This document shows positions 1-64,000 of a stretch of 64,000 nucleotides of DNA, in pieces. The stretch spans positions 43,416,719-43,480,718 of the forward strand of contig OX424560.1 of NCBI GenBank assembly GCA_949152475.1, given 5' to 3'. The position numbers were made by a program, and so were the translations under genes. The stretch is from Terebella lapidaria. Its lineage: Eukaryota; Annelida; Polychaeta; Terebellida; Terebellidae. The notes under the pieces are model-generated. The model had not been told where the DNA came from and ran no database searches. It saw nothing but the letters and a program-made list of their open reading frames with translations. Every line of letters begins with the position of its first letter. Within the stretch, counting starts at the first letter, position 1.

Positions 1-2250
1 CGGAACACGTCCTCGAGGTTGTCCACGGCTTCTTGGAAAGTCTTTCCAAGACAGACGACATCGTCCAAATAAATTAGACAACGCTTCCATTGGAGTCCCC
101 TCAGTGCCAGCTCCATTAGACGTTCAAAAGTAGCCGGGGCCGTCGCCAATCCAAACGGCATCACTTTAAATTGATAGAGTCCACTACGGGTAGTGAACGC
201 CATTTTCTCCTTGTCCCTGTCGTCCATCTCGACCTGCCAGTAACCACTAGCCAAGTCTAGCGTCGAAAAATATCGTCCTCCTGACAAGGTATCAAAACTC
301 TCGTCGACTCGAGGCAGGGGGTACGCATCCTTCCGGGTGACATCATTTAGACGGCGGTAGTCGACGCAAAATCTCAGTGCATCATCCTTATTTTTCACTA
401 GCACGATGGGAGACGACCATGGACTGTCGCTTGGCTCCACAACGTCAGCTTTCAACATCTTGTCGACCTCGTCCTCGATCTGCTCTTGTTGGTAGTACGG
501 GGCTCTCCTCAGAGGCTGCTTGATCGGGGGGTGATCTCCCGTGTCGATGACGTGTTTCGCCAGGGACGTCCGGCCCAACCTCCCATCTGGTCCCATGAAG
601 ACCTGCTGGTGGCGTCGAAGGAGATCGCTGACGACCTCCACCTCCTTTTCCGTCAAGTCCGGATGCATTCCCTCCAGGAGCGGTTCTAAATGCTCCGGGC
701 ACTCTGGTGTCTTCGTCGACGATTCTGCGTGCATGGCGCGCACTCTGGTTTCGGGCTGCTCAGGCGTCCAGTTCCGCCACTTGGTGGAGTTTGGTGTAAG
801 GGGCTCATGCTCCCTCCCGCTCTCCTCCCGGTACCACTGTTCCCTTTTAGGTTCATTCTGGGTTGTTTTCCCTCCATCGGGACGAAATCCTAGGTCGATC
901 ACGGCCTCTATTCCGTGAAGCTCAGCTAAGATGGTCCCCATCAGCACAATGCAAGCTCCAGCGCCGGCGTTCAGAAGTACCACCGGTACCAGGTGTCCTC
1001 GGGGTCGTACCAGGGCTCGTCCCACTACGAGGGGGTCGTCCTCCAACGGCTCTCTTGCGGACTGCACGAGGCCGGCCTTCGGAACTCCTCCCTCACTTCC
1101 TGTCAGCTTGAGGTCCACCATCGTCTCTGAAAAGGGTGGCAAGACGACCGTCTCCTCCGTCACCAATGTGTAGACGGCGTCCTCGTGGCCCGAGCTCATC
1201 ACTACGGTAGTGTCGCCCACCTGCCACTCGCCCTTACGCAGATCCAGCTGTCCCCCAATCTGTTGAAGTACATCAAGCCCCAACACTCCCGGGATCCCTA
1301 GTTTGGCTACCAGTACGTCTGCCGACACGAGTCGTGTGCCCAGTAGAAGTTGAACTGTCATCTCTCCTTGAACCTGTAAGTAGTCTCCGGTTGCTGCCCG
1401 TAACCTTATTCTCGTCTGCCTTATCATTGCTTTATGTTCGTCATCCATTTGGTCGAAGAGACACTCGTCCAGAACGGTGGAAGAGGCACCCGTGTCCACC
1501 AACATACGAGTCGCCTTCCCCATAACGTGGCATGCCGCATACCACGCCAATGTGCCTCGGGCACCGGCTGACAGCGACACCACCTGGCCATTTCTGTCAA
1601 TCTTAAGAGAGCTGCCACTCTCCTCAGGGACACCGCCCTGGATAAGTACTGAGTCGTCCACCCACAGTGATGCACCACCCTGGTCCTCTCTGTCAGTCTT
1701 AAGGGAATCACTCCCCTCGGAACCGCCGCTCCGGATAAGTAATGAGTCGTCCACCAGCAATAGCTGCTGCGCTGGCCCCTTGGTCATTCCCCTCCACCGG
1801 CCCTCCGTCTCCTCTTTCACGGCCGCTTGTGGTTCAGTTGCATGGGGGGGGGGTCCCTGCTGTTTCGCAGCCTCCAGCCTCAAGGTTGTAACCTGTTGGT
1901 TCTCCTTGCTGCTAGCAGAAACCTCGTTGATGTCTCCGTGGGTCCCCAGACGCTCCACGGCTCCATCGGTCTGCATTTCGTCGACGTCTCCGTGGGTCAT
2001 TAGACGCTCCGCGGCTCCATCAGTTTGCTGTACATTGGCACTCCCGTCTGTGTTGACAGGCTTGCCCTCCAAATAGTCGAGAATTCGATCCTCGAGCTCC
2101 TCCTGCGCCCATCCAGTTACTTCGGATGCACACCGGAAAAACCTATTAAAAATCTGTGAAACTAAAAATTCCCCCCTGGCAATGTGTTCTTCACGTCTTC
2201 GTCGAGCTTCTCGCCTGTGAAGCCGTGCACACACCTGCCAATGGCCCATA
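1..2250 (-). CDS. pol: Gypsy pol, protease and reverse transcriptase (partial)
   Basis: Minus-strand reading from about 2250 gives a low-complexity linker with repeated THGD/TDGA-type segments. An aspartic protease with the motif DTGAS follows near 1480-1500, then a spacer. The reverse transcriptase starts near 440 with EPSDSPWSSPIV, followed by RFCVDYRRLN, LDLASGYWQVEM, GLYQFKVMPFGL and, near 54-75, the catalytic YLDDVV. This is the canonical order of Ty3/Gypsy pol. The 3' half is beyond the window. Pol begins just after the gag stop, so it is probably expressed from the same transcript. The stretch I translated by eye was open. Confidence 0.85.
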
Positions 2251-2272
2251 CGGTTGGGGGCTGGTATGAGCC

Positions 2273-4810
2273 CTACTGGTTTTCCGACTCCTCGTCTGTC
2301 AAACTGTTCCGCTCACCAATCTCCTCGATTAGTCGACTCAAGCGCTCCTCCTTGGTCCGAGGTGGCGGCCGATCTGGACACTGGTACTTCCGATGACCCG
2401 GCTTCCCACAGTACCAACAGTCATCTAGTCCCGGCCTAGCGCTTGGTCCCTTGTTCTCAGCAGTGGCGGCCCTCGGCTTGATGGATAGCACCTGCTCACA
2501 CAGCTCGATTAGTCGATCCAGCTTCCTGTCTTGGCTCTCAAAGAGCCCCTTGAAGTAGGGAAGTCTGGGTAGACCCGCTACGTTCGGCTGGTTGCTCTGC
2601 TGCCCACTGGTGGTAATCTCGCCTCCCTGCTGGTTCTTTAATAGCTGTAGGACCCGTCCTAGAGCTGGCTCGGAGTCCTCCGACTCTATGGACATCACCG
2701 GCTTCCCAGGCTTGGGTTTGACACATTCGTACTGGGTCACGAACGCTATGGCCTCCTCCATGGTCTTCATCTTCCTCATGAGCGCCATCACCTTCATGTC
2801 CCCATCTGGATGGCCCTTCCAGAAGTGGTCTAAGGCGATAGCCTCCTGAGCTGCGGAGTTCAGATCTGGATAACCACGGCCGGCCAGTCGCTGCAACTCA
2901 TAGCCGTACTGCTGGGGTGTCTCTGCCTTCCTGCGGGTTCTCTGTCCCAAGGTCGCCTTGTAGGACTCCTCCTGACAGTCAGGGTCGAATCGTAGGGTCA
3001 GCTTGTCGGTCAGAACGTCGATGTCCCTCCGGTCTGCAGGACTCAGGCTGGTCAGCATTCGTCGCGCCTCTCCTGTCAAGCTCCCGGCTAAGTAGACGCC
3101 CTGTTCCCGCTTGCTCCATCCGTTGACCTCTGCGATGACGTCAAATTGGGCCCGGTACACCGTCCACTCTATGTAAGTCCCATCGAACTTGTCAGGGGTC
3201 AGCATCTTCCGGTTCCTTCTGCCGTTCTGATTCCAGGCTGTGCTGTCCTCGGACAACGAGTCCTCCTGCCTCCGTCTCGGCCTAGGGCCTCGTCGGTGCA
3301 GCGGCGGTCCCCGCCTCGGTGGTCTCCTCCCCCGTCCTGGGTAACCATGGCTGCTGTCGGTCCCTCCATCAGATGAAGGCCCCTCATCGCCCGATGATGA
3401 GAAAGGGTGCTGTCTCCGGCCTCCCTGGGTGACTGAAATAGAAGCTGGATTTCTCCAGGAGGCTGGCTGTCTCGGTTGTCGACTGGGTGAAGACCTCTCT
3501 CTTCCGCGAACGCTGTCTTCCGCGAACCTTCCGCGAACACTGTCTTCCGCGAACCTTCCGCGAATGGACTCTTCCGCCAGCAGCTCCCGAAGAAATTCTT
3601 CCGCGAACAGGCCTCTTCCGCGAACGCCGTCTTCCGGGAGTCTTCCGCGAACGGGCTCGTCCGCCAAGATGTCTCGGAGACGTCCCTCCACAAAAGATGC
3701 ACGTCCGCGAACGCCATCTTCCGCGAGTCTTCCGCGAACCGGCTCATCCGCGAATGGTCTTCCCCGTCTACTCCGAAAAACTGGAAAGGAAGATTGGTCG
3801 CCTGGATCACTCCTTTCGTCGAGCCGCCGTCTGGGTGAAGACTCCTCTCTTCCGCGAACACTCTCTTCCGCGAGTCGTCCTCGTCCGCGAACGTGGTCGT
3901 CCGCGAAAGGCCCTCCCCGGTCACAAGCGTCCTCGTCACCAAAGACTCCCCCTCGCCCACGAGCCCGTTCATCCACGAAGAATCCCCGGCTGCAAGCGTC
4001 CCTGTCGCCAAAGAATGCCTCTCGTCCGCGAATGTTCTCTTCCGTGAAAAGTCCTCTTCCCCTCGAGCTGCTCTCTTGGGTCGGAGCCCAAGTAACCCGT
4101 CCTCCAGTCACTCCCGTTTGTCGACTCGTCACACCAGACCGCTGCCCTGTTGCACCAGACTGCTGCTGGGACTGGTCCCAAAGCCGTCTCAATGCTGCAT
4201 TCTCTGGAGGTGCCACACTTGGACTCTGCTCCGGTAGCTGTAGCCGATCCCTCCTCGCCCAGATTTCGCCGTCCTCCCCGTCCAGATTGACATACTCCGG
4301 TCCCAGCACTCGTCGGAACTCGGGGCCCCTCCTAACGCTCTCAAGGTAGGTTGACCTCTCCCTGTCTCGATCGTGCTGCCACCCAGAGTCGTGTCTGAAA
4401 AGAAAACGGTTGTCGGGTGTCTGGCTCCGGGGTCTCTGTTGACTCGTCGACTGGCCCATGGAAGGTCTCGACCTCCCTGGTTGCTCCTCACTCGTCGAAA
4501 CGTCCCGTCTACCCCTGGCTGTGAAGCTGCTCTTCCGCGAACGGTCGTCTTCCGCGAACGTTGTCTTCCGCGAACGGTCGTCGGCCTCTTCCGCCAAGGT
4601 CGTCTTCCGCGAACGGTTGTCGTCCGCGAACGTCTTCCGCGAACGGTCGTCTTCCGCGAACGTCTTCCGCGAACGGTCGTCTCCCTCTTCCGCAAAGGTC
4701 GGCTTCCGCGAACCGCTGTCTTCCTCGTCCGCAAGTGAGGCCGTCCGCGAAGAGTCTTCCTCTTCACCTCCTGTCTTCCCTGGGGCAGTTTCGTCGTTTT
4801 CGCCGGACAT
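2273..4810 (-). CDS. gag: Gypsy gag with charged tandem repeats and CCHC knuckle
   Basis: An 845-residue open frame. Residues 1 to about 130 are built of RSRK, FAED and related units, and about 230-450 of VRGR/FAE(D/E) units rich in alternating acidic and basic residues. A retrotransposon gag-like domain follows (around KFDGTYIEWTVYRAQFDV, then TLGQRTRRKAETPQQY). A zinc knuckle CWYCGKPGHRKYQC lies near residues 798-811. The repeat block comes from a 12-base unit, GTTCGCGGAAGA on the coding strand. It reads as RSRK, FAED or VRGR depending on register, and all three registers occur in this one frame. At 845 residues it is long for a Gypsy gag because of this expansion. Several plus-strand open frames across the same bases are shadows of the repeat. 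Confidence 0.85.
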   Translation of the reverse strand: MSGENDETAPGKTGGEEEDSSRTASLADEEDSGSRKPTFAEEGDDRSRKTFAEDDRSRKTFADDNRSRKTTLAEEADDRSRKTTFAEDDRSRKSSFTARGRRDVSTSEEQPGRSRPSMGQSTSQQRPRSQTPDNRFLFRHDSGWQHDRDRERSTYLESVRRGPEFRRVLGPEYVNLDGEDGEIWARRDRLQLPEQSPSVAPPENAALRRLWDQSQQQSGATGQRSGVTSRQTGVTGGRVTWAPTQESSSRGRGLFTEENIRGREAFFGDRDACSRGFFVDERARGRGGVFGDEDACDRGGPFADDHVRGRGRLAEESVRGREESSPRRRLDERSDPGDQSSFPVFRSRRGRPFADEPVRGRLAEDGVRGRASFVEGRLRDILADEPVRGRLPEDGVRGRGLFAEEFLRELLAEESIRGRFAEDSVRGRFAEDSVRGRERSSPSRQPRQPASWRNPASISVTQGGRRQHPFSSSGDEGPSSDGGTDSSHGYPGRGRRPPRRGPPLHRRGPRPRRRQEDSLSEDSTAWNQNGRRNRKMLTPDKFDGTYIEWTVYRAQFDVIAEVNGWSKREQGVYLAGSLTGEARRMLTSLSPADRRDIDVLTDKLTLRFDPDCQEESYKATLGQRTRRKAETPQQYGYELQRLAGRGYPDLNSAAQEAIALDHFWKGHPDGDMKVMALMRKMKTMEEAIAFVTQYECVKPKPGKPVMSIESEDSEPALGRVLQLLKNQQGGEITTSGQQSNQPNVAGLPRLPYFKGLFESQDRKLDRLIELCEQVLSIKPRAATAENKGPSARPGLDDCWYCGKPGHRKYQCPDRPPPRTKEERLSRLIEEIGERNSLTDEESENQ

Positions 4811-5430
4811 GAGTGATGCTGAGGTTCGTTCCCTGGCAGTAGACCCTCGGGGATCCTGGTCACGTGCGCCAAGTTGTGACGTTTGGTAATGACTTGTTTT
4901 CGGTGTGGCCCAAAAAAACCTGGTTTCTCTGATCGTATAGACTTTATGTAACTCCCGCTCATTGTGATTCGAGAGCCGTCACTAAATTGGTGTCCCCCAA
5001 CGCTGGTGTATCATCACTCCGTAGCTTACCGGCTTCACTTAGGCAAGAAGCAACTCAGATGTAAATAAATTGAAGATTTATATACATCAAATCAACTTAC
5101 AATTGTATGGCTGGTCACCCACGTGACGTACAAATATGAAGTTCAGACATGGAGCACTGTATGATCACATTTCAAAAATAAATAGTGCACGAGGGCACAA
5201 CTAAAAAAGAGTTCTTAGCCGGCGGCGTCTCTCTGTCCCTTCCCGTTGAAGTTTCCCGTCCCGTTTAGTCGAATGGTTTCTCCAGGTAGTCGGTCTAATC
5301 CCGGTTGACACTAAGGCCCTGAAGAAGGAGTCGTCCGCACGGAGTTCGTCGAGTCCCTTGGCTGTGGCGGTGACGATCTCCCCACGGTCGATGTCGCTGT
5401 TGCAGTGCTCTCAGAGCGGTCGTCCGCTCT

Positions 5431-5443
5431 CCCTTATATAGCC
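5431..5443 (-). promoter_or_regulatory. TATA box in the LTR
   Basis: The minus strand reads GGCTATATAAGGG here, directly downstream of the repeat block at 5463-5700. This is the expected arrangement of a U3 promoter. The transcription start would lie a few tens of bases below 5431. Confidence 0.6.
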
Positions 5444-5462
5444 AGGGTGGCTGCGCACGCAT

Positions 5463-5700
5463 CTTCGTCCGCGAACGTATCTTCCGCACTCTTCTCCACG
5501 TGGTGAAGACTGCGTCCGCGAACGGTTCTTCCGCGAAGGCTCCTCTTCCGCGAACGGTGCTTCCGCGACTGATGCTTCCGCTGATGATGCTTCCGCAATC
5601 GTGCTTCCGCGAACGGTTCTTCCGCTGATGATGCTTCCGCTGATGATGCTTCCGCAATCGTGCTTCCGCGAACGGTTCTTCCGCGAACGGTGTCTTCGCA
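5463..5700 (-). repeat. TTCCGCGAACGG repeat block upstream of the LTR TATA box
   Basis: About a dozen imperfect copies of TTCCGCGAACGG (plus strand), with a TTCCGCTGATGATGC variant, occupy the U3 part of the LTR just upstream of the TATA box. The same unit builds the repetitive half of gag at about 3500-4730. Its placement suggests an enhancer-like array, which is inference. Confidence 0.75.
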
Positions 5701-5794
5701 AGTGGACTTTGAAGGTCACGTGACCATTCCTAACGTACGTTTTTAGCGCGGCAGTTGCATGTATTTTGTTACAAATGTATATAAAGCACGGTTC

Positions 5795-5913
5795 ACTTAT
5801 AGGCGCATGCGCCTAGTTTCAGTTATAGGCGCATGTGTCTATAAATGAAACCAGTTAATATTCTCACGACTTCTCAAAAGGCGTTGTTTCACTTATAGGC
5901 GCATGCGCCTATA
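5795..5913. repeat. Three copies of an 18-base palindrome
   Basis: ATAGGCGCATGCGCCTAT or a near copy occurs at about 5797-5815, 5824-5842 and 5894-5912, each preceded by TT or CTT. The first and third are essentially perfect palindromes. I see no gene between 5774 and 6255. Confidence 0.7.
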
Positions 5914-6007
5914 TGCGGGGTAATACGGTAATGGATAAGATTGAGAATTAATTTCAGTTAAGGTAGATCATCCCCTTTATATGACAACTAATGATATTTC
6001 TAAATAA

Positions 6008-6040
6008 TATCAGAAACCCATAAGAGATGGGTTTCTGATA
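6008..6040. repeat. Perfect 14-bp hairpin with 5-base loop
   Basis: TATCAGAAACCCAT and its exact reverse complement are separated by AAGAG. No T-run follows and there is no gene beside it, so it is recorded only as a structure. Confidence 0.7.
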
Positions 6041-6255
6041 ATATATATAGCCTATATGTTGCGTTATGCAACCACTGATAGAATAAAAAAAAGTTTTGGA
6101 AAGATCGATCTGTACCGACTAGTTTTAATTTTATGGAGCATTGAAGTTGGGGCCGGTCTTCCATCATATAATCTGACCCCTCAAAATGAGTATAATGCGG
6201 ACATCTGGTCGAAGTCAGTGCTACACTCGAAGTGCTACATATATAGGCTATCTAT

Positions 6256-7397
6256 CACTGGCGGATTTAGAGGGGGTGCACGCCCCCCCCCCCCCTAAAG
6301 GACCGTGAAAAAAAAGAGAAAAAGAGAAAAAAAGAGGAGAGAGCAAGAAGCTATAGGAAATGTGGGTATGCACCTACATGTAACGAAATATGAGTGTAAT
6401 TTTCCTCGTTTGATATTTTTGACCGGGGGGGGGGGGGGGGGGAGGGGGGGAGGTGGGTAGAGCCCCACGATACATTTTTCAACGAAAAAATCTGTGACTC
6501 AGAAATAGATGTTAAGGTGCATTACAGCGTTACATAGGCCTAACATTCGTTGGTCAATAATTATGCAATTGGGTGTCATTAATCATGAGTTATATGACAT
6601 ATAATATGTAAAGTGACAATGAGTAGTTTTTGGATAAATAAATTTAAATACATGTACCAACAATATTTACATGCATGTGTGGAATGAAAAATACTCAATC
6701 AGAGCCAGAGAGAGCTCAGAATCAACCATGCACAGAACATGAAAAAAAGCTCTGGCTTCTCACTTCGCTCGGTCGCTTGACTCCTCTAACGAGCTTGTCA
6801 CACCCCCGCCCTCCTCCAATAATAAATCTAGTCCGACACACTTGACTTCATACTGAAACTGTATACAGTACCCAGGGATATTTTTATTTTATTCATTTGT
6901 TTGTTTAAGACAGAGTTCTGTATAACTCTGGATATAACTCTGGATGTCGGCATAACTTTGAAGATAATTATATCTCATCTCTATTATTAAACGATTCACC
7001 ATCACCATGTCTGGTGCATAAGAACCTTAGAACAGCCTTAGAATGGTAGGACTATTAGACCTTCCTTTCTTTGAAAATCTATCCTTCATTTACAACAGAA
7101 CTAAGCAGACTTCTAAAGTGAAATTCTATTGATTTCACAAGGTACATTTGTAAAATACACCTTAGAAACCATCTCAGAGACACTAAATTCCAAAAACCCA
7201 CAGGCCGCATATGGCTTCGCTCGCTACGCTAGCTCACACTAATTCAAGATTATGTACATTTAAGAATAGCATCCCCCCTATTCAAAAATCCTGGATCCAC
7301 CCCTGTCTATTGTAAATACGCTCGCTCACACTAATTCAAGATTATGTACATTTAAGAATAGCATCCCTCCTATTCAAAAATCCTGGATCCACCCCTG
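6256..7397. mobile_element. Possible non-autonomous DNA transposon
   Basis: The left end CACTGGCGGATTTAGAGGGG and the right end (reverse complement CAGGGGTGGATCCAGGA) form an imperfect terminal inverted repeat. TCTAT flanks both sides (6251-6255 and 7398-7402). The interior holds poly-C and poly-G runs (6280-6296, 6424-6450) and no coding sequence. A 92-bp tandem duplication at the right end (7233-7408) makes two candidate right termini, 7305 and 7397. The family is uncertain, and a 5-bp flank match can arise by chance. Confidence 0.4.
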
Positions 7398-7408
7398 TCT
7401 ATTGTAAA
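7233..7408. repeat. Two tandem copies of a 92-bp unit
   Basis: The segment beginning CTCACACTAATTCAAGATTA and ending in CCACCCCTGTCTATTG is repeated head to tail with period 92 and nearly no differences, which suggests a recent local duplication. Confidence 0.8.
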
Positions 7409-7524
7409 TAAATGAATAATTTCGGAATGGAATGGGCACTCTGGAATGGGCACGAGTATAATACGGTGGCTCATTACCGCCAAATGCGTTCGTTCATTTC
7501 TCATCCCGTCTATAGGCCTAAGTA

Positions 7525-7649
7525 CCACCTCACATTATTCACCGAGTTTATAATATCCACCACATCTTGTCATCTATAATTACCACCTCATAATTTTCAC
7601 CCCTTCATAGATCTAATATCCACCTCGTTCATAATTTCCACCTCCCAAT
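7525..7649. repeat. Minisatellite, left part
   Basis: Short degenerate repeats built on TTCACC(C)CGTTCATAATATCC and ATAATTTCCACCTCACAA. The same array resumes at 8948, so an LTR element has been inserted into it. Confidence 0.7.
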
Positions 7650-7684
7650 TGTAAAGTTTGACGTCATCCACTATCCCGAATCCG

Positions 7685-7920
7685 AATGCATGCACAAAAG
7701 GCAACTTTTGTTGCGGCCCCACAGGGCTCGACTCTTCGTCTGGAGATGGAGTCGAGGACGCCGGAGATGTCTCCGTGGACTGGGCTCGGTCCTGGAGCTC
7801 ATTTGGCGGTCCTTCCGCGGTGCTGAAGCCGCCGCAGGACGACTCATGGCCGTCGTGTGACCATGTATGGTCAGCCACCCTATCCTTTCCACTACTACTA
7901 TGACTCATAGTTTTTTCTCG
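7685..7920 (-). pseudogene. Gag N-terminal fragment
   Basis: The minus-strand reading begins MSHSSSGKDRVADHTWSHDG and continues with S/T/P-rich sequence to SPDEESSPVG. It aligns clearly with the gag start of the larger element at about 32600-32810 (VADHTRSRDG, SAAPSPDVESSPAG). The fragment stops at the LTR remnant. Confidence 0.7.
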
Positions 7921-8003
7921 AGTGTCCCGAAGGAGGCAGGCGGTCCACAGGGACAAGGGAGCAAAGATACTGCGACGTTAGGCTGCTATGGAACGCCGTC
8001 GGA

Positions 8004-8024
8004 CTGATCCTGGTTACGGCACCA
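8004..8024 (-). other. Primer-binding site
   Basis: On the minus strand TGGTGCCGTAACCAGGATCA follows the LTR end (CTTTACA) after one base. It has the TGG start expected for complementarity to a tRNA 3' end, and differs at one position from the site at 32901-32921. Confidence 0.7.
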
Positions 8025-8025
8025 A

Positions 8026-8947
8026 TGTAAAGTTTGATGTCGTCCGCTATCTCGGATCCTCGTGGATAAGCCGCTCATCGTGGATCACGGCGGACTCGCG
8101 CCCGCTGTCCCCGGATCCTCGCGGATAGTCCGCTCACCGAGGATCACTGCGGGCACAGTATTCACTTTAGAAAGTTAACCAGGAGCAGCCCGCCCAGCGA
8201 GCCCAGACATACGGACACCACTCAGGATCAAGATACAGGATCACCGTGGTGTTAACTGTAAGGCCGGCTCGCCGCGGTCCACCACGGGGATGGAACCCTG
8301 GACAGCACCATCCCAGGGCGAAAGACCTGCAATCCAGGGGGCAATCCCCCGAGTCGGCGACGGTCCCCCTCCTGGGGCCCGTTTCACTAAGACCATAAAG
8401 AGCTCGTTAGCAGCAAAATTCTCGTTAAATTAATGAATCCTCGTTAATAACGATAGTTTATCTATCACTAAGATTACCATCGTTAAAAATGCTCGTTCTA
8501 TCCATCGTTAACAATATGTTGTCATAGTTATTTTTGTGCTTTTATTTCCATTGTCAAAAAACTTCAAGGAGGACTTTATATAACGAGCTCGCTATCTTAG
8601 TGAAACGGACCCCAGGGCCCCCTATGAGAATTGTCCCCAGGGCCCTCGCGGGCCCTAGCCTAAGAGTGAGGACGTTGGACTCATGGTCGAGCCCTCCGTC
8701 TTTCTCTCGCCTTGCTCAGCTCTGAGAGAACTCCACTGAACAATGCGGCTCCAGAGTATTTATAACCCTGAAGCACGAGATACGAGGGAAATAACGTAAG
8801 ACCATTGTTACAGTATAATGGGCGAGAGAGATAGAGGGCGTTGCTAAGCAGTGCATGTGCTTCGAACACAAAGCGGCCAGAAACAAGAATCAAAGTGTTT
8901 AAAAAAATGAATCTCCTGCCGTGATCTTTGGGCGAAATCGCCACACA
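8026..8947 (-). repeat. LTR of the deleted element (family B)
   Basis: On the element strand it begins TGTGGCGATTTCGCCCAAAG and ends AACTTTACA. A TATAAATA box sits near 8757-8765. It is longer than the related solo LTR at 40555-41290 because a MITE sits at 8372-8615. Confidence 0.75.
8372..8615. mobile_element. MITE inserted in the LTR
   Basis: The ends are inverted copies: CTGGGGCCCGTTTCACTAAG on the left and, on the opposite strand at the right, CTGGGGTCCGTTTCACTAAG. Similarity continues inward around GAGCTCGTTA. The interior is AT-rich with several CTCGTTA/TAACGAG motifs and no open frame. The related LTR at 40555 lacks this segment. I cannot fix the superfamily or target duplication because the LTR is C-rich at the boundary. 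Confidence 0.65.
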
Positions 8948-9270
8948 ATATTCAATGAGTTTATAATACCCACCCCGTCTGTATTTACCACCCAATAATT
9001 TTCACCCCGTTCATAATATCCACCCCATCTAGGCCCCTATAATTTCCACCTCACAATATTCACCGAGTTTATAATTTCTACCCCGTCTATCTTTATCACC
9101 CAATAACTTTCACCCCGTTCATAGTATCCACCCCATCTATAATTTCCACCCCACAATATTCACCCAGTTCATAATATCTACCCCATCCATAATTGCCACC
9201 TCACAATTTTCACCGAGTCTATGATATCCACCCCGTCTAGCCTATATTTATCACCTGATAATATTCATGC
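8948..9270. repeat. Minisatellite, right part
   Basis: Continues the array at 7525-7649 with units such as TTCACCCCGTTCATAATATC, CACCCCATCTATAATTTCCA and CACAATATTCACCGAGTTTA. The higher-order period is about 100-110 bases and copies are well diverged. Confidence 0.75.
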
Positions 9271-9299
9271 CGTTTATGATTACCTTATGGTTTTGTCAG

Positions 9300-9960
9300 A
9301 ACTCTTTTTTTTTTTCACTTTCCGGTGTCCGGACAATAACTCAAAAACGCCTTTACGTATCTCCAAGAAATTTTCACCAGTTATCAGTCATATTATGTAG
9401 ATGAACCCTATTTTTTGGAACCGGCTCCGAGGTCCAGTTAGTCTGTGAGGATGAATTTTCTGTCAAATGTTTTCCGGATCATAACTCGAAAAGTACTTGT
9501 GCTACACTTCTAGAACTTGAAATATATGTTGATATTGTGTCAGAGAGGAAACCTATTGATTATGGGGTCAATCAGTCTAATGACCTTTGACCCAGAGGTC
9601 AAAAGATATTTTGGTGAGTCATCTTTGAGGCCCATTGCATATCTCGGAAACGGTGAGTTGCAGAGCGAAATGGACGTTATTTTCGGACTCGCAGCACTAG
9701 ACAAACATGTCTTAATAGTATGTTAGTTGAACTTGGCCCTGGGCCATTTTTTTTCTGTTGAGTCAGCATTTTTCATTTTCGGGCACATCTCGGAAACGGT
9801 GCGTCGTAGAACCAAACTGACGCTATTTTCGGTCTCGCGGCACGATACAAACATGTCTTAGGGGTATGCTGGGTGAACTTGGCCCTGGGCCAAATTATTT
9901 TCAGACACATGGCCCTAGACAAACATGTCTTATGGATATGATGTATGAACTTTGCGTTTT
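9300..9960. repeat. Diverged noncoding repeat with 142-bp units
   Basis: Two units beginning near 9645 and 9787 share CATCTCGGAAACGGTG, ATTTTCGG.CTCGC, ACAAACATGTCTTA and GAACTTGGCCCTGGGCCA. A third partial copy is near 9904-9950. An upstream stretch (9320-9500) has paired ATAACTC-AAA motifs. No coding sequence is recognised. Confidence 0.6.
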
Positions 9961-9982
9961 TTATGTTTCCTGTTTGTGGTGG

Positions 9983-10549
9983 CTAATTTTGTGGGTTATT
10001 TGCTGTAGCTCGACCTAGAAGTAGACCATTTGGCGTCAAGATGCTGATATCTGTGTCCATGATAGGGAGTGTGCCAATTGATCTTTCATTTAACAGAATG
10101 GATACTTCAGTACATAGCCTGAGGAATTCACTGGTTGAAAGGCATTGAGTATTCACGGCAAACTTGAACGCTTTCTTTGCTGACTTGACAAGAGCTTCGA
10201 CAGCTCCTTGATGCCAGGGACTGTCTGCTGGTCTGAAGATCCATTCTAGTCCATTTTCTGCACCTTTCCTGCCAAGCACAGTCCTGTCCACTTTAATCCA
10301 TGCTTCCTGTAGCTCATGCTCAGCTCCTACAAGCTGAGAGCCAGGGTCACTGTAGATGAGCTGTGGCCACCCTTGAAGACTGACGAATCTGCTGAATGCC
10401 AGTAAGAATGAACTTGTATCACATCCAAAGACTCCCTCGATATGCACAGCTCGCACTGTCAGATCGGTGAATATAACATCGTATGCTTTTCCACTTGTCC
10501 ATTTCTGAACCTCACCTCGGACTCCATTTAGGCCGAAGAGGTCCAGCAT
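9983..10549 (-). pseudogene. BEL/Pao integrase core
   Basis: A 188-residue stretch with VIFTDLTVRAVHIE, LIYSDPGSQLVGA and SPWHQGAVEALVKSAKKAF. These are the D, D and E regions of a retroviral-type integrase. The spacing and the RAVHIE and HQGAVEALVKS wording are typical of BEL/Pao rather than Gypsy. It is the 3'-most recognisable part of the element. Confidence 0.8.
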
Positions 10550-10629
10550 GGTGTATGTGAACGGTGGTGCAGGTTTAAGTTGTGTGGTCGGCAGCAGTCA
10601 CATGGACTGAGCTGGCAGTTGTTGACCTC

Positions 10630-11753
10630 TCAACTTGAGCTGTTTTTAGCTAGCCATGCTAGTTTGCTGCCTCTGGGAGTCCAGAATTTCGAGCAAAATT
10701 GAGCTAAGGTGCTATCCCGACCTCTGTGTCCTACTGTGCGATGTGCCTCCTCCATGAGAAGACGAGTGATCACATGATTATACCCCAGAAATCTCTGGGG
10801 TTTTGAGTCAGCTACCATTGGATTATATCGCTCTAGATGTGATCTGATTATCCAGATGCCCTTGTCATCTCGTGTTGGTTTCAGCGAGGAATATTGCCCA
10901 CCTACAGCACCATTTTTTGTCGACTTGACTAGTTCAGGCAACATGGATTCTTGGACATCTTTCACCACGAGATTATCCAATTCTTCCAGCAACTTTGGTG
11001 TGATTAACCTTGCAACTACCCAATAGACCTTCTGAACAGAGCTGAATCTGTCATAGCTCATGAGTTGAGATAGAGATTGTCTCTTGTGGCTCACAAATAC
11101 CATCTTCTTTTCCCCTGGCAAGGATTCCTGTTTCTGCAACCCAAACTTCAAGCCCCAGCTTTCCAAGGGTTGGTAGAGGACTGGTGGTCCTCTCCACCAT
11201 TCTGAATCAGCATCAAGCTCCTTGGGCATACGTCCTCTTGTTAGGCAATCTGCCGTATTGAGCTTTTCCCTGATCAATGCCCAGCAAGACATTTCCCTAT
11301 CTGTAGCAGACTGTATTTCGCCAAGTTGTACACCTTCGTAGTCTTTAAATCTTGTGCTCAGTTTATTGAGCATGTTCAGCACGATCTCTGAGTCAACAAT
11401 CTGCAATACTCTCTCGAACTTGAAGCACATTTCTGACTCTGTTGCCTTCCTTCCTGTATTGGACAATACTGCTCCATTGAGCTCCATTTGTGGTGTTGAT
11501 ACCATTCTCAGTGGGGCGATTCTACATTTTGCCATGATGAGACGACACCAGTTCCATCGTCTAGTTTCCAACGATTATATGCAGCAAAACTGTATCCCAG
11601 ATCACTCCCATCTGACAGTATGATCAACCAAAGTGATCCAGTGGCATTCTCTGGTCGCAACTTTCTTGGGTATTCAAGTTGTTCCAATTCAAACATAGTT
11701 CTGAAGTAACGTGTCCATTTTTGCCACAGGTCATTTGGCAAGGCTTCGTCCAA
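10630..11753 (-). pseudogene. BEL/Pao RNase H and integrase zinc-binding region
   Basis: The start reads DGSDLGYSFAAYNRW (RNase H-like). It continues with KCRIAPLRMVSTPQMELNGA, a BEL-type RNase H segment, then VDSEIVLNML and the LNTADCLTRG motif. An integrase N-terminal region follows, with RLLMEEAHRTVGHRGRDSTL and FWTPRG. Parts lie in different frames. Confidence 0.8.
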
Positions 11754-11910
11754 CTCCAGCTTCCTCGATCACGTGGTTGAAAGGACAAAGCAGTCCCAGT
11801 GAATCATAGATCATCATGACTTGCTCCAAGACCAAACGTCTCGTCAAGACTCCAGGAATGGCTTGAGGAATCTCCTCTAATCAGAGATTTTGTCCTTGTC
11901 TCACACCTTT

Positions 11911-13150
11911 CTACTTCTTTGAGAAGTTCAGGTTGACTTGATACTTGATCGTTTCCAATTTAGGATTCAAAATAATGCCCAAAACTCTTGTACTGGTTCC
12001 TTTCAATAATGTTACATTGGAAATCTGGTCAGAAGATTCCTGCTTTAGACCGACTCTTTTCCGTGGTTCAGATTCTCCACTGAATTGCCAACACTTGAAT
12101 TGGAATTCTCCTTTAACCAAGATGGCTTCTACCTCCTCCGTGAGTTGGAAGGCAGTTTCATGATCAGTGACTTTATCTATGAGGTCATCCACATAGAGTT
12201 ATTTATTTATTTATTTATTAACCATGATTTATAAAGTGCATATTCATGGTATGTTCTATGCGCTGCACAATGAATTATAAATTACAAGCAGATACATTAC
12301 AAATTAAAAAGACATAGTTCATAATATTGAGAATAGCAATTTAGAATCACTGGAGGTACTGTTGGAACAATACAGTTTTGGCAGTTGCGTAACAAGTCTG
12401 CTGCCTTAGGACTCTCTGTTTGGAACAAGTCTGCTGTCTTGTATAATGCTTCAGTGCTGATTGCAGGAGCAGGTCTGTCACCCATGTTCATGCTTTCCAT
12501 AAATATTTGAATCTCTGGTCTTATCCAAATCCCTCCATAGAAATCTGTGACAGTGTTGATCTGATTCTTCAATCAATACACAGTTTTACATTTTCTGTAT
12601 ATCTCCCACAAATGCTGTTGCATTTTCTCCCCATTGCATTAAAAGATCGACAAGACTGTCGGTATCCATCTGGACCCCTTGCTGATAATGAATTCAGAGA
12701 AACTCCTTCATATACTTGACTTGAGTTGAATACTATGCGTACTGATGTCGCATTTGACTTTGGGCTTTTTACTGCCAGGTGGCTGATGTAGAACTTTGTG
12801 CCGATCTCCATTTTGATCTCTTCCTTTGTTCGCGAACCAAAGACTCCTCTATCCAACATATCTTGTATATGCTGTTGATATTGCTGGGCCCACTGTGGAT
12901 CCTTCTCCAGAGTATTTTCTGTACTCTTCATCATGGCAAGGGCTGAAGAATAGTTGTCAAGTAAATCTGCAGGATCTGTTATCCATGGATAACTTGTGAC
13001 CCAACACTGTCTCACCTCATCATACTTCAAATTCTTCCAAATCATTTCAAGTTTTTGTTCCTTGTTGATCGAGTAAGTATGTCCAGTGATCGGACACTTC
13101 ACAGCCACCACACAATGGAGTAACTTATGTTCCCTACTCTTCACCTTCAA
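11911..13150 (-). pseudogene. BEL/Pao reverse transcriptase
   Basis: The N-terminal part reads HKLLHCVVAVKCPITGH, later FYISHLAVKSPKSNATSVRI and VFNSSQVYEGVSLNSL. The middle contains MNMGDRPAPAISTEALYKTA. The C-terminal part begins at the catalytic region (DDLIDKVTDHETAF) and continues through FQFKCWQFSGE. This wording is diagnostic of BEL/Pao. A small repeat insertion separates the middle from the catalytic region. Confidence 0.8.
12197..12370 (-). mobile_element. Short LINE/SINE 3' end with (TAAA)n tail
   Basis: On the minus strand it ends in (AATA)n at 12199-12222, preceded by ATGCACTTTATAAATC and GTGCAGCGCATAGAACATAC. These are wording and tail typical of non-LTR element 3' ends. It interrupts the BEL reverse transcriptase just before the catalytic box. 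The left limit is approximate and no target duplication was identified. Confidence 0.5.
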
Positions 13151-13265
13151 TGAAATTGGATATCTTTTCTTTCGAAATCTTGGTCATGTAAGCTGTGGTG
13201 TTTGCCTGGTCAACAACATCAGTGCACTTTTTGACTGTTGGCCGATCAAACTCTACATGTGACTG

Positions 13266-13793
13266 CTACAAGGCGATCAAATGGCTTGAAGTTTTGAGAA
13301 GCACCTCATGCAGCATATTAACGATGTTGGAGTTTACTCCTGTGTGCTCCTGTAGCAGTGGGTGATAGCCCTGTAAGCATATCCCCGACTCACCCTTAAT
13401 GATGCTGAGATTTTCGCCAGCTGAACTGAGTTCTATCTTGGGATGAAGCCCAAAATTTGAGAAGAGATTGACGAGACACTTTCCATCCAGACGTGACACT
13501 GGGCCCGTAATTTTGTCCATGCCAAATGCTTGTATGGGAAAACAAGCCCGTAATTTTGTCCATGCCAAATGCTTGTATGGGAATTATTTTCCTGCTTGTG
13601 TCCTCAAGGGTACATCATAGAGTTGTGTATCGTAAGTTGTTTCCTCATCACCCATGGTCGTCACATCAAGAGTATATCTGCCTGTATATAACTTTCTTGC
13701 GTTCAGTTGCTCAGCTGCACTGTGCGTTATGTATGTTGAAGTAGACCCTCCATCACAGAAGATGGTCGCATATTTGTCAGCATTTGTCACCAA
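13266..13793 (-). pseudogene. BEL/Pao protease region
   Basis: ATIFCDGGSTSTYITHSAAEQ resembles the aspartic protease active-site segment of BEL/Pao elements. Downstream is MDKITGPVSRLDG and a region leading to the reverse transcriptase. It follows directly on the gag zinc-knuckle segment. Confidence 0.65.
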
Positions 13794-15824
13794 TGCGTAA
13801 TGGCATATAGTAAAATACCTTCTTGCTGGTCATTGAAGTGACTCTCAGCTTTTATGACTGGATGTTTCCCTGTTCCTCCATCTACATGACTATTGATGCT
13901 GGATGTGTGTGCTGACATGGACTTGTTTGGTTCTGTGGTGTTCTCATTTCCCACACCTTTTCTGCACAACAAAGTGTGATGACCTGATTTTCCACAAACC
14001 TCACAGGATTTGTTGCTGCTACCCTGATCTCTTCGGTGATTACCAAGACAGTTGAAGCTGGCATGCACTTCCTTCAGCACTGCATATCTGTCGTCTATAG
14101 TTTTCTGAAGTCCTGACAATTGACTGTTTTGTGTTTCATTTTGCTGCTGCGATGTTGGCACATGGCACAGGTGAACTGTTTTTTGGTTTCATCCTGTTTC
14201 CAGTCGTGACTGACATTTTTAAAAAATCTAGTTCACCCAGCATGAGTTTGACTTTTTTCAATCGTGGATTTCTTTTGATTGTCCGCCAGTTGTGAGAGAG
14301 CTGCTCTGTCTCTAATCAGAAATTCCATGAATGGCTTCAAAGGCTTCAACTTTTGAGCTTCATCTAGCTGATAGTACTTGCGGATCCAGGTCATTCGGAT
14401 TGTCATGGGTAATAGATCACTTATTCTATCAACTTACCGCATAGTGAGACTGTCAAGTTGCTGTAACTGTTCAAGCTGTGAATAGGCAGATTAGACTCCG
14501 TCCACCAGCTTGATGATCCCTCTATAGTCATCTTCTCTCACTAATTTGAGGTTTGACGAATCCTTGATTACAGCGTGTACACTTGCACTTGTATCATCAT
14601 AATACTCTCTGAATCTTGTCCACATAATATCATTTGCTCCCTGCTTTGTTATCTAGACATTTTTCACTCTTTCCTTCTAGTGAAAGTGGGAGTGCAGTGG
14701 GATTGTTGTGATACGATTTTTCAGCGAGTTCCCTCCGGACAGCCTTGAACTCTGACCAATCTTTCTGCTCCCCTGAGTAGAAAGGGAGGGATAACTTTTT
14801 GAGATATACATCAGTTTGTTGGCTTTGGCCTTCATATGAGTATGACAGGTCATACTCAGGAGAAAAGACTGCAGCACTAACTTGTGGTTGAGACATAGGG
14901 CGATCTAGAGGCGCATACTGTGGGAATCTGGGGGTGCCACCCTAGAAGGGGGTTCGATCAGGAACACACACTGGGGGTATTGGTCCCGGGAGACCTGACA
15001 TTCAAGGAGATGATATACTATATCGATCGAACTACCTGTATTCACACTACCATGATTACTCGAAGATTGGACACCTGTATCAGGAAACCTTGTGCTCTGT
15101 GCATTTTGTGATACCGGTAACAACCTGTATGAATTCATACTGCTACCCACACCATTTAAATACACATGACCAGAGCCTACTGTGTCAAATGCTTGCTGAC
15201 TACAGATGATGTTACCATGGTTTCATGTGATGTGAGAGGACTTGAAACAAAATCATGGTTTGTCAGTCAGCATGTATCTCTACTTCTTGCATCAACAGAA
15301 AACAGAGGATACACATTACTACAAGCTATGTCACCATGGTTACCAGGTACATGCATTGATGTCACAGATACATTGGGCATGATATTACCTGATGTACATA
15401 TGCCAGAGACAAAAGGACTGTGTGTAATACTTTGTGAACATACTTGTACAGTATCATATTTTGTTACTGGTGTTACCACAGATACATACGGAGACTCTAC
15501 TCCATTCTCATTTATGACCGTGTCTATTGACGCCCTCCGGGACAAATTCCCATGTTGAGCATTTAGGTTCACTCTTTGTACAGACTTGTTGTCATTATAC
15601 ATTTGATAATCATCTATGGATTTCTTATACACTTCATACATATCTCGCATGTGTTCTTCAATATCCATACCATTAACAACTTTACAGTAATCACTGATTT
15701 CATTATATTCACAGTAAACACATAGTTCATCATGCGTGCTTGTGAAGTCTGAGTAGACCCTTTTCAGCATGTGTGTACAGGATTCAGATCTCAGAACTAC
15801 TCGGACTCTCCACTTCGATGACAA
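13787..15824 (-). pseudogene. BEL/Pao gag
   Basis: Three recognisable parts. At 15824-15267 there is an N-terminal segment with KRVYSDFTSTHDELCVYCEY and VVNGMDIEEHMRDMYEVYKK. At 14896-14630 there is the DUF1759-like core (KKLSLPFYSGEQKDWSEFKA). At 14161-13787 there is a C-terminal zinc-knuckle part with CEVCGKSGHHTLLC. The first 50 or so residues of the family's gag survive better in the duplicate at 18122-17940 (MAEIDKLKAERTVAKGRVTV). Confidence 0.75.
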
Positions 15825-17934
15825 CTTTTATTGGACAGTAATGTTGACATGCTTTGTAGAGAGCATGTGTTCTGAAGTATATGCAAAAAAAGGAAAATAT
15901 TTATTGAATATACTGAAATAAAATAATATTGTGAACTTGTACATAGTTTATATCTGGATACTAATTTATTTGAACACTCACAAACTCTGAACTGTTGCGC
16001 TGTCCTACAGAACTACATGGAAATCGACATTCACACAGGGGATGGGGTCTGAAACATCATCATGAACAATCATAGCAATAAACGTGTAAATCTGGGATAT
16101 ATTGATTCCTTACATCAAGAAATAGAAGATTCATCACCATATTTAGATTCAATTTACCTTTTAGTGTTATATTTTATGATTTTTGTGGACAGGCACATCT
16201 TTCTTTCGTGCTTTCCACGCTTTTTCTTGACAATGTGGGCTTTTTCTTGACAACATTCGGTTGTCTCACATTTATATATCTCACAAAATAAGTTGTCGGT
16301 GTGCTTTGTCATATGGCGCCACCTCATGGTTGAGATCCAACACAAACTAATGCACCTACGGTCCCATATCGCCCAGGGATGGCCAGTTCGCCAGACCCGC
16401 CCCAGGTTATTGCAAGCCCGCAGATGTCGGTGGCCCAGACTATGGGAGGCATCACGTTGGCTATGGCCTCCGCTGTTCCGGGAGCGGGATCCATGGCCGC
16501 GTGGTCGAGCTTCCCTGCTCCAATCAGTGCTATGGAAGCTAGCTGACAAGCAGTGGTTTGGCCCTTAGCTGCGCCGGCTACCCTAACCCTCATCATCCCC
16601 AGCGACAACAATGCAAGCGGCTCCGGCTGCTGCATCATGCTCGCCTTCGGGCGAGTATGATATAGAAGAGTATGATCTTGGCGCAGGTGATTGTGCACTG
16701 TGCCTGGATTGAGGCTCCAGAACCCGCAGATTGCTGTGCGTTCACCTCCGGACCGAACTCCAGAACTCCACTTCTGGTTACAATGTCCGGAGTTGTTGGA
16801 ACACTTGTGGGCCAGTGGCTACAAGGGCAGCCCGCCCAAGCCCCAATGGAGTAACTCTTCCTCCTGGCCAGGTCCTCCGGGACAACAACGCCGTCCCCCG
16901 CATGCGGGAAACTGAAGCCGGACATGGTGGCCACCAACACTGCATCGGGGAACTGTTGTCCTGTGGCACCTGTGTCTGCACCACCCACGGACGAGCAGGA
17001 CGATTCTCACGTAGATAGAACTCTTCCTGGAGTGGTCCTTGAGGATCTATCTAGCTCCTTCGCTGCTGAGACAGACGAGGACCCTGTAGCGGAACCCAGT
17101 GCGCGCTGGTTAGGGATCCATGTGGTTAGGGATCCATGCTGATACTTGCCCTTGTCTTTTGGGCGGGAGCCGATGCCGTTTCTTGTCAATTCCGGCTCAG
17201 AGTTTACCCTCGTAGTCACGGGGACTTACGAAGCGGGAACCCGGTTTCCGCATCATTGAGCTGCTGGATTCCGGAAGTAACAAGCTCTTCAGGGTTGGTA
17301 ACAACTGCATCCCTATCCACGGATCGATCGAGCTGCCGATTACACTTGGGGACAAGGTGTACACAACAGAAGCGATCATTGCGGATATTGGTGCAGCTGG
17401 AATTATTGTAATGAACTCCCGATGGGTCCATCAGGTGATCGCGGACTTTTGCTCCAACGACCTCTGGATAGCGGAGGATACACATTACCTCTTCCAAGTG
17501 GGACCCTCCCATTCGCTCTAACTCCAGGCAGTGCACACTACAACAGTGCCGCCCTACAGTGAGATGATCGAGGAGGCACGACCGCGCCATCTGCGCATGC
17601 CTCTAGACGGTTGTCCCTGTATAGTACAACCTGTGAGTAATTTCGCCAGGGATTTTGAGACTCACGCTAGGTGGAGCTCTGGTCGAGTCCAATTCTAACG
17701 TGATACCTCTTCTTATGGTGAATCCCACCGACACTTCGGTTGTACTACTTCGCGGGAGTGTAGCAGCAATCTGCACACTCGCGGCATCTAGTAGGGTTCT
17801 CCCTGACGACCCCGTTTGCCGCGCGGCCTGGCCGCCGGGGATGACCCCTTCACCTGCCGGACCATTTGGAATGCCGTGTTCCGAAGGACCGGCTGGATGG
17901 GGACCAGCAACTCACTCTCCGCAAATTGCTCTGA
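15710..17934. repeat. Tandem segmental duplication, copy 1
   Basis: Matches 17935-20312 head to tail. The unit starts inside the BEL gag (CAGTAAACACATAGTTCATC) and crosses about 500 bases of noncoding sequence. It ends in the plus-strand Gypsy pol at TTGCTCTGACAGTA. Copy 1 lacks about 150 bases of BEL gag present in copy 2 (17988-18140). Elsewhere I saw only scattered single-base differences, on the order of one per hundred bases. Confidence 0.85.
16335..17934 (+). pseudogene. Gypsy gag and protease, first duplicated copy
   Basis: The plus strand carries the decayed gag of a relative of the 24-35 kb Gypsy element. The segment with PPQVIASPQ and TMGGITLAMASAVPG matches PPQVLPSPQ and LGGTTLATASTVP there. 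An SGEYDIEEYDLGAG region, a zinc-knuckle neighbourhood (QCPELLEHLWASGYKG), a protease region (ITLGDKVY-like near 17340) and a pol spacer (LRMPLDGCPCIVQPVSNFAR, near 17590-17650) follow. Old, with many breaks. It ends at the duplication junction. Confidence 0.7.
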
Positions 17935-20312
17935 CAGTAAACACATAGTTCATCATGCGTGCTTGTGAAGTCTGAGTAGACCCTTTCCAGGTCGATCATG
18001 AACGTGTTGATGCAGGCTTGATCTGCGTCATGTTGAATGGCGCTGCTCAGTCGTTTCTCCGCAACTGTCACGCGTCCCTTGGCGACCGTCCTTTCGGCTT
18101 TCAACTTGTCGATTTCAGCCATCTTCAGCAGTTTAAAACTGTTTCAGCATGTGTGTACAGGATTCAGATCTCAGAACTACTCGGACTCTCCACTTCGATG
18201 ACAACTTTTATTGGACAGTAATGTTGACATGCTTTGTAGAGAGCATGTGTTCTGAAGTAAAAAAGGAAAATATTTATTGAATATACTGAAATAAAATAAT
18301 ATTGTGAACTTGTACATAGTTTATATCTGGATACTAATTTATTTGAACACTCACAAACTCTGAACTGTTGCGCTGTCCTACAGAACTACATGGAAATCGA
18401 CATTCACACAGGGGATGGGGTCTGAAACATCATCATGAACAATCATAGCAATAAACGTGTAAATCTGGGATATATTGATTCCTTACATCAAGAAATAGAA
18501 GATTCATCACCATATTTAGATTCAATTTACCTTTTAGTGTTATATTTTATGATTTTTGTGGACAGACACATCTTGTCTTTCGTGCTTTCCACGCTTTTTC
18601 TTGACAATGTGGGCTTTTTCTTGACAACATTCGGTTGTCTCACATTTATATATATCACAAAATAAGTTGTCGGTGTGCTTTGTCATATGGCGCCACCTCA
18701 TGGTTGAGATCCAACACAAACTAATGCACCTACGGTCCCATATCGCCCAGGGATGGCCAGTTCGCCAGACCCGCCCCAGGTTATTGCAAGCCCACAGATG
18801 TCGGTGGCCCAGACTATGGGAGGCATCACGTTGGCTATGGCCTCCGCTGTTCCGGGAGCGGGATCCATGGCCGCGTGGTCGAGCTTCCCTGCTCCAATCA
18901 GTGCTATGGAAGCTAGCTGACAACCAGTGGTTTGGCCCTTAGCTGCGCCGGCTACCCTGACCCTCATCATCCCCAGCGACAACAATGCAAGCGGCTCCGG
19001 CTGCTGCATCATGCTCGCCTTCGGGCGAGTATGATATAGAAGAGTATGATCTTGGCGTAGGTGATTGTGCACTGTGCCTGGATTGAGGCTCCAGAACCCG
19101 CAGATTGCTGTGCGTTCACCTCCGGACCGAACTCCAGAACTCCACTTCTGGTTACAATGTCCGGAGTTGTTGGAACACTTGTGGGCCAGTGGCTACAAGG
19201 GCAGCTCGCCCAAGCCCCAATGGAGTAACTCTTCCTCCTGGCCAGGTCCTCCGGGACAACAACGCCGTCCTCCGCATGCGGGAAACTGAAGCCGGACATG
19301 GTGGCCACCAACACTGCATCGGGGAACTGTTGTCCTGTGGCACCTGTGTCTGCACCACCCTCGGACGAGCAGGACGATTCTCACGTAGATAGAACTCTTC
19401 CTGGAGTGGTCCTTGAGGATCTATCTAGCTCCTTCGCTGCTGAGACAGACAACGAGGACTCTGTAGCGGAACCCAGTGCGCGCTGGTTAGGGATCCATGC
19501 GGTTAGGGATCCATGCTGATACTTGCCCTTGTCTTTTGGGCGGGAGCCGATGCCGTTTCTTGTCAATTCCGGCTCAGAGTTTACCCTCGTAGTCACGGGG
19601 ACTTACGAAGCGGGAACCCGGTTTCCGCATCATTGAGCTGCTGGATTCCGGAAGTAACAAGCTCTTCAGGGTTGGTAACAACTGCATCCTTATCCACGGA
19701 TCGATCGAGCTGCCGATTACACTTGGGGACAAGGTGTACACAACAGAAGCGATCATTGCGGATATTGGTGCAGCTGGAATTATTGTAATGAACTTCCTAT
19801 GGGTCCATCAGGTGATCGCGGACTTTTGCTCCAACGACCTCTGGATAGCGGAGGATACACATTACCTCTTCCAAGTGGGACCCTCCCATTCGCTCTAACT
19901 CCAGGCAGTGCACACTACAACAGTGCCGCCCTACAGTGAGATGATCGAGGAGGCACGACCGCACCATCTGCGCATGCCTCTAGACGGTTGTCCCTGTATA
20001 GTACAACCTGTGAGTAATTTCGCCAGGGATTTTGAGACTCACGCTAGGTGGAGCTCTGGTCGAGTCCAATTCTAACGTGATACCTCTTCTTATGGTGAAT
20101 CCCACCGACACTTCGGTTGTACTGCTTCGCGGGAGTGTAGCAGCAATCTGCACACTCGCGGCATCTAGTAGGGTTCTCCCTGACGACCCTGTTTGCCGCG
20201 CGGCCTGGCCGCCGGGGATGACCCCTTCACCTGCCGGACCATTTGGAATGCCGTGTTCCGAAGGACCGGCTGGATGGGGACCAGCAACTCACTCTCCGCA
20301 AATTGCTCTGGC
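17935..20312. repeat. Tandem segmental duplication, copy 2
   Basis: The second copy of the unit described at 15710-17934. It begins with the BEL gag start on the minus strand (18122-17940, MAEIDKLKAERTVAKGRVTV...) and continues to the Gypsy pol. There it leaves the duplication and runs on into intact-order reverse transcriptase sequence. Confidence 0.85.
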
Positions 20313-21545
20313 AGTATGCGGATGTATTCATGAGTCCGGGCGGTGCGGTTGGCAAGACAGACGTGGCCAAACTCCGCATCAACCTCCAGGACGAGCGTTG
20401 GATCAAACAGCATCTACGATGAGCAGCTATCGCACACCAAGTGGTCATTGACCAGAGGGTGCAACCAAAGATGCTCGAGCTAGACATCATCGAACCCAGT
20501 GATAGCCCTTGGGCCAGTCCTGTGGTTATGGTGAAGAAGAAGGATGGCTCGTGGAGGTTCTGCATTGATTATCATAAGCTTAACAATGTCATGCGGAAGG
20601 ACTCATGTCCTCTCCCTCACATCGAGGACACCTTCAATGCCCTCGCTGGGTCGCACTACTAGTATTTCTGTGCTCTAGACCTGGCCTCCGGGTATTGGCA
20701 GGTCGAGATGGACGAGAGTGATAGAGCCAAAACAGCTATTGTCACCAAGAACGGGCTCTACCAATTTAAGGTAATGCCGTTCGGGCTCTGCAGCGCCCAT
20801 GTGACGTTTGAGTGCCTAATGGAAATGGTGCTAAAAAGGTTCCTCTGGAAGCGATGTATGGTGTACATAGACGATGTTGTTGTGTATAGCCGGTCGTTCA
20901 AGGAAACCCTCATCAACTTCCAAATGGTGCTCCATCGCATCCACGACGCAGGCCTTAAGCTTAAGCTTAACAAGTACGAGCTCTTCGTCTAGGAGATCTT
21001 GTACTTGGGCTTGGTGACAGGTACAGGTATTCATTCGGACCCTGTGGACATCGAGGCCAGACAGCATTGGTCCCAGCCTTGTAACATGGCGGACGTGAGG
21101 TCCTTATTGGGCTTCGCAAGCTACCACTGCCGGTTCATCCGAGGCATCGCAGAAATCACGTGCCCCCCTTACTATCCTCACAGAAAAGGGCGCCGACCTT
21201 ATCTAGGAGGCTTCCCAGGAGGTTGCTTTTGCAGACCTCTGGAAAGCCCTGGTGGCAGCACCTGTATTTCAGCACCCCCTCCCCGACTGTGAGTTCATCT
21301 TGGACAAGGACGAGAGTAACTTCGTGCTGGGCAGTCTCCTCTCACAGGTTGTGGACGGGCAGGAGCGTGTAGTGGCTTGTGCAAGTGTGGCTTTCAGCCG
21401 CTCTCAAATGAATTACTGCACGACTCACCGCGAGCTCCTCCTGGTTGTAACTATGACCAAGCGCTTCTGGCATTACTTGCTGGGGCGGCATTTCCAGTAG
21501 CGGACTGATCACAGTTCGCTCCGATGGCTGCTCAACTAGGATACG
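18700..21545 (+). mobile_element. Gypsy retrotransposon fossil, plus strand, gag to RNase H
   Basis: Continues from gag and protease (18700-20020) through the pol spacer. The reverse transcriptase (20320-20995) has QYADVFMSPGGAVGKTDVAK, IEPSDSPWASPVVMVKKKDG, LDLASGYWQVEMDESDRAKT and MVYIDDVVVYSRSF. The RNase H (about 21240-21540) has DCEFILDKDESNF, NYCTTHRELL and TDHSSLRWLL-like sequence. Integrase and both LTRs are missing, so it is 3'-truncated as well as decayed. It is the opposite-strand relative of the 24-35 kb element. Confidence 0.8.
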
Positions 21546-22628
21546 GGGGACGCACCTTCCCATGGTAGTGGAGAACTGGCTCTGGACTCGGGGTTAGTGT
21601 CCGGATGTGCAGATTGATGTCCCCAGTTTTCTGCATGACTCATCCGGCGCTCTGAACGCTTTTAGGTGACATACTTCGGTGTGTCATCACCCGTGCGCCA
21701 CTACTATAGTTAAGTAGATATAGTAGTTTAAGTTTTCTAACGTCAGGAAACCGTTTTACCATTAATTCTAATGGGCGGTCGTATAGCCGGCCATGGCAGA
21801 CGGTGACGCTTGTTTCATCCGGATTGGATGTTACATAACACGGTCTGGCCGGAATGACCAGAACCCCGACCCTACCTCTGAGAAGGGGGCCGTATTCTAC
21901 TTGCGTAACTTCGGTCATGGGGAGTGTTTATATTTATTAACCCATCTTTCATGTTATTATTTATGAGTGGATCATTTAAACCACAAGTATGCGGCAATTC
22001 CGTGGAAATGCTATTCATTCTCATTCAATGACACATTGGGATAAGATTGGTGATATATCTTTTTCCAGGTGCACCAGATATTTAGAAATCGGGAGATTTC
22101 TGCTTTCGCAAGAGAGGTGTAGGAGATTGTTTACATGCAGGAGGTGGCAGTATGTCGTGCTTCAAAAGGAAATGTTTGGAGAGTGGTGTTAAATATATTT
22201 TTATCTCTGCTTTCAACCGATCATATTTGTTCGAACCACAAGAGATTGGCTTCCGTCAGTTTGCATACAATCTCTATCCTGCTGGGGTCATTAATTTATC
22301 GTCATTGACCACCAATGCAGCAGCAATAGCTCATGACATATTTTAATTACTGTATGTGATTGTGGGATATCCCGGATGACCTATCTAGGAGCCACTGGTG
22401 GGAGATGACTGTATCTGTATGAGCCTGCAGAAGAAACGTAATTTGTTTGTTGTACTGTGGCTTTATCTGTTAGGAATAGACGTTTTCATGAGATGCACTA
22501 TACACTGCTGCACGTTTAGAATAGTTGCCAGTATCTGTGCTGTATAAGCTAATTAGCCAGTGCTCGCTGGTCATTCGAGAGCTCGGCACTGATGGAGAAA
22601 GATCTGCGGAGCTTGACTCCTAGTGTTT
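21546..22628. other. No gene recognised
   Basis: Noncoding by inspection. The only structure noted is a short hairpin near 21667-21686, TGACATAC-TTCG-GTGTGTCA (8 pairs, one G-T). Confidence 0.5.
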
Positions 22629-24060
22629 CTTAGCTAAGAGTTTTCAGATATGTCAGAGCAGTCTGACGAGAGGATATGGAAGGGAACGTTCCTCCGGGTA
22701 GTGATCGCGAGGTCACATCCTGGGATGAGTCCTTTGAGAGTGGTAGCATGCTTTCAGGACAATCTTACCCGACAAACAGTGGCCTGCAAGCTGCGTCTGA
22801 GATGGGTAGTGTTACGGGTCCTGCAGGATCCGACTCCGGTAGTGATGCCGAGAATTGTGAGTAGGACTGACCTCGCTGCAAGCGGCGGGCTTGACGCAAG
22901 TGGAGCCCAGCAACTGATCCATCCTGGTGCTCTTCCCAGCTTGGAGGAGCTAATGGATGTTAGCGAACAGGGTCCTGCTCCTTCGGAACCGGAGATTCAT
23001 CTGACCAAGAAAATGTCTACTTTTTAACTGGATGAGGAGTCTTGTCCAGACAGACGTCCGGATGGCCGTGGCCGTCTGGGCAGGGTGTCTGGCAAGACCC
23101 CGGCCGATTGGGTAGCTTCAGGTTCAGGTCCTCTCACTGACGGCCAACCTGCGAGTTGGGCTGACCGAGTAGAGGTAGAGCAATCTGCACCCCGGTCGCA
23201 AGACACGCAGGAGGCTGGCCCGGAAACGCAAGACGACTCGGAGAAGGGGTTTACCACACCCATCTCTAAGCGCATGCGCCAGCAGGCTAAACAGGTTGCC
23301 CAGAAGCAGTTGGAGGCTGATCAGAAGTTGGAAGCCGCCAACCGTGGTGAGCTTGAGTACGCACCCAGTGCGGGTACGGATGACACCGCCGAAAAGAAGG
23401 GAAGCGCCAGAAACGCTTGAAGGCCTCGGCCTTGCGTCGCAGAGCTCCAGCTCCGGGCCAAAGCCCGGGGGTGCTAAAGTGCCTGGCCCTTTGCAGGGTG
23501 GCACGGGTGGCACTTCCACCAAGTCCGGAGGTACTAAAGCACCAAATCCTTCGGTAGGCGGTGCTGGCAGTATCTCCGCCAGGTTTCAAGGGGTCCCTGC
23601 AATAGGTCGCAAATCCGGGCACCAAAAGGGACCACCTCCATGCTGACGAGCTCCGGCTTAAAATACTGCGGAAGTGTGCCCAAAACATGGGCAAGGAGCT
23701 GTCCGATGAGGCCCTATTGGCTAGCATATCTGTGTTCAAAGAGGGACAACAGCAGTCTGCCGAGCGTGCGACCAGTGCACCGGACCACGCTCGGTCACAG
23801 TCCGGTCCCTCCTTGGCGCAGCCGACTTCTAAAAGCCTGCAGGCCGACTTCGGCCCCGAACTGCCAGGCATGAGACAGAGTGAACTGTTCTGCGCACTTT
23901 GCCAGGGATTCATACATCCGACGCGCTTCGGACGCGGGAATGACAGCAGACATGTCCTTCACCAGACCCTATCCCTATCCATTGCCAGTTCCCTATATCC
24001 GTGGGAAGGCGCTTCTCCCGTAGGGGACGTAAATCCCAACCTCAGTCTGGCCATATAAGA
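22629..24060 (+). pseudogene. Unclassified retroelement ORF, gag/ORF1-like
   Basis: Several overlapping plus-strand open stretches of one composition: acidic, S/T/P/G-rich segments (22676-22864, 23085-23420) with a short helical, K/Q-rich part (ISKRMRQQAKQVAQKQLEAD). Then come a segment with RLKILRKCAQNMGKELSDEA and a basic C-terminal part near 23990-24060. This looks like gag or ORF1 of a retroelement. The basic RRFSRRGRKSQ tail is reminiscent of DIRS gag, but I cannot assign it firmly. No catalytic domain is visible. Confidence 0.4.
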
Positions 24061-24312
24061 GGTTGTCCCGGGACCAGGGGCGCACAGCACATCCACAAAA
24101 GGGTCTGGCCAGCATAGACGTGGTGTTAACTACACAGGCCAGTCTACCTGATGTGGATAGGGTTGCCGCACGTCCCTAGCGCTAGAAACTATGGGAGGGC
24201 GGATGCTGAGCGGCGGCGTTACGACGCAAAGATGTCCGCGGACCTCAACTTCGGAGATAGCCACAAAGTAGCTGCTCACGGAGGTAAGTTGTGCGGATCC
24301 TCAGGGAACGAA

Positions 24313-25965
24313 CTAAAATCCATCCCTGGTGTGATAGATGGATACCGCGGACACACGAGGTTTCTGGCGTGGCCGCCCACCATCCGTAGGTGGTGGAGGG
24401 AGTGGGGGTACCTGCGGATCGCCGAGATATGGTGGTTCTACGTCCGGACCGTCATCTGACGGATCAGAGAGGTCCGGGAGACCCACGATCCGGTGCACAC
24501 GTTCATCCGGAGTCTGCGGATGCTGACCGGACGGATCCCCTAAGAAACCGTCATCCGATTCCGCATCTTGTACTAGCGGATCCACGACAAGCCAGCCCTC
24601 GTACTTCTTCAGGTTGTCTATGTGAACCACCAGAACCCTATGCGGGTCGGAGTCCCTCCGGATCCGGTAGTCCACGTCCGTAACCTGCTTAAGTACCGTA
24701 AACGGGCCTATCCACGGCTTAGCAAACTTGCTGCCTTGCTTAAGCGGTGGATAATAATACTGCACCTTGTCTCCTACCGCAAACGCGGGCCTACCCTTGG
24801 CATGGGCGTCATAGCCACGCTTCTGCCAGATAGCAGACTTATCCAGGCGCGCTCGCGCGAAATCATGGGCGTTCGCCAGTGCGCGTCGAAACCACTCATC
24901 GTATTCCGGACCGCACTGGGGTACTGCACCGGTCTCTGCCGCAGTTGGATACATAATATCCACGGGCAGATTGAGCTCCCGGCCGTACAACATCGCGTGC
25001 GGAGTAACTCCGGTCGAAGAGTGGACCGACGACCTGTATGCCATTAAGACATACGGGAGGTGGTCATCCCAATCATTCGCACGATCATTAACAAAGGCCG
25101 CCAGCATGTTCAGGACAGACCAGTTAAAGCGCTCAACCTGTCAGTCCGACTGGAGCCTGTAAGGGGTGGTACGCACCTTGGTACTCCCTAGCATCTGTGC
25201 TAGGCACCGGAACAGGTTGCTTTCAAATTGCGTGCCCTGATCCGAATGTACCTGCTTAGGTACACCATGGTACACCACCCACCTATTCACCAGCAACCGA
25301 GCTACCTCGTCCGCAGTCTGGGGACGCAGTGGGCACACGTCGGTGTATTTGGTGAAATAGTCGGATTTCACCAGGATGTACCGGAAACCACGTGGGGTGA
25401 CCCGATGGGTATCCAGTATATCCAATGCTATCTGATCAAACGGGGTGCCAGCCTTAACCGTGGTTAAGGGGTGGCGGCCAGGAGCCGGAACTCCTTTACG
25501 AGCTTGACACCGAGGGCAGGCTGCGCACCATCGTTGCACGTCCAAACTGCTACCAGGCCAATGAAAGCGCTGTTGTAGCCTATGGACGGTCCTCCGGATT
25601 CCCAAGTGACCGGTCACCCGGAGGTCATGCAACTGATGGAGCACTTCTTTCCACAGCTCCGCCGGAAGCACCAACTGCCAAATGGGTGGCAGTGGTCTAG
25701 GTGGCTCATAGCTCTGGTATAAGAGGCCATCCTTCAAGGAGAGTCTTTCCCACTGGGAGATAAGAGACTGGGTCTCCTCCCGGTAGGTCTTCTGCTCATC
25801 CTCCGAAGGTTTCTGGCCGGCCTCAAGGGCTTTGATTACCGGCGCCAGAGCACTGTCAGCTCTCTGCTTCGCAATCAACTGCGCCGGAGAGTAGCCACCC
25901 AAATAGTTAGGCTCCTCATCCGGCACGTCTGACTGCGCCGCAGCGGCCATTACCACTGGGGACAA
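24313..25965 (-). pseudogene. Gypsy integrase
   Basis: The upstream part has the zinc-binding region (HQLHDLRVTGHLGIRRTVHR...CAACPRCQARKG). The core D and D regions follow (LDILDTHRVTPRGFRYILVK; HSDQGTQFESNLF). The downstream part (25107-24313) has DDHLPYVLMAYRSSVHSSTG and the C-terminal domain (FAVGDKVQYYYPP, KPWIGPFTVLKQV), then a proline-rich tail. Family assignment is clear from these motifs. Confidence 0.85.
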
Positions 25966-25984
25966 GGACCGCTCTTACTCAGAC

Positions 25985-27474
25985 TCGCCCGAGGATGCGG
26001 AGGGTACCCACGAGGAGTACACCGCCGGACTTGAGGAAGACTCACTGGAGCTGAACTGCACCTCCGGTTCAAATGCGGGACGCTCTCGCCGGTGCCGGCG
26101 GGTCCTCGCACGGAGGTGAGCTCTGGATGCTCCAGCCGCCGTGTTGTTAGAGGGGGCGGCAGCCTGCGGCCTTCCCAGAAGGTCCAGTTCCAGGTTGAGG
26201 AAGAATCCACAACGTGCTGGGATGGAGCCATCCCGGCACAGTTAGGATTCTTGCACTTATGACAACGGGACAGGCCGTCCGCGTTGCCGTGCAACTTACC
26301 GGCACAGTGCTCAATTTCCATGTCATACTCCTGGAGTTTTACGAGCCACTGCGCCACCAAGCCATCGGTCTCACTATAGTTAAGGAGCCATCTCAGCGAA
26401 CTGTGATCAGTCCGCAAGCGGAAATGGCGTCCAAACAAATAGTGCCGGAAACGCCTGGTCATCGTAACCACCGCGAGCAGTTCGCGGTGAGTGGTGCAGT
26501 AGTTCATTTGAGAGCGGCTCAAGGCCACACTCGCCTAAGCTACTACCCGCTCTTGCCCGTCCACGATCTGCGAGAGGACACCGCCCAGTGCAAAGTTACT
26601 CGCATCAGTGTCCAGGATGAACTTGCAATCCGGACGAGGGTGCCGCAGCACCGGGGCCTCTGCCAAAGTTGCCGGAGCTCCGAGGAGGCGACTGCCTGCT
26701 CGGCCGACCAGACGAAATCGGCGCCCTTTTCCATAAGGATAGTAAGGGGGCGCGTGATCTCCGCAAAGCTCGTGAAACCCAAAAAGGACCTCACGTCCGC
26801 CATGTTGCAAGGCTGAGGCCAGTTCTTCATGGCCTCTAGCTCCTTGGGGTCTGGTCTAACTCCGGTGCCTGTTACCATGAAGCCCAAGTACAGGATCTCA
26901 TGCGCGAAAAATTCGCACTTAATTGGCCTCAACTTAAGGCCTGCTTCGCGAATGCGGACTTGAGGAAGACTCACTGGAGCTCACTACATCGCTTCCAGAG
27001 GAACCCTTTGAGTACCATCTCCATGAGACGCTCGAAAGTCGCCGGCGCATTGCAGAGCCCGAACGGCATTACCTTAAATTGGTAGAGCCCGTTCTTGGTA
27101 ACGAAGGCAGTTTTCGCCCTATCACTCTCCTCCATCTCAACCTGCCAATATCCGGAGGCCAGATCCAGAGCACAGAAGTAGTGCAATCCGGCCACGGAAT
27201 CGAAGGTATCCTCGATGTGCGGGAGAGGATATGAGTCCTTCCGCGTGGCATCGTTTAGCTTCCGATAGTCCACGCAGAACCACCACGAGCCGTCCTTCTT
27301 CTTCACCATAACCACAGGACTTGCCTAAGGGCTATCACTGGGTTCGATGATGTCTAGCTCGAGCATCTTCTGCACCTCCCGGTCTATGACCTCTTGGTGC
27401 ACGATCGCTGCTCGCCGTAGACGCTGCTTAATAGGACGCTCGTCAAGGAGGTCGATGCGGTGTTTGGCAACTTC
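25985..27474 (-). repeat. Internal RT-RNase H duplication, 3' copy
   Basis: About 1.49 kb repeating the segment at 27475-29909 (without its MITE). Both copies have CCGAGGATGCGGAGGGTACC at one end and GGCAACTTC at the other. It encodes reverse transcriptase (27315-26971) and RNase H (26810-25950; DCKFILDTDASNFALGGVLS, TDHSSLRWLLNYSETDG). The join GGCAACTTC-CCGAGGATG at 27466-27483 marks the duplication point. The copies are very similar, so this is younger than the element's insertion. Confidence 0.8.
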
Positions 27475-29909
27475 CCGAGGATGCGGAGGGTACCCACGAG
27501 GAGTACACCGCCGGACTTGCGGAAGACTCACTGGAGCTGAACTGCACCTCCGGTTCAAATGCGGGACGCTCTCGCCGGTGCCGGCGGGTCCTCGCACGGA
27601 GGTGAGCTCTGGATGCTCCAGCCGCCGTGTTGTTAGAGGGGGCGGCAGCCTGCGGCCTTCCCGGAAGGTCCAGTTCCAGGTTGAGGAAGAATCCACAACG
27701 TGCTGGGATGGACCCATCCCGGCACAGTTAGGATTCTTGCACTTATGACAACGGGACAGGCCGTCCGCGTTGCCGTGCAACTTACCGGCACAGTGCTCAA
27801 TTTCCATGTCATACTCCTGGAGTTTTACGAGCCACCGCGCCACCAAGCCATCGGTCTCACTATAGTTAAGGAGCCATCTCAGCGAACTGTGATCAGTCCG
27901 CAAGCGGAAATGGCGTCCAAACAAATAGTGCCGGAAACGCCTGGTCATCGTAACCACCGCGAGCAGTTCGCAGTGAGTGGTGCAGTAGTTCATTTGAGAG
28001 CGGCTCAAGGCCACACTCGCATAAGCTACTACCTGCTCTTGCCCGTCCACGATCTGCGAGAGGACACCGCCCAGTGCAAAGTTACTCGCATCAGTGTCCA
28101 GGATGAACTTGCAATCCGGACGAGGGTGCCGCAGCACCGGGGCCTCTGCCAAAGTTGCCGGAGCTCCGAGGAGGCGACTGCCTGCTCGGCCAACCAGACG
28201 AAATCGGCGCCCTTTTCCATAAGGATAGTAAGGGGGCGCGTGATCTCCGCAAAGCTCGTGAAACCCAAAAAGGACCTCACGTCCGCCATGTTGCAAGGCT
28301 GAGGCCAGTTCTTCATGGCCTCTAGCTCCTTGGGGTCTGGTCTAACTCCGGTGCCTGTTACCATGAAGCCCAAGTACAGGATCTCCTGCGCGAAAAATTC
28401 GCACTTAATTGGCCTCAACTTAAAGTACTAGTATAGTGAAAATATGATGTGCACTTATATGAAAGATCTCATTGATCTGAGCAAAATGGTTTTTACGGAA
28501 TGTAAATATCACAATCCGTTCAAAAGTTACAGCACTTTAAAGACTGACATCGGCAAATTTGCTTTTTCAAAACAATTTAGCTAATTAGTATGCAAATGAG
28601 ATATTCATGACGTCATCGGGGGAAGTTGTTTTAATTAGGTACTTTGATATGTATTATTCATTCATTTAATGTTATGATTATTCATCAAAACTTATTCTAT
28701 ACAGATTTTAATATGAATAATCAGTGTTTTCACTTTTTCTGTTGTTGTCAAGGTAACCAGTGACCTGGTATGGCCCATAGCAACCATGGTTGCTAGGGCC
28801 AGAAACCCACTTAGAACAGGGTATGCACACATAAAAATGGTGCCAACTTGAGCTCTATAATAACTTATTTCATAAATAATCGACAGAAAGTCTGTGAATA
28901 GAATGACTTGGCAGTTAATGGCCATGGCAACCATGGGTGACTACGGCTATAGGGAACGACTGGTAACCATAGCAACAGTACAGTTTGTCTGGATATTGAC
29001 TATGTATGGTACATAATAATATGCACTAGTCAGATCGTCAGAACCTTCAATAAGAATCATTTTATCATGTCTTGAAATATCCTAATTAAAATTTGTTCCC
29101 CTCGTGACGTCATGAATTCTCCTTAGCATCTAATTTGCATATAAATGAGTTGCTAGAACTTTTCAAGTGGCTTCTGTAATGTAGTGCCGGAATGGCAGTT
29201 TCAAATGGCTGTAACTTTTGAACGGATAGAGATATTGATATACCGTAAGACCAATTTGCACAGATCAATTAGATCTTTCATATAACAAAACATCATATTT
29301 TCACTTTACTAGTACTTTAAGGCCTGCTTCGCGAATGCGATGGAGTACCATCCGGAGGTTGGTGAGGGTTTCCTTGAACGACCGGCCATACACGATGACA
29401 TCGTCGATGTAGACCATACATCGCTTCCAGAGGAACCCTTCAAGTACCATCTCCATGAGACGCTCGAACGTCGCCGGCGCATTGCAGAGCCCGAACGGCA
29501 TTACCTTAAATTGGTAGAGCCCGTTCTTGGTAACGAAGGCAGTTTTTGCCCTATCACTCTCCTCCATCTCAACCTGCCAATATCCGGAGGCCAGATCCAG
29601 AGCACAGAAGTAGTGCAATCCGGCCACGGAATCGAAGGTATCCTCGATGTGCGGGAGAGGATATGAGTCCTTCCGCGTGGCATCGTTTAGCTTCCGATAG
29701 TCCACGCAGAACCACCACGAGCCGTCCTTCTTCTTCACCATAACCACAGGACTTGCCCAAGGGCTATCACTGGGTTCGATGATGTCTAGCTCGAGCATCT
29801 TCTGCACCTCCCGGTCTATGACCTCTTGGTGCACGATCGCTGCTCGCCGTAGACGCTGCTTAATAGGACGCTCGTCAAGGAGGTCGATGCGGTGTTTGGC
29901 AACTTCTGT
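27475..29909 (-). repeat. Internal RT-RNase H duplication, 5' copy with MITE
   Basis: The upstream copy of the duplicated pol segment. RNase H is at about 28296-27560 and reverse transcriptase lies above 29317, split by the MITE at 28424-29316. The reverse transcriptase part contains MVYIDDVIVYGRSFKETL near 29370-29425. Confidence 0.8.
28424..29316. mobile_element. 893-bp MITE with TTAA target duplication
   Basis: TTAA flanks both ends (28420-28423 and 29317-29320). The uninterrupted sequence GCCTCAACTTAAGGCCTGC survives at about 26930-26943 in the duplicated pol copy, so the insertion point is proven internally. The termini read AGTACTAGTATAGTGAAAAT and, inverted, AGTACTAGTAAAGTGAAAAT. Inverted similarity reaches roughly 100 bases (for example CCGTTCAAAAGTTACAGC). 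Paired TGACGTCAT motifs lie at about 28608 and 29105. No open frame of note. TTAA targeting suggests a piggyBac-like source, but the termini are not the usual piggyBac ones. Confidence 0.8.
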
Positions 29910-30431
29910 CTTGCCAACCGCACCGTCCGGACTCATAAACACATCCGCATACTGCCGGAGCAGCTTGCGGAGAGCTTGACGCTGATCTTCATCCAGCCGG
30001 TCCTTCGGAACTCTAGATTCCAGATGGTCCGGCAGGGTGAACGGATCATCTCCGGCGGCCGCCGCCGCGCACGCAGCACGGCAGACAGGATCGTCGGGGA
30101 TGACACGACTCGATGACGCGGGTGCTGCATTAGCCGCTACACAACCGCGCCGCAGTACAACGGGAGCATCCGTGGTATTCACCACAAGAATGGGCATTGT
30201 GCGGGCGTTGGACTTGACCAGAGCCCCACCCAGCACAAGTCCGGTTCCTTGGGCAAAACTGCTCACCGGCTGTACTATACATGGACAACCATCGAGGGGC
30301 ATGCGGGGACGACGCGGCCTCGCCTCAATGATCATCTCGCTCATAGGCGGAACTACCATGGTGCGCGCCGCCCGGAGTTGGAACGACTTAATCAGACCTG
30401 CTCGGAAGAGAAAATGGGTGTCCTCTCCCAT
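29317..30431 (-). pseudogene. Gypsy pol, spacer and reverse transcriptase
   Basis: A long open stretch of pol. MPLDGCPCIVQPVSSFAQG and RVIPDDPVCRAACAAAAAG form the spacer, then LRQYADVFMSPDGAVGKTEV leads into the reverse transcriptase: IEPSDSPWASPVVMVKKKDG, FCVDYRKLNDATRKDSYPLP, LDLASGYWQVEMEESDRAKT, GLYQFKVMPFGLCNAPATFE and MVYIDDVIVYG. The frame continues a few residues into the MITE, which is not part of it. Confidence 0.85.
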
Positions 30432-30437
30432 CCGGAG

Positions 30438-30869
30438 TTAGCCGGAGCAGAAGTTGGCGATAACCCGGTGGATCCGGAGAAAGCTCATTCCAAGGGTCAC
30501 AGGCGCTCCGATATCCGCAACGATTACCTCTGTATTATACACCTTGTCCCCAAAAGTAATAGGCAGATCGATGATACCGTGGATACGGATACTATTGTTA
30601 CCCGCTCCGTGGAGCATGTAACGCCCGGGATCCCGCATCGCCATGTCGCGGAGCACTGGCTCGCGCTTAAACGTTCCAGTGGCTACGATGGTAATCTCCG
30701 AGCCAGAGTCTGCCAGGAACCGGACCAGCTCCCATCCAAAAGACAGGGGCAGGTACCAGCAAGGGTCCCTCACCAGGGTGCACGTTAGATGATCGGAGTC
30801 ATCCAGAACACTGGGATACGGAGTCCTCGTTATCTGCCTCAGCTGCGAAGGAGGTAGACGAATCCTCAA
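30438..30869 (-). pseudogene. Gypsy aspartic protease
   Basis: RFLADSGSEITIVATGTF has the D-S-G active-site triad of a retropepsin. LPITFGDKVYNTEVIVADIG and VTLGMSFLRIHRVIANF match the flap and C-terminal lobe pattern. It sits between the gag zinc knuckle and the reverse transcriptase. Confidence 0.8.
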
Positions 30870-30899
30870 GGACCACTTCCGGAGAAGTTATATCTACTT

Positions 30900-32830
30900 G
30901 AGGCTCGTCCGGCTTGTCCGCAGATGGGGCAGCCTTAGGCGCCACCGACCAACTGTCCCCGGACGCAGTGTTGGTCACCACTGGGAAGAGTCCCCTGGTA
31001 TCCGCGCGCCCACAGATGTTCTAGCAGTTCCGGACATTTCAGCCAAAAGTGTCCCTGTTTTCCGCAGAAATAGCAGGGACGGTTCTGAGCTGGTCCAGAG
31101 GCGAACGCACAGCATTCCGCGGGCCCCGGAGAGTTGATTATAGCGCAGTACGCAATCATCTACGTGGCGCTGAAATCATACTCCTCATATTCACACTCGT
31201 CCGAGGACGAGCACGACGTGACAGCTGGTGCCGCTTGAACAGGCATCCCTTGCGGAGATGCCGGTGAACCAACCCACGGAGGGTTGGACTCCACGGTGGG
31301 TGCCCGGGGAACCGGGGCCGACCATGGGGTCACCTGCGATGCCTTCGCAGGAGACGGTGCCACCGCTTGCGTGGGGACAGCCGGGGCCGGAGCCGGGGCC
31401 GGAGGCATCTGTCTGGAACAGACAGCTACCTCTAACGCAAGGGCAGAGTCGATTGCCTCCTCCATCGATCGCTTTTCATGGGCGGCCAGCCCCTAAGCTA
31501 AGTGGTATGGCTGGCCATCGATGAATTGATCGATTAGCATCGGTTCAAACCGACTGGCTTCCATGTCCGGATAAGCCCTCCGGCCGAGTATGCCCAAATT
31601 GAAAGCATACTCGCTAACGGATTCAGTCAGTAGGCGGATCCGAGCTTTGAACTCCCGTTCAAACTGCGCCTGTTTGTCGTCGGTGTGAACAGTAGGCGTA
31701 GTTGCCGAGCAACCTCGCCGAAAGTCACTGGTCCCACCGGCAGACACTGCATCACTCGGAGAGCCTTACCCTCCAAGCTCCCCGAGAGGATATGCCCAGC
31801 CTCATGCTGGGCCCATCCTTCATACACTGCCGTCCGCCATACCTGGAGTAAACAGTCCTCCAAGTCAGCGTCATCCCCGTTGAACCTCTTCCGCCAGGAA
31901 GACTGGTCGGGCCCCTTATCGTAGGAGGAGCAGACCCGACGGGCGGAACCGGCTCCGGGGTCGGCAGTGTAAGATGGCAAGGTCCGTGCACGTCCCGCTC
32001 CCGCGGCGGAGTCTGCCGGGGCAGACATCAACGCCGTTGACATGGGGGCAGGGAAGCTCACGCTTGCCGCCGGGTACATCCCCGCAGTTAGCCCATCCTG
32101 TCTTGGTGCGGTCGGGACTCCCGTCGAACCCACTAGGTAGGCTCCAGACGGGGCGGCATAGCTAACGTAGCTAGGGGCCGGAGCCACCGGTTGCCACTGC
32201 ATGCCCGACGCACCCTGACTGCCAGGATAAGCTGACCACGCGGCGGCCACTTCGGCTGTAGGAACGGTCGAAGCAGTTGCCAGCGTGGTGCCTCCAAGCC
32301 GCGGAGCAGGCACGGATCCCATTGCTGAGACCACTGGCGCCTGCGGACTTGGCAGGACTTGAGGAGGGGCCACGGGCCCAGTCATCCCTGGACTGCAGGG
32401 GACCGTCGGATCGACAGGACTTGAGGAGGATGTCCGCATGTCTGGATGTCTGGATGTCCGGATCTCCGGACGTCCGGAGACATCCCCTGGAAGAGTGCCG
32501 CCTGCCTCGAACGTCGTCCGGACAAGGGCGGGCGCGGTGTAGAGCCGTTGCCAGCTCCGCCGACCGTGCCTAACACATCGGGGCTAGGCCTCAATGGCAG
32601 CCCCGCAGGGCTCGACTCTACGTCCGGAGACGGAGCCGCGGACGCTGGAGTCGACTCCGCAGACTGGTTACTGTCTGTGGAGGGGTCCGCGTGCTCCGCA
32701 CTTCCGCCGGAGCTGCCCGGAGGCAGCTCACGGCCGTCACGTGACCGGGTGTGGTCCGCAACATTACCACCCATTCCCTTCCCGCTGTCTTTCTGTTTTT
32801 CACTCATTCTCTCAGGTATCTTGTCCCGGA
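30900..32830 (-). pseudogene. Gypsy gag
   Basis: The start is near 32810 (MSEKQKDSGKGMGGNVADHT), followed by an S/P/A/G-rich region. The gag core (32000-31500) has WRKRFNGDDADLEDCLLQVW, GHILSGSLEGKALRVMQCLP and LGILGRRAYPDMEASRFEPM. A zinc knuckle CYFCGKQGHFWLKC lies near 31045-31090. The N-terminus matches the fragment at 7685-7920. The frame is not continuous. Confidence 0.8.
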
Positions 32831-32900
32831 GGAGCGGACGGTCCCCAGGGACGAGGGAGCAAGGAACTGTGACGTTAGGCTGCAATGGAACGCCGTCGGG

Positions 32901-32921
32901 CTGATCCTGGTCACGGCACCA
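32901..32921 (-). other. Primer-binding site
   Basis: TGGTGCCGTGACCAGGATCA on the minus strand, one base after the LTR end CTTTACA. It nearly matches the site at 8004-8024, so both elements use the same primer tRNA. Confidence 0.75.
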
Positions 32922-33319
32922 CTGTAAAGTTCGGCGGGCGCCCGCTACAGGGTGTCCGGCACTACTCTACGGAACACTACAACCAGGTACAGTCAGCCCG
33001 GAACGAGTCCGGCCGTCATACACTACGACATAACACATGCATCTCACCAACTCCTTAACTACAACATGCATATAGTTATGGTAATGTAGCCGTATGTAGA
33101 GCCCGAGGTGCCATGGGAGCGGCACCACGGAACCCGTACACGTGGGCTTGTTGCTGGCCGGCCTCGCCGAAGGCACTGTCACAGAGATGAAACTCTGAGC
33201 CAGCCCGACGGTCTGCCAGAGCCTGTGTCACACCACCTCAGGTGGTAAGAAACCGGTGATCCACAGGGCGTGAGCCCCCGAGTCAGCAACGGTCTCCCCC
33301 ACCTGGGCCCCCAATGGAA

Positions 33320-34761
33320 GTAAGAATCAATCTATTACCACCAATATATTCAGATTTTGATGATGTTAATAACAAACATAAAGTACAACATTTTGCAATA
33401 GAAACAAAGCCCGACCGAATAGTTTTTCCAAAACACTGGCGTCATCAGGGGCAGACAGTGTGTTAAATGTAGTTGTTTCTACTGTACACCTGATGGAATT
33501 AGTATAGAACTGCCCAACAACCTACGAAAAAAAATATAAATCCAATACAAACCCCATGGAATAGATATATGACAAGTACATAAGTACCTAATCACAAGCC
33601 AAAAGGCTACTGAGTTGATGGTATCCTCGGGGACAGATTTAACGTCCGCCAGCAGTGACACCGACTCAGTGGTATGAATGTAAGAATCAATCTATTACCA
33701 CCAATATATTCAGATTTTGATGATGTTAACAACAAACATAAAGTACAACATTTTGCAATAGAAACAAAGCCCGACCAAATAGTTTATCCAAAACACTGGT
33801 GTCATCAGGGGCAGACAGTGTGTTGAATGTAGTTGTTTCTACTGTACACCTGATGGAATTAGTATACAACTGCCCAACAACCTACGAAAAAAAATATAAA
33901 TCCAATACAAACCCCATGGAATATATATATATGACAAGTACATAAGTACCTAATCACAAGCCAAAAGGCTACTGAGTTGATGGTATCCTCGGGGACAGAT
34001 TTAACGTCCGCCAGCAGTGACACCGACTCAGTGGTATGAATGTAAGAATCAATCTATTACCACCAATATATTCAGATTTTGATGATGTTAATACCAAACA
34101 TAAAGTACAACATTTTGCAATAGAAACAAAGCCCGACCAAATAGTTTATCCAAAACACTGGCGTCATCAGGGGCAAACAGTGTGTTAAATGTAGTTGTTT
34201 CTACTGTACACCTGATGGAATTAGTATACAACTGCCCAACAACCTAAGAAAAAATATATAAATCCAATACAAACCCCATGGAATAGATATATGACAAGTA
34301 CATAAGTACCTAATCACAAGCCAAAAGGCTACTGAGTTGATGGTATCCTCGGGGACAGATTTAACGTCCGCCAGCAGTGACACCGACTCAGTGGTATGAA
34401 TGTAAGAATCAATCTATTACCACCAATATATTCAGATTTTGATGATGTTAATAACAAACATAAAGTACAACATTTTGCAATAGAAACAAAGCCCGACCAA
34501 ATAGTTTATCCAAAACACTGGCGTCATCAAGGGCAGACAGTGTGTTAAATGTAGTAGTTTCTACTGTACACCTGATGGAATTAGTATACAACTGCCCAAC
34601 AACCTACGAAAAAAAAAATATAAATCCAATACAAACCCCATGGAATAGATTATATGACAAGTACATAAGTACCTAATCACAAGCCAAAAGGCTACTGAGT
34701 TGATGGTATCCTCGGGGACGAGAGTTGATGGTATCCCTGGAAATCCTGAGTTGGTATCCTG
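33320..34761 (-). repeat. Four 360-bp tandem units with hammerhead-like motif
   Basis: GTAAGAATCAATCTATTACC recurs at 33320, 33680, 34042 and 34402 (period 360-362), with a partial, rearranged end at 34700-34761. The insert lies in a Gypsy LTR between TGGAA copies (33315-33319 and about 34761-34766). Each unit on the minus strand contains GCCC-CTGATGA (CTTGATGA in unit 4), a short stem, AAAC, then GTC-GGGC. The GCCC and GGGC arms pair across CTGATGA and GTC as stem I of a hammerhead ribozyme would. Such units, of this size and in tandem, are known from Penelope-like elements and metazoan retrozymes. The GAAA box is imperfect, so activity is doubtful. Confidence 0.65.
33407..33456 (-). ncRNA. 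Hammerhead-ribozyme-like motif (unit 1; repeats in units 2-4)
   Basis: On the minus strand: GCCC, CTGATGA, CGCCAGTGTTTTGG (weak stem II), AAAAAC, a short loop, GGTC, GGGC. The predicted type I cut would fall after GTC (bases 33416-33414). Equivalent sites are at about 33767-33816, 34128-34177 and 34488-34537. Stem I has 4 GC pairs. The box after stem II departs from GAAA in all units, so call it hammerhead-like. Confidence 0.45.
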
Positions 34762-35075
34762 AGTTGATGGTATCCCTGGAAATCGTCCCCAGGGCCCGCG
34801 AGGGCCTTACCCAAGACACAGGGACGTAAAGCTCATGGCGAGCCTCTCGTCCTGCCTCTTGGCTTGCTCTGGGACAATCTCTCAGACCAAGCAAAATGCT
34901 CGCGTATATATCGAGCCAAGAGGCGGGGGGAGAGACTAGGTCAAACCATTGTTATAGTTTACTGGGCGCGATTGAGTACAGTGCGTTGCTGGGCAACGCA
35001 CGCTCCAAACTAGAGCGATCTAAAAATAGTGTTTTGCAAAGACTCCTGCGGCGATCTTTGGACAAAATCGCCACT

Positions 35076-35488
35076 CAACTAACTCATAAACAGTACATAT
35101 TATACTGGTTCCCAGAAGCCGCATTGAAGAAAACCGTCAACCCTGGATACATGAAGTAAGTAGCCTTATCGCAAAAATATGTATTCTTATGGCACATTTA
35201 ACTTGACGAGCAAGTGAAAAAAGACATGCTGGATGTTGTGTACACAGTAACAACACATATATCATACATTATATGCATTGGTTCATAGTAAGTCACCACG
35301 AAGATATGTGTGAGGGACAAGTCTCAAATCATGATTGTTTTGCTAAGCGATACTTACTTCTGATTTTGGGGTTGTGTAATTAGCGAGCCCTCATTGGCCA
35401 ACCACACATAACATTTGGGTGAACTACAATAAAATTTAGCTAGTCTGTTAGAACTACGTGCTGGTTAGGTAGTTACCTGAGCAGTTCA
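35076..35488. repeat. DIRS inverted repeat, left
   Basis: Outer end CAACTAACTCATAAACAGTA, inner end TTACCTGAGCAGTTCA. Clear inverted similarity to 36737-37160 throughout, for example ATTGGCCAAC, GAGCCCTCATTGG, GTAGCCTTAT and CTCGTCAAG-type blocks. Confidence 0.8.
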
Positions 35489-35672
35489 AGGACGAACGAC
35501 CAATTCCCAGGGTGTAAGACTTCAGCTGACAACCTTGCAGTTCACTGACCCGCTTAGCAGAAGTGAGGGGCAGGAGAAAACTCGTCCTATGGGTGAGGAA
35601 GCAAAGATCTGCTTCTTCTAAAGGCTCGTAGGGGACACATTCATGCTGGACAGCATGAGGGAAAAGTTCCAC
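35454..35672 (-). pseudogene. DIRS tyrosine-recombinase-like fragment
   Basis: The minus strand reads CVPYEPLEEADLCFLTHRTS, then FLLPLTSAKRVSELQG. The T-x-R/K-T-x-FLL-x-x-TSA-(K/R)-RVSEL signature is typical of the recombinase of DIRS elements. Only this patch is preserved. Confidence 0.65.
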
Positions 35673-36367
35673 TTAGGTGGTCGAGAAGCCGGTGGCAAAC
35701 CCTGGACGAAAGACTTGAAGGAGGAGGTAATCTCCCTCGAGGTCTTCGAGGTCTTCGCAAACAGGTCTAAGTGAGGTTGACCACAGATACCCCAAAGGCG
35801 ATTGTAGCACTGGGACAGAGACACCAGTTTGACGAGACTGGACCCTTCCTAGAAAAGTGTCTGTCAGGATATTTATGGCTCCCGGAATGTGACGAGCAAG
35901 AAGATTGACGTCTTGTGATTTGGCCCATTCCATAATTTTGCATGTCAGGGCACTTAGTTCCCTTGACCGTGTCCCCTCCTGGTTCTTGATGTAACCAACC
36001 ATGGTGGTGTTGGCAGACATGGTAAGAGTCATGAAGCTGGTGACTGTCTGCTGGAAGTGACGAAGGACCAGCCAGACCGCCTTGAGCTCTAACCAGTTGA
36101 CGTGATGCAGCAGGTCTGAAGAGGACCAAAGGCCCGGGACCTGGCAACGGAGCCAAGGTTGTGAGATCTTTGGAGGCGTCCAAATTGTTCCTGGCCCCGA
36201 CCTCCACACGATGGTCCGATACGATGGACCCGGGAGTCTGAGAGCAGGAATCCACCGCTCTGTCTACCAACGTACTCCTCGGAAAACAGCAGCACCCCAG
36301 AGTTGTGATCATTGCGCACAAGTTGGAAATCAAGGAAATTTCTAACTTGATTTTCCAAGAAATCCAT
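35673..36367 (-). pseudogene. DIRS reverse transcriptase/RNase H fragment
   Basis: HHVNWLELKAVWLVLRHFQQ, MSANTTMVGYIKNQEGTRSR, LSALTCKIMEWA and LLARHIPGAINILTDTF match the DIRS RNase H pattern (ELKAV, DNTT-VAYI, GGTRS, RHIPG-NV-AD). The upstream part (36367-36090) looks like the reverse transcriptase connection. Decayed. Confidence 0.75.
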
Positions 36368-36736
36368 CCTGGAAGATTAAGGAGTCGACAGAGCGTCTGT
36401 CAGATGAACAGGTCCTCTTCTTCACTCAATTTATCTTCTGATGGGCGATGTCATCATACTTGTCATCCAGCCAAAAGTCACATACTCGACAATGCTGAAA
36501 ATTCGAACACTGGAAAGCAGAACATCGATCGTGTGGATCCACGCCTGCAGGAACGAGAAAGTGTCCGCACTTTGCACACAGTCAGCTGGCGACTTCTCTA
36601 TCGAAAATTAGAAAAAAAATTCAAAGAAAAATCCCAAGTCCGAGTGAAAAGTGTGTTGATGTTTAATCGAGCTTGCCAAAAACAACAGTGGATATAGGGG
36701 CAGCTGATTGACACTATGATTCAACTACACAGAGGG

Positions 36737-37160
36737 TGAACTGCTCAGGTAACTATCTAACCAGCACGAGGTCCCAATAAACCGGCTAAATTTTATTTTA
36801 GTTCAGGCAAATTTTGTGTGTAGTTGGCCAATGAGGGCTCGCTAATTACACAACCCCAGAATCAGAAGTCAGTATCGCTTACTACGCTTAGCATAACAAT
36901 TAAGATTTGAGACTTGTCACTCACATATATATCTTAGTGGTGACTTACTATGAACCAGTGCATAAAATGTATGTTATATTTGTTGTTACTGTGAACATAG
37001 CATTCAGCATGTCTATTTTTTTCATTTGCTCGTCAAGCTAAAATGTGCCATATGAATACATGTTTTTGCAATAAGGCTACATACTGCATGTATCTTGGTA
37101 GTCAGTTATCTTCGATGTGGTTTCTGGAAACCAGTATATGTACTGTTTATCAGTTAGTTG
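36737..37160. repeat. DIRS inverted repeat, right
   Basis: Inverted partner of 35076-35488. Inner end TGAACTGCTCAGGTAACTAT, outer end ACTGTTTATCAGTTAGTTG. Confidence 0.8.
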
Positions 37161-38260
37161 CATAGTGGGAGCAACGTAGTACCTCAAAATGATAGTAAGA
37201 AACATGCCACAATCTCTTGCAATAAATAAATACTTGGCTTCAAAATTGTCCCTCTGCGGCCCTGAAAATGCGTTACTTTGATATAGATTTGGATTTTACA
37301 AAACATTCTAGTTCCTATAGGGAAAAACCCAAGGAAGATACATTTAGACACATTACATGTGTTTTCATCTGAATTAGTTACAAAGTTATGAATACAAGTT
37401 AAATTTTTGTCGTTTGGTGGCGGCCATTTTGTTTTTCGGCCCTGAAAAAAATTCCTCGAGGGTGCCAAGCTGGCACCCGCCTGATTTCAGTTCAGTATAG
37501 GTCAGAGATGACAAATAAACAATAAAACGTAGTACGGACCCTAAAACACGGTTGCCTAGGGAAACACTATTTGGCAGCTGACTATATAGGTTTGATCACC
37601 GTAACGTTGGACAGCATTATGATGTAGATCACCGTAAGGTGTTGTCATATTGTCCTGAAACTACCTGTTTTTCTCATACATACCGTCTCAAATTAAAATG
37701 AAATCATCACAAATACATGTATCCACATCAATCATGGTCGTCAAAATACATAGCATACAACTGATGCTGATATATCGCTCCATATCATGCATATTTTATT
37801 TCGCATTTCCTCAATTCAGATACGCAATTTATGCTACTACTGCCCGTTTGAAGCAGTACAGATACAGATAAAGAACGAAAAAATGTTCAGTAAAACAATG
37901 TGACAAACAATGAGAAGTTTTTAGGAACAGAACGACATGCAATTTCAGAGAAAACTGATTAAATTTCTTTCAGTTAATTTCTGAATAATTTTCTTTCAGT
38001 CAATTTCTTTGATTCTGTACTGAATCAAAGATTAAATGTGTAGGCTACCCCTCCCGCCTCCCCTTCTCTCTCTCCTAATTATGGACGATACTGTCAGTGC
38101 TTGAAAATATGTGTTGTTAGTTTGAATAACGATAACATTCCAGCATTATTGAAGATTTCATCAACTAATATCTCACAACTATAGCTACGACCTTGATAAC
38201 ATAAATTGTTACATTCACTGTCTTTCTTTTAGTTGCCAGTTTACAGCGACGATTATTTAA
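37161..38260. other. No gene recognised
   Basis: AT-rich noncoding sequence. A small hairpin, GGGTGCCA-AGC-TGGCACCC, lies near 37460-37478. The short open stretches here show no recognisable domain. Confidence 0.5.
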
Positions 38261-39202
38261 AGCCTAATTAGAGTGAAAAAATAACTTTTTAGCATACAAC
38301 TAGCCTAACTTTTTAGCCTAACTAGAGTGAAAAAATAACTTTTTTTAGTTTAGTGTCAATATCAACACGGACGTCTGGGATCATTTCTGTGTTTACAAAA
38401 ATGAAATATCTTGAATGGTCAATATCTTACGGAGGTTTGTTTATGACATGTCCTATTGACCTTTCGATGTCATATGCAAATATGCAAATGAGCAATGATG
38501 ACGTCATATGAGTCACTGAAAGATAATGAGCTCATTGAAACCAGTACTGCATAATATTGAAGAGCATGAAAATAATTTTTGTTCCACATAATGACTCCAT
38601 ACAGAAAATATTCAAATTTTGAATAAATTTTGCTGGTGTTATGGCAACCAGAGCCGGAATATGGTCCATAGCAACCACGTTGCTATGGAGATTTTGTTGC
38701 TAACCACTGATGATTCCACATTATTAGGACCTCAACTTTTGTTACATTATGATCCTTTGTGAAAATGTTGAAGGATAGTAGTAGCACTTTCACATGTCCT
38801 AACAGGTCAATTGTCCATAGCAACCCACCCAACAACTGGTTGCTAAGGGGCGCTAGCTCTGATTGTGTAGCCTTGACAACATGCTGGCATAACAAAAGAC
38901 TGACTATGCATTACCACAAAACATATCAGTCTCTATAGGAACCTTTATCTACATTATAACCCTTGCATAAATGAGGTTCAGATAGCTAATTATAGTACTT
39001 TACTCATATGACGTCATGAATATCTAATTATAAAAATTAATGAGGTCCTGCAAATTGCTGATAGATTGGGAAAAAAGTATTTCACGAAAATAGAAATATC
39101 TCAGGTTGTGATTGAGATTTTCAAGTTCTGTAAAAACCAAAATTATCAGGGGAACCATCTCCACGGTATAAGAACATAAAAATTATACACTCTAGTTAGA
39201 CT
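38261..39202. mobile_element. 942-bp MITE with TTAA target duplication, relative of 28424-29316
   Basis: TTAA flanks both ends (38257-38260 and 39203-39206). The termini are AGCCTAATTAGAGTG and, inverted, AGTCTAACTAGAGTG. Like the element at 28424 it carries TGACGTCAT near both ends (about 38499 and 39010) and ATGGTCCATAGCAACCA/GGTTGCTA-type blocks in the middle. The element is about the same length, noncoding, and has an AG start after TTAA. These shared features indicate one family or sister families. Confidence 0.7.
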
Positions 39203-39491
39203 TTAAATAAAACATAACCACGTGATATAACACATATTGGGCAGTTGGCAAAATGGAAAGTCGCATACATGTTCGCTGTGAATATATATAACATGTGCTG
39301 TTATACGAATGATCAAATGTCTTTACGAGCGTCCTTTGGCCTGTGGGTATTTTCCCTCTCTATGCTTTTTCACCCAGAAATATGATTGTATATATTATAT
39401 AATGACCTAGGTTCTGTCGTGATCGAGAATTCAGTTTAAGTTAGGGGTACTATGCAATTGAGGAGGCAGCACGCACTTTTTTTCTTACTTA

Positions 39492-40164
39492 TGTGGCGAT
39501 TTTGCCCAAAGATCGCGGCAGGAGTCTTTGCAAAACACTAGCAAGTATTGTGGCCTATCTTTAGACCGCTCGAGCTCAGAGTGTGCGCTGCCTAGCAACT
39601 ATAACAAGTGGTGACCTAGTTTCTCCTGCCGCCTCTCGGTTCGATATATACGCGAGCATTTGGCTTGGTCTGTGAGATTGTCCCAGAGCAAGCCGAGAGG
39701 CAGGACGAGAGGCTCGCCATGAGCTTTACGTCCCTGTGTCTTGGGTAAGGCCCTCGCGGGCCCTGGGGACGGTTTCCCATGGGGAGACAGTTGCTGACTC
39801 GAGGGCGCAAGCCCTGTGGATCGCCAGTTCTCTTCTCCACCCGGGGTGGTGTGACACAGGCTCTGGCAGACCGTCGGGCTGGCTCAGAGTTCCATCTCTG
39901 CAACAGTGCCTTTGGCGAGGCCGGCCAGCAACATGCCCACGTGTACGGGTTCCGTGGTGCCGCTCCCATGGCATCTCGGGCTCTACACACGGCTACATTA
40001 CCATAACTATGTAATATGCATGTTGTAGTTAAGGAGTTGGTGAGATGCATGTGTTATGTCGTAGTGTATGACGGCCGGACTCGTTCCGGGCTGACTGTAC
40101 CTGGTTGAAGTATTCCGTAGAGTAGTGCCGGACGCCCTGTAGCGGGCGCCCGCCGAACTTTACA
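39492..40164 (+). repeat. Solo LTR (family A), CTTA target duplication
   Basis: Begins TGTGGCGATTTTGCCCAAAG and ends GCCGAACTTTACA, with CTTA immediately outside both ends (39488-39491 and 40165-40168). A TATATA box lies near 39641-39650. No internal sequence remains, so this is the product of LTR-LTR recombination. It matches the split LTR at 32923-35075. Confidence 0.88.
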
Positions 40165-40554
40165 CTTACCTCACTTGAAATAATTATTTTGACATGTCAC
40201 TTAACCGTTATCAGTGCTGAAAGTTACGGTAATCACAGCTTCCAAACTTGATGAAGTTACCGTAATTAATCCAGTGACATTTTTCTCAGACAAAATAAAC
40301 GTGTATGCCGTGAGATGAAACAATAGCCCAACTCACTGAATGTTAAACAATGTCCAAACTCCCATATGAATTATTCAAGGGCAGAAAACAAATCGAGATT
40401 TCTTCGGGAATGGACATGGACGAATCGAACCGACTCAGCTTCCGCCATGTTTTTTATTACAGAACGCGCGTTCCGGTAATCGCATGGACCGGGGGTTCCT
40501 ACAGTGTCAATATATCCGGTGAAGCAACCATCACGCAACAAAATATATTGTTAG

Positions 40555-41290
40555 TGTGGCGATTTTGCAATAAGCACGCGGCAGGTGATTGTGAACATAA
40601 ATGCCATTTATGTGGCCTTTTTGTACTTGGCCTTGTTTTGACATGCTCCGTTCGAGCGTGCGTTGCCACGGCGACGTATTGTAATTTACGCTCCAGTAAA
40701 CTATAACAATGGATCGATTAGACCTCGCGTGCGCCCTACAGTTTCTGGTGTATTATATATACACTGGAAGCGACTCGTTCGAGGAGATTGTCCAAGATCG
40801 AGAAACAGGACGCACACGAGGCTCGCCATGAGCTTTGTGTTCCCTGTTTGTGAGTAGTGGGCTCCTAGAGCCCTGGGGACGATTTCCATGGGGAGGCCCG
40901 GGCTGGGAGAGACAAGTTGCTGACTCGGGGGCCTTCGGCCCTGTGGATCGCCAGCTCTCTCCCTTCCCGGGACGTGTGACAGAGGCTCTGGCCAGCATGT
41001 CGGACTGTACGGGGTTCCGTCCCCGAGGCAGACCGCGGCTCGCCAGGCCCCGCCAGTTAACACCGTAGGGATGAACTAGTTTCTGAACGGTGTCCGTAGG
41101 CCTGGGAGTGTCGGGTGGGCTGTTACCTGGTTACCGTTAATGCTGAAGTAGTTACCGTGTCCGCCGCGACCTCCGGTGAGCGGCCCTGCCGCGAGGATCC
41201 GGAATAGCGGATGCGCGTCCGCAAGGACTCGGATGAGAGAGGACTATCCTCGAGGATCTCGAAGAGCGGACGGTAGTCAATAACTTTACA
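40555..41290 (+). repeat. Solo LTR (family B), TTAG target duplication
   Basis: Begins TGTGGCGATTTTGCAATAAG and ends ATAACTTTACA, flanked exactly by TTAG (40551-40554 and 41291-41294). A TATATATA box is near 40753-40760. The 3' part shares the GAGGATC/GCGGA repeats with the LTR at 8026-8947. The 386 bases between this and the previous solo LTR hold no recognisable gene. Confidence 0.88.
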
Positions 41291-41294
41291 TTAG

Positions 41295-42393
41295 GACGTC
41301 GGTAAAGCAAAATATAGTGCTTTATTATATCATAATACTGGCCAAATATTACTGGGATGGATTGCCAACTTTCAATTTTTGCGATAGAAGTCAGCAGAAA
41401 ATTGCCGTTTGATTGCTAGGTGAGTTACCAACTTTTTAAGTTATGGAATGATACCATTAGCTAAGGAATTATCTCCATAACTTCAACAACAATGAACCTT
41501 TTCATAGACTTTCCCGCCAAAATTTCCCGAATGCTGTCATTTTCCGACCAATCACAAGTGCTCGCATTCGAGTCATTTAACGGTCGTAAACAAAATCTTT
41601 GTAGCGGAAATGAAGCCGATTTTCACATCAAAATGTGCAAAATATGAAGTATTTTCATAAGTGCAGTTATCATATTGGCCATTTGTGCTTATTTTATCAA
41701 TCTGAATCGAAAATAGTACGCATTTCGTGCGGCGGGTTTAAAACGGTCGTTTCACATAATGCTAAAACCACGTGCGGCTGGCGCGTGCAATCTCAAGAAT
41801 AAACTGGTCAACAGGCTATCCTCCGTGGTACCCAATTACCGTAATGCAGCATTACGTACGGTAATAGTCAACACGATATATGTTTGCAAGTTTTATATCG
41901 TAAATTAAGAAGTCAGCTAGTTCTTCACGTTAAAAATGTACAATATTCCACCTGGCGTGAGACAGCGCATGAGAAGAGATAACTCTGGCAATGATCGAAG
42001 TTTGGGTTGTACCATGTGCAGATTCATTCACGCTTACATCACATAGATCTTTATCGTACATAAAATTACCTACTTTAACATAGATAGGCTTTTCGAAGAT
42101 ATTATACTTAATGAGTCAAGTGAATACACAAAATGAAATGAAATTATTCACAAATAAATATTATAGTCTCTTTCTTTATATTTTGCGAATTTGCTAGACA
42201 AAATAAGTAAAATTATGGCGCTGTACATAGTTTTTCTGCGATGTTTTCACGTCATTATTCACGAAATACTAGTACATGGAAATTAGAAGAACAAATAGGC
42301 TAGTATCAGGAAAAAATGTTAAATCTGCTGTGTAACGATGATTTGTAGCCTATTTTCCACACGCGAATGAACGAGAAGGCTTATTCCAGGTTA
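41295..42393. other. No gene recognised
   Basis: AT-rich noncoding sequence. An inverted pair ATTACCGTA...TACGGTAAT lies at about 41836-41871. Confidence 0.5.
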
Positions 42394-42944
42394 CGGAGCA
42401 TCAGTGGCGTAGACACCACTCCGGCCACTCCGGCCATGGCCGGACCAATAATTTGGAGATTATTTTTAGCTTACCGTCCCATAAGGGCCGATAAGCTATT
42501 GTCGTGGTTTCTCGTCCGTCGTCCTCGTCATCGTCCGCCACATCATCTGTTAACATTTTTTATCTTTTTTTCGGGCTGATGAATTTGTCCATAAAATTGT
42601 GTGAATATGTATTGGGTCAATATCATTTTTTTGATTGAATCGATTATGAAGTTTTGGCAGCCATTTTTATGCCGAAAATGGCTGTTTTTGCATGTTTTCA
42701 ACTTTAAAAATTATTTTCTCAAAAACTGTCTGATCAGTTTTGAGATTTTAGTTTCAAAATGTTCCCCTCATGTGTCTTAATAACGTGTATAAGTTTCGAT
42801 GCTCTTGAATCGCCGGTCTGCGTGTGGTGGCCATTTTGATGTTGTTACGGGGCCCAAATAGGACTTTCCCATGTTAAATTCTCCTATGCTTTATAATGGG
42901 CCACAATGTTCTTGATACTCACTTAATATTGAGATTAGAGACTC

Positions 42945-43530
42945 GGAATCAATTGTGGACATATAGGAAATGATATATGCTGAATATTCTTGTGACCTTG
43001 AATTTGACCTTTAAGCTCATTTTCAAGGTCAGAGCACAAAATGGCCAATATCTCGCTTATTATTGACTTTATAGTTTAGGAATCAATTGTGGACATATAG
43101 GAAGTGATATATATGCTGAATATATGCTGAATGACCTTTGACCTCATTTTCAAGGTCAGAGCACAAAAATGGCTAATAACTTGCTTATTATCGACTTTAC
43201 AACTTAGAAATCTATTGTGACCATATAGGAAATGATATATGAATATTCTGATCACCTTGAATTTGACGTTTGACCTCATTTTCAAGGTCAGAGCACAAAA
43301 TCACTTATATCTCGCTTATTATCCACTTACAGCTTAGGAATCAATTGCGGACATATAGGAAATGATATATGTCGAATACTGTGATGACCTTGAAATTGAC
43401 CTTTGACCTAATTTTCAAGGTCAAAGCACAAAATGGTTATTATCTGGCTTATTATCGACTTTACAGCTTAGAAATCAAATGTGGCCATATAGGAAATGAT
43501 ATATGCTGAATATATTTGTAACCTTGAAGT
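42945..43530. repeat. Five tandem units of 127-134 bp
   Basis: GGAATCAATTGTGGACATAT or near variants recur at about 42945, 43079, 43206, 43336 and 43470. Each is followed by GGAAATGATATATG, TGACCTTGAA and TTTTCAAGGTCAGAGCACAA. An inverted, diverged copy of the same family is at 60540-60990. Confidence 0.8.
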
Positions 43531-43741
43531 TACCAGACCATCTGTCCGATCACCTATTGGCTAGCCGTTAAACTACAGGTCCCTTGGGCCTATGTTTATA
43601 TATTTCAATAATTCAAGAGAAATAAACTAGTAATCGCTATTGACAATATTGAAGTAGCATTTTGTTCCTGTATCCCCTGAAATATATTCATATGCAAATT
43701 TGCATACGGAATATATTATATAGACTAATTATTCTCTTATG

Positions 43742-45728
43742 AGTAGTAAGGACCCGGATTTGAGTTTTTTTTGGAAAAACCCATGGTTTTTGCTATGGTT
43801 ATATGATGTCACTTCCGGTTTTGGTTTCGGTGGTTATATGACGTCACTTCCGGTTTCTGTTTAGGGTTCGTCATAACGTACCCGTAAATGTTTGAAAAAT
43901 CATAACGTTCCCATAAATGTTTGAAAAATCATAACGTACCCATGAATGTCTGGAATATCATAACGCACCCATAAAAGTTTGGAAAATCATAACGGTACCA
44001 TAAATGTTTGGAAAATCATAACGTTCCCATAAATGTTTGAAAAATCATAACGTACCCATAAATGTCTGAAAAATCATAACGTACCCATTTATGTCTGGAA
44101 AATCTTAACGTACCCATGATTGTCTGAAAAATCATAATGTTCCCAGAAATGTTTGGAAAATCATAACGTACCCATAAATGTTTGGAAAATCATGTATTAA
44201 TTTTTGCAATATTTTTAAACATTTTTTCAAATAAACTTTCCTTTTTATTCAAATTATAAGCATCATATTAAAACGAGTCTATACCATTTTCTCAGGTTTT
44301 TTATTTCTCAGCACACATCTACTATATATACAATTTCTACACAATGGCCTATACATGGACTCCTTTTTCTGTATTTTAAAAAAAATTTATATTTTTTTGG
44401 TTCGCTAAACTACGCATGCGCAATATACAACTGAAGAGTGAACATGGATACCTGCTCTATATGTCTGAAGAAATTTTCATGATCCCATGATGTTAGGCGA
44501 CATATGCTTACTGTACACAATACAACTAAGCTGCAGCAAGTGATGACACTACCGCCACTGCAACCATTGCCGCCGCCACAGGCGTTGCCGCCGCCGCCAC
44601 AGCCATTGCCGCCGCCGCCACAGCCTCAGCCACAGCCACAGCCTCAGCCTCAGCCTCAGCCTCAGCCACAGCCTCAGCCTCAGCCTTGGCAGCCACAGCC
44701 TCAGCCTCAGCAGCCTCAGCCTTGGCAGCCTCCGCCGCCACAGCCTCAGCCACAGCCACAGCCTCACCCTCAGCCACAGCCTCAGCCTCAGCCTCAGCCA
44801 CAGCCTCAGCCATTGCCGCCGCCACAGCCTCAGCCTCAGCCACAGCCATTGCCGCCGCCGCCGCCGCAGCCATTGCCGCCACAGCAGCCATTGCCGCCGC
44901 CGCCACAGCCTCAGCCACAGCCTCAGCCTCAGCCTCAGCCACAGCCGCCGCCACAGCCTTGGCCACAGCCATTGCTGCCGCCGCCGCCACAGCCTCAGCC
45001 ACAGCCTCAGCCACAGCCACAGAAAAATTGCACCATATGGATTATCCATCGCAGCCTCAGCCTCAGCCTCAGGCTTGGCACCCTCAGCCACAGCCTCAGC
45101 CTCAGTCTCAGTCTCAGCCTCAGCCACAGCCTCAGCCTTGGCAGCCACAGCCTTGGCAGCCACAGCCTCAGCCTCAGCCACAGCCTCAGCCTTGGCAGCC
45201 TCAGCCTCAGGCTTGGCAGCCTCAGCCTCAGCAGCCACAGCCTCAGCCTTGGCAGCCTCAGGCTTGGCAGCCTCAGCCTCAGGCTCAGGCTTGGCAGCCA
45301 CAGCCTCAGCCTCAGCCTCAGGCTCAGCCAAAGCCTTGGCAGCCTCAGCCTCAGCCTCATCCTCATCCTCATCCTCAGCCACAGCCTCAGCCTCAGCCAC
45401 AGCCACAGGCTTGGCAGCCTCATCCTCAGCCACAGCAGCAAAAGCACTGGTCCGTCAATTATATGGATCCCCTGGTATTTCAACACCCCTTCACCCTGAA
45501 CGTGTCAGGACCTACTGGGTGTGGGAAGACGGCTTGGGTAAAATCCCTCTTGGAGTCCGGTCAAATATTCCCCGCCCCTACCAGGATCATATGGCTGTAC
45601 AAGAGATGGCAACCCCTCTACGACATCGTAAGGTCTAGTGTGCAGCCTCCCGTGCAGTTCATACAGGGGATACCTATCAATCTGGATTCCGATGACTTCG
45701 TCTCACCTACGGACAATAACGTCATCGT
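43742..45728 (+). repeat. Left inverted arm of the fold-back element
   Basis: Contains, from outside in: the terminal motif, eleven 29-bp repeats, an AT-rich spacer, the ATPase gene start, a long CAGCCT-rich tract (about 44560-45440) and the first part of the ATPase domain. It stops at GTCATCGT, the exact point where inverted identity with 46232 begins. The plus-strand open frame 44504-45499 and its neighbours in other frames reflect the CAGCCT tract. Confidence 0.85.
43872..44190 (+). repeat. Eleven 29-bp subterminal repeats, left arm
   Basis: The unit is CATAACGTACCCATAAATGT followed by TTGGAAAAT. Eleven head-to-tail copies occupy exactly 319 bases, starting 130 bases from the element end. 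Confidence 0.88.
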
Positions 45729-47076
45729 GTGCGGGACATCTCAGCAAGTGCATTTGTAGCTCATAGTTATTTGAAAACAGGGCTCCACAGCTGAAACATT
45801 TCATTGTCTTGTCCGACTGCCATTCTAGAGATTTTGTATTACTTTGAGATGCTGCGGGTTGGCCCGAGGCTGGACTCTCGGATGACTGACTGTGAAGCGG
45901 GTTCGGTCGCAGGCGTTTATTTTCCTGCGTTGTCGGTTTCAGGTCCACGACAAGATGTCCGTAGGGCTCAGAGGTTGCGCTGTCGAACTCTTGAAGAAAC
46001 TTTTGGGGGCAGGCGGGATACATTTGCCTGGCCAGGGTCATGATTTGCTGCTGATCAATAGGGTTTCTGAACAGAGTCAGATAATGACAGTTTCTCCTCT
46101 GAGTCGGGTCCTTGCTGTAGTAGAGGTTCTGGTTCAAGCAAATGACGCTCAGGTTCCGATGGTGGCTCCCTTCCGTGAACAAGTCCGTGATTCTCGGATC
46201 CTTGGCGGAAATAGACATGAGGTCGTCCAGGACGATGACGTTATTGTCCGTAGGTGAGACGAAGTCATCGGAATCCAGATTGATAGGTATCCCCTGTATG
46301 AACTGCACGGGAGGCTGCACACTAGACCTTACGATGTCGTAGAGGGGTTGCCATCTCTTGTACAGCCATATGATCCTGGTAGGGGCGGGGAATATTTGAC
46401 CGGACTCCAAGAGGGATTTTACCCAAGCCGTCTTCCCACACCCAGTAGGTCCTGACACGTTCAGGGTGAAGGGGTGTTGAAATACCAGGGGATCCATATA
46501 ATTGACGGACCAGTGCTTTTGCTGCTGTGGCTGAGGATGAGGCTGCCAAGCCTGTGGCTGTGGCTGAGGCTGAGGCTGTGGCTGAGGATGAGGATGAGGC
46601 TGAGGCTGAGGCTGAGGCTGCCAAGGCTTTGGCTGAGGCTGAGGCTGAGGCTGAGGCTGTGGCTGCCAAGCCTGAGCCTGAGGCTGAGGCTGCCAAGCCT
46701 GAGGCTGAGGCTGCCAAGGCTGAGGCTGTGGCTGAGGCTGAGGCTGAGGCTGAGGCTGTGGCGGCGGCAATGGCTGAGGCTGTGGCTGAGGCTGAGGCTG
46801 AGGCTGAGGCTGTGGCTGAGGCTGAGGCTGAGGCTGAGGCTGTGGCTGTGGCTGAGGCTGTGGCGGCGGAGGCTGCCAAGGCTGAGGCTGTGGCTGCCAA
46901 GGCTGAGGCTGAGGCTGTGGCTGAGGCTGAGGCTGAGGCTGTGGCTGTGGCTGAGGCTGTGGCGGCGGCGGCAATGGCTGTGGCGGCGGCGGCAACGCCT
47001 GTGGCGGCGGCAATGGTTGCAGTGGCGGTAGTGTCATCACTTGCTGCAGCTTAGTTGTATTGTGTACAGTAAGCAT
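45703..47076 (-). CDS. Polinton-type packaging ATPase with P/Q-rich N-terminus
   Basis: A 457-residue open frame on the minus strand. Residues 1 to about 190 are almost only P and Q, encoded by CAGCCT-type hexamers. The ATPase domain follows: HPFTLNVSGPTGCGKTAWVK (Walker A GPTGCGKT), RIIWLYKRWQPLYD, VIVLDDLMSISAKD (Walker B), LFTEGSHHRNLSVICLNQNL and LTLFRNPIDQQQIMTLARQM. This is the wording of the poxvirus A32-like/FtsK-HerA ATPase of Polintons, which packages DNA in related viruses. A C2H2-like finger follows near the C-terminus (CFSCGALFSNNYELQMHLLRC). The last few residues of the frame are read from the opposite arm, so the original end of the gene is not preserved as such. Confidence 0.8.
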   Translation of the reverse strand: MLTVHNTTKLQQVMTLPPLQPLPPPQALPPPPQPLPPPPQPQPQPQPQPQPQPQPQPQPWQPQPQPWQPPPPQPQPQPQPQPQPQPQPQPQPQPQPQPQPQPLPPPQPQPQPQPQPQPQPWQPQPQAWQPQPQAQAWQPQPQPQPQPQPKPWQPQPQPQPHPHPQPQPQPQPQPQAWQPHPQPQQQKHWSVNYMDPLVFQHPFTLNVSGPTGCGKTAWVKSLLESGQIFPAPTRIIWLYKRWQPLYDIVRSSVQPPVQFIQGIPINLDSDDFVSPTDNNVIVLDDLMSISAKDPRITDLFTEGSHHRNLSVICLNQNLYYSKDPTQRRNCHYLTLFRNPIDQQQIMTLARQMYPACPQKFLQEFDSATSEPYGHLVVDLKPTTQENKRLRPNPLHSQSSESPASGQPAASQSNTKSLEWQSDKTMKCFSCGALFSNNYELQMHLLRCPAHDDVIVRR

Positions 47077-47838
47077 ATGTCGCCTAACATCATGGGCTCA
47101 TGAAAATTTCTTCAGACATATAGAGCAGGTATCCATGTTCACTCTTCAGTTGTATATTGCGCATGCGTAGTTTAGCGAACCAAAAAAATATAAATTTTTT
47201 TTAAAATACAGAAAAAGGAGTCCATGTATAGGCCATTGTGTAGAAATTGTATATATAGTAGATGTGTGCTGAGAAATAAAAAACCTGAGAAAATGGTATA
47301 GACTCGTTTTAATATGATGCTTATAATTTGAATAAAAAGGAAAGTTTATTTGAATTTTTTTTTAAAAATATTGCAAAAATTAATACATGATTTTCCAAAC
47401 ATTTATGGGTACGTTATGATTTTCCAAACATTTCTGGGAACATTATGATTTTTCAGACAATCATGGGTACGTTAAGATTTTCCAGACATAAATGGGTACG
47501 TTATGATTTTTCAGACATTTATGGGTACGTTATGATTTTTCAAACATTTATGGGAACGTTATGATTTTCCAAACGTTTATGGTACCGTTATGATTTTCCA
47601 AACTTTTATGGGTGCGTTATGATATTCCAGACATTCATGGGTACGTTATGATTTTTCAAACATTTATGGGAACGTTATGATTTTTCAAACATTTACGGGT
47701 ACGTTATGACGAACCCTAAACAGAAACCGGAAGTGACGTCATATAACCACCGAAACCAAAACCGGAAGTGACATCATATAACCATAGCAAAAACCATGGG
47801 TTTTTCCAAAAAAAACTCAAATCCGGGTCCTTACTACT
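46232..47838 (-). repeat. Right inverted arm of the fold-back element
   Basis: Inverse of 43742-45728, shorter by about 380 bases, mostly in the CAGCCT tract. It carries the start and N-terminal half of the ATPase gene in the orientation continuous with the single-copy centre. Confidence 0.85.
47390..47708 (-). repeat. Eleven 29-bp subterminal repeats, right arm
   Basis: Exact-length (319 bases) mirror of the array at 43872-44190, again 130 bases from the element end. Unit-to-unit variants occur in the same order in both arms, so the array was copied as a block. Confidence 0.88.
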
Positions 47839-47844
47839 CTTATG

Positions 47845-49105
47845 TACATGTGCATGTGACAAAATCATCTATTTGTGGGACATAAATATTCTACTTTTGC
47901 CCCTCTTCTACGTTGCACAAGCTGTATTTTGTTGGATCTTTATTTAGCACCCTCGTGGAATTGCTTCACATTTCTTTACATTTCCAGTTCTGAGAGCCTA
48001 AAAATTGGATACCGAGCATCGAGAGGTAGTTGGTTTCTGGGGCCCTAGGCGGGCCCAGAGCCCACGCCTGCTTGTTGTATTAATCTAACACAAACTTAAT
48101 TCTTCTGTCAATTGAATTGCAAAGTGTGAAATCAAGTTGGAAAATAAAACAAGCTGGGACATATTGAGTGAACGGGTGAAGTAACTTATAAATTTATAAT
48201 TTTGTTGTTGTTGTTCTTTATGCCACTTATGATGTCAGAATGGGCATTAGCCTATGATTGACATGCTTGTATATTCACTTGGAGAAATACATGCCAATTA
48301 TTATCGACCTGGAAATAATTGTATATTTTTAATTGGAGAAAGGCTTTTGAATTCATAAACATCAACGGCATATTTAAGAATATAAGAAGTATATGCACAG
48401 AAACGGGTTTGTTATGCACATACGAGTATAGTGTATATGGCAATAGAAAATCATCACACTTGTTAATGTGTTGAGTATCTAGCAGTGAATATTATTTTGA
48501 TAGTTATTTTTCACTTTAATGAATATGAAAATGTTGTTGATTTGAACGTTTGATATTAATAAAAAAAGTGTCTGCTTGATAGCAGCACATTTTCGAGCTC
48601 TGAGAGCTTCACATTTCATCACAGAGCATCTAAAAGTCGTTGGTATCTGGGGCCCTATCCGGGCCCCAGACTCCACGCCTGTTGCATTCGTTAGTCTACC
48701 CAACTTTCCCCTCCTTTTGGACATTTTGTGTCCGCCTCTGTGTAGTACTAGGTTGCATGCCCAATGCAGGGCTATTTTGTGTCGATCTGTCTATTCTATA
48801 ATCTTTTGCTAATTGCATGCTGGGGGATTATTCTGTGTCAAAAAAGTATTATTTGCCATGCATTTTTTATGCATAAATACTATTTTTATTCAAAGTGACT
48901 TTTCCTCGAAAATGCAAAAAAGATACCAGCTGTGAACACTGGTAAATGTGTCTAGAAATCAGCAGTTACTCTCCCAGAATACACCAGAGAGCACCGTACA
49001 GAGAGTAGATTTCTCGGGGGGCTTACGGCGCCCCCCGAACCCCCAGACCGTTATGTACTGTGTCAATAGGGCCGGACCAATAACTATATGGTGTCTACGC
49101 CTCTG
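47845..49105. other. Right part of the hAT-like element, noncoding
   Basis: Two related blocks, 47988-48080 and 48594-48685, share CTCTGAGAG, GGTATCTGGGGCCCTA-like and CCACGCCTG sequence. A TTTCTCGGGGGGCTTACGGC-type GC-rich stretch is at about 49010-49045. No transposase domain was recognised. Confidence 0.55.
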
Positions 49106-49113
49106 CGGAGCAT

Positions 49114-49564
49114 TGTATATTTGTATTGAATGTTTTAAATTCAGTATCATCAAAATTTTGATACGCAATAGGTGCATTTGATTTACAAATTTTCATGCCC
49201 GAACATCTAAGGCGCTATTTTGAATTATGTAATATATCCACTTGCTAGTATAATGCACGCCTATATATTCTTTACGGTGGTAGGGGTTCAAAGGGTGGTC
49301 ATAAGCCACGGAGTTTCACGAACGTGGTTTTACGTTGCCATAACACGCACGTGCGAGCGAGCAGCCTTTAGTGGTTAGTTTGAATTGACCGAATAACCCG
49401 ACGATTGCCGAATATTCATTGTCTCCGAGAGGCCTCTGTGAAAAGGTCCATTAACTTAGGAAAGGTTTTGATCAGAAATTTAATTATTATACGGTTCATT
49501 GAACGTTGCAAAGTAATGAGAAGAGTACCGTCTTATAGTACGAACAGGACAACCAGCAAACGTT
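49114..49564. other. No gene recognised
   Basis: Noncoding sequence between the hAT-like element and the LINE tail. Confidence 0.5.
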
Positions 49565-49615
<51 letters not shown>

Positions 49616-49616
49616 T
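49565..49616. repeat. (AATC)n microsatellite, LINE tail
   Basis: About 13 perfect tetranucleotides. It sits directly at the 3' end of the minus-strand LINE remnant, so it is the tail of that element rather than an independent microsatellite. Confidence 0.85.
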
Positions 49617-50580
49617 TTATTGGCGCATTTGTACAGGGTACAAACATACCATACAATAAAATGAGTAATATTGATGAAAATAATAATAACACTACAGTCT
49701 TGTTTGTATGAGTTGAATAATACGGATCAATTTGTATTTGTTATATACATGCCGGCACTGTACATTCTCACGGGATTCTGGCAGAGTGTATATTTTTAAT
49801 GCGAGAAACGATGGCGTCGACGATATATGTGTGGTTTTTCTCTTTGTGTGACCCCATCTGAAAATCAAGTATTAATCTTAATTTGTCGTTGAGTGAAGAC
49901 CACATGTACGTTTTGGAAATACTCATCATTCTGTCATTGAATATGGAGCGAATATCTGTGTATTTTTCACATTCAAACAATGGGTAGACGTTTCGGGTTC
50001 GTTATCGTCACACATCAGACAAGTTTTAACATTGTTACTTATAACATTGTTACACATTCGAAGACTAGATATCAGCTTCCGTATACTGGGCGATTTTATT
50101 ATATGTAGGTAATTGCTAAACTGATAGTGATCTTTCACAATATTCAAAATGTGTAATTCTGGACTTTCGGATACTTTGCTGAACCACGTTTGTACATATT
50201 GATCTTGCATTCTTTTCGTGAACTTCAAATACATATATCTACTTGACACAGATGTTGGGTCAATCAATGAATCTCCCAATCCATTCCACTTTAGCAAATA
50301 ATTAATTCCTTCTGACCAAGCACATATTCGAGAAATTTCCTGAACAAATGATTTTTCATTAATATATTAGGGGAAAAACCCGTGGCCAGCTTATGCCAAT
50401 ATTTTATGCCAAGTCCGAGAAACTTTATACCTATCGGAAAGCGGCCCAGTTCTCCTATTATGGCAATGGTACTCGCAAATTTAGACATGTGAAGGATGTA
50501 TTTTAAAAATTGGGTATGCATCTTTTCGTAAACAGTATATTGTTGTATATTGTCATTAAACATTGGGTTCACACGTACTG
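49617..50580 (-). pseudogene. LINE (non-LTR retrotransposon) 3' end
   Basis: The minus-strand reading at 50572-50291 gives YEKMHTQFLKYILHMSKFAS, then IAIIGELGRFPIGIKF and GIKYWHKL. This is the C-terminal region of invertebrate LINE ORF2 proteins (K-FLKY-LG...GELGR-P...YW-KL). 50297-49926 and 49980-49768 continue it in other frames (CLMCDDNEPETSTHCL, a C-terminal Cys/His patch, then FECEKYTDIR). It is 5'-truncated at about 50580 and frameshifted twice. The 3' UTR (ATTTGTACAGGGTACAAAC region, short palindrome) ends in the AATC tail. Confidence 0.7.
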
Positions 50581-51127
50581 GTCGAAGTACTGTACGTCAC
50601 TGTGACCATACAGGGAAGGGCGTAGAAATTACCGAGTCCTTCAACGCATAAAACAACACAGAAAACAGAAAGCGACGTCACTTTTTGCCATTCTAGACAT
50701 CAATTAACACAACCCACAAGGACAGTAGCCTCCTGATTTCCGCGCATGCTGACATGTCCTGTACGCCTGGTCAAATGTTCAGTGGACAGGAATGCGCCCG
50801 AGGCCTCTCACATGTAGCAAGTGAACACGTCTCCAAATAACCGCCCAGGGCGCGTATATTGGACACGTGAGCATGCCGCCGGACCGAACAAGCTGATATT
50901 ACAATCTTCTTTTTCATTTTCTCAACTTTTCTCAACGGTTATAGTTGTTCACGTCGGTAAACACGGTGCTTGGGGCGGAGTTCTCCTTCGACTGACGCAA
51001 CCAGTCCTGCACAGAGACACTTACAGCAGTGATCAGACCGGACAGAAAGCACCTGTCGTGGGCACATGTGTACTGGATCAGTGGCTATCATACACGAGAA
51101 CTCCCCGGACTCAGCTGATCTCACACA
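50581..51127. other. Possible 5' region of a host gene
   Basis: No transposon signature seen. It precedes the candidate signal-peptide exon, and a pyrimidine-rich stretch lies at 50900-50940. I cannot place a transcription start. Confidence 0.35.
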
Positions 51128-51191
51128 ATGGAGACACAGTTTTTGCTGATGATTTTGTGTGGTTCTTTTGTTTATGCAAACGGCCAAATTG
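51128..51191 (+). CDS. Candidate first coding exon: signal peptide, phase-1 donor
   Basis: ATG at 51128 lies in a strong start context (A at -3, G at +4). It encodes METQFLLMILCGSFV, followed by YANGQI: a short polar start, a hydrophobic core of about 11 residues and a small-residue cleavage region. This has the form of a secretory signal peptide. After 21 codons and one base the sequence is G|GTGAGT, a consensus splice donor at 51192, in phase 1 as is usual after signal-peptide exons of extracellular proteins. No downstream exon was identified. The open frame that runs across this exon in another phase (50821-51195) shows no domain. It remains a prediction. Confidence 0.4.
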
Positions 51192-52115
51192 GTGAGTAGG
51201 ATCCAGTTATTGCTAGCGATATAACGGGGTAAACCTAAGACTGTAAAATCAATCAATGGCTGAGACAGCCTGAAAAATATTTGCTGACTTTATATTCGGC
51301 AGTGGGTGACATAATTGGCTAACTAGCTCCAAAGATTTTCCATACCAAGATAGGGAACTCACGTCATTACGTGCGACCAATTGAACAGTGGCGCCACACG
51401 ACGGAGTCTCTGTAAAAATGACGTTTTGGCGGCAAATAGGCGCACGATTTCTAGCCCGACATGCAGCATTGAAATACTGATTGCGAAAATTCTACCGGAG
51501 TGATCCCGACATTTTATTTCATTTATTCCATGTGTACAATCCATTAGACATGTAGACCAAATTTTGGAAGTTTCTACCGTATGAATTTTTTTCTGGGGCT
51601 GGTAATTCATTTTGAGCTGAATAATATTGCGGATTTCGAAGGCTAGCTGAATTTCGTTCAGAAGTGTTTTGCAATGAATCCAACGCGACGACCCCTATTT
51701 TCTAATCAACAGTTTCAATCTACACATATCACGTGATAATCAGACACATTTGGAAAGAAATCTGATGAACACATTTTTACCTGTTGGTGATAATTCATGA
51801 ACCATCTGGAAATATTATACGATTATTGCATGATAAATCCAGCGTAACGGAAGAGCGACCATGTGAGTGCATGGGTTGTGCAGAATTTTTCAACTTAGCC
51901 ATATATTTTATTACAACAGTGTCATCTATATACTCTCCTGAATATGATGGCAAATTTTCAAGTCAGTTCGTCCAGGAATGGGCGTGTTGCAAACATGTGT
52001 GTGTGCCCTCTCATCGTGAGACTTCGTTCCAAAATGTCGCGGGAATATCAACGAAAAACTATGAAACCGATGCCCGAACGTTCTTGTTTCAGTCCAGGAT
52101 TGTGACAAAACCAAC
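51192..52115. other. Candidate intron, noncoding
   Basis: Contains one copy (about 51321-51417) of a dispersed repeat seen inverted at 58170-58275. It also contains the motif CCAACGCGACGACCCC (about 51678-51693), which resembles the Gypsy target site about 440 bases downstream. No coding domain was seen. Confidence 0.45.
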
Positions 52116-52120
52116 GCGAT

Positions 52121-52318
52121 TGTAATGTTCATCAAAGAAATAAATCCACACAGGACTAGAGAGTAAACTTTGTATTGTTCACAAAAATAATAGCTTCATG
52201 CGCGTCGCCATCTTGCTAATCAACATAATTAATTCCATGTATTACTGCATATTATCGTAACCAAATGTCAATGAATATCAACACCGAATAGCATCGTAAC
52301 TATCTTGAGAATACTACA
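52121..52318 (-). repeat. 3' LTR of the young Gypsy
   Basis: 198 bp, TGTAATGTTCATCAAAG...GAGAATACTACA on the plus strand. Nearly identical to 56618-56815. Confidence 0.92.
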
Positions 52319-52514
52319 TTTCCTCCCAACCTTAGTAAAATGGTATAACTTCAACATATATACTGGTTACTGGTGTCAAACATGATTACATGAACAAATG
52401 TTTAACCAAACCTAATGACCAATTACTATGGTTATCAAACAACATACATATATCATCACACTAGTATCATGATCATAGACAAAACACAAAATGTTCAACA
52501 ACAAAGTTCATTGA

Positions 52515-53963
52515 TCACTTTCGGACATAGTCTCTCAACCAAACTGGTTGACGAACTTGACGTCCATATCGAGTCTGAATCCTGGGTCTCTGTCGGGCGA
52601 TACCAGGTTCGTCTTGGTTGACATGGTGATGAGCTTGGTTACGGTCCTGCACAACCTCCTCATCTCTGACCTCTACATTGTCCTCGTTCTGTGGTACTTC
52701 CAAATTGTCCTGTGGTGCTTGGATCTCCTGATCACTGATAGACATGTCTGATGTGTCACTGGCACCATCAGCGTCATCATAGTCCAATTTCTTCATATGT
52801 GAACTGTTCCGTGTTGTGATCCTCCCATCTGATAGTCTTTTGGCTGTAATGGCTGATCCTCTCATCATAACGATTCTGTACGGTTTCGGGTCGTACCATG
52901 ACGTTAGTTTCGTTTTCCTGTTCTGTTTCACTAAAACAACGTCTCCAATCTGAAAGTTGCTCTCCTTTGTTCGTCGATTGTTGTCAGCATAATCTTTCGC
53001 TTTCTTTTTCGCATCAGTGTCACAATCACGGATTTGTTGATCTGGTAACACTGTTGGAAGTGACGGCAGTTTTGTTCGCACAGCTCTGTTGAATGACAAC
53101 TTGTAAGGACTAGCTCCTGTGCTTGGGTGTGGTGTTGCTCTGTAGCTGGCGAAGAACACATACATCTCTGTTTTCCAGTCTTTTCCCGAAATGTGCGCTG
53201 TCTTTGCCAATTTTCCCAGGTTTTTCATGAAATTCTCAGCCTGAGAATTTGCCTCGGGCCACAGAGGTGTTACACGATGATGTTTGATACCTTTCTCTTG
53301 CATGAACTGCTTAAAAGCTTCACTTTGGAAAGGCGGACCATTGTCAGTTTTGAGCTCTTCCGGAATCCCATGTGTTGCAAAGATTTTGTTGAAAATGGGA
53401 ATTGTCACTTCTGCTGATGTACTTGCGACTACTTCCACCTCAGGATATCTTGAGTAGCCATCTATGACAAGTAGAACCAGTTTTCCATCCGGGAAAGGTC
53501 CACAAAAATCTGGACTGGCTTTCACCCAAGGTCCACTGGGTAACTCTGTCATGCTGAGGGGTTCACGTGTCGATGTTTTCGTGGTTGCCTGGCATGGTAT
53601 GCATTTCGCAACTTTTTCTTCCACTTTTTGGTCAATGCGTGGGAACCATACCTTTAATCTCAGTAATTGCTTGGTCTTTGTGATACCCATATGTCCTTCG
53701 TGACATATGTCAATCACTCGATCACGGAGCTTGCTTGGGATCACAATTCTTGCATCATGAAGCACGAGACCTTCTGCGTAACTCAGCTCGTGGAATATGT
53801 TGTAGAATGCTCGATTGACGTCTGTATCACGCTTGCAAGATTCTAGATTTCCATCTTTAATGTACTGGATCAACTTTGTCATCTCAGTATCTTCCTTGGT
53901 TTCATGTTGTAGCTCTTGTAACGTTAGAGCAATGGGAACTGTATTCTGCAGAATGGAATTCAC
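52515..53963 (-). CDS. Gypsy integrase region of pol
   Basis: A 482-residue open stretch with the zinc-binding region (VIDICHEGHMGITKTKQLLR...CIPCQATTK). The core shows D, D and E in SPDFCGPFPDGKL, LKTDNGPPFQSEAF and PEANSQAENF. The C-terminal part has FQIGDVVLVKQNRKTKL and a charged tail (DGASDTSDMS) ending in QTRYGRQVRQPVWLRDYV. It follows the reverse transcriptase/RNase H stretch directly. Confidence 0.88.
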   Translation of the reverse strand: MNSILQNTVPIALTLQELQHETKEDTEMTKLIQYIKDGNLESCKRDTDVNRAFYNIFHELSYAEGLVLHDARIVIPSKLRDRVIDICHEGHMGITKTKQLLRLKVWFPRIDQKVEEKVAKCIPCQATTKTSTREPLSMTELPSGPWVKASPDFCGPFPDGKLVLLVIDGYSRYPEVEVVASTSAEVTIPIFNKIFATHGIPEELKTDNGPPFQSEAFKQFMQEKGIKHHRVTPLWPEANSQAENFMKNLGKLAKTAHISGKDWKTEMYVFFASYRATPHPSTGASPYKLSFNRAVRTKLPSLPTVLPDQQIRDCDTDAKKKAKDYADNNRRTKESNFQIGDVVLVKQNRKTKLTSWYDPKPYRIVMMRGSAITAKRLSDGRITTRNSSHMKKLDYDDADGASDTSDMSISDQEIQAPQDNLEVPQNEDNVEVRDEEVVQDRNQAHHHVNQDEPGIARQRPRIQTRYGRQVRQPVWLRDYVRK

Positions 53964-53996
53964 GACTTGCTCACGTCCTATGGTGGTTTTTCTGTC

Positions 53997-55490
53997 TTAT
54001 TCGGTGAGAGGCAAAGCATGCCGGGACAAGTAGTCAGCAATGTTCTCCGTACCTTTGGTGTAGGTAATCTTGAAGTCAAACTGTTGTAGGTAAAGCATCC
54101 ACCTTTCAATCCTGAAGGGTAGGCGGCTGTTTGGGTTGGACATCAGTGAGACCAGGGGCTTGTGGTCTGTTTCCACTGTGAAAGATGCTCCGATCAGGTA
54201 TGCATAACACTTTTCGCATGCCCATCTGATTGCCAATGCCTCACGCTCAATCTGTGAGTATCTCTGCTCCACTGGTGTTAAACTTCGACTGGCACATACT
54301 ACTGGTTGCCAACCGTGTTGTTTCTTCTGAACTAGTATCAAGCCGAGACCTTTTGGTCCTGCGTCAACAGTGAGTTTCAGCGGTTTTCCGGTTTCATAGT
54401 ATCCAAGTACGCTATCTTGTGACAGTGCTTGCTTTAGCTTCTCAAATGCCTTGCTTTCTACAGATGTCCACTTCCAGCGTACACCTTTGTGAGTGAGTTC
54501 TCGAAGCGGTGCTGTCAGCTCAGCAAAGTTTGGAATGAACTGTGCTGAATACTGGGCCATTCCAAGCAGGGATCGGATATCTGCTGTGTTTTCAGGTTTT
54601 GCCATCTTCCGTAGGGCTTCTACTCGTGCCACAGTTGGCTTGGTTCCTTGTTTTGAGAATGTCAAACCAAAGAACTGGACTTCAGGTACACAGAATTTGC
54701 ACTTTTTCATGTTGAACGTCAGACCACACTCTTCAAATCTGTCTAGAAGCGCAATCAAGTTCTTGTTATGTTCATTATGGCCTTTACCATAGACGATGAA
54801 ATCATCTCGGATGTGTAACACACCAGATAGTCCTTGGATAGTGTTATCCATTGCCTGATCAAATATGTCTTGTGCTGAAATTGTTCCATAGTTTAATCTG
54901 GTGTACCTCAATTTTCCTTCCATTCCGTAGAATGTTGTGAGGTGTCTACTTTCTTCAGCTAATTCTAGCTGGTGGTATCCCTCGTTCATGTCTAGTACAC
55001 TGTACACTGTCGATCCGTTGAGCTTGCACTTGATGTCGTCCACAGTCAGTGCCTCCATGATTGGTCTTTTTATTGCAGTGTTTGGCACTCGCATGTCTGA
55101 ACAGTAGCGGATTTGGTCAGGCTTGTGTGGTTTTGGGGCAATCACGGGGTTTGTACACCATGTTGTTGGCTCACATGTTGGTACATCTTCCAGAACACCG
55201 AGTTGTTTGAGCCTCTGTTCTTCGAGTTTTGCCTTTTTCACATAGTTATAGGGGATATGTCGTTGTTTGTGAACGATTGGTGTCACAGAATCATCCACGA
55301 TCAGAGTTGCCTTGATTTTCTTATGTTTTCCGAGTCCAGAGAATACCGTGTTCTTGTAACGGTCAAGCATGTTCACACAGGGTGTGTCTGGCCGAGGTGT
55401 AGCTACTGTGCTTGTGTCATCACTTTCTTGCTCTGTTTTGGTTGATCTTGTGAGATGGAGCAGTCCCAGTTCCCCAGTTCTGTAGAACAT
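53997..55490 (-). CDS. Gypsy reverse transcriptase and RNase H
   Basis: A 497-residue open stretch. The reverse transcriptase shows RYCSDMRVPNTAIKRP, YSVLDMNEGYHQLELAEESR, YTRLNYGTISAQDIFDQAMD and a DD box in LHIRDDFIVYGKGHNEH. The connection is IRSLLGMAQYSAQFIPNFAE. RNase H has KLTVDAGPKGLGLILVQKKQ, YSQIEREALAIRWACEKCYA, FTVETDHKPL and GTENIADYLSRH. The DD-FIVYG form is typical of the Mag/K02A2.6-like branch of Gypsy. It overlaps the gag frame by about 90 bases, consistent with the frameshift read-through used by such elements. Confidence 0.9.
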   Translation of the reverse strand: MFYRTGELGLLHLTRSTKTEQESDDTSTVATPRPDTPCVNMLDRYKNTVFSGLGKHKKIKATLIVDDSVTPIVHKQRHIPYNYVKKAKLEEQRLKQLGVLEDVPTCEPTTWCTNPVIAPKPHKPDQIRYCSDMRVPNTAIKRPIMEALTVDDIKCKLNGSTVYSVLDMNEGYHQLELAEESRHLTTFYGMEGKLRYTRLNYGTISAQDIFDQAMDNTIQGLSGVLHIRDDFIVYGKGHNEHNKNLIALLDRFEECGLTFNMKKCKFCVPEVQFFGLTFSKQGTKPTVARVEALRKMAKPENTADIRSLLGMAQYSAQFIPNFAELTAPLRELTHKGVRWKWTSVESKAFEKLKQALSQDSVLGYYETGKPLKLTVDAGPKGLGLILVQKKQHGWQPVVCASRSLTPVEQRYSQIEREALAIRWACEKCYAYLIGASFTVETDHKPLVSLMSNPNSRLPFRIERWMLYLQQFDFKITYTKGTENIADYLSRHALPLTE

Positions 55491-56610
55491 GAGTCAGCTT
55501 CCATTTGGCCTTTTATGCCATTGACTCGTACACTCACCGTTGCTTTGTTCTTGTGTGATTGCTGATTGACCGAGAAAGCAAAATCAGAGTCTGAGTCTGG
55601 ATGTTTTTCATCCACTTGCCTAACTTTCTGTTTGTTTGTGTTTCTGTGGTAGTACCTCGCTCTACGTGGTGGTGGTGGTGCTGTTTGTTGCTTTGTTCGG
55701 CACATTCGTCCAAAATGATCATACCCTGAACACGTGTAGCACTTTCTGCCCATCGCCGGACACGCTGAATCCGTATCAGCATGATGAAATCCACATCTGG
55801 TGCATGGGCTGTCACCTGCCTCCTTTCGGCGAAATTCTGTCTCCTTGGGGCGAAACTCTGTCTTGTGCTGTTTCCTGAATTTGGGCTTTGGTGGGTATTT
55901 TTTCTTCACATGGACTTGGTGAGCATTGTCCTTCTTGTCAACAGTGTGGAGGGCCTGTTCCATATCCCGGGCTTGTCTGTTGACGTCCTCTCTGTTGGCA
56001 GCGTGTTCCAGAAGCTGGTGTAACGTGTATCGTTTCAGCATTGCCTCACGGCGCAATTTACTGTCTTTCATGGTCTGCAATAGCTTGCTACGTACTGCAT
56101 CTTCAAGATCACGGAAATCACACTTTGCAGCTTGAAGGCGGAGCCGCACACAGTACTGGGCAACAGTCTCTGAATCAGCTTGGCGAAAACTTTCAAACTT
56201 GCTACGAGCACAGTCAGGATTCACCATGGGTGTGAAATAATTGTTCAATTTCTCCACAATTTCTTCAGTCATTTCTTTCCTCACCCTCCTCCTCTTCAGG
56301 AACATTTTCTAAAGTTTCAATCAACTCACGGAGTGTCTCTCCACCATAAATGTTGATGGCATCTATTTGATCGGCTGGTTCGTTGACACGAAAAAAACGG
56401 AATCGAGTTGTCAACTCCTGGAGCCATTTCTCCCACTGACGAGCTGTTTCATCGGGCGTACCTGCTGGCGAGAAAGCACGCATCTTCAGGTCTGGGGGTG
56501 GACCCACGGGCGCGACGGCTTGTTGCACTGGTGGCTGGACGTGGTCCGGTTGATTCTGATCAGCGTCTACAGCTGCAGGGGCTTGATTCTGATTCTGGGC
56601 CATTCTCGTC
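55403..56610 (-). CDS. Gypsy gag region
   Basis: Starts near 56601 with MAQNQNQAPAAVDADQNQPD, directly after the leader. The capsid-like part has WEKWLQELTTRFRFFRVNEP and INIYGGETLRELIETL, then SKFESFRQADSETVAQYCVR and LLQTMKDSKLRREAMLKRYT. Two zinc-knuckle-like segments follow (CTRCGFHHADTDSACPAMG and CYTCSGYDHFGRMC). Spread over two overlapping open stretches. The 3' end leads into the protease region (KGQMEADSCSTELGNW). Confidence 0.85.
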
Positions 56611-56617
56611 GCCAAAA

Positions 56618-56815
56618 TGTAATGTTCATCAAAGAAATAAATCCACACAGGACTAGAGAGTAAACTTTGTATTGTCCACAAAAATAATAGCTTCATGCGC
56701 GTCGCCATCTTGCTAATCAACATTATTAATTCCATGTATTACTGCATATTATCGTAACCAAATGTCAATGAATATCAACACCGAATAGCATCGTAACTAT
56801 CTTGAGAATACTACA
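56618..56815 (-). repeat. 5' LTR of the young Gypsy
   Basis: 198 bp, pair of 52121-52318. The leader follows on the minus strand. Confidence 0.92.
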
Positions 56816-56820
56816 GCGAT

Positions 56821-58905
56821 GACCCCCACTTTTTATTTGATTTTCTTAACAACGATGAGACTAAATAACCATAAACGAAATATTAATAAATTCTATGGGT
56901 TAGAAATGTGGTGAAGTACCTTTTGTTCTTATATCGGAAGTCAGAAGTGAAACATCATATTTCGTTGGTATTCAGTATCTTGTGCTGAAACTTGTAGATA
57001 TATTTCTGACAAATTGTAGGTGCTCAATACAATGTACGACAACAATAAATATAGATTAGCACACGAGTGTATTCGGATATTGTTGGTGCCCAGAATAACA
57101 TATCAACATTTAGATAAAATCGTAATAAATATATCTTGCAAAGCAGTTTTGTGCCTCGTAGATCGTGGGTTACGTTAGACGACGCCCTTTTTCGCATCGA
57201 ACATACACGAACTGCGTCCAAGATGCTGACAAGCTCGTCTTGAAAGTCGGTGACATGTACACGGGGATACAGGGATAGCTTATTCCACAACAGCCCTCTA
57301 TCAGACGAGAAGGTTCTGAGCTTGCTGACGTTCAGTCCATGGCTGAATATAGTGATAATAAGCAGAACTATATCTTTTATGTCGCTGCATGGATACTTGG
57401 CAAGAAAAATCACAGCATCGTCGAACTGTGAATCATCCAACTATACTAGTATGAAGCATGCAACTCAGCGCACACGAGAACGGTGACAACTGGAAACGCT
57501 GATGAATTTGTGTTCATTGATAACAAACAGTTCGATGTCGTCAAGAAGGGTTTTGAGTGAGTCTATCGTGGCTTTGACTGAACACATGGATTGATGGAAA
57601 GCAGCCGGAAACGTGAATGAGCGAATCGATGAAAGGCGAGTGAAGGCCTGTTATGAAAAAAAAAACCTTCTCTGTGAGTTAATCTGGAATAGTGACGGCA
57701 TCCCAGCAGTTGTTTCCCCTGAACATTCAGAACAAAAGACCTCTTTTTCACGCCTATTCACCAACCTAAAACTGCATCATTACATAAATGAAAGCCTCGC
57801 ACACGAAAGGCTCTTTGCTTCTTGAATATGGTATACTGAGTAGTATACCGACTGGCTAAATGAATATAGAGACAACATAGACCTATAGTGTATGGATGCA
57901 AATTTAATAATACAACATTAGGCCTGAACAAGCAGAGCATAGACTATATACATGTCTGCTATTATTATAATGACAATTCTCGAGTGTAGCGTCAGGTTCT
58001 ATTACAATTTTCCGTGATATTCACCTGATCGTGAAACCGACAAAACACAGATAGTCCTGGCACGCCATATTTACCTGTAGAAACTTCCCATCCGGCAAAT
58101 AAAATATTTCAGATACTCATACGTATACGTATTGTTGGATAATGAAATATCAATTTAGATTCCATTCAGTGCCCCTTACAGAGACCCCGCTAGATGGCGT
58201 TTACGTCATTATGTCGCAATAGGCCTACGTTATAACGTGAGTTGGCTATCTTGGTATGGAAAATCTTTGCTAGCTCAAACTTCCCCTGGACATAAAATTC
58301 ACTGTTTCTAAGCATCCCTCTCAAAGAGCACATGAAACTTAATATGTATCTGGGGGAAAATGCCCGCCAATGAATACGGATTGTACTTCCAGGGGGTGAT
58401 AATAATCGGCTGAGTTTTCTGAGCGAGTTAGCGAGGAACAATCCCGGCTTGCCGATCCGTGTTGCGGGCTCTCCAAGCAGTAAGTGGACACTAATTTGGG
58501 ATGTGATGTGTGATTCCCTCAATATCTCATCAAAACGACAGACGTAAACCGACAGAATAAATGCAATGTTCATTTTCCTGCTGAAGACACCTTCTCAAAA
58601 TATCTAACCGAAGTCCAACTGTAAAGATACGAACAGCGCATAACTAATAATTCATAATTAACAATTCAATGACCGTCCCCGGCTTGATGAAATGAAATAT
58701 TGTGCCCGCTCCGAACCCGGTTTGCATGTGGCAGAGGTCGTCCTTTGCACATAGATTTTATTGTTCTTGGTGTCAGATGTTTGACAAACGACGGTTCTGT
58801 TTATGTCTGATGATGATGATGCTGTTTATGTCATTTGAATATCTCGTCACCATTTCTGCTTGTATTCTATACTTGTGAAGTACGGCGACCACAGGATGAA
58901 GAGGT
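56821..58905. other. No firm gene; weak minus-strand open stretch
   Basis: 57440-57024 on the minus strand is open for 138 residues and reads like ordinary protein (FDDAVIFLAKYPCSDIKDIV, LYPRVHVTDFQDELVSILDA). A splice-acceptor-like CACAG precedes TTCGACGATG at its start. Upstream, 57600-57480 is also open (TIDSLKTLLDDIELFVINEH). I recognise no family, so this may be a host gene fragment or chance. A dispersed repeat copy lies at 58170-58275. Confidence 0.3.
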
Positions 58906-59166
58906 GTTGACACCCCAAACGTGAATCTGCTGCGAATCGTGAATAATCCGCAAACCGTGAATCCTAAAACGTGAATTATACTGATATACAAAATATCCCA
59001 CGAACCATATGAACGCACATCTCGCAAACCCGTGTTCACGTTTCGTGGGCTATTTTATTCATGGTTTGCGGCGATATCATTAACGGTTCGGGGATATTCA
59101 CGTTTGTTGATTCACGATTCACGGACAATTCACGATTTGCAGCAGATTCACGTTTGGGGTTTCAAC
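58906..59166. mobile_element. 261-bp MITE
   Basis: The ends are inverted copies over about 45 bases: GTTGACACCCCAAACGTGAA and, inverted, GTTGAAACCCCAAACGTGAA, continuing through TCTGCTGC-AATCGTGAAT. The interior is rich in CGTGAAT/ATTCACG. Noncoding. No clear target duplication beyond the terminal bases. Confidence 0.75.
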
Positions 59167-59199
59167 AACGATAGCAATACCAAATAGCAGTACATGTGC

Positions 59200-59388
59200 A
59201 CCATAACCGTGGTGTTACTACCTATGTAGGCCTACTCCCATTGCCTAACACGTTGTTAATAGACCATAACTGTGGTGTTACTACCTATGTAGGCATACTC
59301 CCATTGCCTAACACGTTATGAATAGACCATAACTGTGGTGTTACTATCTGTGTAGGCCTACTCCCTTCACTCAACACGTTATGAATAG
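59200..59388. repeat. Three tandem 63-bp units
   Basis: ACCATAACTGTGGTGTTACT starts units at 59200, 59263 and 59326, each ending in CACGTTATGAATAG or a near variant. The third is the most diverged. Confidence 0.88.
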
Positions 59389-59870
59389 ACCTACCCTGAG
59401 TTTCTGGGGGTTTTTTTTGCTTATATCATTGTGATGATAAATGGTATCGTGGTAAAATTTAGCATAATGCACATGTGAATCAAACGACAACTTTCTACGA
59501 ACTTTCTGACTCATTGCAAAAATTGAAAAATATAGTAATCTACCCCAATAATATTTTTAGCCCAATCATAGAATTTTTTGGTCCAAACATAGAAACCGGA
59601 GATACCGAAGTCAATACAAAATTACATTTGCTTGCTTTCGTGGATTTTGTAGCTGTGCAATATTTTGAGAGCAACATGTGTAGAATACAAACCAACCAGG
59701 CGATGTTCTAGTTTAAAACTACCACGATGCTTCCATTCCTGGTGGATGTCAACATGACCAAATGTCGGAATACGGTCAGATTCCCGAGATGTCGTTTTTA
59801 AGGTGGTTCATAACCGCCCTAATTTTGTCAAATAGTTTCCACAGAGTTAAATAGTTAAAACCTGTTGTAG
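59389..59870. other. No gene recognised
   Basis: AT-rich. A 78-residue plus-strand open stretch (59475-59711) has no recognisable feature. Confidence 0.45.
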
Positions 59871-59879
59871 GAAACTAAA

Positions 59880-60115
59880 TAATCTTGTTGAAAAATTACG
59901 AAATCTTCTTGGGAGCCAAAAAAAATAATATTTGTTGGAAAGTACAAAATTTGTTGGAAACTAGGAAATTTTGTTCGAAACTACAAAATCTTGATGAAAA
60001 AGACAAATCTTCTCACAAACTAAAAAATTTGGCTGGAAACTGCAAAATCTTGTTGAAACTACAAGATCTTGTTGGAATTTGAAAACATATTGTTGGAAAC
60101 TGAAAACATTAGCCT
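59880..60115 (+). repeat. Degenerate minisatellite of about 20-22 bp
   Basis: Around ten imperfect copies of TTGTTGGAAACTACAAAATC, with unit length varying. Confidence 0.7.
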
Positions 60116-60177
60116 AAAGACTGAGAAAAATTACCGGACAATATATGTTGTATTTTTTAGGTTAAAGTTATCATACT

Positions 60178-60530
60178 TGATATAGCGCTCTTTACAACCG
60201 AACTTAATTAGCTTTCAAAGGCGCTTTACACTTTATCAAAGGATCCTCTATAGGATCCAGCAGATTCATCCTCTATAGCGGATCCTTGCTTTAACCCCAG
60301 TCTGGGTGAATGTACTTGGAGCAGCCACACTCAAAGCGCTCTATACAACACCCATTATCATCCGGTACCCAACTTAATCCTGTGTGAAAATAGACACATT
60401 AGTGGTGAATGCCTTGCATAAGGACACTAGTGAAATAGCACAGTAACGTTAGTCCAGCTCGAGACTCGAACCCACGATCTTCGGATTACGATTCAGATAC
60501 CTTATTCACTGCGCCACTCACTCCACGTAT
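60178..60530 (-). mobile_element. tRNA-derived SINE
   Basis: On the minus strand an A box (TGGCGCAGTGA, 60516-60506) and a B box (GGTTCGAGTCT, 60472-60462), 33 bases apart, form a tRNA-like head. A body follows with CACTAATGTGTCTATTTTCA, CTCCAAGTACATTCACCCAG and paired GGATCC/CTATAG motifs. The tail is AAAGAGCGCTATATC, the kind of 3' end shared with partner LINEs. It lacks mature tRNA structure beyond the head, so it is a SINE and not a tRNA gene. Moderately diverged. Confidence 0.75.
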
Positions 60531-60539
60531 TATCCATTA

Positions 60540-60990
60540 TTTAGGCATTAGCCATTTTATCCCTTGACCTTGAAAATAAGGTCACTGGTCAAATTCAAGG
60601 TCCTAAATATATCCAGCATATATGTCGACAATTGATTGCTAAGCAGTAGAGATTTATTAGCAATTTTGTCCTGTGACCTTGAATGTCAAAAGTCAAGTTA
60701 AAGATCATCAGAATATTTGGCATACTGTATATCATTTCCTGTTTGTCCACAATTGATTCTCAAATTGTAAAGTCGAAAAGATACGAGATATTAGCCACAC
60801 AAATTATTTCCAAGCTGCGAAGTCGATAATAATCGATCGAGATATTAGACATTTTGCGCTCTGACCGTGAGCACAAAATGCTCTGGCAGTCAAAGGTCAA
60901 ATTCGAGGTCATCAGAATATTCGGCATTATACAGCCTAAAAGAATTTAACATTGGAAAGTCCCATTTGAGCCAAGTTTGGGCCACTTCGA
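60540..60990 (-). repeat. Second copy of the hAT-interior tandem repeat family
   Basis: On the minus strand it reads like 42850-43400. GGACTTTCCAATGTTAAATTC matches GGACTTTCCCATGTTAAATTC near 42862, then come the TTGTGGACA-AGGAAATGATATA and TGACCTTGAA units. More diverged than the copy inside the hAT-like element. Confidence 0.7.
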
Positions 60991-61396
60991 GCGAAAAACG
61001 CAACGCAACGCCATGCCGAAAGGTTATGAGACGAAAGAGGTGGTGACCTAAAAATCGGGGGTGGGGGGGACTAAGAATCTCGGCGCAAACTGATAAAAAT
61101 CTTGTTTGGAAACTGACGAACCCAAGACGATACCATTTAGCATAACAATATTCTGACCAAAAAAGGCGTAAAGTTCGATTCCCAACCGCAATATTTTATT
61201 CAGTGACCAAGTCCTAAAACTTGAATATTGAATCTCCAAAACCAATTTTTTACCTTGAATGATATCATACTGATGTTCGGAATTTGTCAGCACTGTTGAT
61301 AGGTACAAAACTGAGTGATTGTTTCGATGACAAGTTGTTCGGTTTATACTCAGATGGAACACCTCGTATTGACAGTAAGTAACGGCTTACATGTAA
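60991..61396. other. No gene recognised
   Basis: Noncoding flank of the satellite. A 104-residue minus-strand open stretch here shows no domain. Confidence 0.45.
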
Positions 61397-64000
61397 TGCA
61401 GAAATTGTACAACAATTGCATGCAATGTTGGAAACCACTGGACAATACGCATCTAGGGTCATGGTTACGTTCAAGTAGGAGCGGATATGGTGCAGAAATT
61501 ACACAAAAATTGCATGTAATATTGGAAATTACTGGACAATACGCATCAAGGGTCATGGTTAGTTTAAGGAGGAGCGGATATGGTGCAGAAATTACACAAA
61601 AATTGCATGTAATATTGGAAATTACTGGACAATTCGCATCAAGGGTCATGGTTAGTTTAAGGAGGAGCGGATATGGTGCAGAAATTACACAAAAATTGCA
61701 TGTAATATTGGAAATTACTGGACAATTCGCATCAAGGGTCATGGTTAGTTTAAGGAGGAGCGGATATGGTGCAGAAATTACACAAAAATTGCATGTAATA
61801 TTGGAAATTACTGGACAATTCGCATCAAGGGTCATGGTTAGTTTAAGGAGGAGCGGATATGGTGCAGAAATTACACAAAAATTGCATGTAATATTGGAAA
61901 TTACTGGACAATACGCATCAAGGGTCATGGTTAGTTTAAGGAGGAGCGAATATGGTGCAGAAATTACACAAAAATTGCATGTAATATTGGAAATTACTGG
62001 ACAATACGCATCAAGGGTCATGGTTAGTTTAAGGAGGAGCGGATATGGTGCAGAAATTACACAAAAATTGCATGTAATATTGGAAATTACTGGACAATTC
62101 GCATCAAGGGTCATGGTTAGTTTAAGGAGGAGCGGATATGGTGCAGAAATTACACAAAAATTGCATGTAATATTGGAAATTACTGGACAATTCGCATCAA
62201 GGGTCATGGTTAGTTTAAGGAGGAGCGGATATGGTGCAGAAATTACACAAAAATTGCATGTAATATTGGAAATTACTGGACAATTCGCATCAAGGGTCAT
62301 GGTTAGTTTAAGGAGGAGCGGATATGGTGCAGAAATTACACAAAAATTGCATGTAATATTGGAAATTACTGGACAATTCGCATCAAGGGTCATGGTTAGT
62401 TTAAGGAGGAGCGGATATGGTGCAGAAATTACACAAAAATTGCATGTAATATTGGAAATTACTGGACAATTCGCATCAAGGGTCATGGTTAGTTTAAGGA
62501 GGAGCGGATATGGTGCAGAAATTACACAAAAATTGCATGTAATATTGGAAATTACTGGACAATTCGCATCAAGGGTCATGGTTAGTTTAAGGAGGAGCGG
62601 ATATGGTGCAGAAATTACACAAAAATTGCATGTAATATTGGAAATTACTGGACAATTCGCATCAAGGGTCATGGTTGGTTTATGGAGGAGCGGATATGGT
62701 GCAGAAATTACACAAAAATTGCATGTAATATTGGAAATTACTGGACAATTCGCATCAAGGGTCATGGTTGGTTTATGGAGGAGCGGATATGGTGCAGAAA
62801 TTACACAAAAATTGCATGTAATATTGGAAATTACTGGACAATTCGCATCAAGGGTCATGGTTAGTTTAAGGAGGAGCGGATATGGTGCAGAAATTACACA
62901 AAAATTGCATGTAATATTGGAAATTACTGGACAATTCGCATCAAGGGTCATGGTTAGTTTAAGGAGGAGCGGATATGGTGCAGAAATTACACAAAAATTG
63001 CATGTAATATTGGAAATTACTGGACAATTCGCATCAAGGGTCATGGTTAGTTTGAGGAGGAGCGGATATGGTGCAGAAATTACACAAAAATTGCATGTAA
63101 TATTGGAAATTACTGGACAATTCGCATCAAGGGTCATGGTTAGTTTAAGGAGGAGCGGATATGGTGCAGAAATTACACAAAAATTGCATGTAATATTGGA
63201 AATTACTGGACAATTCGCATCAAGGGTCATGGTTGGTTTATGGAGGAGCGGATATGATGCAGAAATTATACAAAAATTGCATGTAATATTGGAAATTACT
63301 GGACAATGCGCATCAAGGGTCATGGTTAGTTTAAGGAGGAGCGGATATGGTGCAGAAATTACACAAAAATTGCATGTAATATTGGAAATTACTGGACAAT
63401 TCGCATCAAGGGTCATGGTTGGTTTATGGAGGAGCGGATATGGTGCAGAAATTACACAAAAATTGCATGTAATATTGGAAATTACTGGACAATACGCATC
63501 AAGGGTCATGGTTAGTTTATGGAGGAGCGGATATGGTGCAGAAATTATACAAAAATTGCATGTAATATTGGAAATTACTGGACAATACGCATCAAGGGTC
63601 ATGGTTAGTTTATGGAGGAGCGGATATGGTGCAGAAATTACACAAAAATTGCATGTAATATTGGAAATTACTGGACAATTCGCATCAAGGGTCATGGTTA
63701 GTTTAAGGAGGAGCGGATATGGTGCAGAAATTACACAAAAATTGCATGTAATGTTAGAAATTACTGGACAATTCGCATCAAGGGTCATGGTTAGTTTATG
63801 GAGGAGCGGATATGATGCAGAAATTATACAAAAATTGCATGTAATATTGGAAATTACTGGACAATTCGCATCAAGGGTCATGGTTAGTTTATGGAGGAGC
63901 GGATATGGTGCAGAAATTATACAAAAATTGCATGTAATATTGGAAATTACTGGACAATACACACCTAGGGTCATGGTTAGTTTATGGAGGAGCGGATATG
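61397..64000. repeat. 93-bp satellite array, about 28 units, continues beyond the window
   Basis: GGAGGAGCGGATATGG recurs every 93 bases, head to tail, with high identity. The first unit (61397-61490) is the most diverged, as expected at an array edge. Variants (TTTAAGG or TTTATGG, ATTCGC or ATACGC, ACACAAA or ATACAAA) are scattered among units. Since 93 is 3 x 31 and one minus-strand frame lacks stops, an 874-residue frame of 31-residue repeats stays open (61350-63974). Most variants change the amino acid, so there is no sign of protein-level selection. Confidence 0.92.

Follow-up and report, generated by a model that had tools for sequence, protein, structure and literature searches.

Small palindromic elements with a packaging ATPase, probably derived from Polintons, in the genome of Terebella lapidaria

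How does a largely self-complementary element, with Polinton-like ends and a viral-type packaging gene, come to lie in an annelid genome, and is it a solitary accident or one member of a mobile family? The window, that is, the whole stretch of 64,000 nucleotides of Terebella lapidaria DNA that we analysed, contains such an element at positions 43742-47838 (4097 bp), which starts AGTAGTAAGGACCCGG and ends CCGGGTCCTTACTACT, with the terminal motifs AGTAGT...ACTACT. It is flanked by two exact copies of the target-site duplication CTTATG, at 43736-43741 on the left and 47839-47844 on the right. The first-pass annotation had reported this 6-bp duplication, AG...CT termini and arms of about 2.0 and 1.6 kb around a 503-bp centre, and each of these features was recovered on measurement: the full arms are 1987 bp (43742-45728) and 1607 bp (46232-47838) long, and the single-copy centre, or loop (45729-46231), is 503 bp.

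From the outside inwards, the left arm opens with a terminal inverted repeat of 129 bp (AGTAGTAAGGACC..., 43742-43870, plus strand) that is identical to its right counterpart (47710-47838, minus strand), followed by an array of about 11 copies of a 29-bp repeat (43871-44193, plus strand; right array at 47387-47709, minus strand) and by a subterminal stretch (44194-44560, plus strand) that matches a second fold-back family at 98-99%. A C2H2-finger-like start lies inside this stretch and is cut off from the long frame by an in-frame stop. The left arm then continues with a Gln/Pro-coding repeat stretch (44561-45459, plus strand) and a 269-bp partial copy of the ATPase domain (45460-45728, plus strand), identical to the right copy, and ends at a strand-switch junction (45720-45728) at which up to 9 bp fit both parental strands; the centre holds the bulk of the ATPase domain together with the second zinc finger. 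The arms align as an outer pair (43738-44736 with 46844-47842; 999 nt, 96%) and an inner pair (45195-45728 with 46232-46765; 534 nt, 95%, 503 nt apart), their difference in length sits within the Gln/Pro-coding repeats, and their outer 819 bp contain 7 differences, 5 of them within one 6-bp patch. Inverted arms make up most of the element, as in the fold-back structural type, and the alignments show one terminal segment present in two opposite orientations, as the two arms, around an asymmetric centre. The window copy is probably a mosaic of two families, joined via the Gln/Pro repeats.

The long frame (45703-47076, minus strand; 457 aa) encodes a Gln/Pro-rich stretch, an A32-like packaging ATPase domain and a CxxC-type finger, and contains GPTGCGKT and VIVLDD, which we take to be a Walker A and a Walker B-like motif. 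It scores 23.4 bits against the Pfam family Pox_A32 (PF04665; E 4.7e-5), just above the cut-off of 22.8, and relatives of the ATPase score 24.1 and 27.6 bits; searching the genome with this family returned just two places, and the family search is therefore insensitive here. An open ATPase frame with Walker A and B motifs had been annotated on first pass: the A32-like domain is present, but the frame is incomplete, about 220 C-terminal amino acids shorter than the ATPase frames in L009, which have 654 and 662 aa (L-numbered loci are elements elsewhere in the same genome), and it is truncated because the strand switch comes directly after the second zinc finger. PHROGs gave no match, a PDB sequence search returned zinc fingers and weak unrelated matches only, two scans of viral contigs found no relatives, and a single-sequence fold prediction of the window ATPase, made with no alignment, gave a pLDDT of 34, too low to be of use. 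For 12 frames of at least 79 aa in the element that were compared with Pfam, the matches included neither PolB nor a retroviral-type integrase, nor a capsid protein, a class that can diverge beyond the reach of Pfam.

The element has many relatives in the same genome, although the counts given here are partial, since the genome searches score the best candidates only. At least 113 loci carry relatives of the ATPase (145 of 461 candidates scored), 22 of them as inverted pairs. The terminal-repeat search recovered both ends at element spacing in 17 of 23 loci (40 of 234 candidates scored), and the subterminal stretch identified inverted pairs at 14 of 24 loci, two short extra matches having been dropped before counting in the former search and one in the latter. 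We read 24 elements and located both ends in 20, every one of which has exact 6-bp duplications and 16 of which are fold-backs. L027 bears a different terminal repeat. In the window element, in L019 and in fold-backs of 5.5-6 kb, the terminal repeat matches at the ends and never at the centre, and the exact layout of the window element, an inward-reading ATPase together with its junction, is absent from all other scored genome matches. The window element belongs to a real family of mobile elements that are small and self-complementary: the first-pass annotation had named several fold-back insertions sharing their termini and 6-bp duplications as the sign of a mobile family, which is what we observed, and same-ended relatives at many sites rule out a one-off rearrangement. 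The long arms and the relatives elsewhere in the genome also exclude a chance origin of the structure.

The junctions between arm and centre indicate how such elements may have formed. Six fold-back junctions were found, all of them different, with microhomology of 1-9 bp in four, and when single-ATPase elements serve as the reference, the sequences flanking each centre align to opposite strands. The overlap between aligned blocks is 7-9 bp for the window element, 2-8 bp for L047 and 1-3 bp for L019. Members of the L009 clade have an exact match of about 4 bp by eye, with BLAST blocks that overlap by 13-19 bp including mismatches, while in L015 and L027 the blocks do not simply overlap and roughly 30 to 90 bp could not be assigned. 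A single junction is common to L009, L010, L011, L013, L014, L016 and L018, each with its own insertion site, and these seven insertions hence go back to one founder; a single founder for all the 5.5-8.4 kb ATPase pairs is ruled out by the different junction of L015. Family members look as if they were born from copied DNA folding back on itself, and the reading that we favour as the likely one is that the window element is a Polinton-derived, non-autonomous palindrome, made by a replication strand-switch and mobilised in trans. The Polinton-type ends, 6-bp duplications, A32-like ATPase and relatives at many sites support the Polinton-derived fold-back first proposed for this locus, and the presence of several copies, with no PolB or integrase in the elements read, fits a non-autonomous derivative. 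A Polinton-type replication intermediate, presumably protein-primed and strand-displacing, would snap back at a short inverted match, and its 3' end would then copy its own strand out to the terminus; the product would carry the same end twice with the centre as a loop, and could be replicated and integrated in trans by the enzymes of a full Polinton.

Alternatively, the palindromes might have been made by two opposite nearby insertions, or by break repair with fold-back after insertion, the outer ends then moving the whole. Inverted transposon pairs are generally common and the short microhomology suits host break repair too, but the centres of the fold-backs tested lack a terminal-repeat match, the six junctions are distinct, the outer duplications are intact in all 20 elements, and two PolB loci are palindromic in the same way, which together make this origin distinctly unlikely. 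Missed-adapter or chimeric palindromic reads would also yield near-perfect palindromes, and no difference separates the arms of the PolB palindromes where they were compared (760/760 at C1:2934701-2947193 and 100/100 at C16:15682452-15695094). An assembly artefact is nevertheless barely conceivable: the duplications vary across many sites, the arms carry distinct differences and founder junctions are common to several insertions, which rules out assembly error as the source of the arms, and the two PolB loci, 9-13% apart, have similar spacing, nearly equal at 9% divergence.

Under the strand-switch origin, the displaced strand of a palindrome could self-anneal, and in subsequent rounds one arm might serve as template for the other, which would keep the arms alike. 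In the seven one-founder elements, divergence averages 0.37% between the arms of an element and 1.01% between elements, and of 5040 pairings of arms, 3 scored at least as well as the true one, which is itself counted. This test was rerun without L015 because of its different junction, an earlier run on eight elements that included it having given 4 of 40320; L017 (8.4 kb, compound) was excluded from both, and L012 and L019 are in the arm tree and absent from the pairing tests. Eighteen columns are private to one element and common to both its arms, and none splits the sides. The tree gives mixed support for arm pairs, with stars on 3 of its 15 inner branches, including the L016 and L018 pairs, and the nearest arm belongs to another element for 5 of 16 arms. 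Gene conversion in the host chromosome, with replication uninvolved, would yield the identical pattern of arm identity and is compatible with the observed arm differences of 0.1-0.8%. Against it, without being decisive, the outermost 129 bp match perfectly from arm to arm in 5 of 8 elements, although from one element to another the ends diverge by 3.1% (in L015 the two ends have 3 mismatches over 129 bases). We regard conversion as the sole source of arm likeness as possible but doubtful; it concerns this one step and is compatible with the rest of the strand-switch reading. Similar-armed palindromes may also be traces left by the intermediate through which these elements replicate.

The 113 ATPase loci all lie more than 40 kb from the 62 PolB (PF03175) loci that one search listed, so that the ATPase-only unit proposed for this locus exists beyond the window. 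The first-pass annotation had also called for a search for a full-length Polinton, and the scored genome candidates include none that combines these ends with PolB, an integrase and this ATPase. The nearest is a PolB place 11.96 kb inward of a terminal repeat at C1:49820505, whose 93% identity extends over 85 bp only. A promoter-like motif in this link is present in L009 and missing in that form from L028. The repeats at C1:49781465 and C1:49820505, 39 kb apart, do not bound one element, as their flanking six-mers differ. The family appears stripped of nearly all virus-like transposon genes but the DNA-packing motor.

Near-full ATPase matches are stop-free in 88 of 98 cases, and dN/dS is 0.19-0.43 between ATPase lineages, with scattered values in close pairs (0.18 to 1.28, few changes each). 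Third codon positions account for over half of the variable ATPase columns, an excess of silent-position changes (7/11/20 by codon position in the fold-back clade, p 0.03; 26/26/55 in five single-ATPase elements, p 0.0004). The ATPase may still be a functionless passenger from near the parent's end, retained by chance: the copies are young, their frames would be expected to stay open for some time, and fold-backs without an ATPase have spread too (L045 and L046, both read, and the inverted pairs found with the subterminal stretch). The third-position excess inside the fold-back clade, the low dN/dS between ATPase-only lineages and the distance from listed PolB loci speak against this view, which is compatible with the strand-switch origin and which we hold to be not far short of evenly balanced. 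Selection could have been exerted inside autonomous parents that are lost, unassembled or unlisted. A bolder and rather unlikely reading is that the elements are palindromic Polinton satellites, whose selected zinc-finger ATPase would recognise the subterminal repeats and send the DNA into particles of a helper Polinton, the palindrome enabling snap-back replication and constant arm-to-arm copying; were packaging of no advantage, there would be little reason for selection on the ATPase. If true, the elements would correspond in animals to packaging-redirecting phage satellites, and would be indirect evidence for particle-making animal Polintons. Maverick particles are reported as unobserved so far (PMC8097293), and selection on a packaging gene in elements with almost no other genes would open the virion question to testing.

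We recognised no description of palindromic or fold-back Polintons in the open-licence PMC literature. In published accounts, Mavericks have (AGT)2...(ACT)2 ends and 6-bp duplications (PMC8097293) and most Polintons possess an A32-like packaging ATPase (PMC4642659), all of which the window family shares; autonomous Polintons/Mavericks have PolB, integrase and terminal repeats (PMC12220804), and many Polintons have capsid proteins (PMC6431247). Unlike the autonomous forms, the window family is 2-8 kb long and palindromic, with tandem-repeat subtermini and no PolB or integrase in the elements read. Fold-back transposons such as FB, Galileo and Tetris, which are of the cut-and-paste type, consist of a short centre between very long inverted arms that themselves contain tandem repeats, an architecture that the family resembles, whereas its Polinton-type ends, 6-bp duplications and viral packaging gene set it apart. 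PICI-type phage satellites bring their own packaging factor and are likewise small dependent elements that retain a packaging gene; in the present family, known here from genome sequence alone, that gene is a packaging ATPase. Similar in form are the symmetric (inverted-duplicate) defective genomes of adenovirus, on which no paper was found in the open-licence PMC literature: in these products of a protein-primed relative, a strand is copied back and the same end stands at both termini. They are known from cultured virus, whereas the palindromes described here are integrated and have multiplied in a genome.

The element at 43742-47838 of the window is 4097 bp long, has the ends AGTAGT...ACTACT and carries CTTATG on either flank. 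Each end opens with a terminal repeat of 129 bp, followed inward by a 29-bp repeat in about 11 copies, a stretch of 367 bp, a Gln/Pro-coding repeat and then sequence of an A32-like packaging ATPase; the centre, 45729-46231, is single-copy. The right arm holds a 457-aa open frame on the minus strand that starts near the right end and is read inward; the match of the element's ATPase to Pox_A32 lies just over the curated Pfam cut-off. Of the ATPase domain, the left arm retains just the initial 269 bp, with weak ATPase-type hits (E 0.01, under the cut-off), and apart from weak hits of this type none of the 11 other frames (79 to 357 aa, largely made up of repeats) matched Pfam at E 0.01. The 6-bp duplication, AG...CT-type ends, inverted arms and open ATPase frame described in the first-pass annotation were thereby confirmed. 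A 113-nt direct repeat in four copies (43000-43504) lies immediately left of the element, and the right-hand end of the window (62001-64000) shows strong GC skew (0.381).

The check for further copies with the same ends revealed relatives at many loci of this genome. The ATPase protein gave at least 145 matches in 113 loci (145 scored of 461 candidates), and 88 of the 98 scored matches spanning at least 249 residues are free of stops. Among the loci listed, 17 hold diverging and 5 converging ATPase pairs; the window is an additional converging pair, absent from that list since its left piece is too short. With 40 of 234 candidates scored and two additional short matches set aside, the terminal repeat was found at 40 places in 23 loci, with both ends at 17; with 40 of 321 candidates scored and a single short match set aside, the 371-bp subterminal stretch was found at 40 places in 24 loci, with inverted pairs at 14. 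Among the 24 elements read (the window copy, L009-L028 and L045-L047), all 20 with both ends located are flanked by exact 6-bp duplications (17 of 18 in one comparison, with L016, L024 and L027 settled by further reads; L021 and L022 count as one insertion because of their common flanks; L023, L025, L026 and L028, whose ends were not located, fall outside the 20). Sixteen of these 20 qualify as fold-backs, their arms measuring 600 bp or more, with L012 the weakest case (613 bp within 2994 bp); the others are L020, L021, L022 and L024, the last with arms of degenerate repeat only. An 8.4-kb compound fold-back (L017:1393-9774) combines two inverted L009-type centres with a third partial ATPase, and C11:31706746-31710951 carries four partial ATPases in tandem with a period of 1242 bp.

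A single ATPase frame is present in L021 and L022 (3.6 kb) and in L024 (7.4 kb), measuring 644 aa in L021 and 691 aa in L024; all other frames of 110 aa or longer that lie between the ends of these two are antisense to the ATPase or cross an element end. The full-length protein starts with a C2H2-like finger and a Gln/Pro-rich stretch; the ATPase follows, then another finger and a tail, and the fingers score under the Pfam cut-offs. The 5.5-6 kb fold-backs possess two ATPases, both oriented outward, and in L009 the approximately 350 bp between the arms contain a short frame (~64 codons) and TATA-like sites, which we read as a promoter. The near flanks shared by L021 and L022, on C3 and C12, could reflect a segmental duplication, or else insertion into some other repeat. 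A reverse-transcriptase-like frame (RVT_1, under the cut-off) lies within another single-ATPase element, at L020:2808-3479.

When each fold-back centre is mapped onto the single-ATPase elements, the strand changes at a junction where the blocks on either strand share 7-9 bp (window copy), 2-8 bp (L047) or 1-3 bp (L019); the L009 clade has an exact match of about 4 bp (by eye), and L015 and L027 each have their own junction with some 30 to 90 bp without placement. There are thus six different junctions, four with microhomology. The palindromes may have formed by self-priming at a short inverted match, and such overlaps are the trace it would be expected to leave; because host break repair would leave the same overlaps, we infer, rather than observe, a polymerase behind the strand switch. 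Seven elements at different sites (L009, L010, L011, L013, L014, L016 and L018) share one junction and therefore one founder. Their arms differ by 0.37% within an element versus 1.01% between elements, on either side, and 3 of 5040 arm pairings, the true one included, are equal to or better than the true pairing. In 18 columns a base private to one element is present in both its arms. Independent evolution would make proximal arms group together, and distal arms likewise, but no column in this comparison separates the two sides. The arms of an element therefore appear to change together, although support in the arm tree is uneven and 5 of 16 arms are closest to an arm of a different copy. Replication via a self-annealed strand may account for this likeness; gene conversion after insertion can equally produce it.

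Palindromic form may be a wider habit, extending to PolB (PF03175) loci. Two PolB copies on C1, at 2934701 and 2946393, are identical at 760/760 bases in opposite orientation and flank a palindromic centre near 2940950; the palindrome (C1:2934701-2947193) spans at least ~12.5 kb, with no mirror match at ±10.9 kb (2930001-2930400 against 2951494-2951893). A second inverted pair at C16:15682452-15695094 is 91% like the first, with nearly equal spacing (11.8 vs 11.7 kb) and arms identical across the 100 bp compared; the other two of the six matches in that search, on C279 and C8, are single. A PolB family search yielded 62 loci from 123 matches (91 of 115 candidates scored), and each of these 62 is more than 40 kb from every one of the 113 listed ATPase loci, the closest approaches being 41 kb (C7) and 52 kb (C12). 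Just one of the listed PolB loci is closer than 40 kb to a listed terminal repeat: it is situated 11.96 kb inward from C1:49820505, a repeat with 93% identity over 85 bp, and this end and L009 have the motif ATTCGAATGGACCAAT in common. On the opposite side of that PolB locus, at a distance of 27 kb, there is another terminal repeat; its flanking six-mer differs, and the two were rejected as ends of one element.

The window copy is itself a mosaic. In its terminal repeat it most resembles L011 and L047 (100% over 127 bp and 99%), and in its ATPase the clade of L009 (99-100%), whereas its 367-bp subterminal stretch is 98-99% identical to second-family fold-backs such as L038 and L039 and matches the L009 clade over only 68 bp (84%). 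The Gln/Pro repeats, found in both families, are the likely crossover. Second-family members L045 and L046 have different terminal repeats.

Between lineages, dN/dS of the ATPase is 0.19-0.43, calculated only on frames open over 300 codons, which biases the estimate downward; among close pairs it ranges from 0.18 to 1.28. Counted by codon position, the variable columns number 7/11/20 in the fold-back clade and 26/26/55 in five single-ATPase elements. These patterns suggest selection on the ATPase, modest inside the fold-back clade, but fold-backs without the ATPase have spread too, which counts against it and makes a packaging-satellite reading of the elements the bold one.

The proposal of a Polinton-derived fold-back keeping only the packaging ATPase largely holds and extends to a non-autonomous, mobile family. 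As judged from sequence, the window element is most readily read as a non-autonomous Polinton derivative in fold-back form with the ATPase as its sole recognised gene. We recognised no earlier report of this form in the open-licence literature searched. Non-autonomous Polinton derivatives as such are known; the fold-back form and the ATPase as sole recognised gene set this variant apart.
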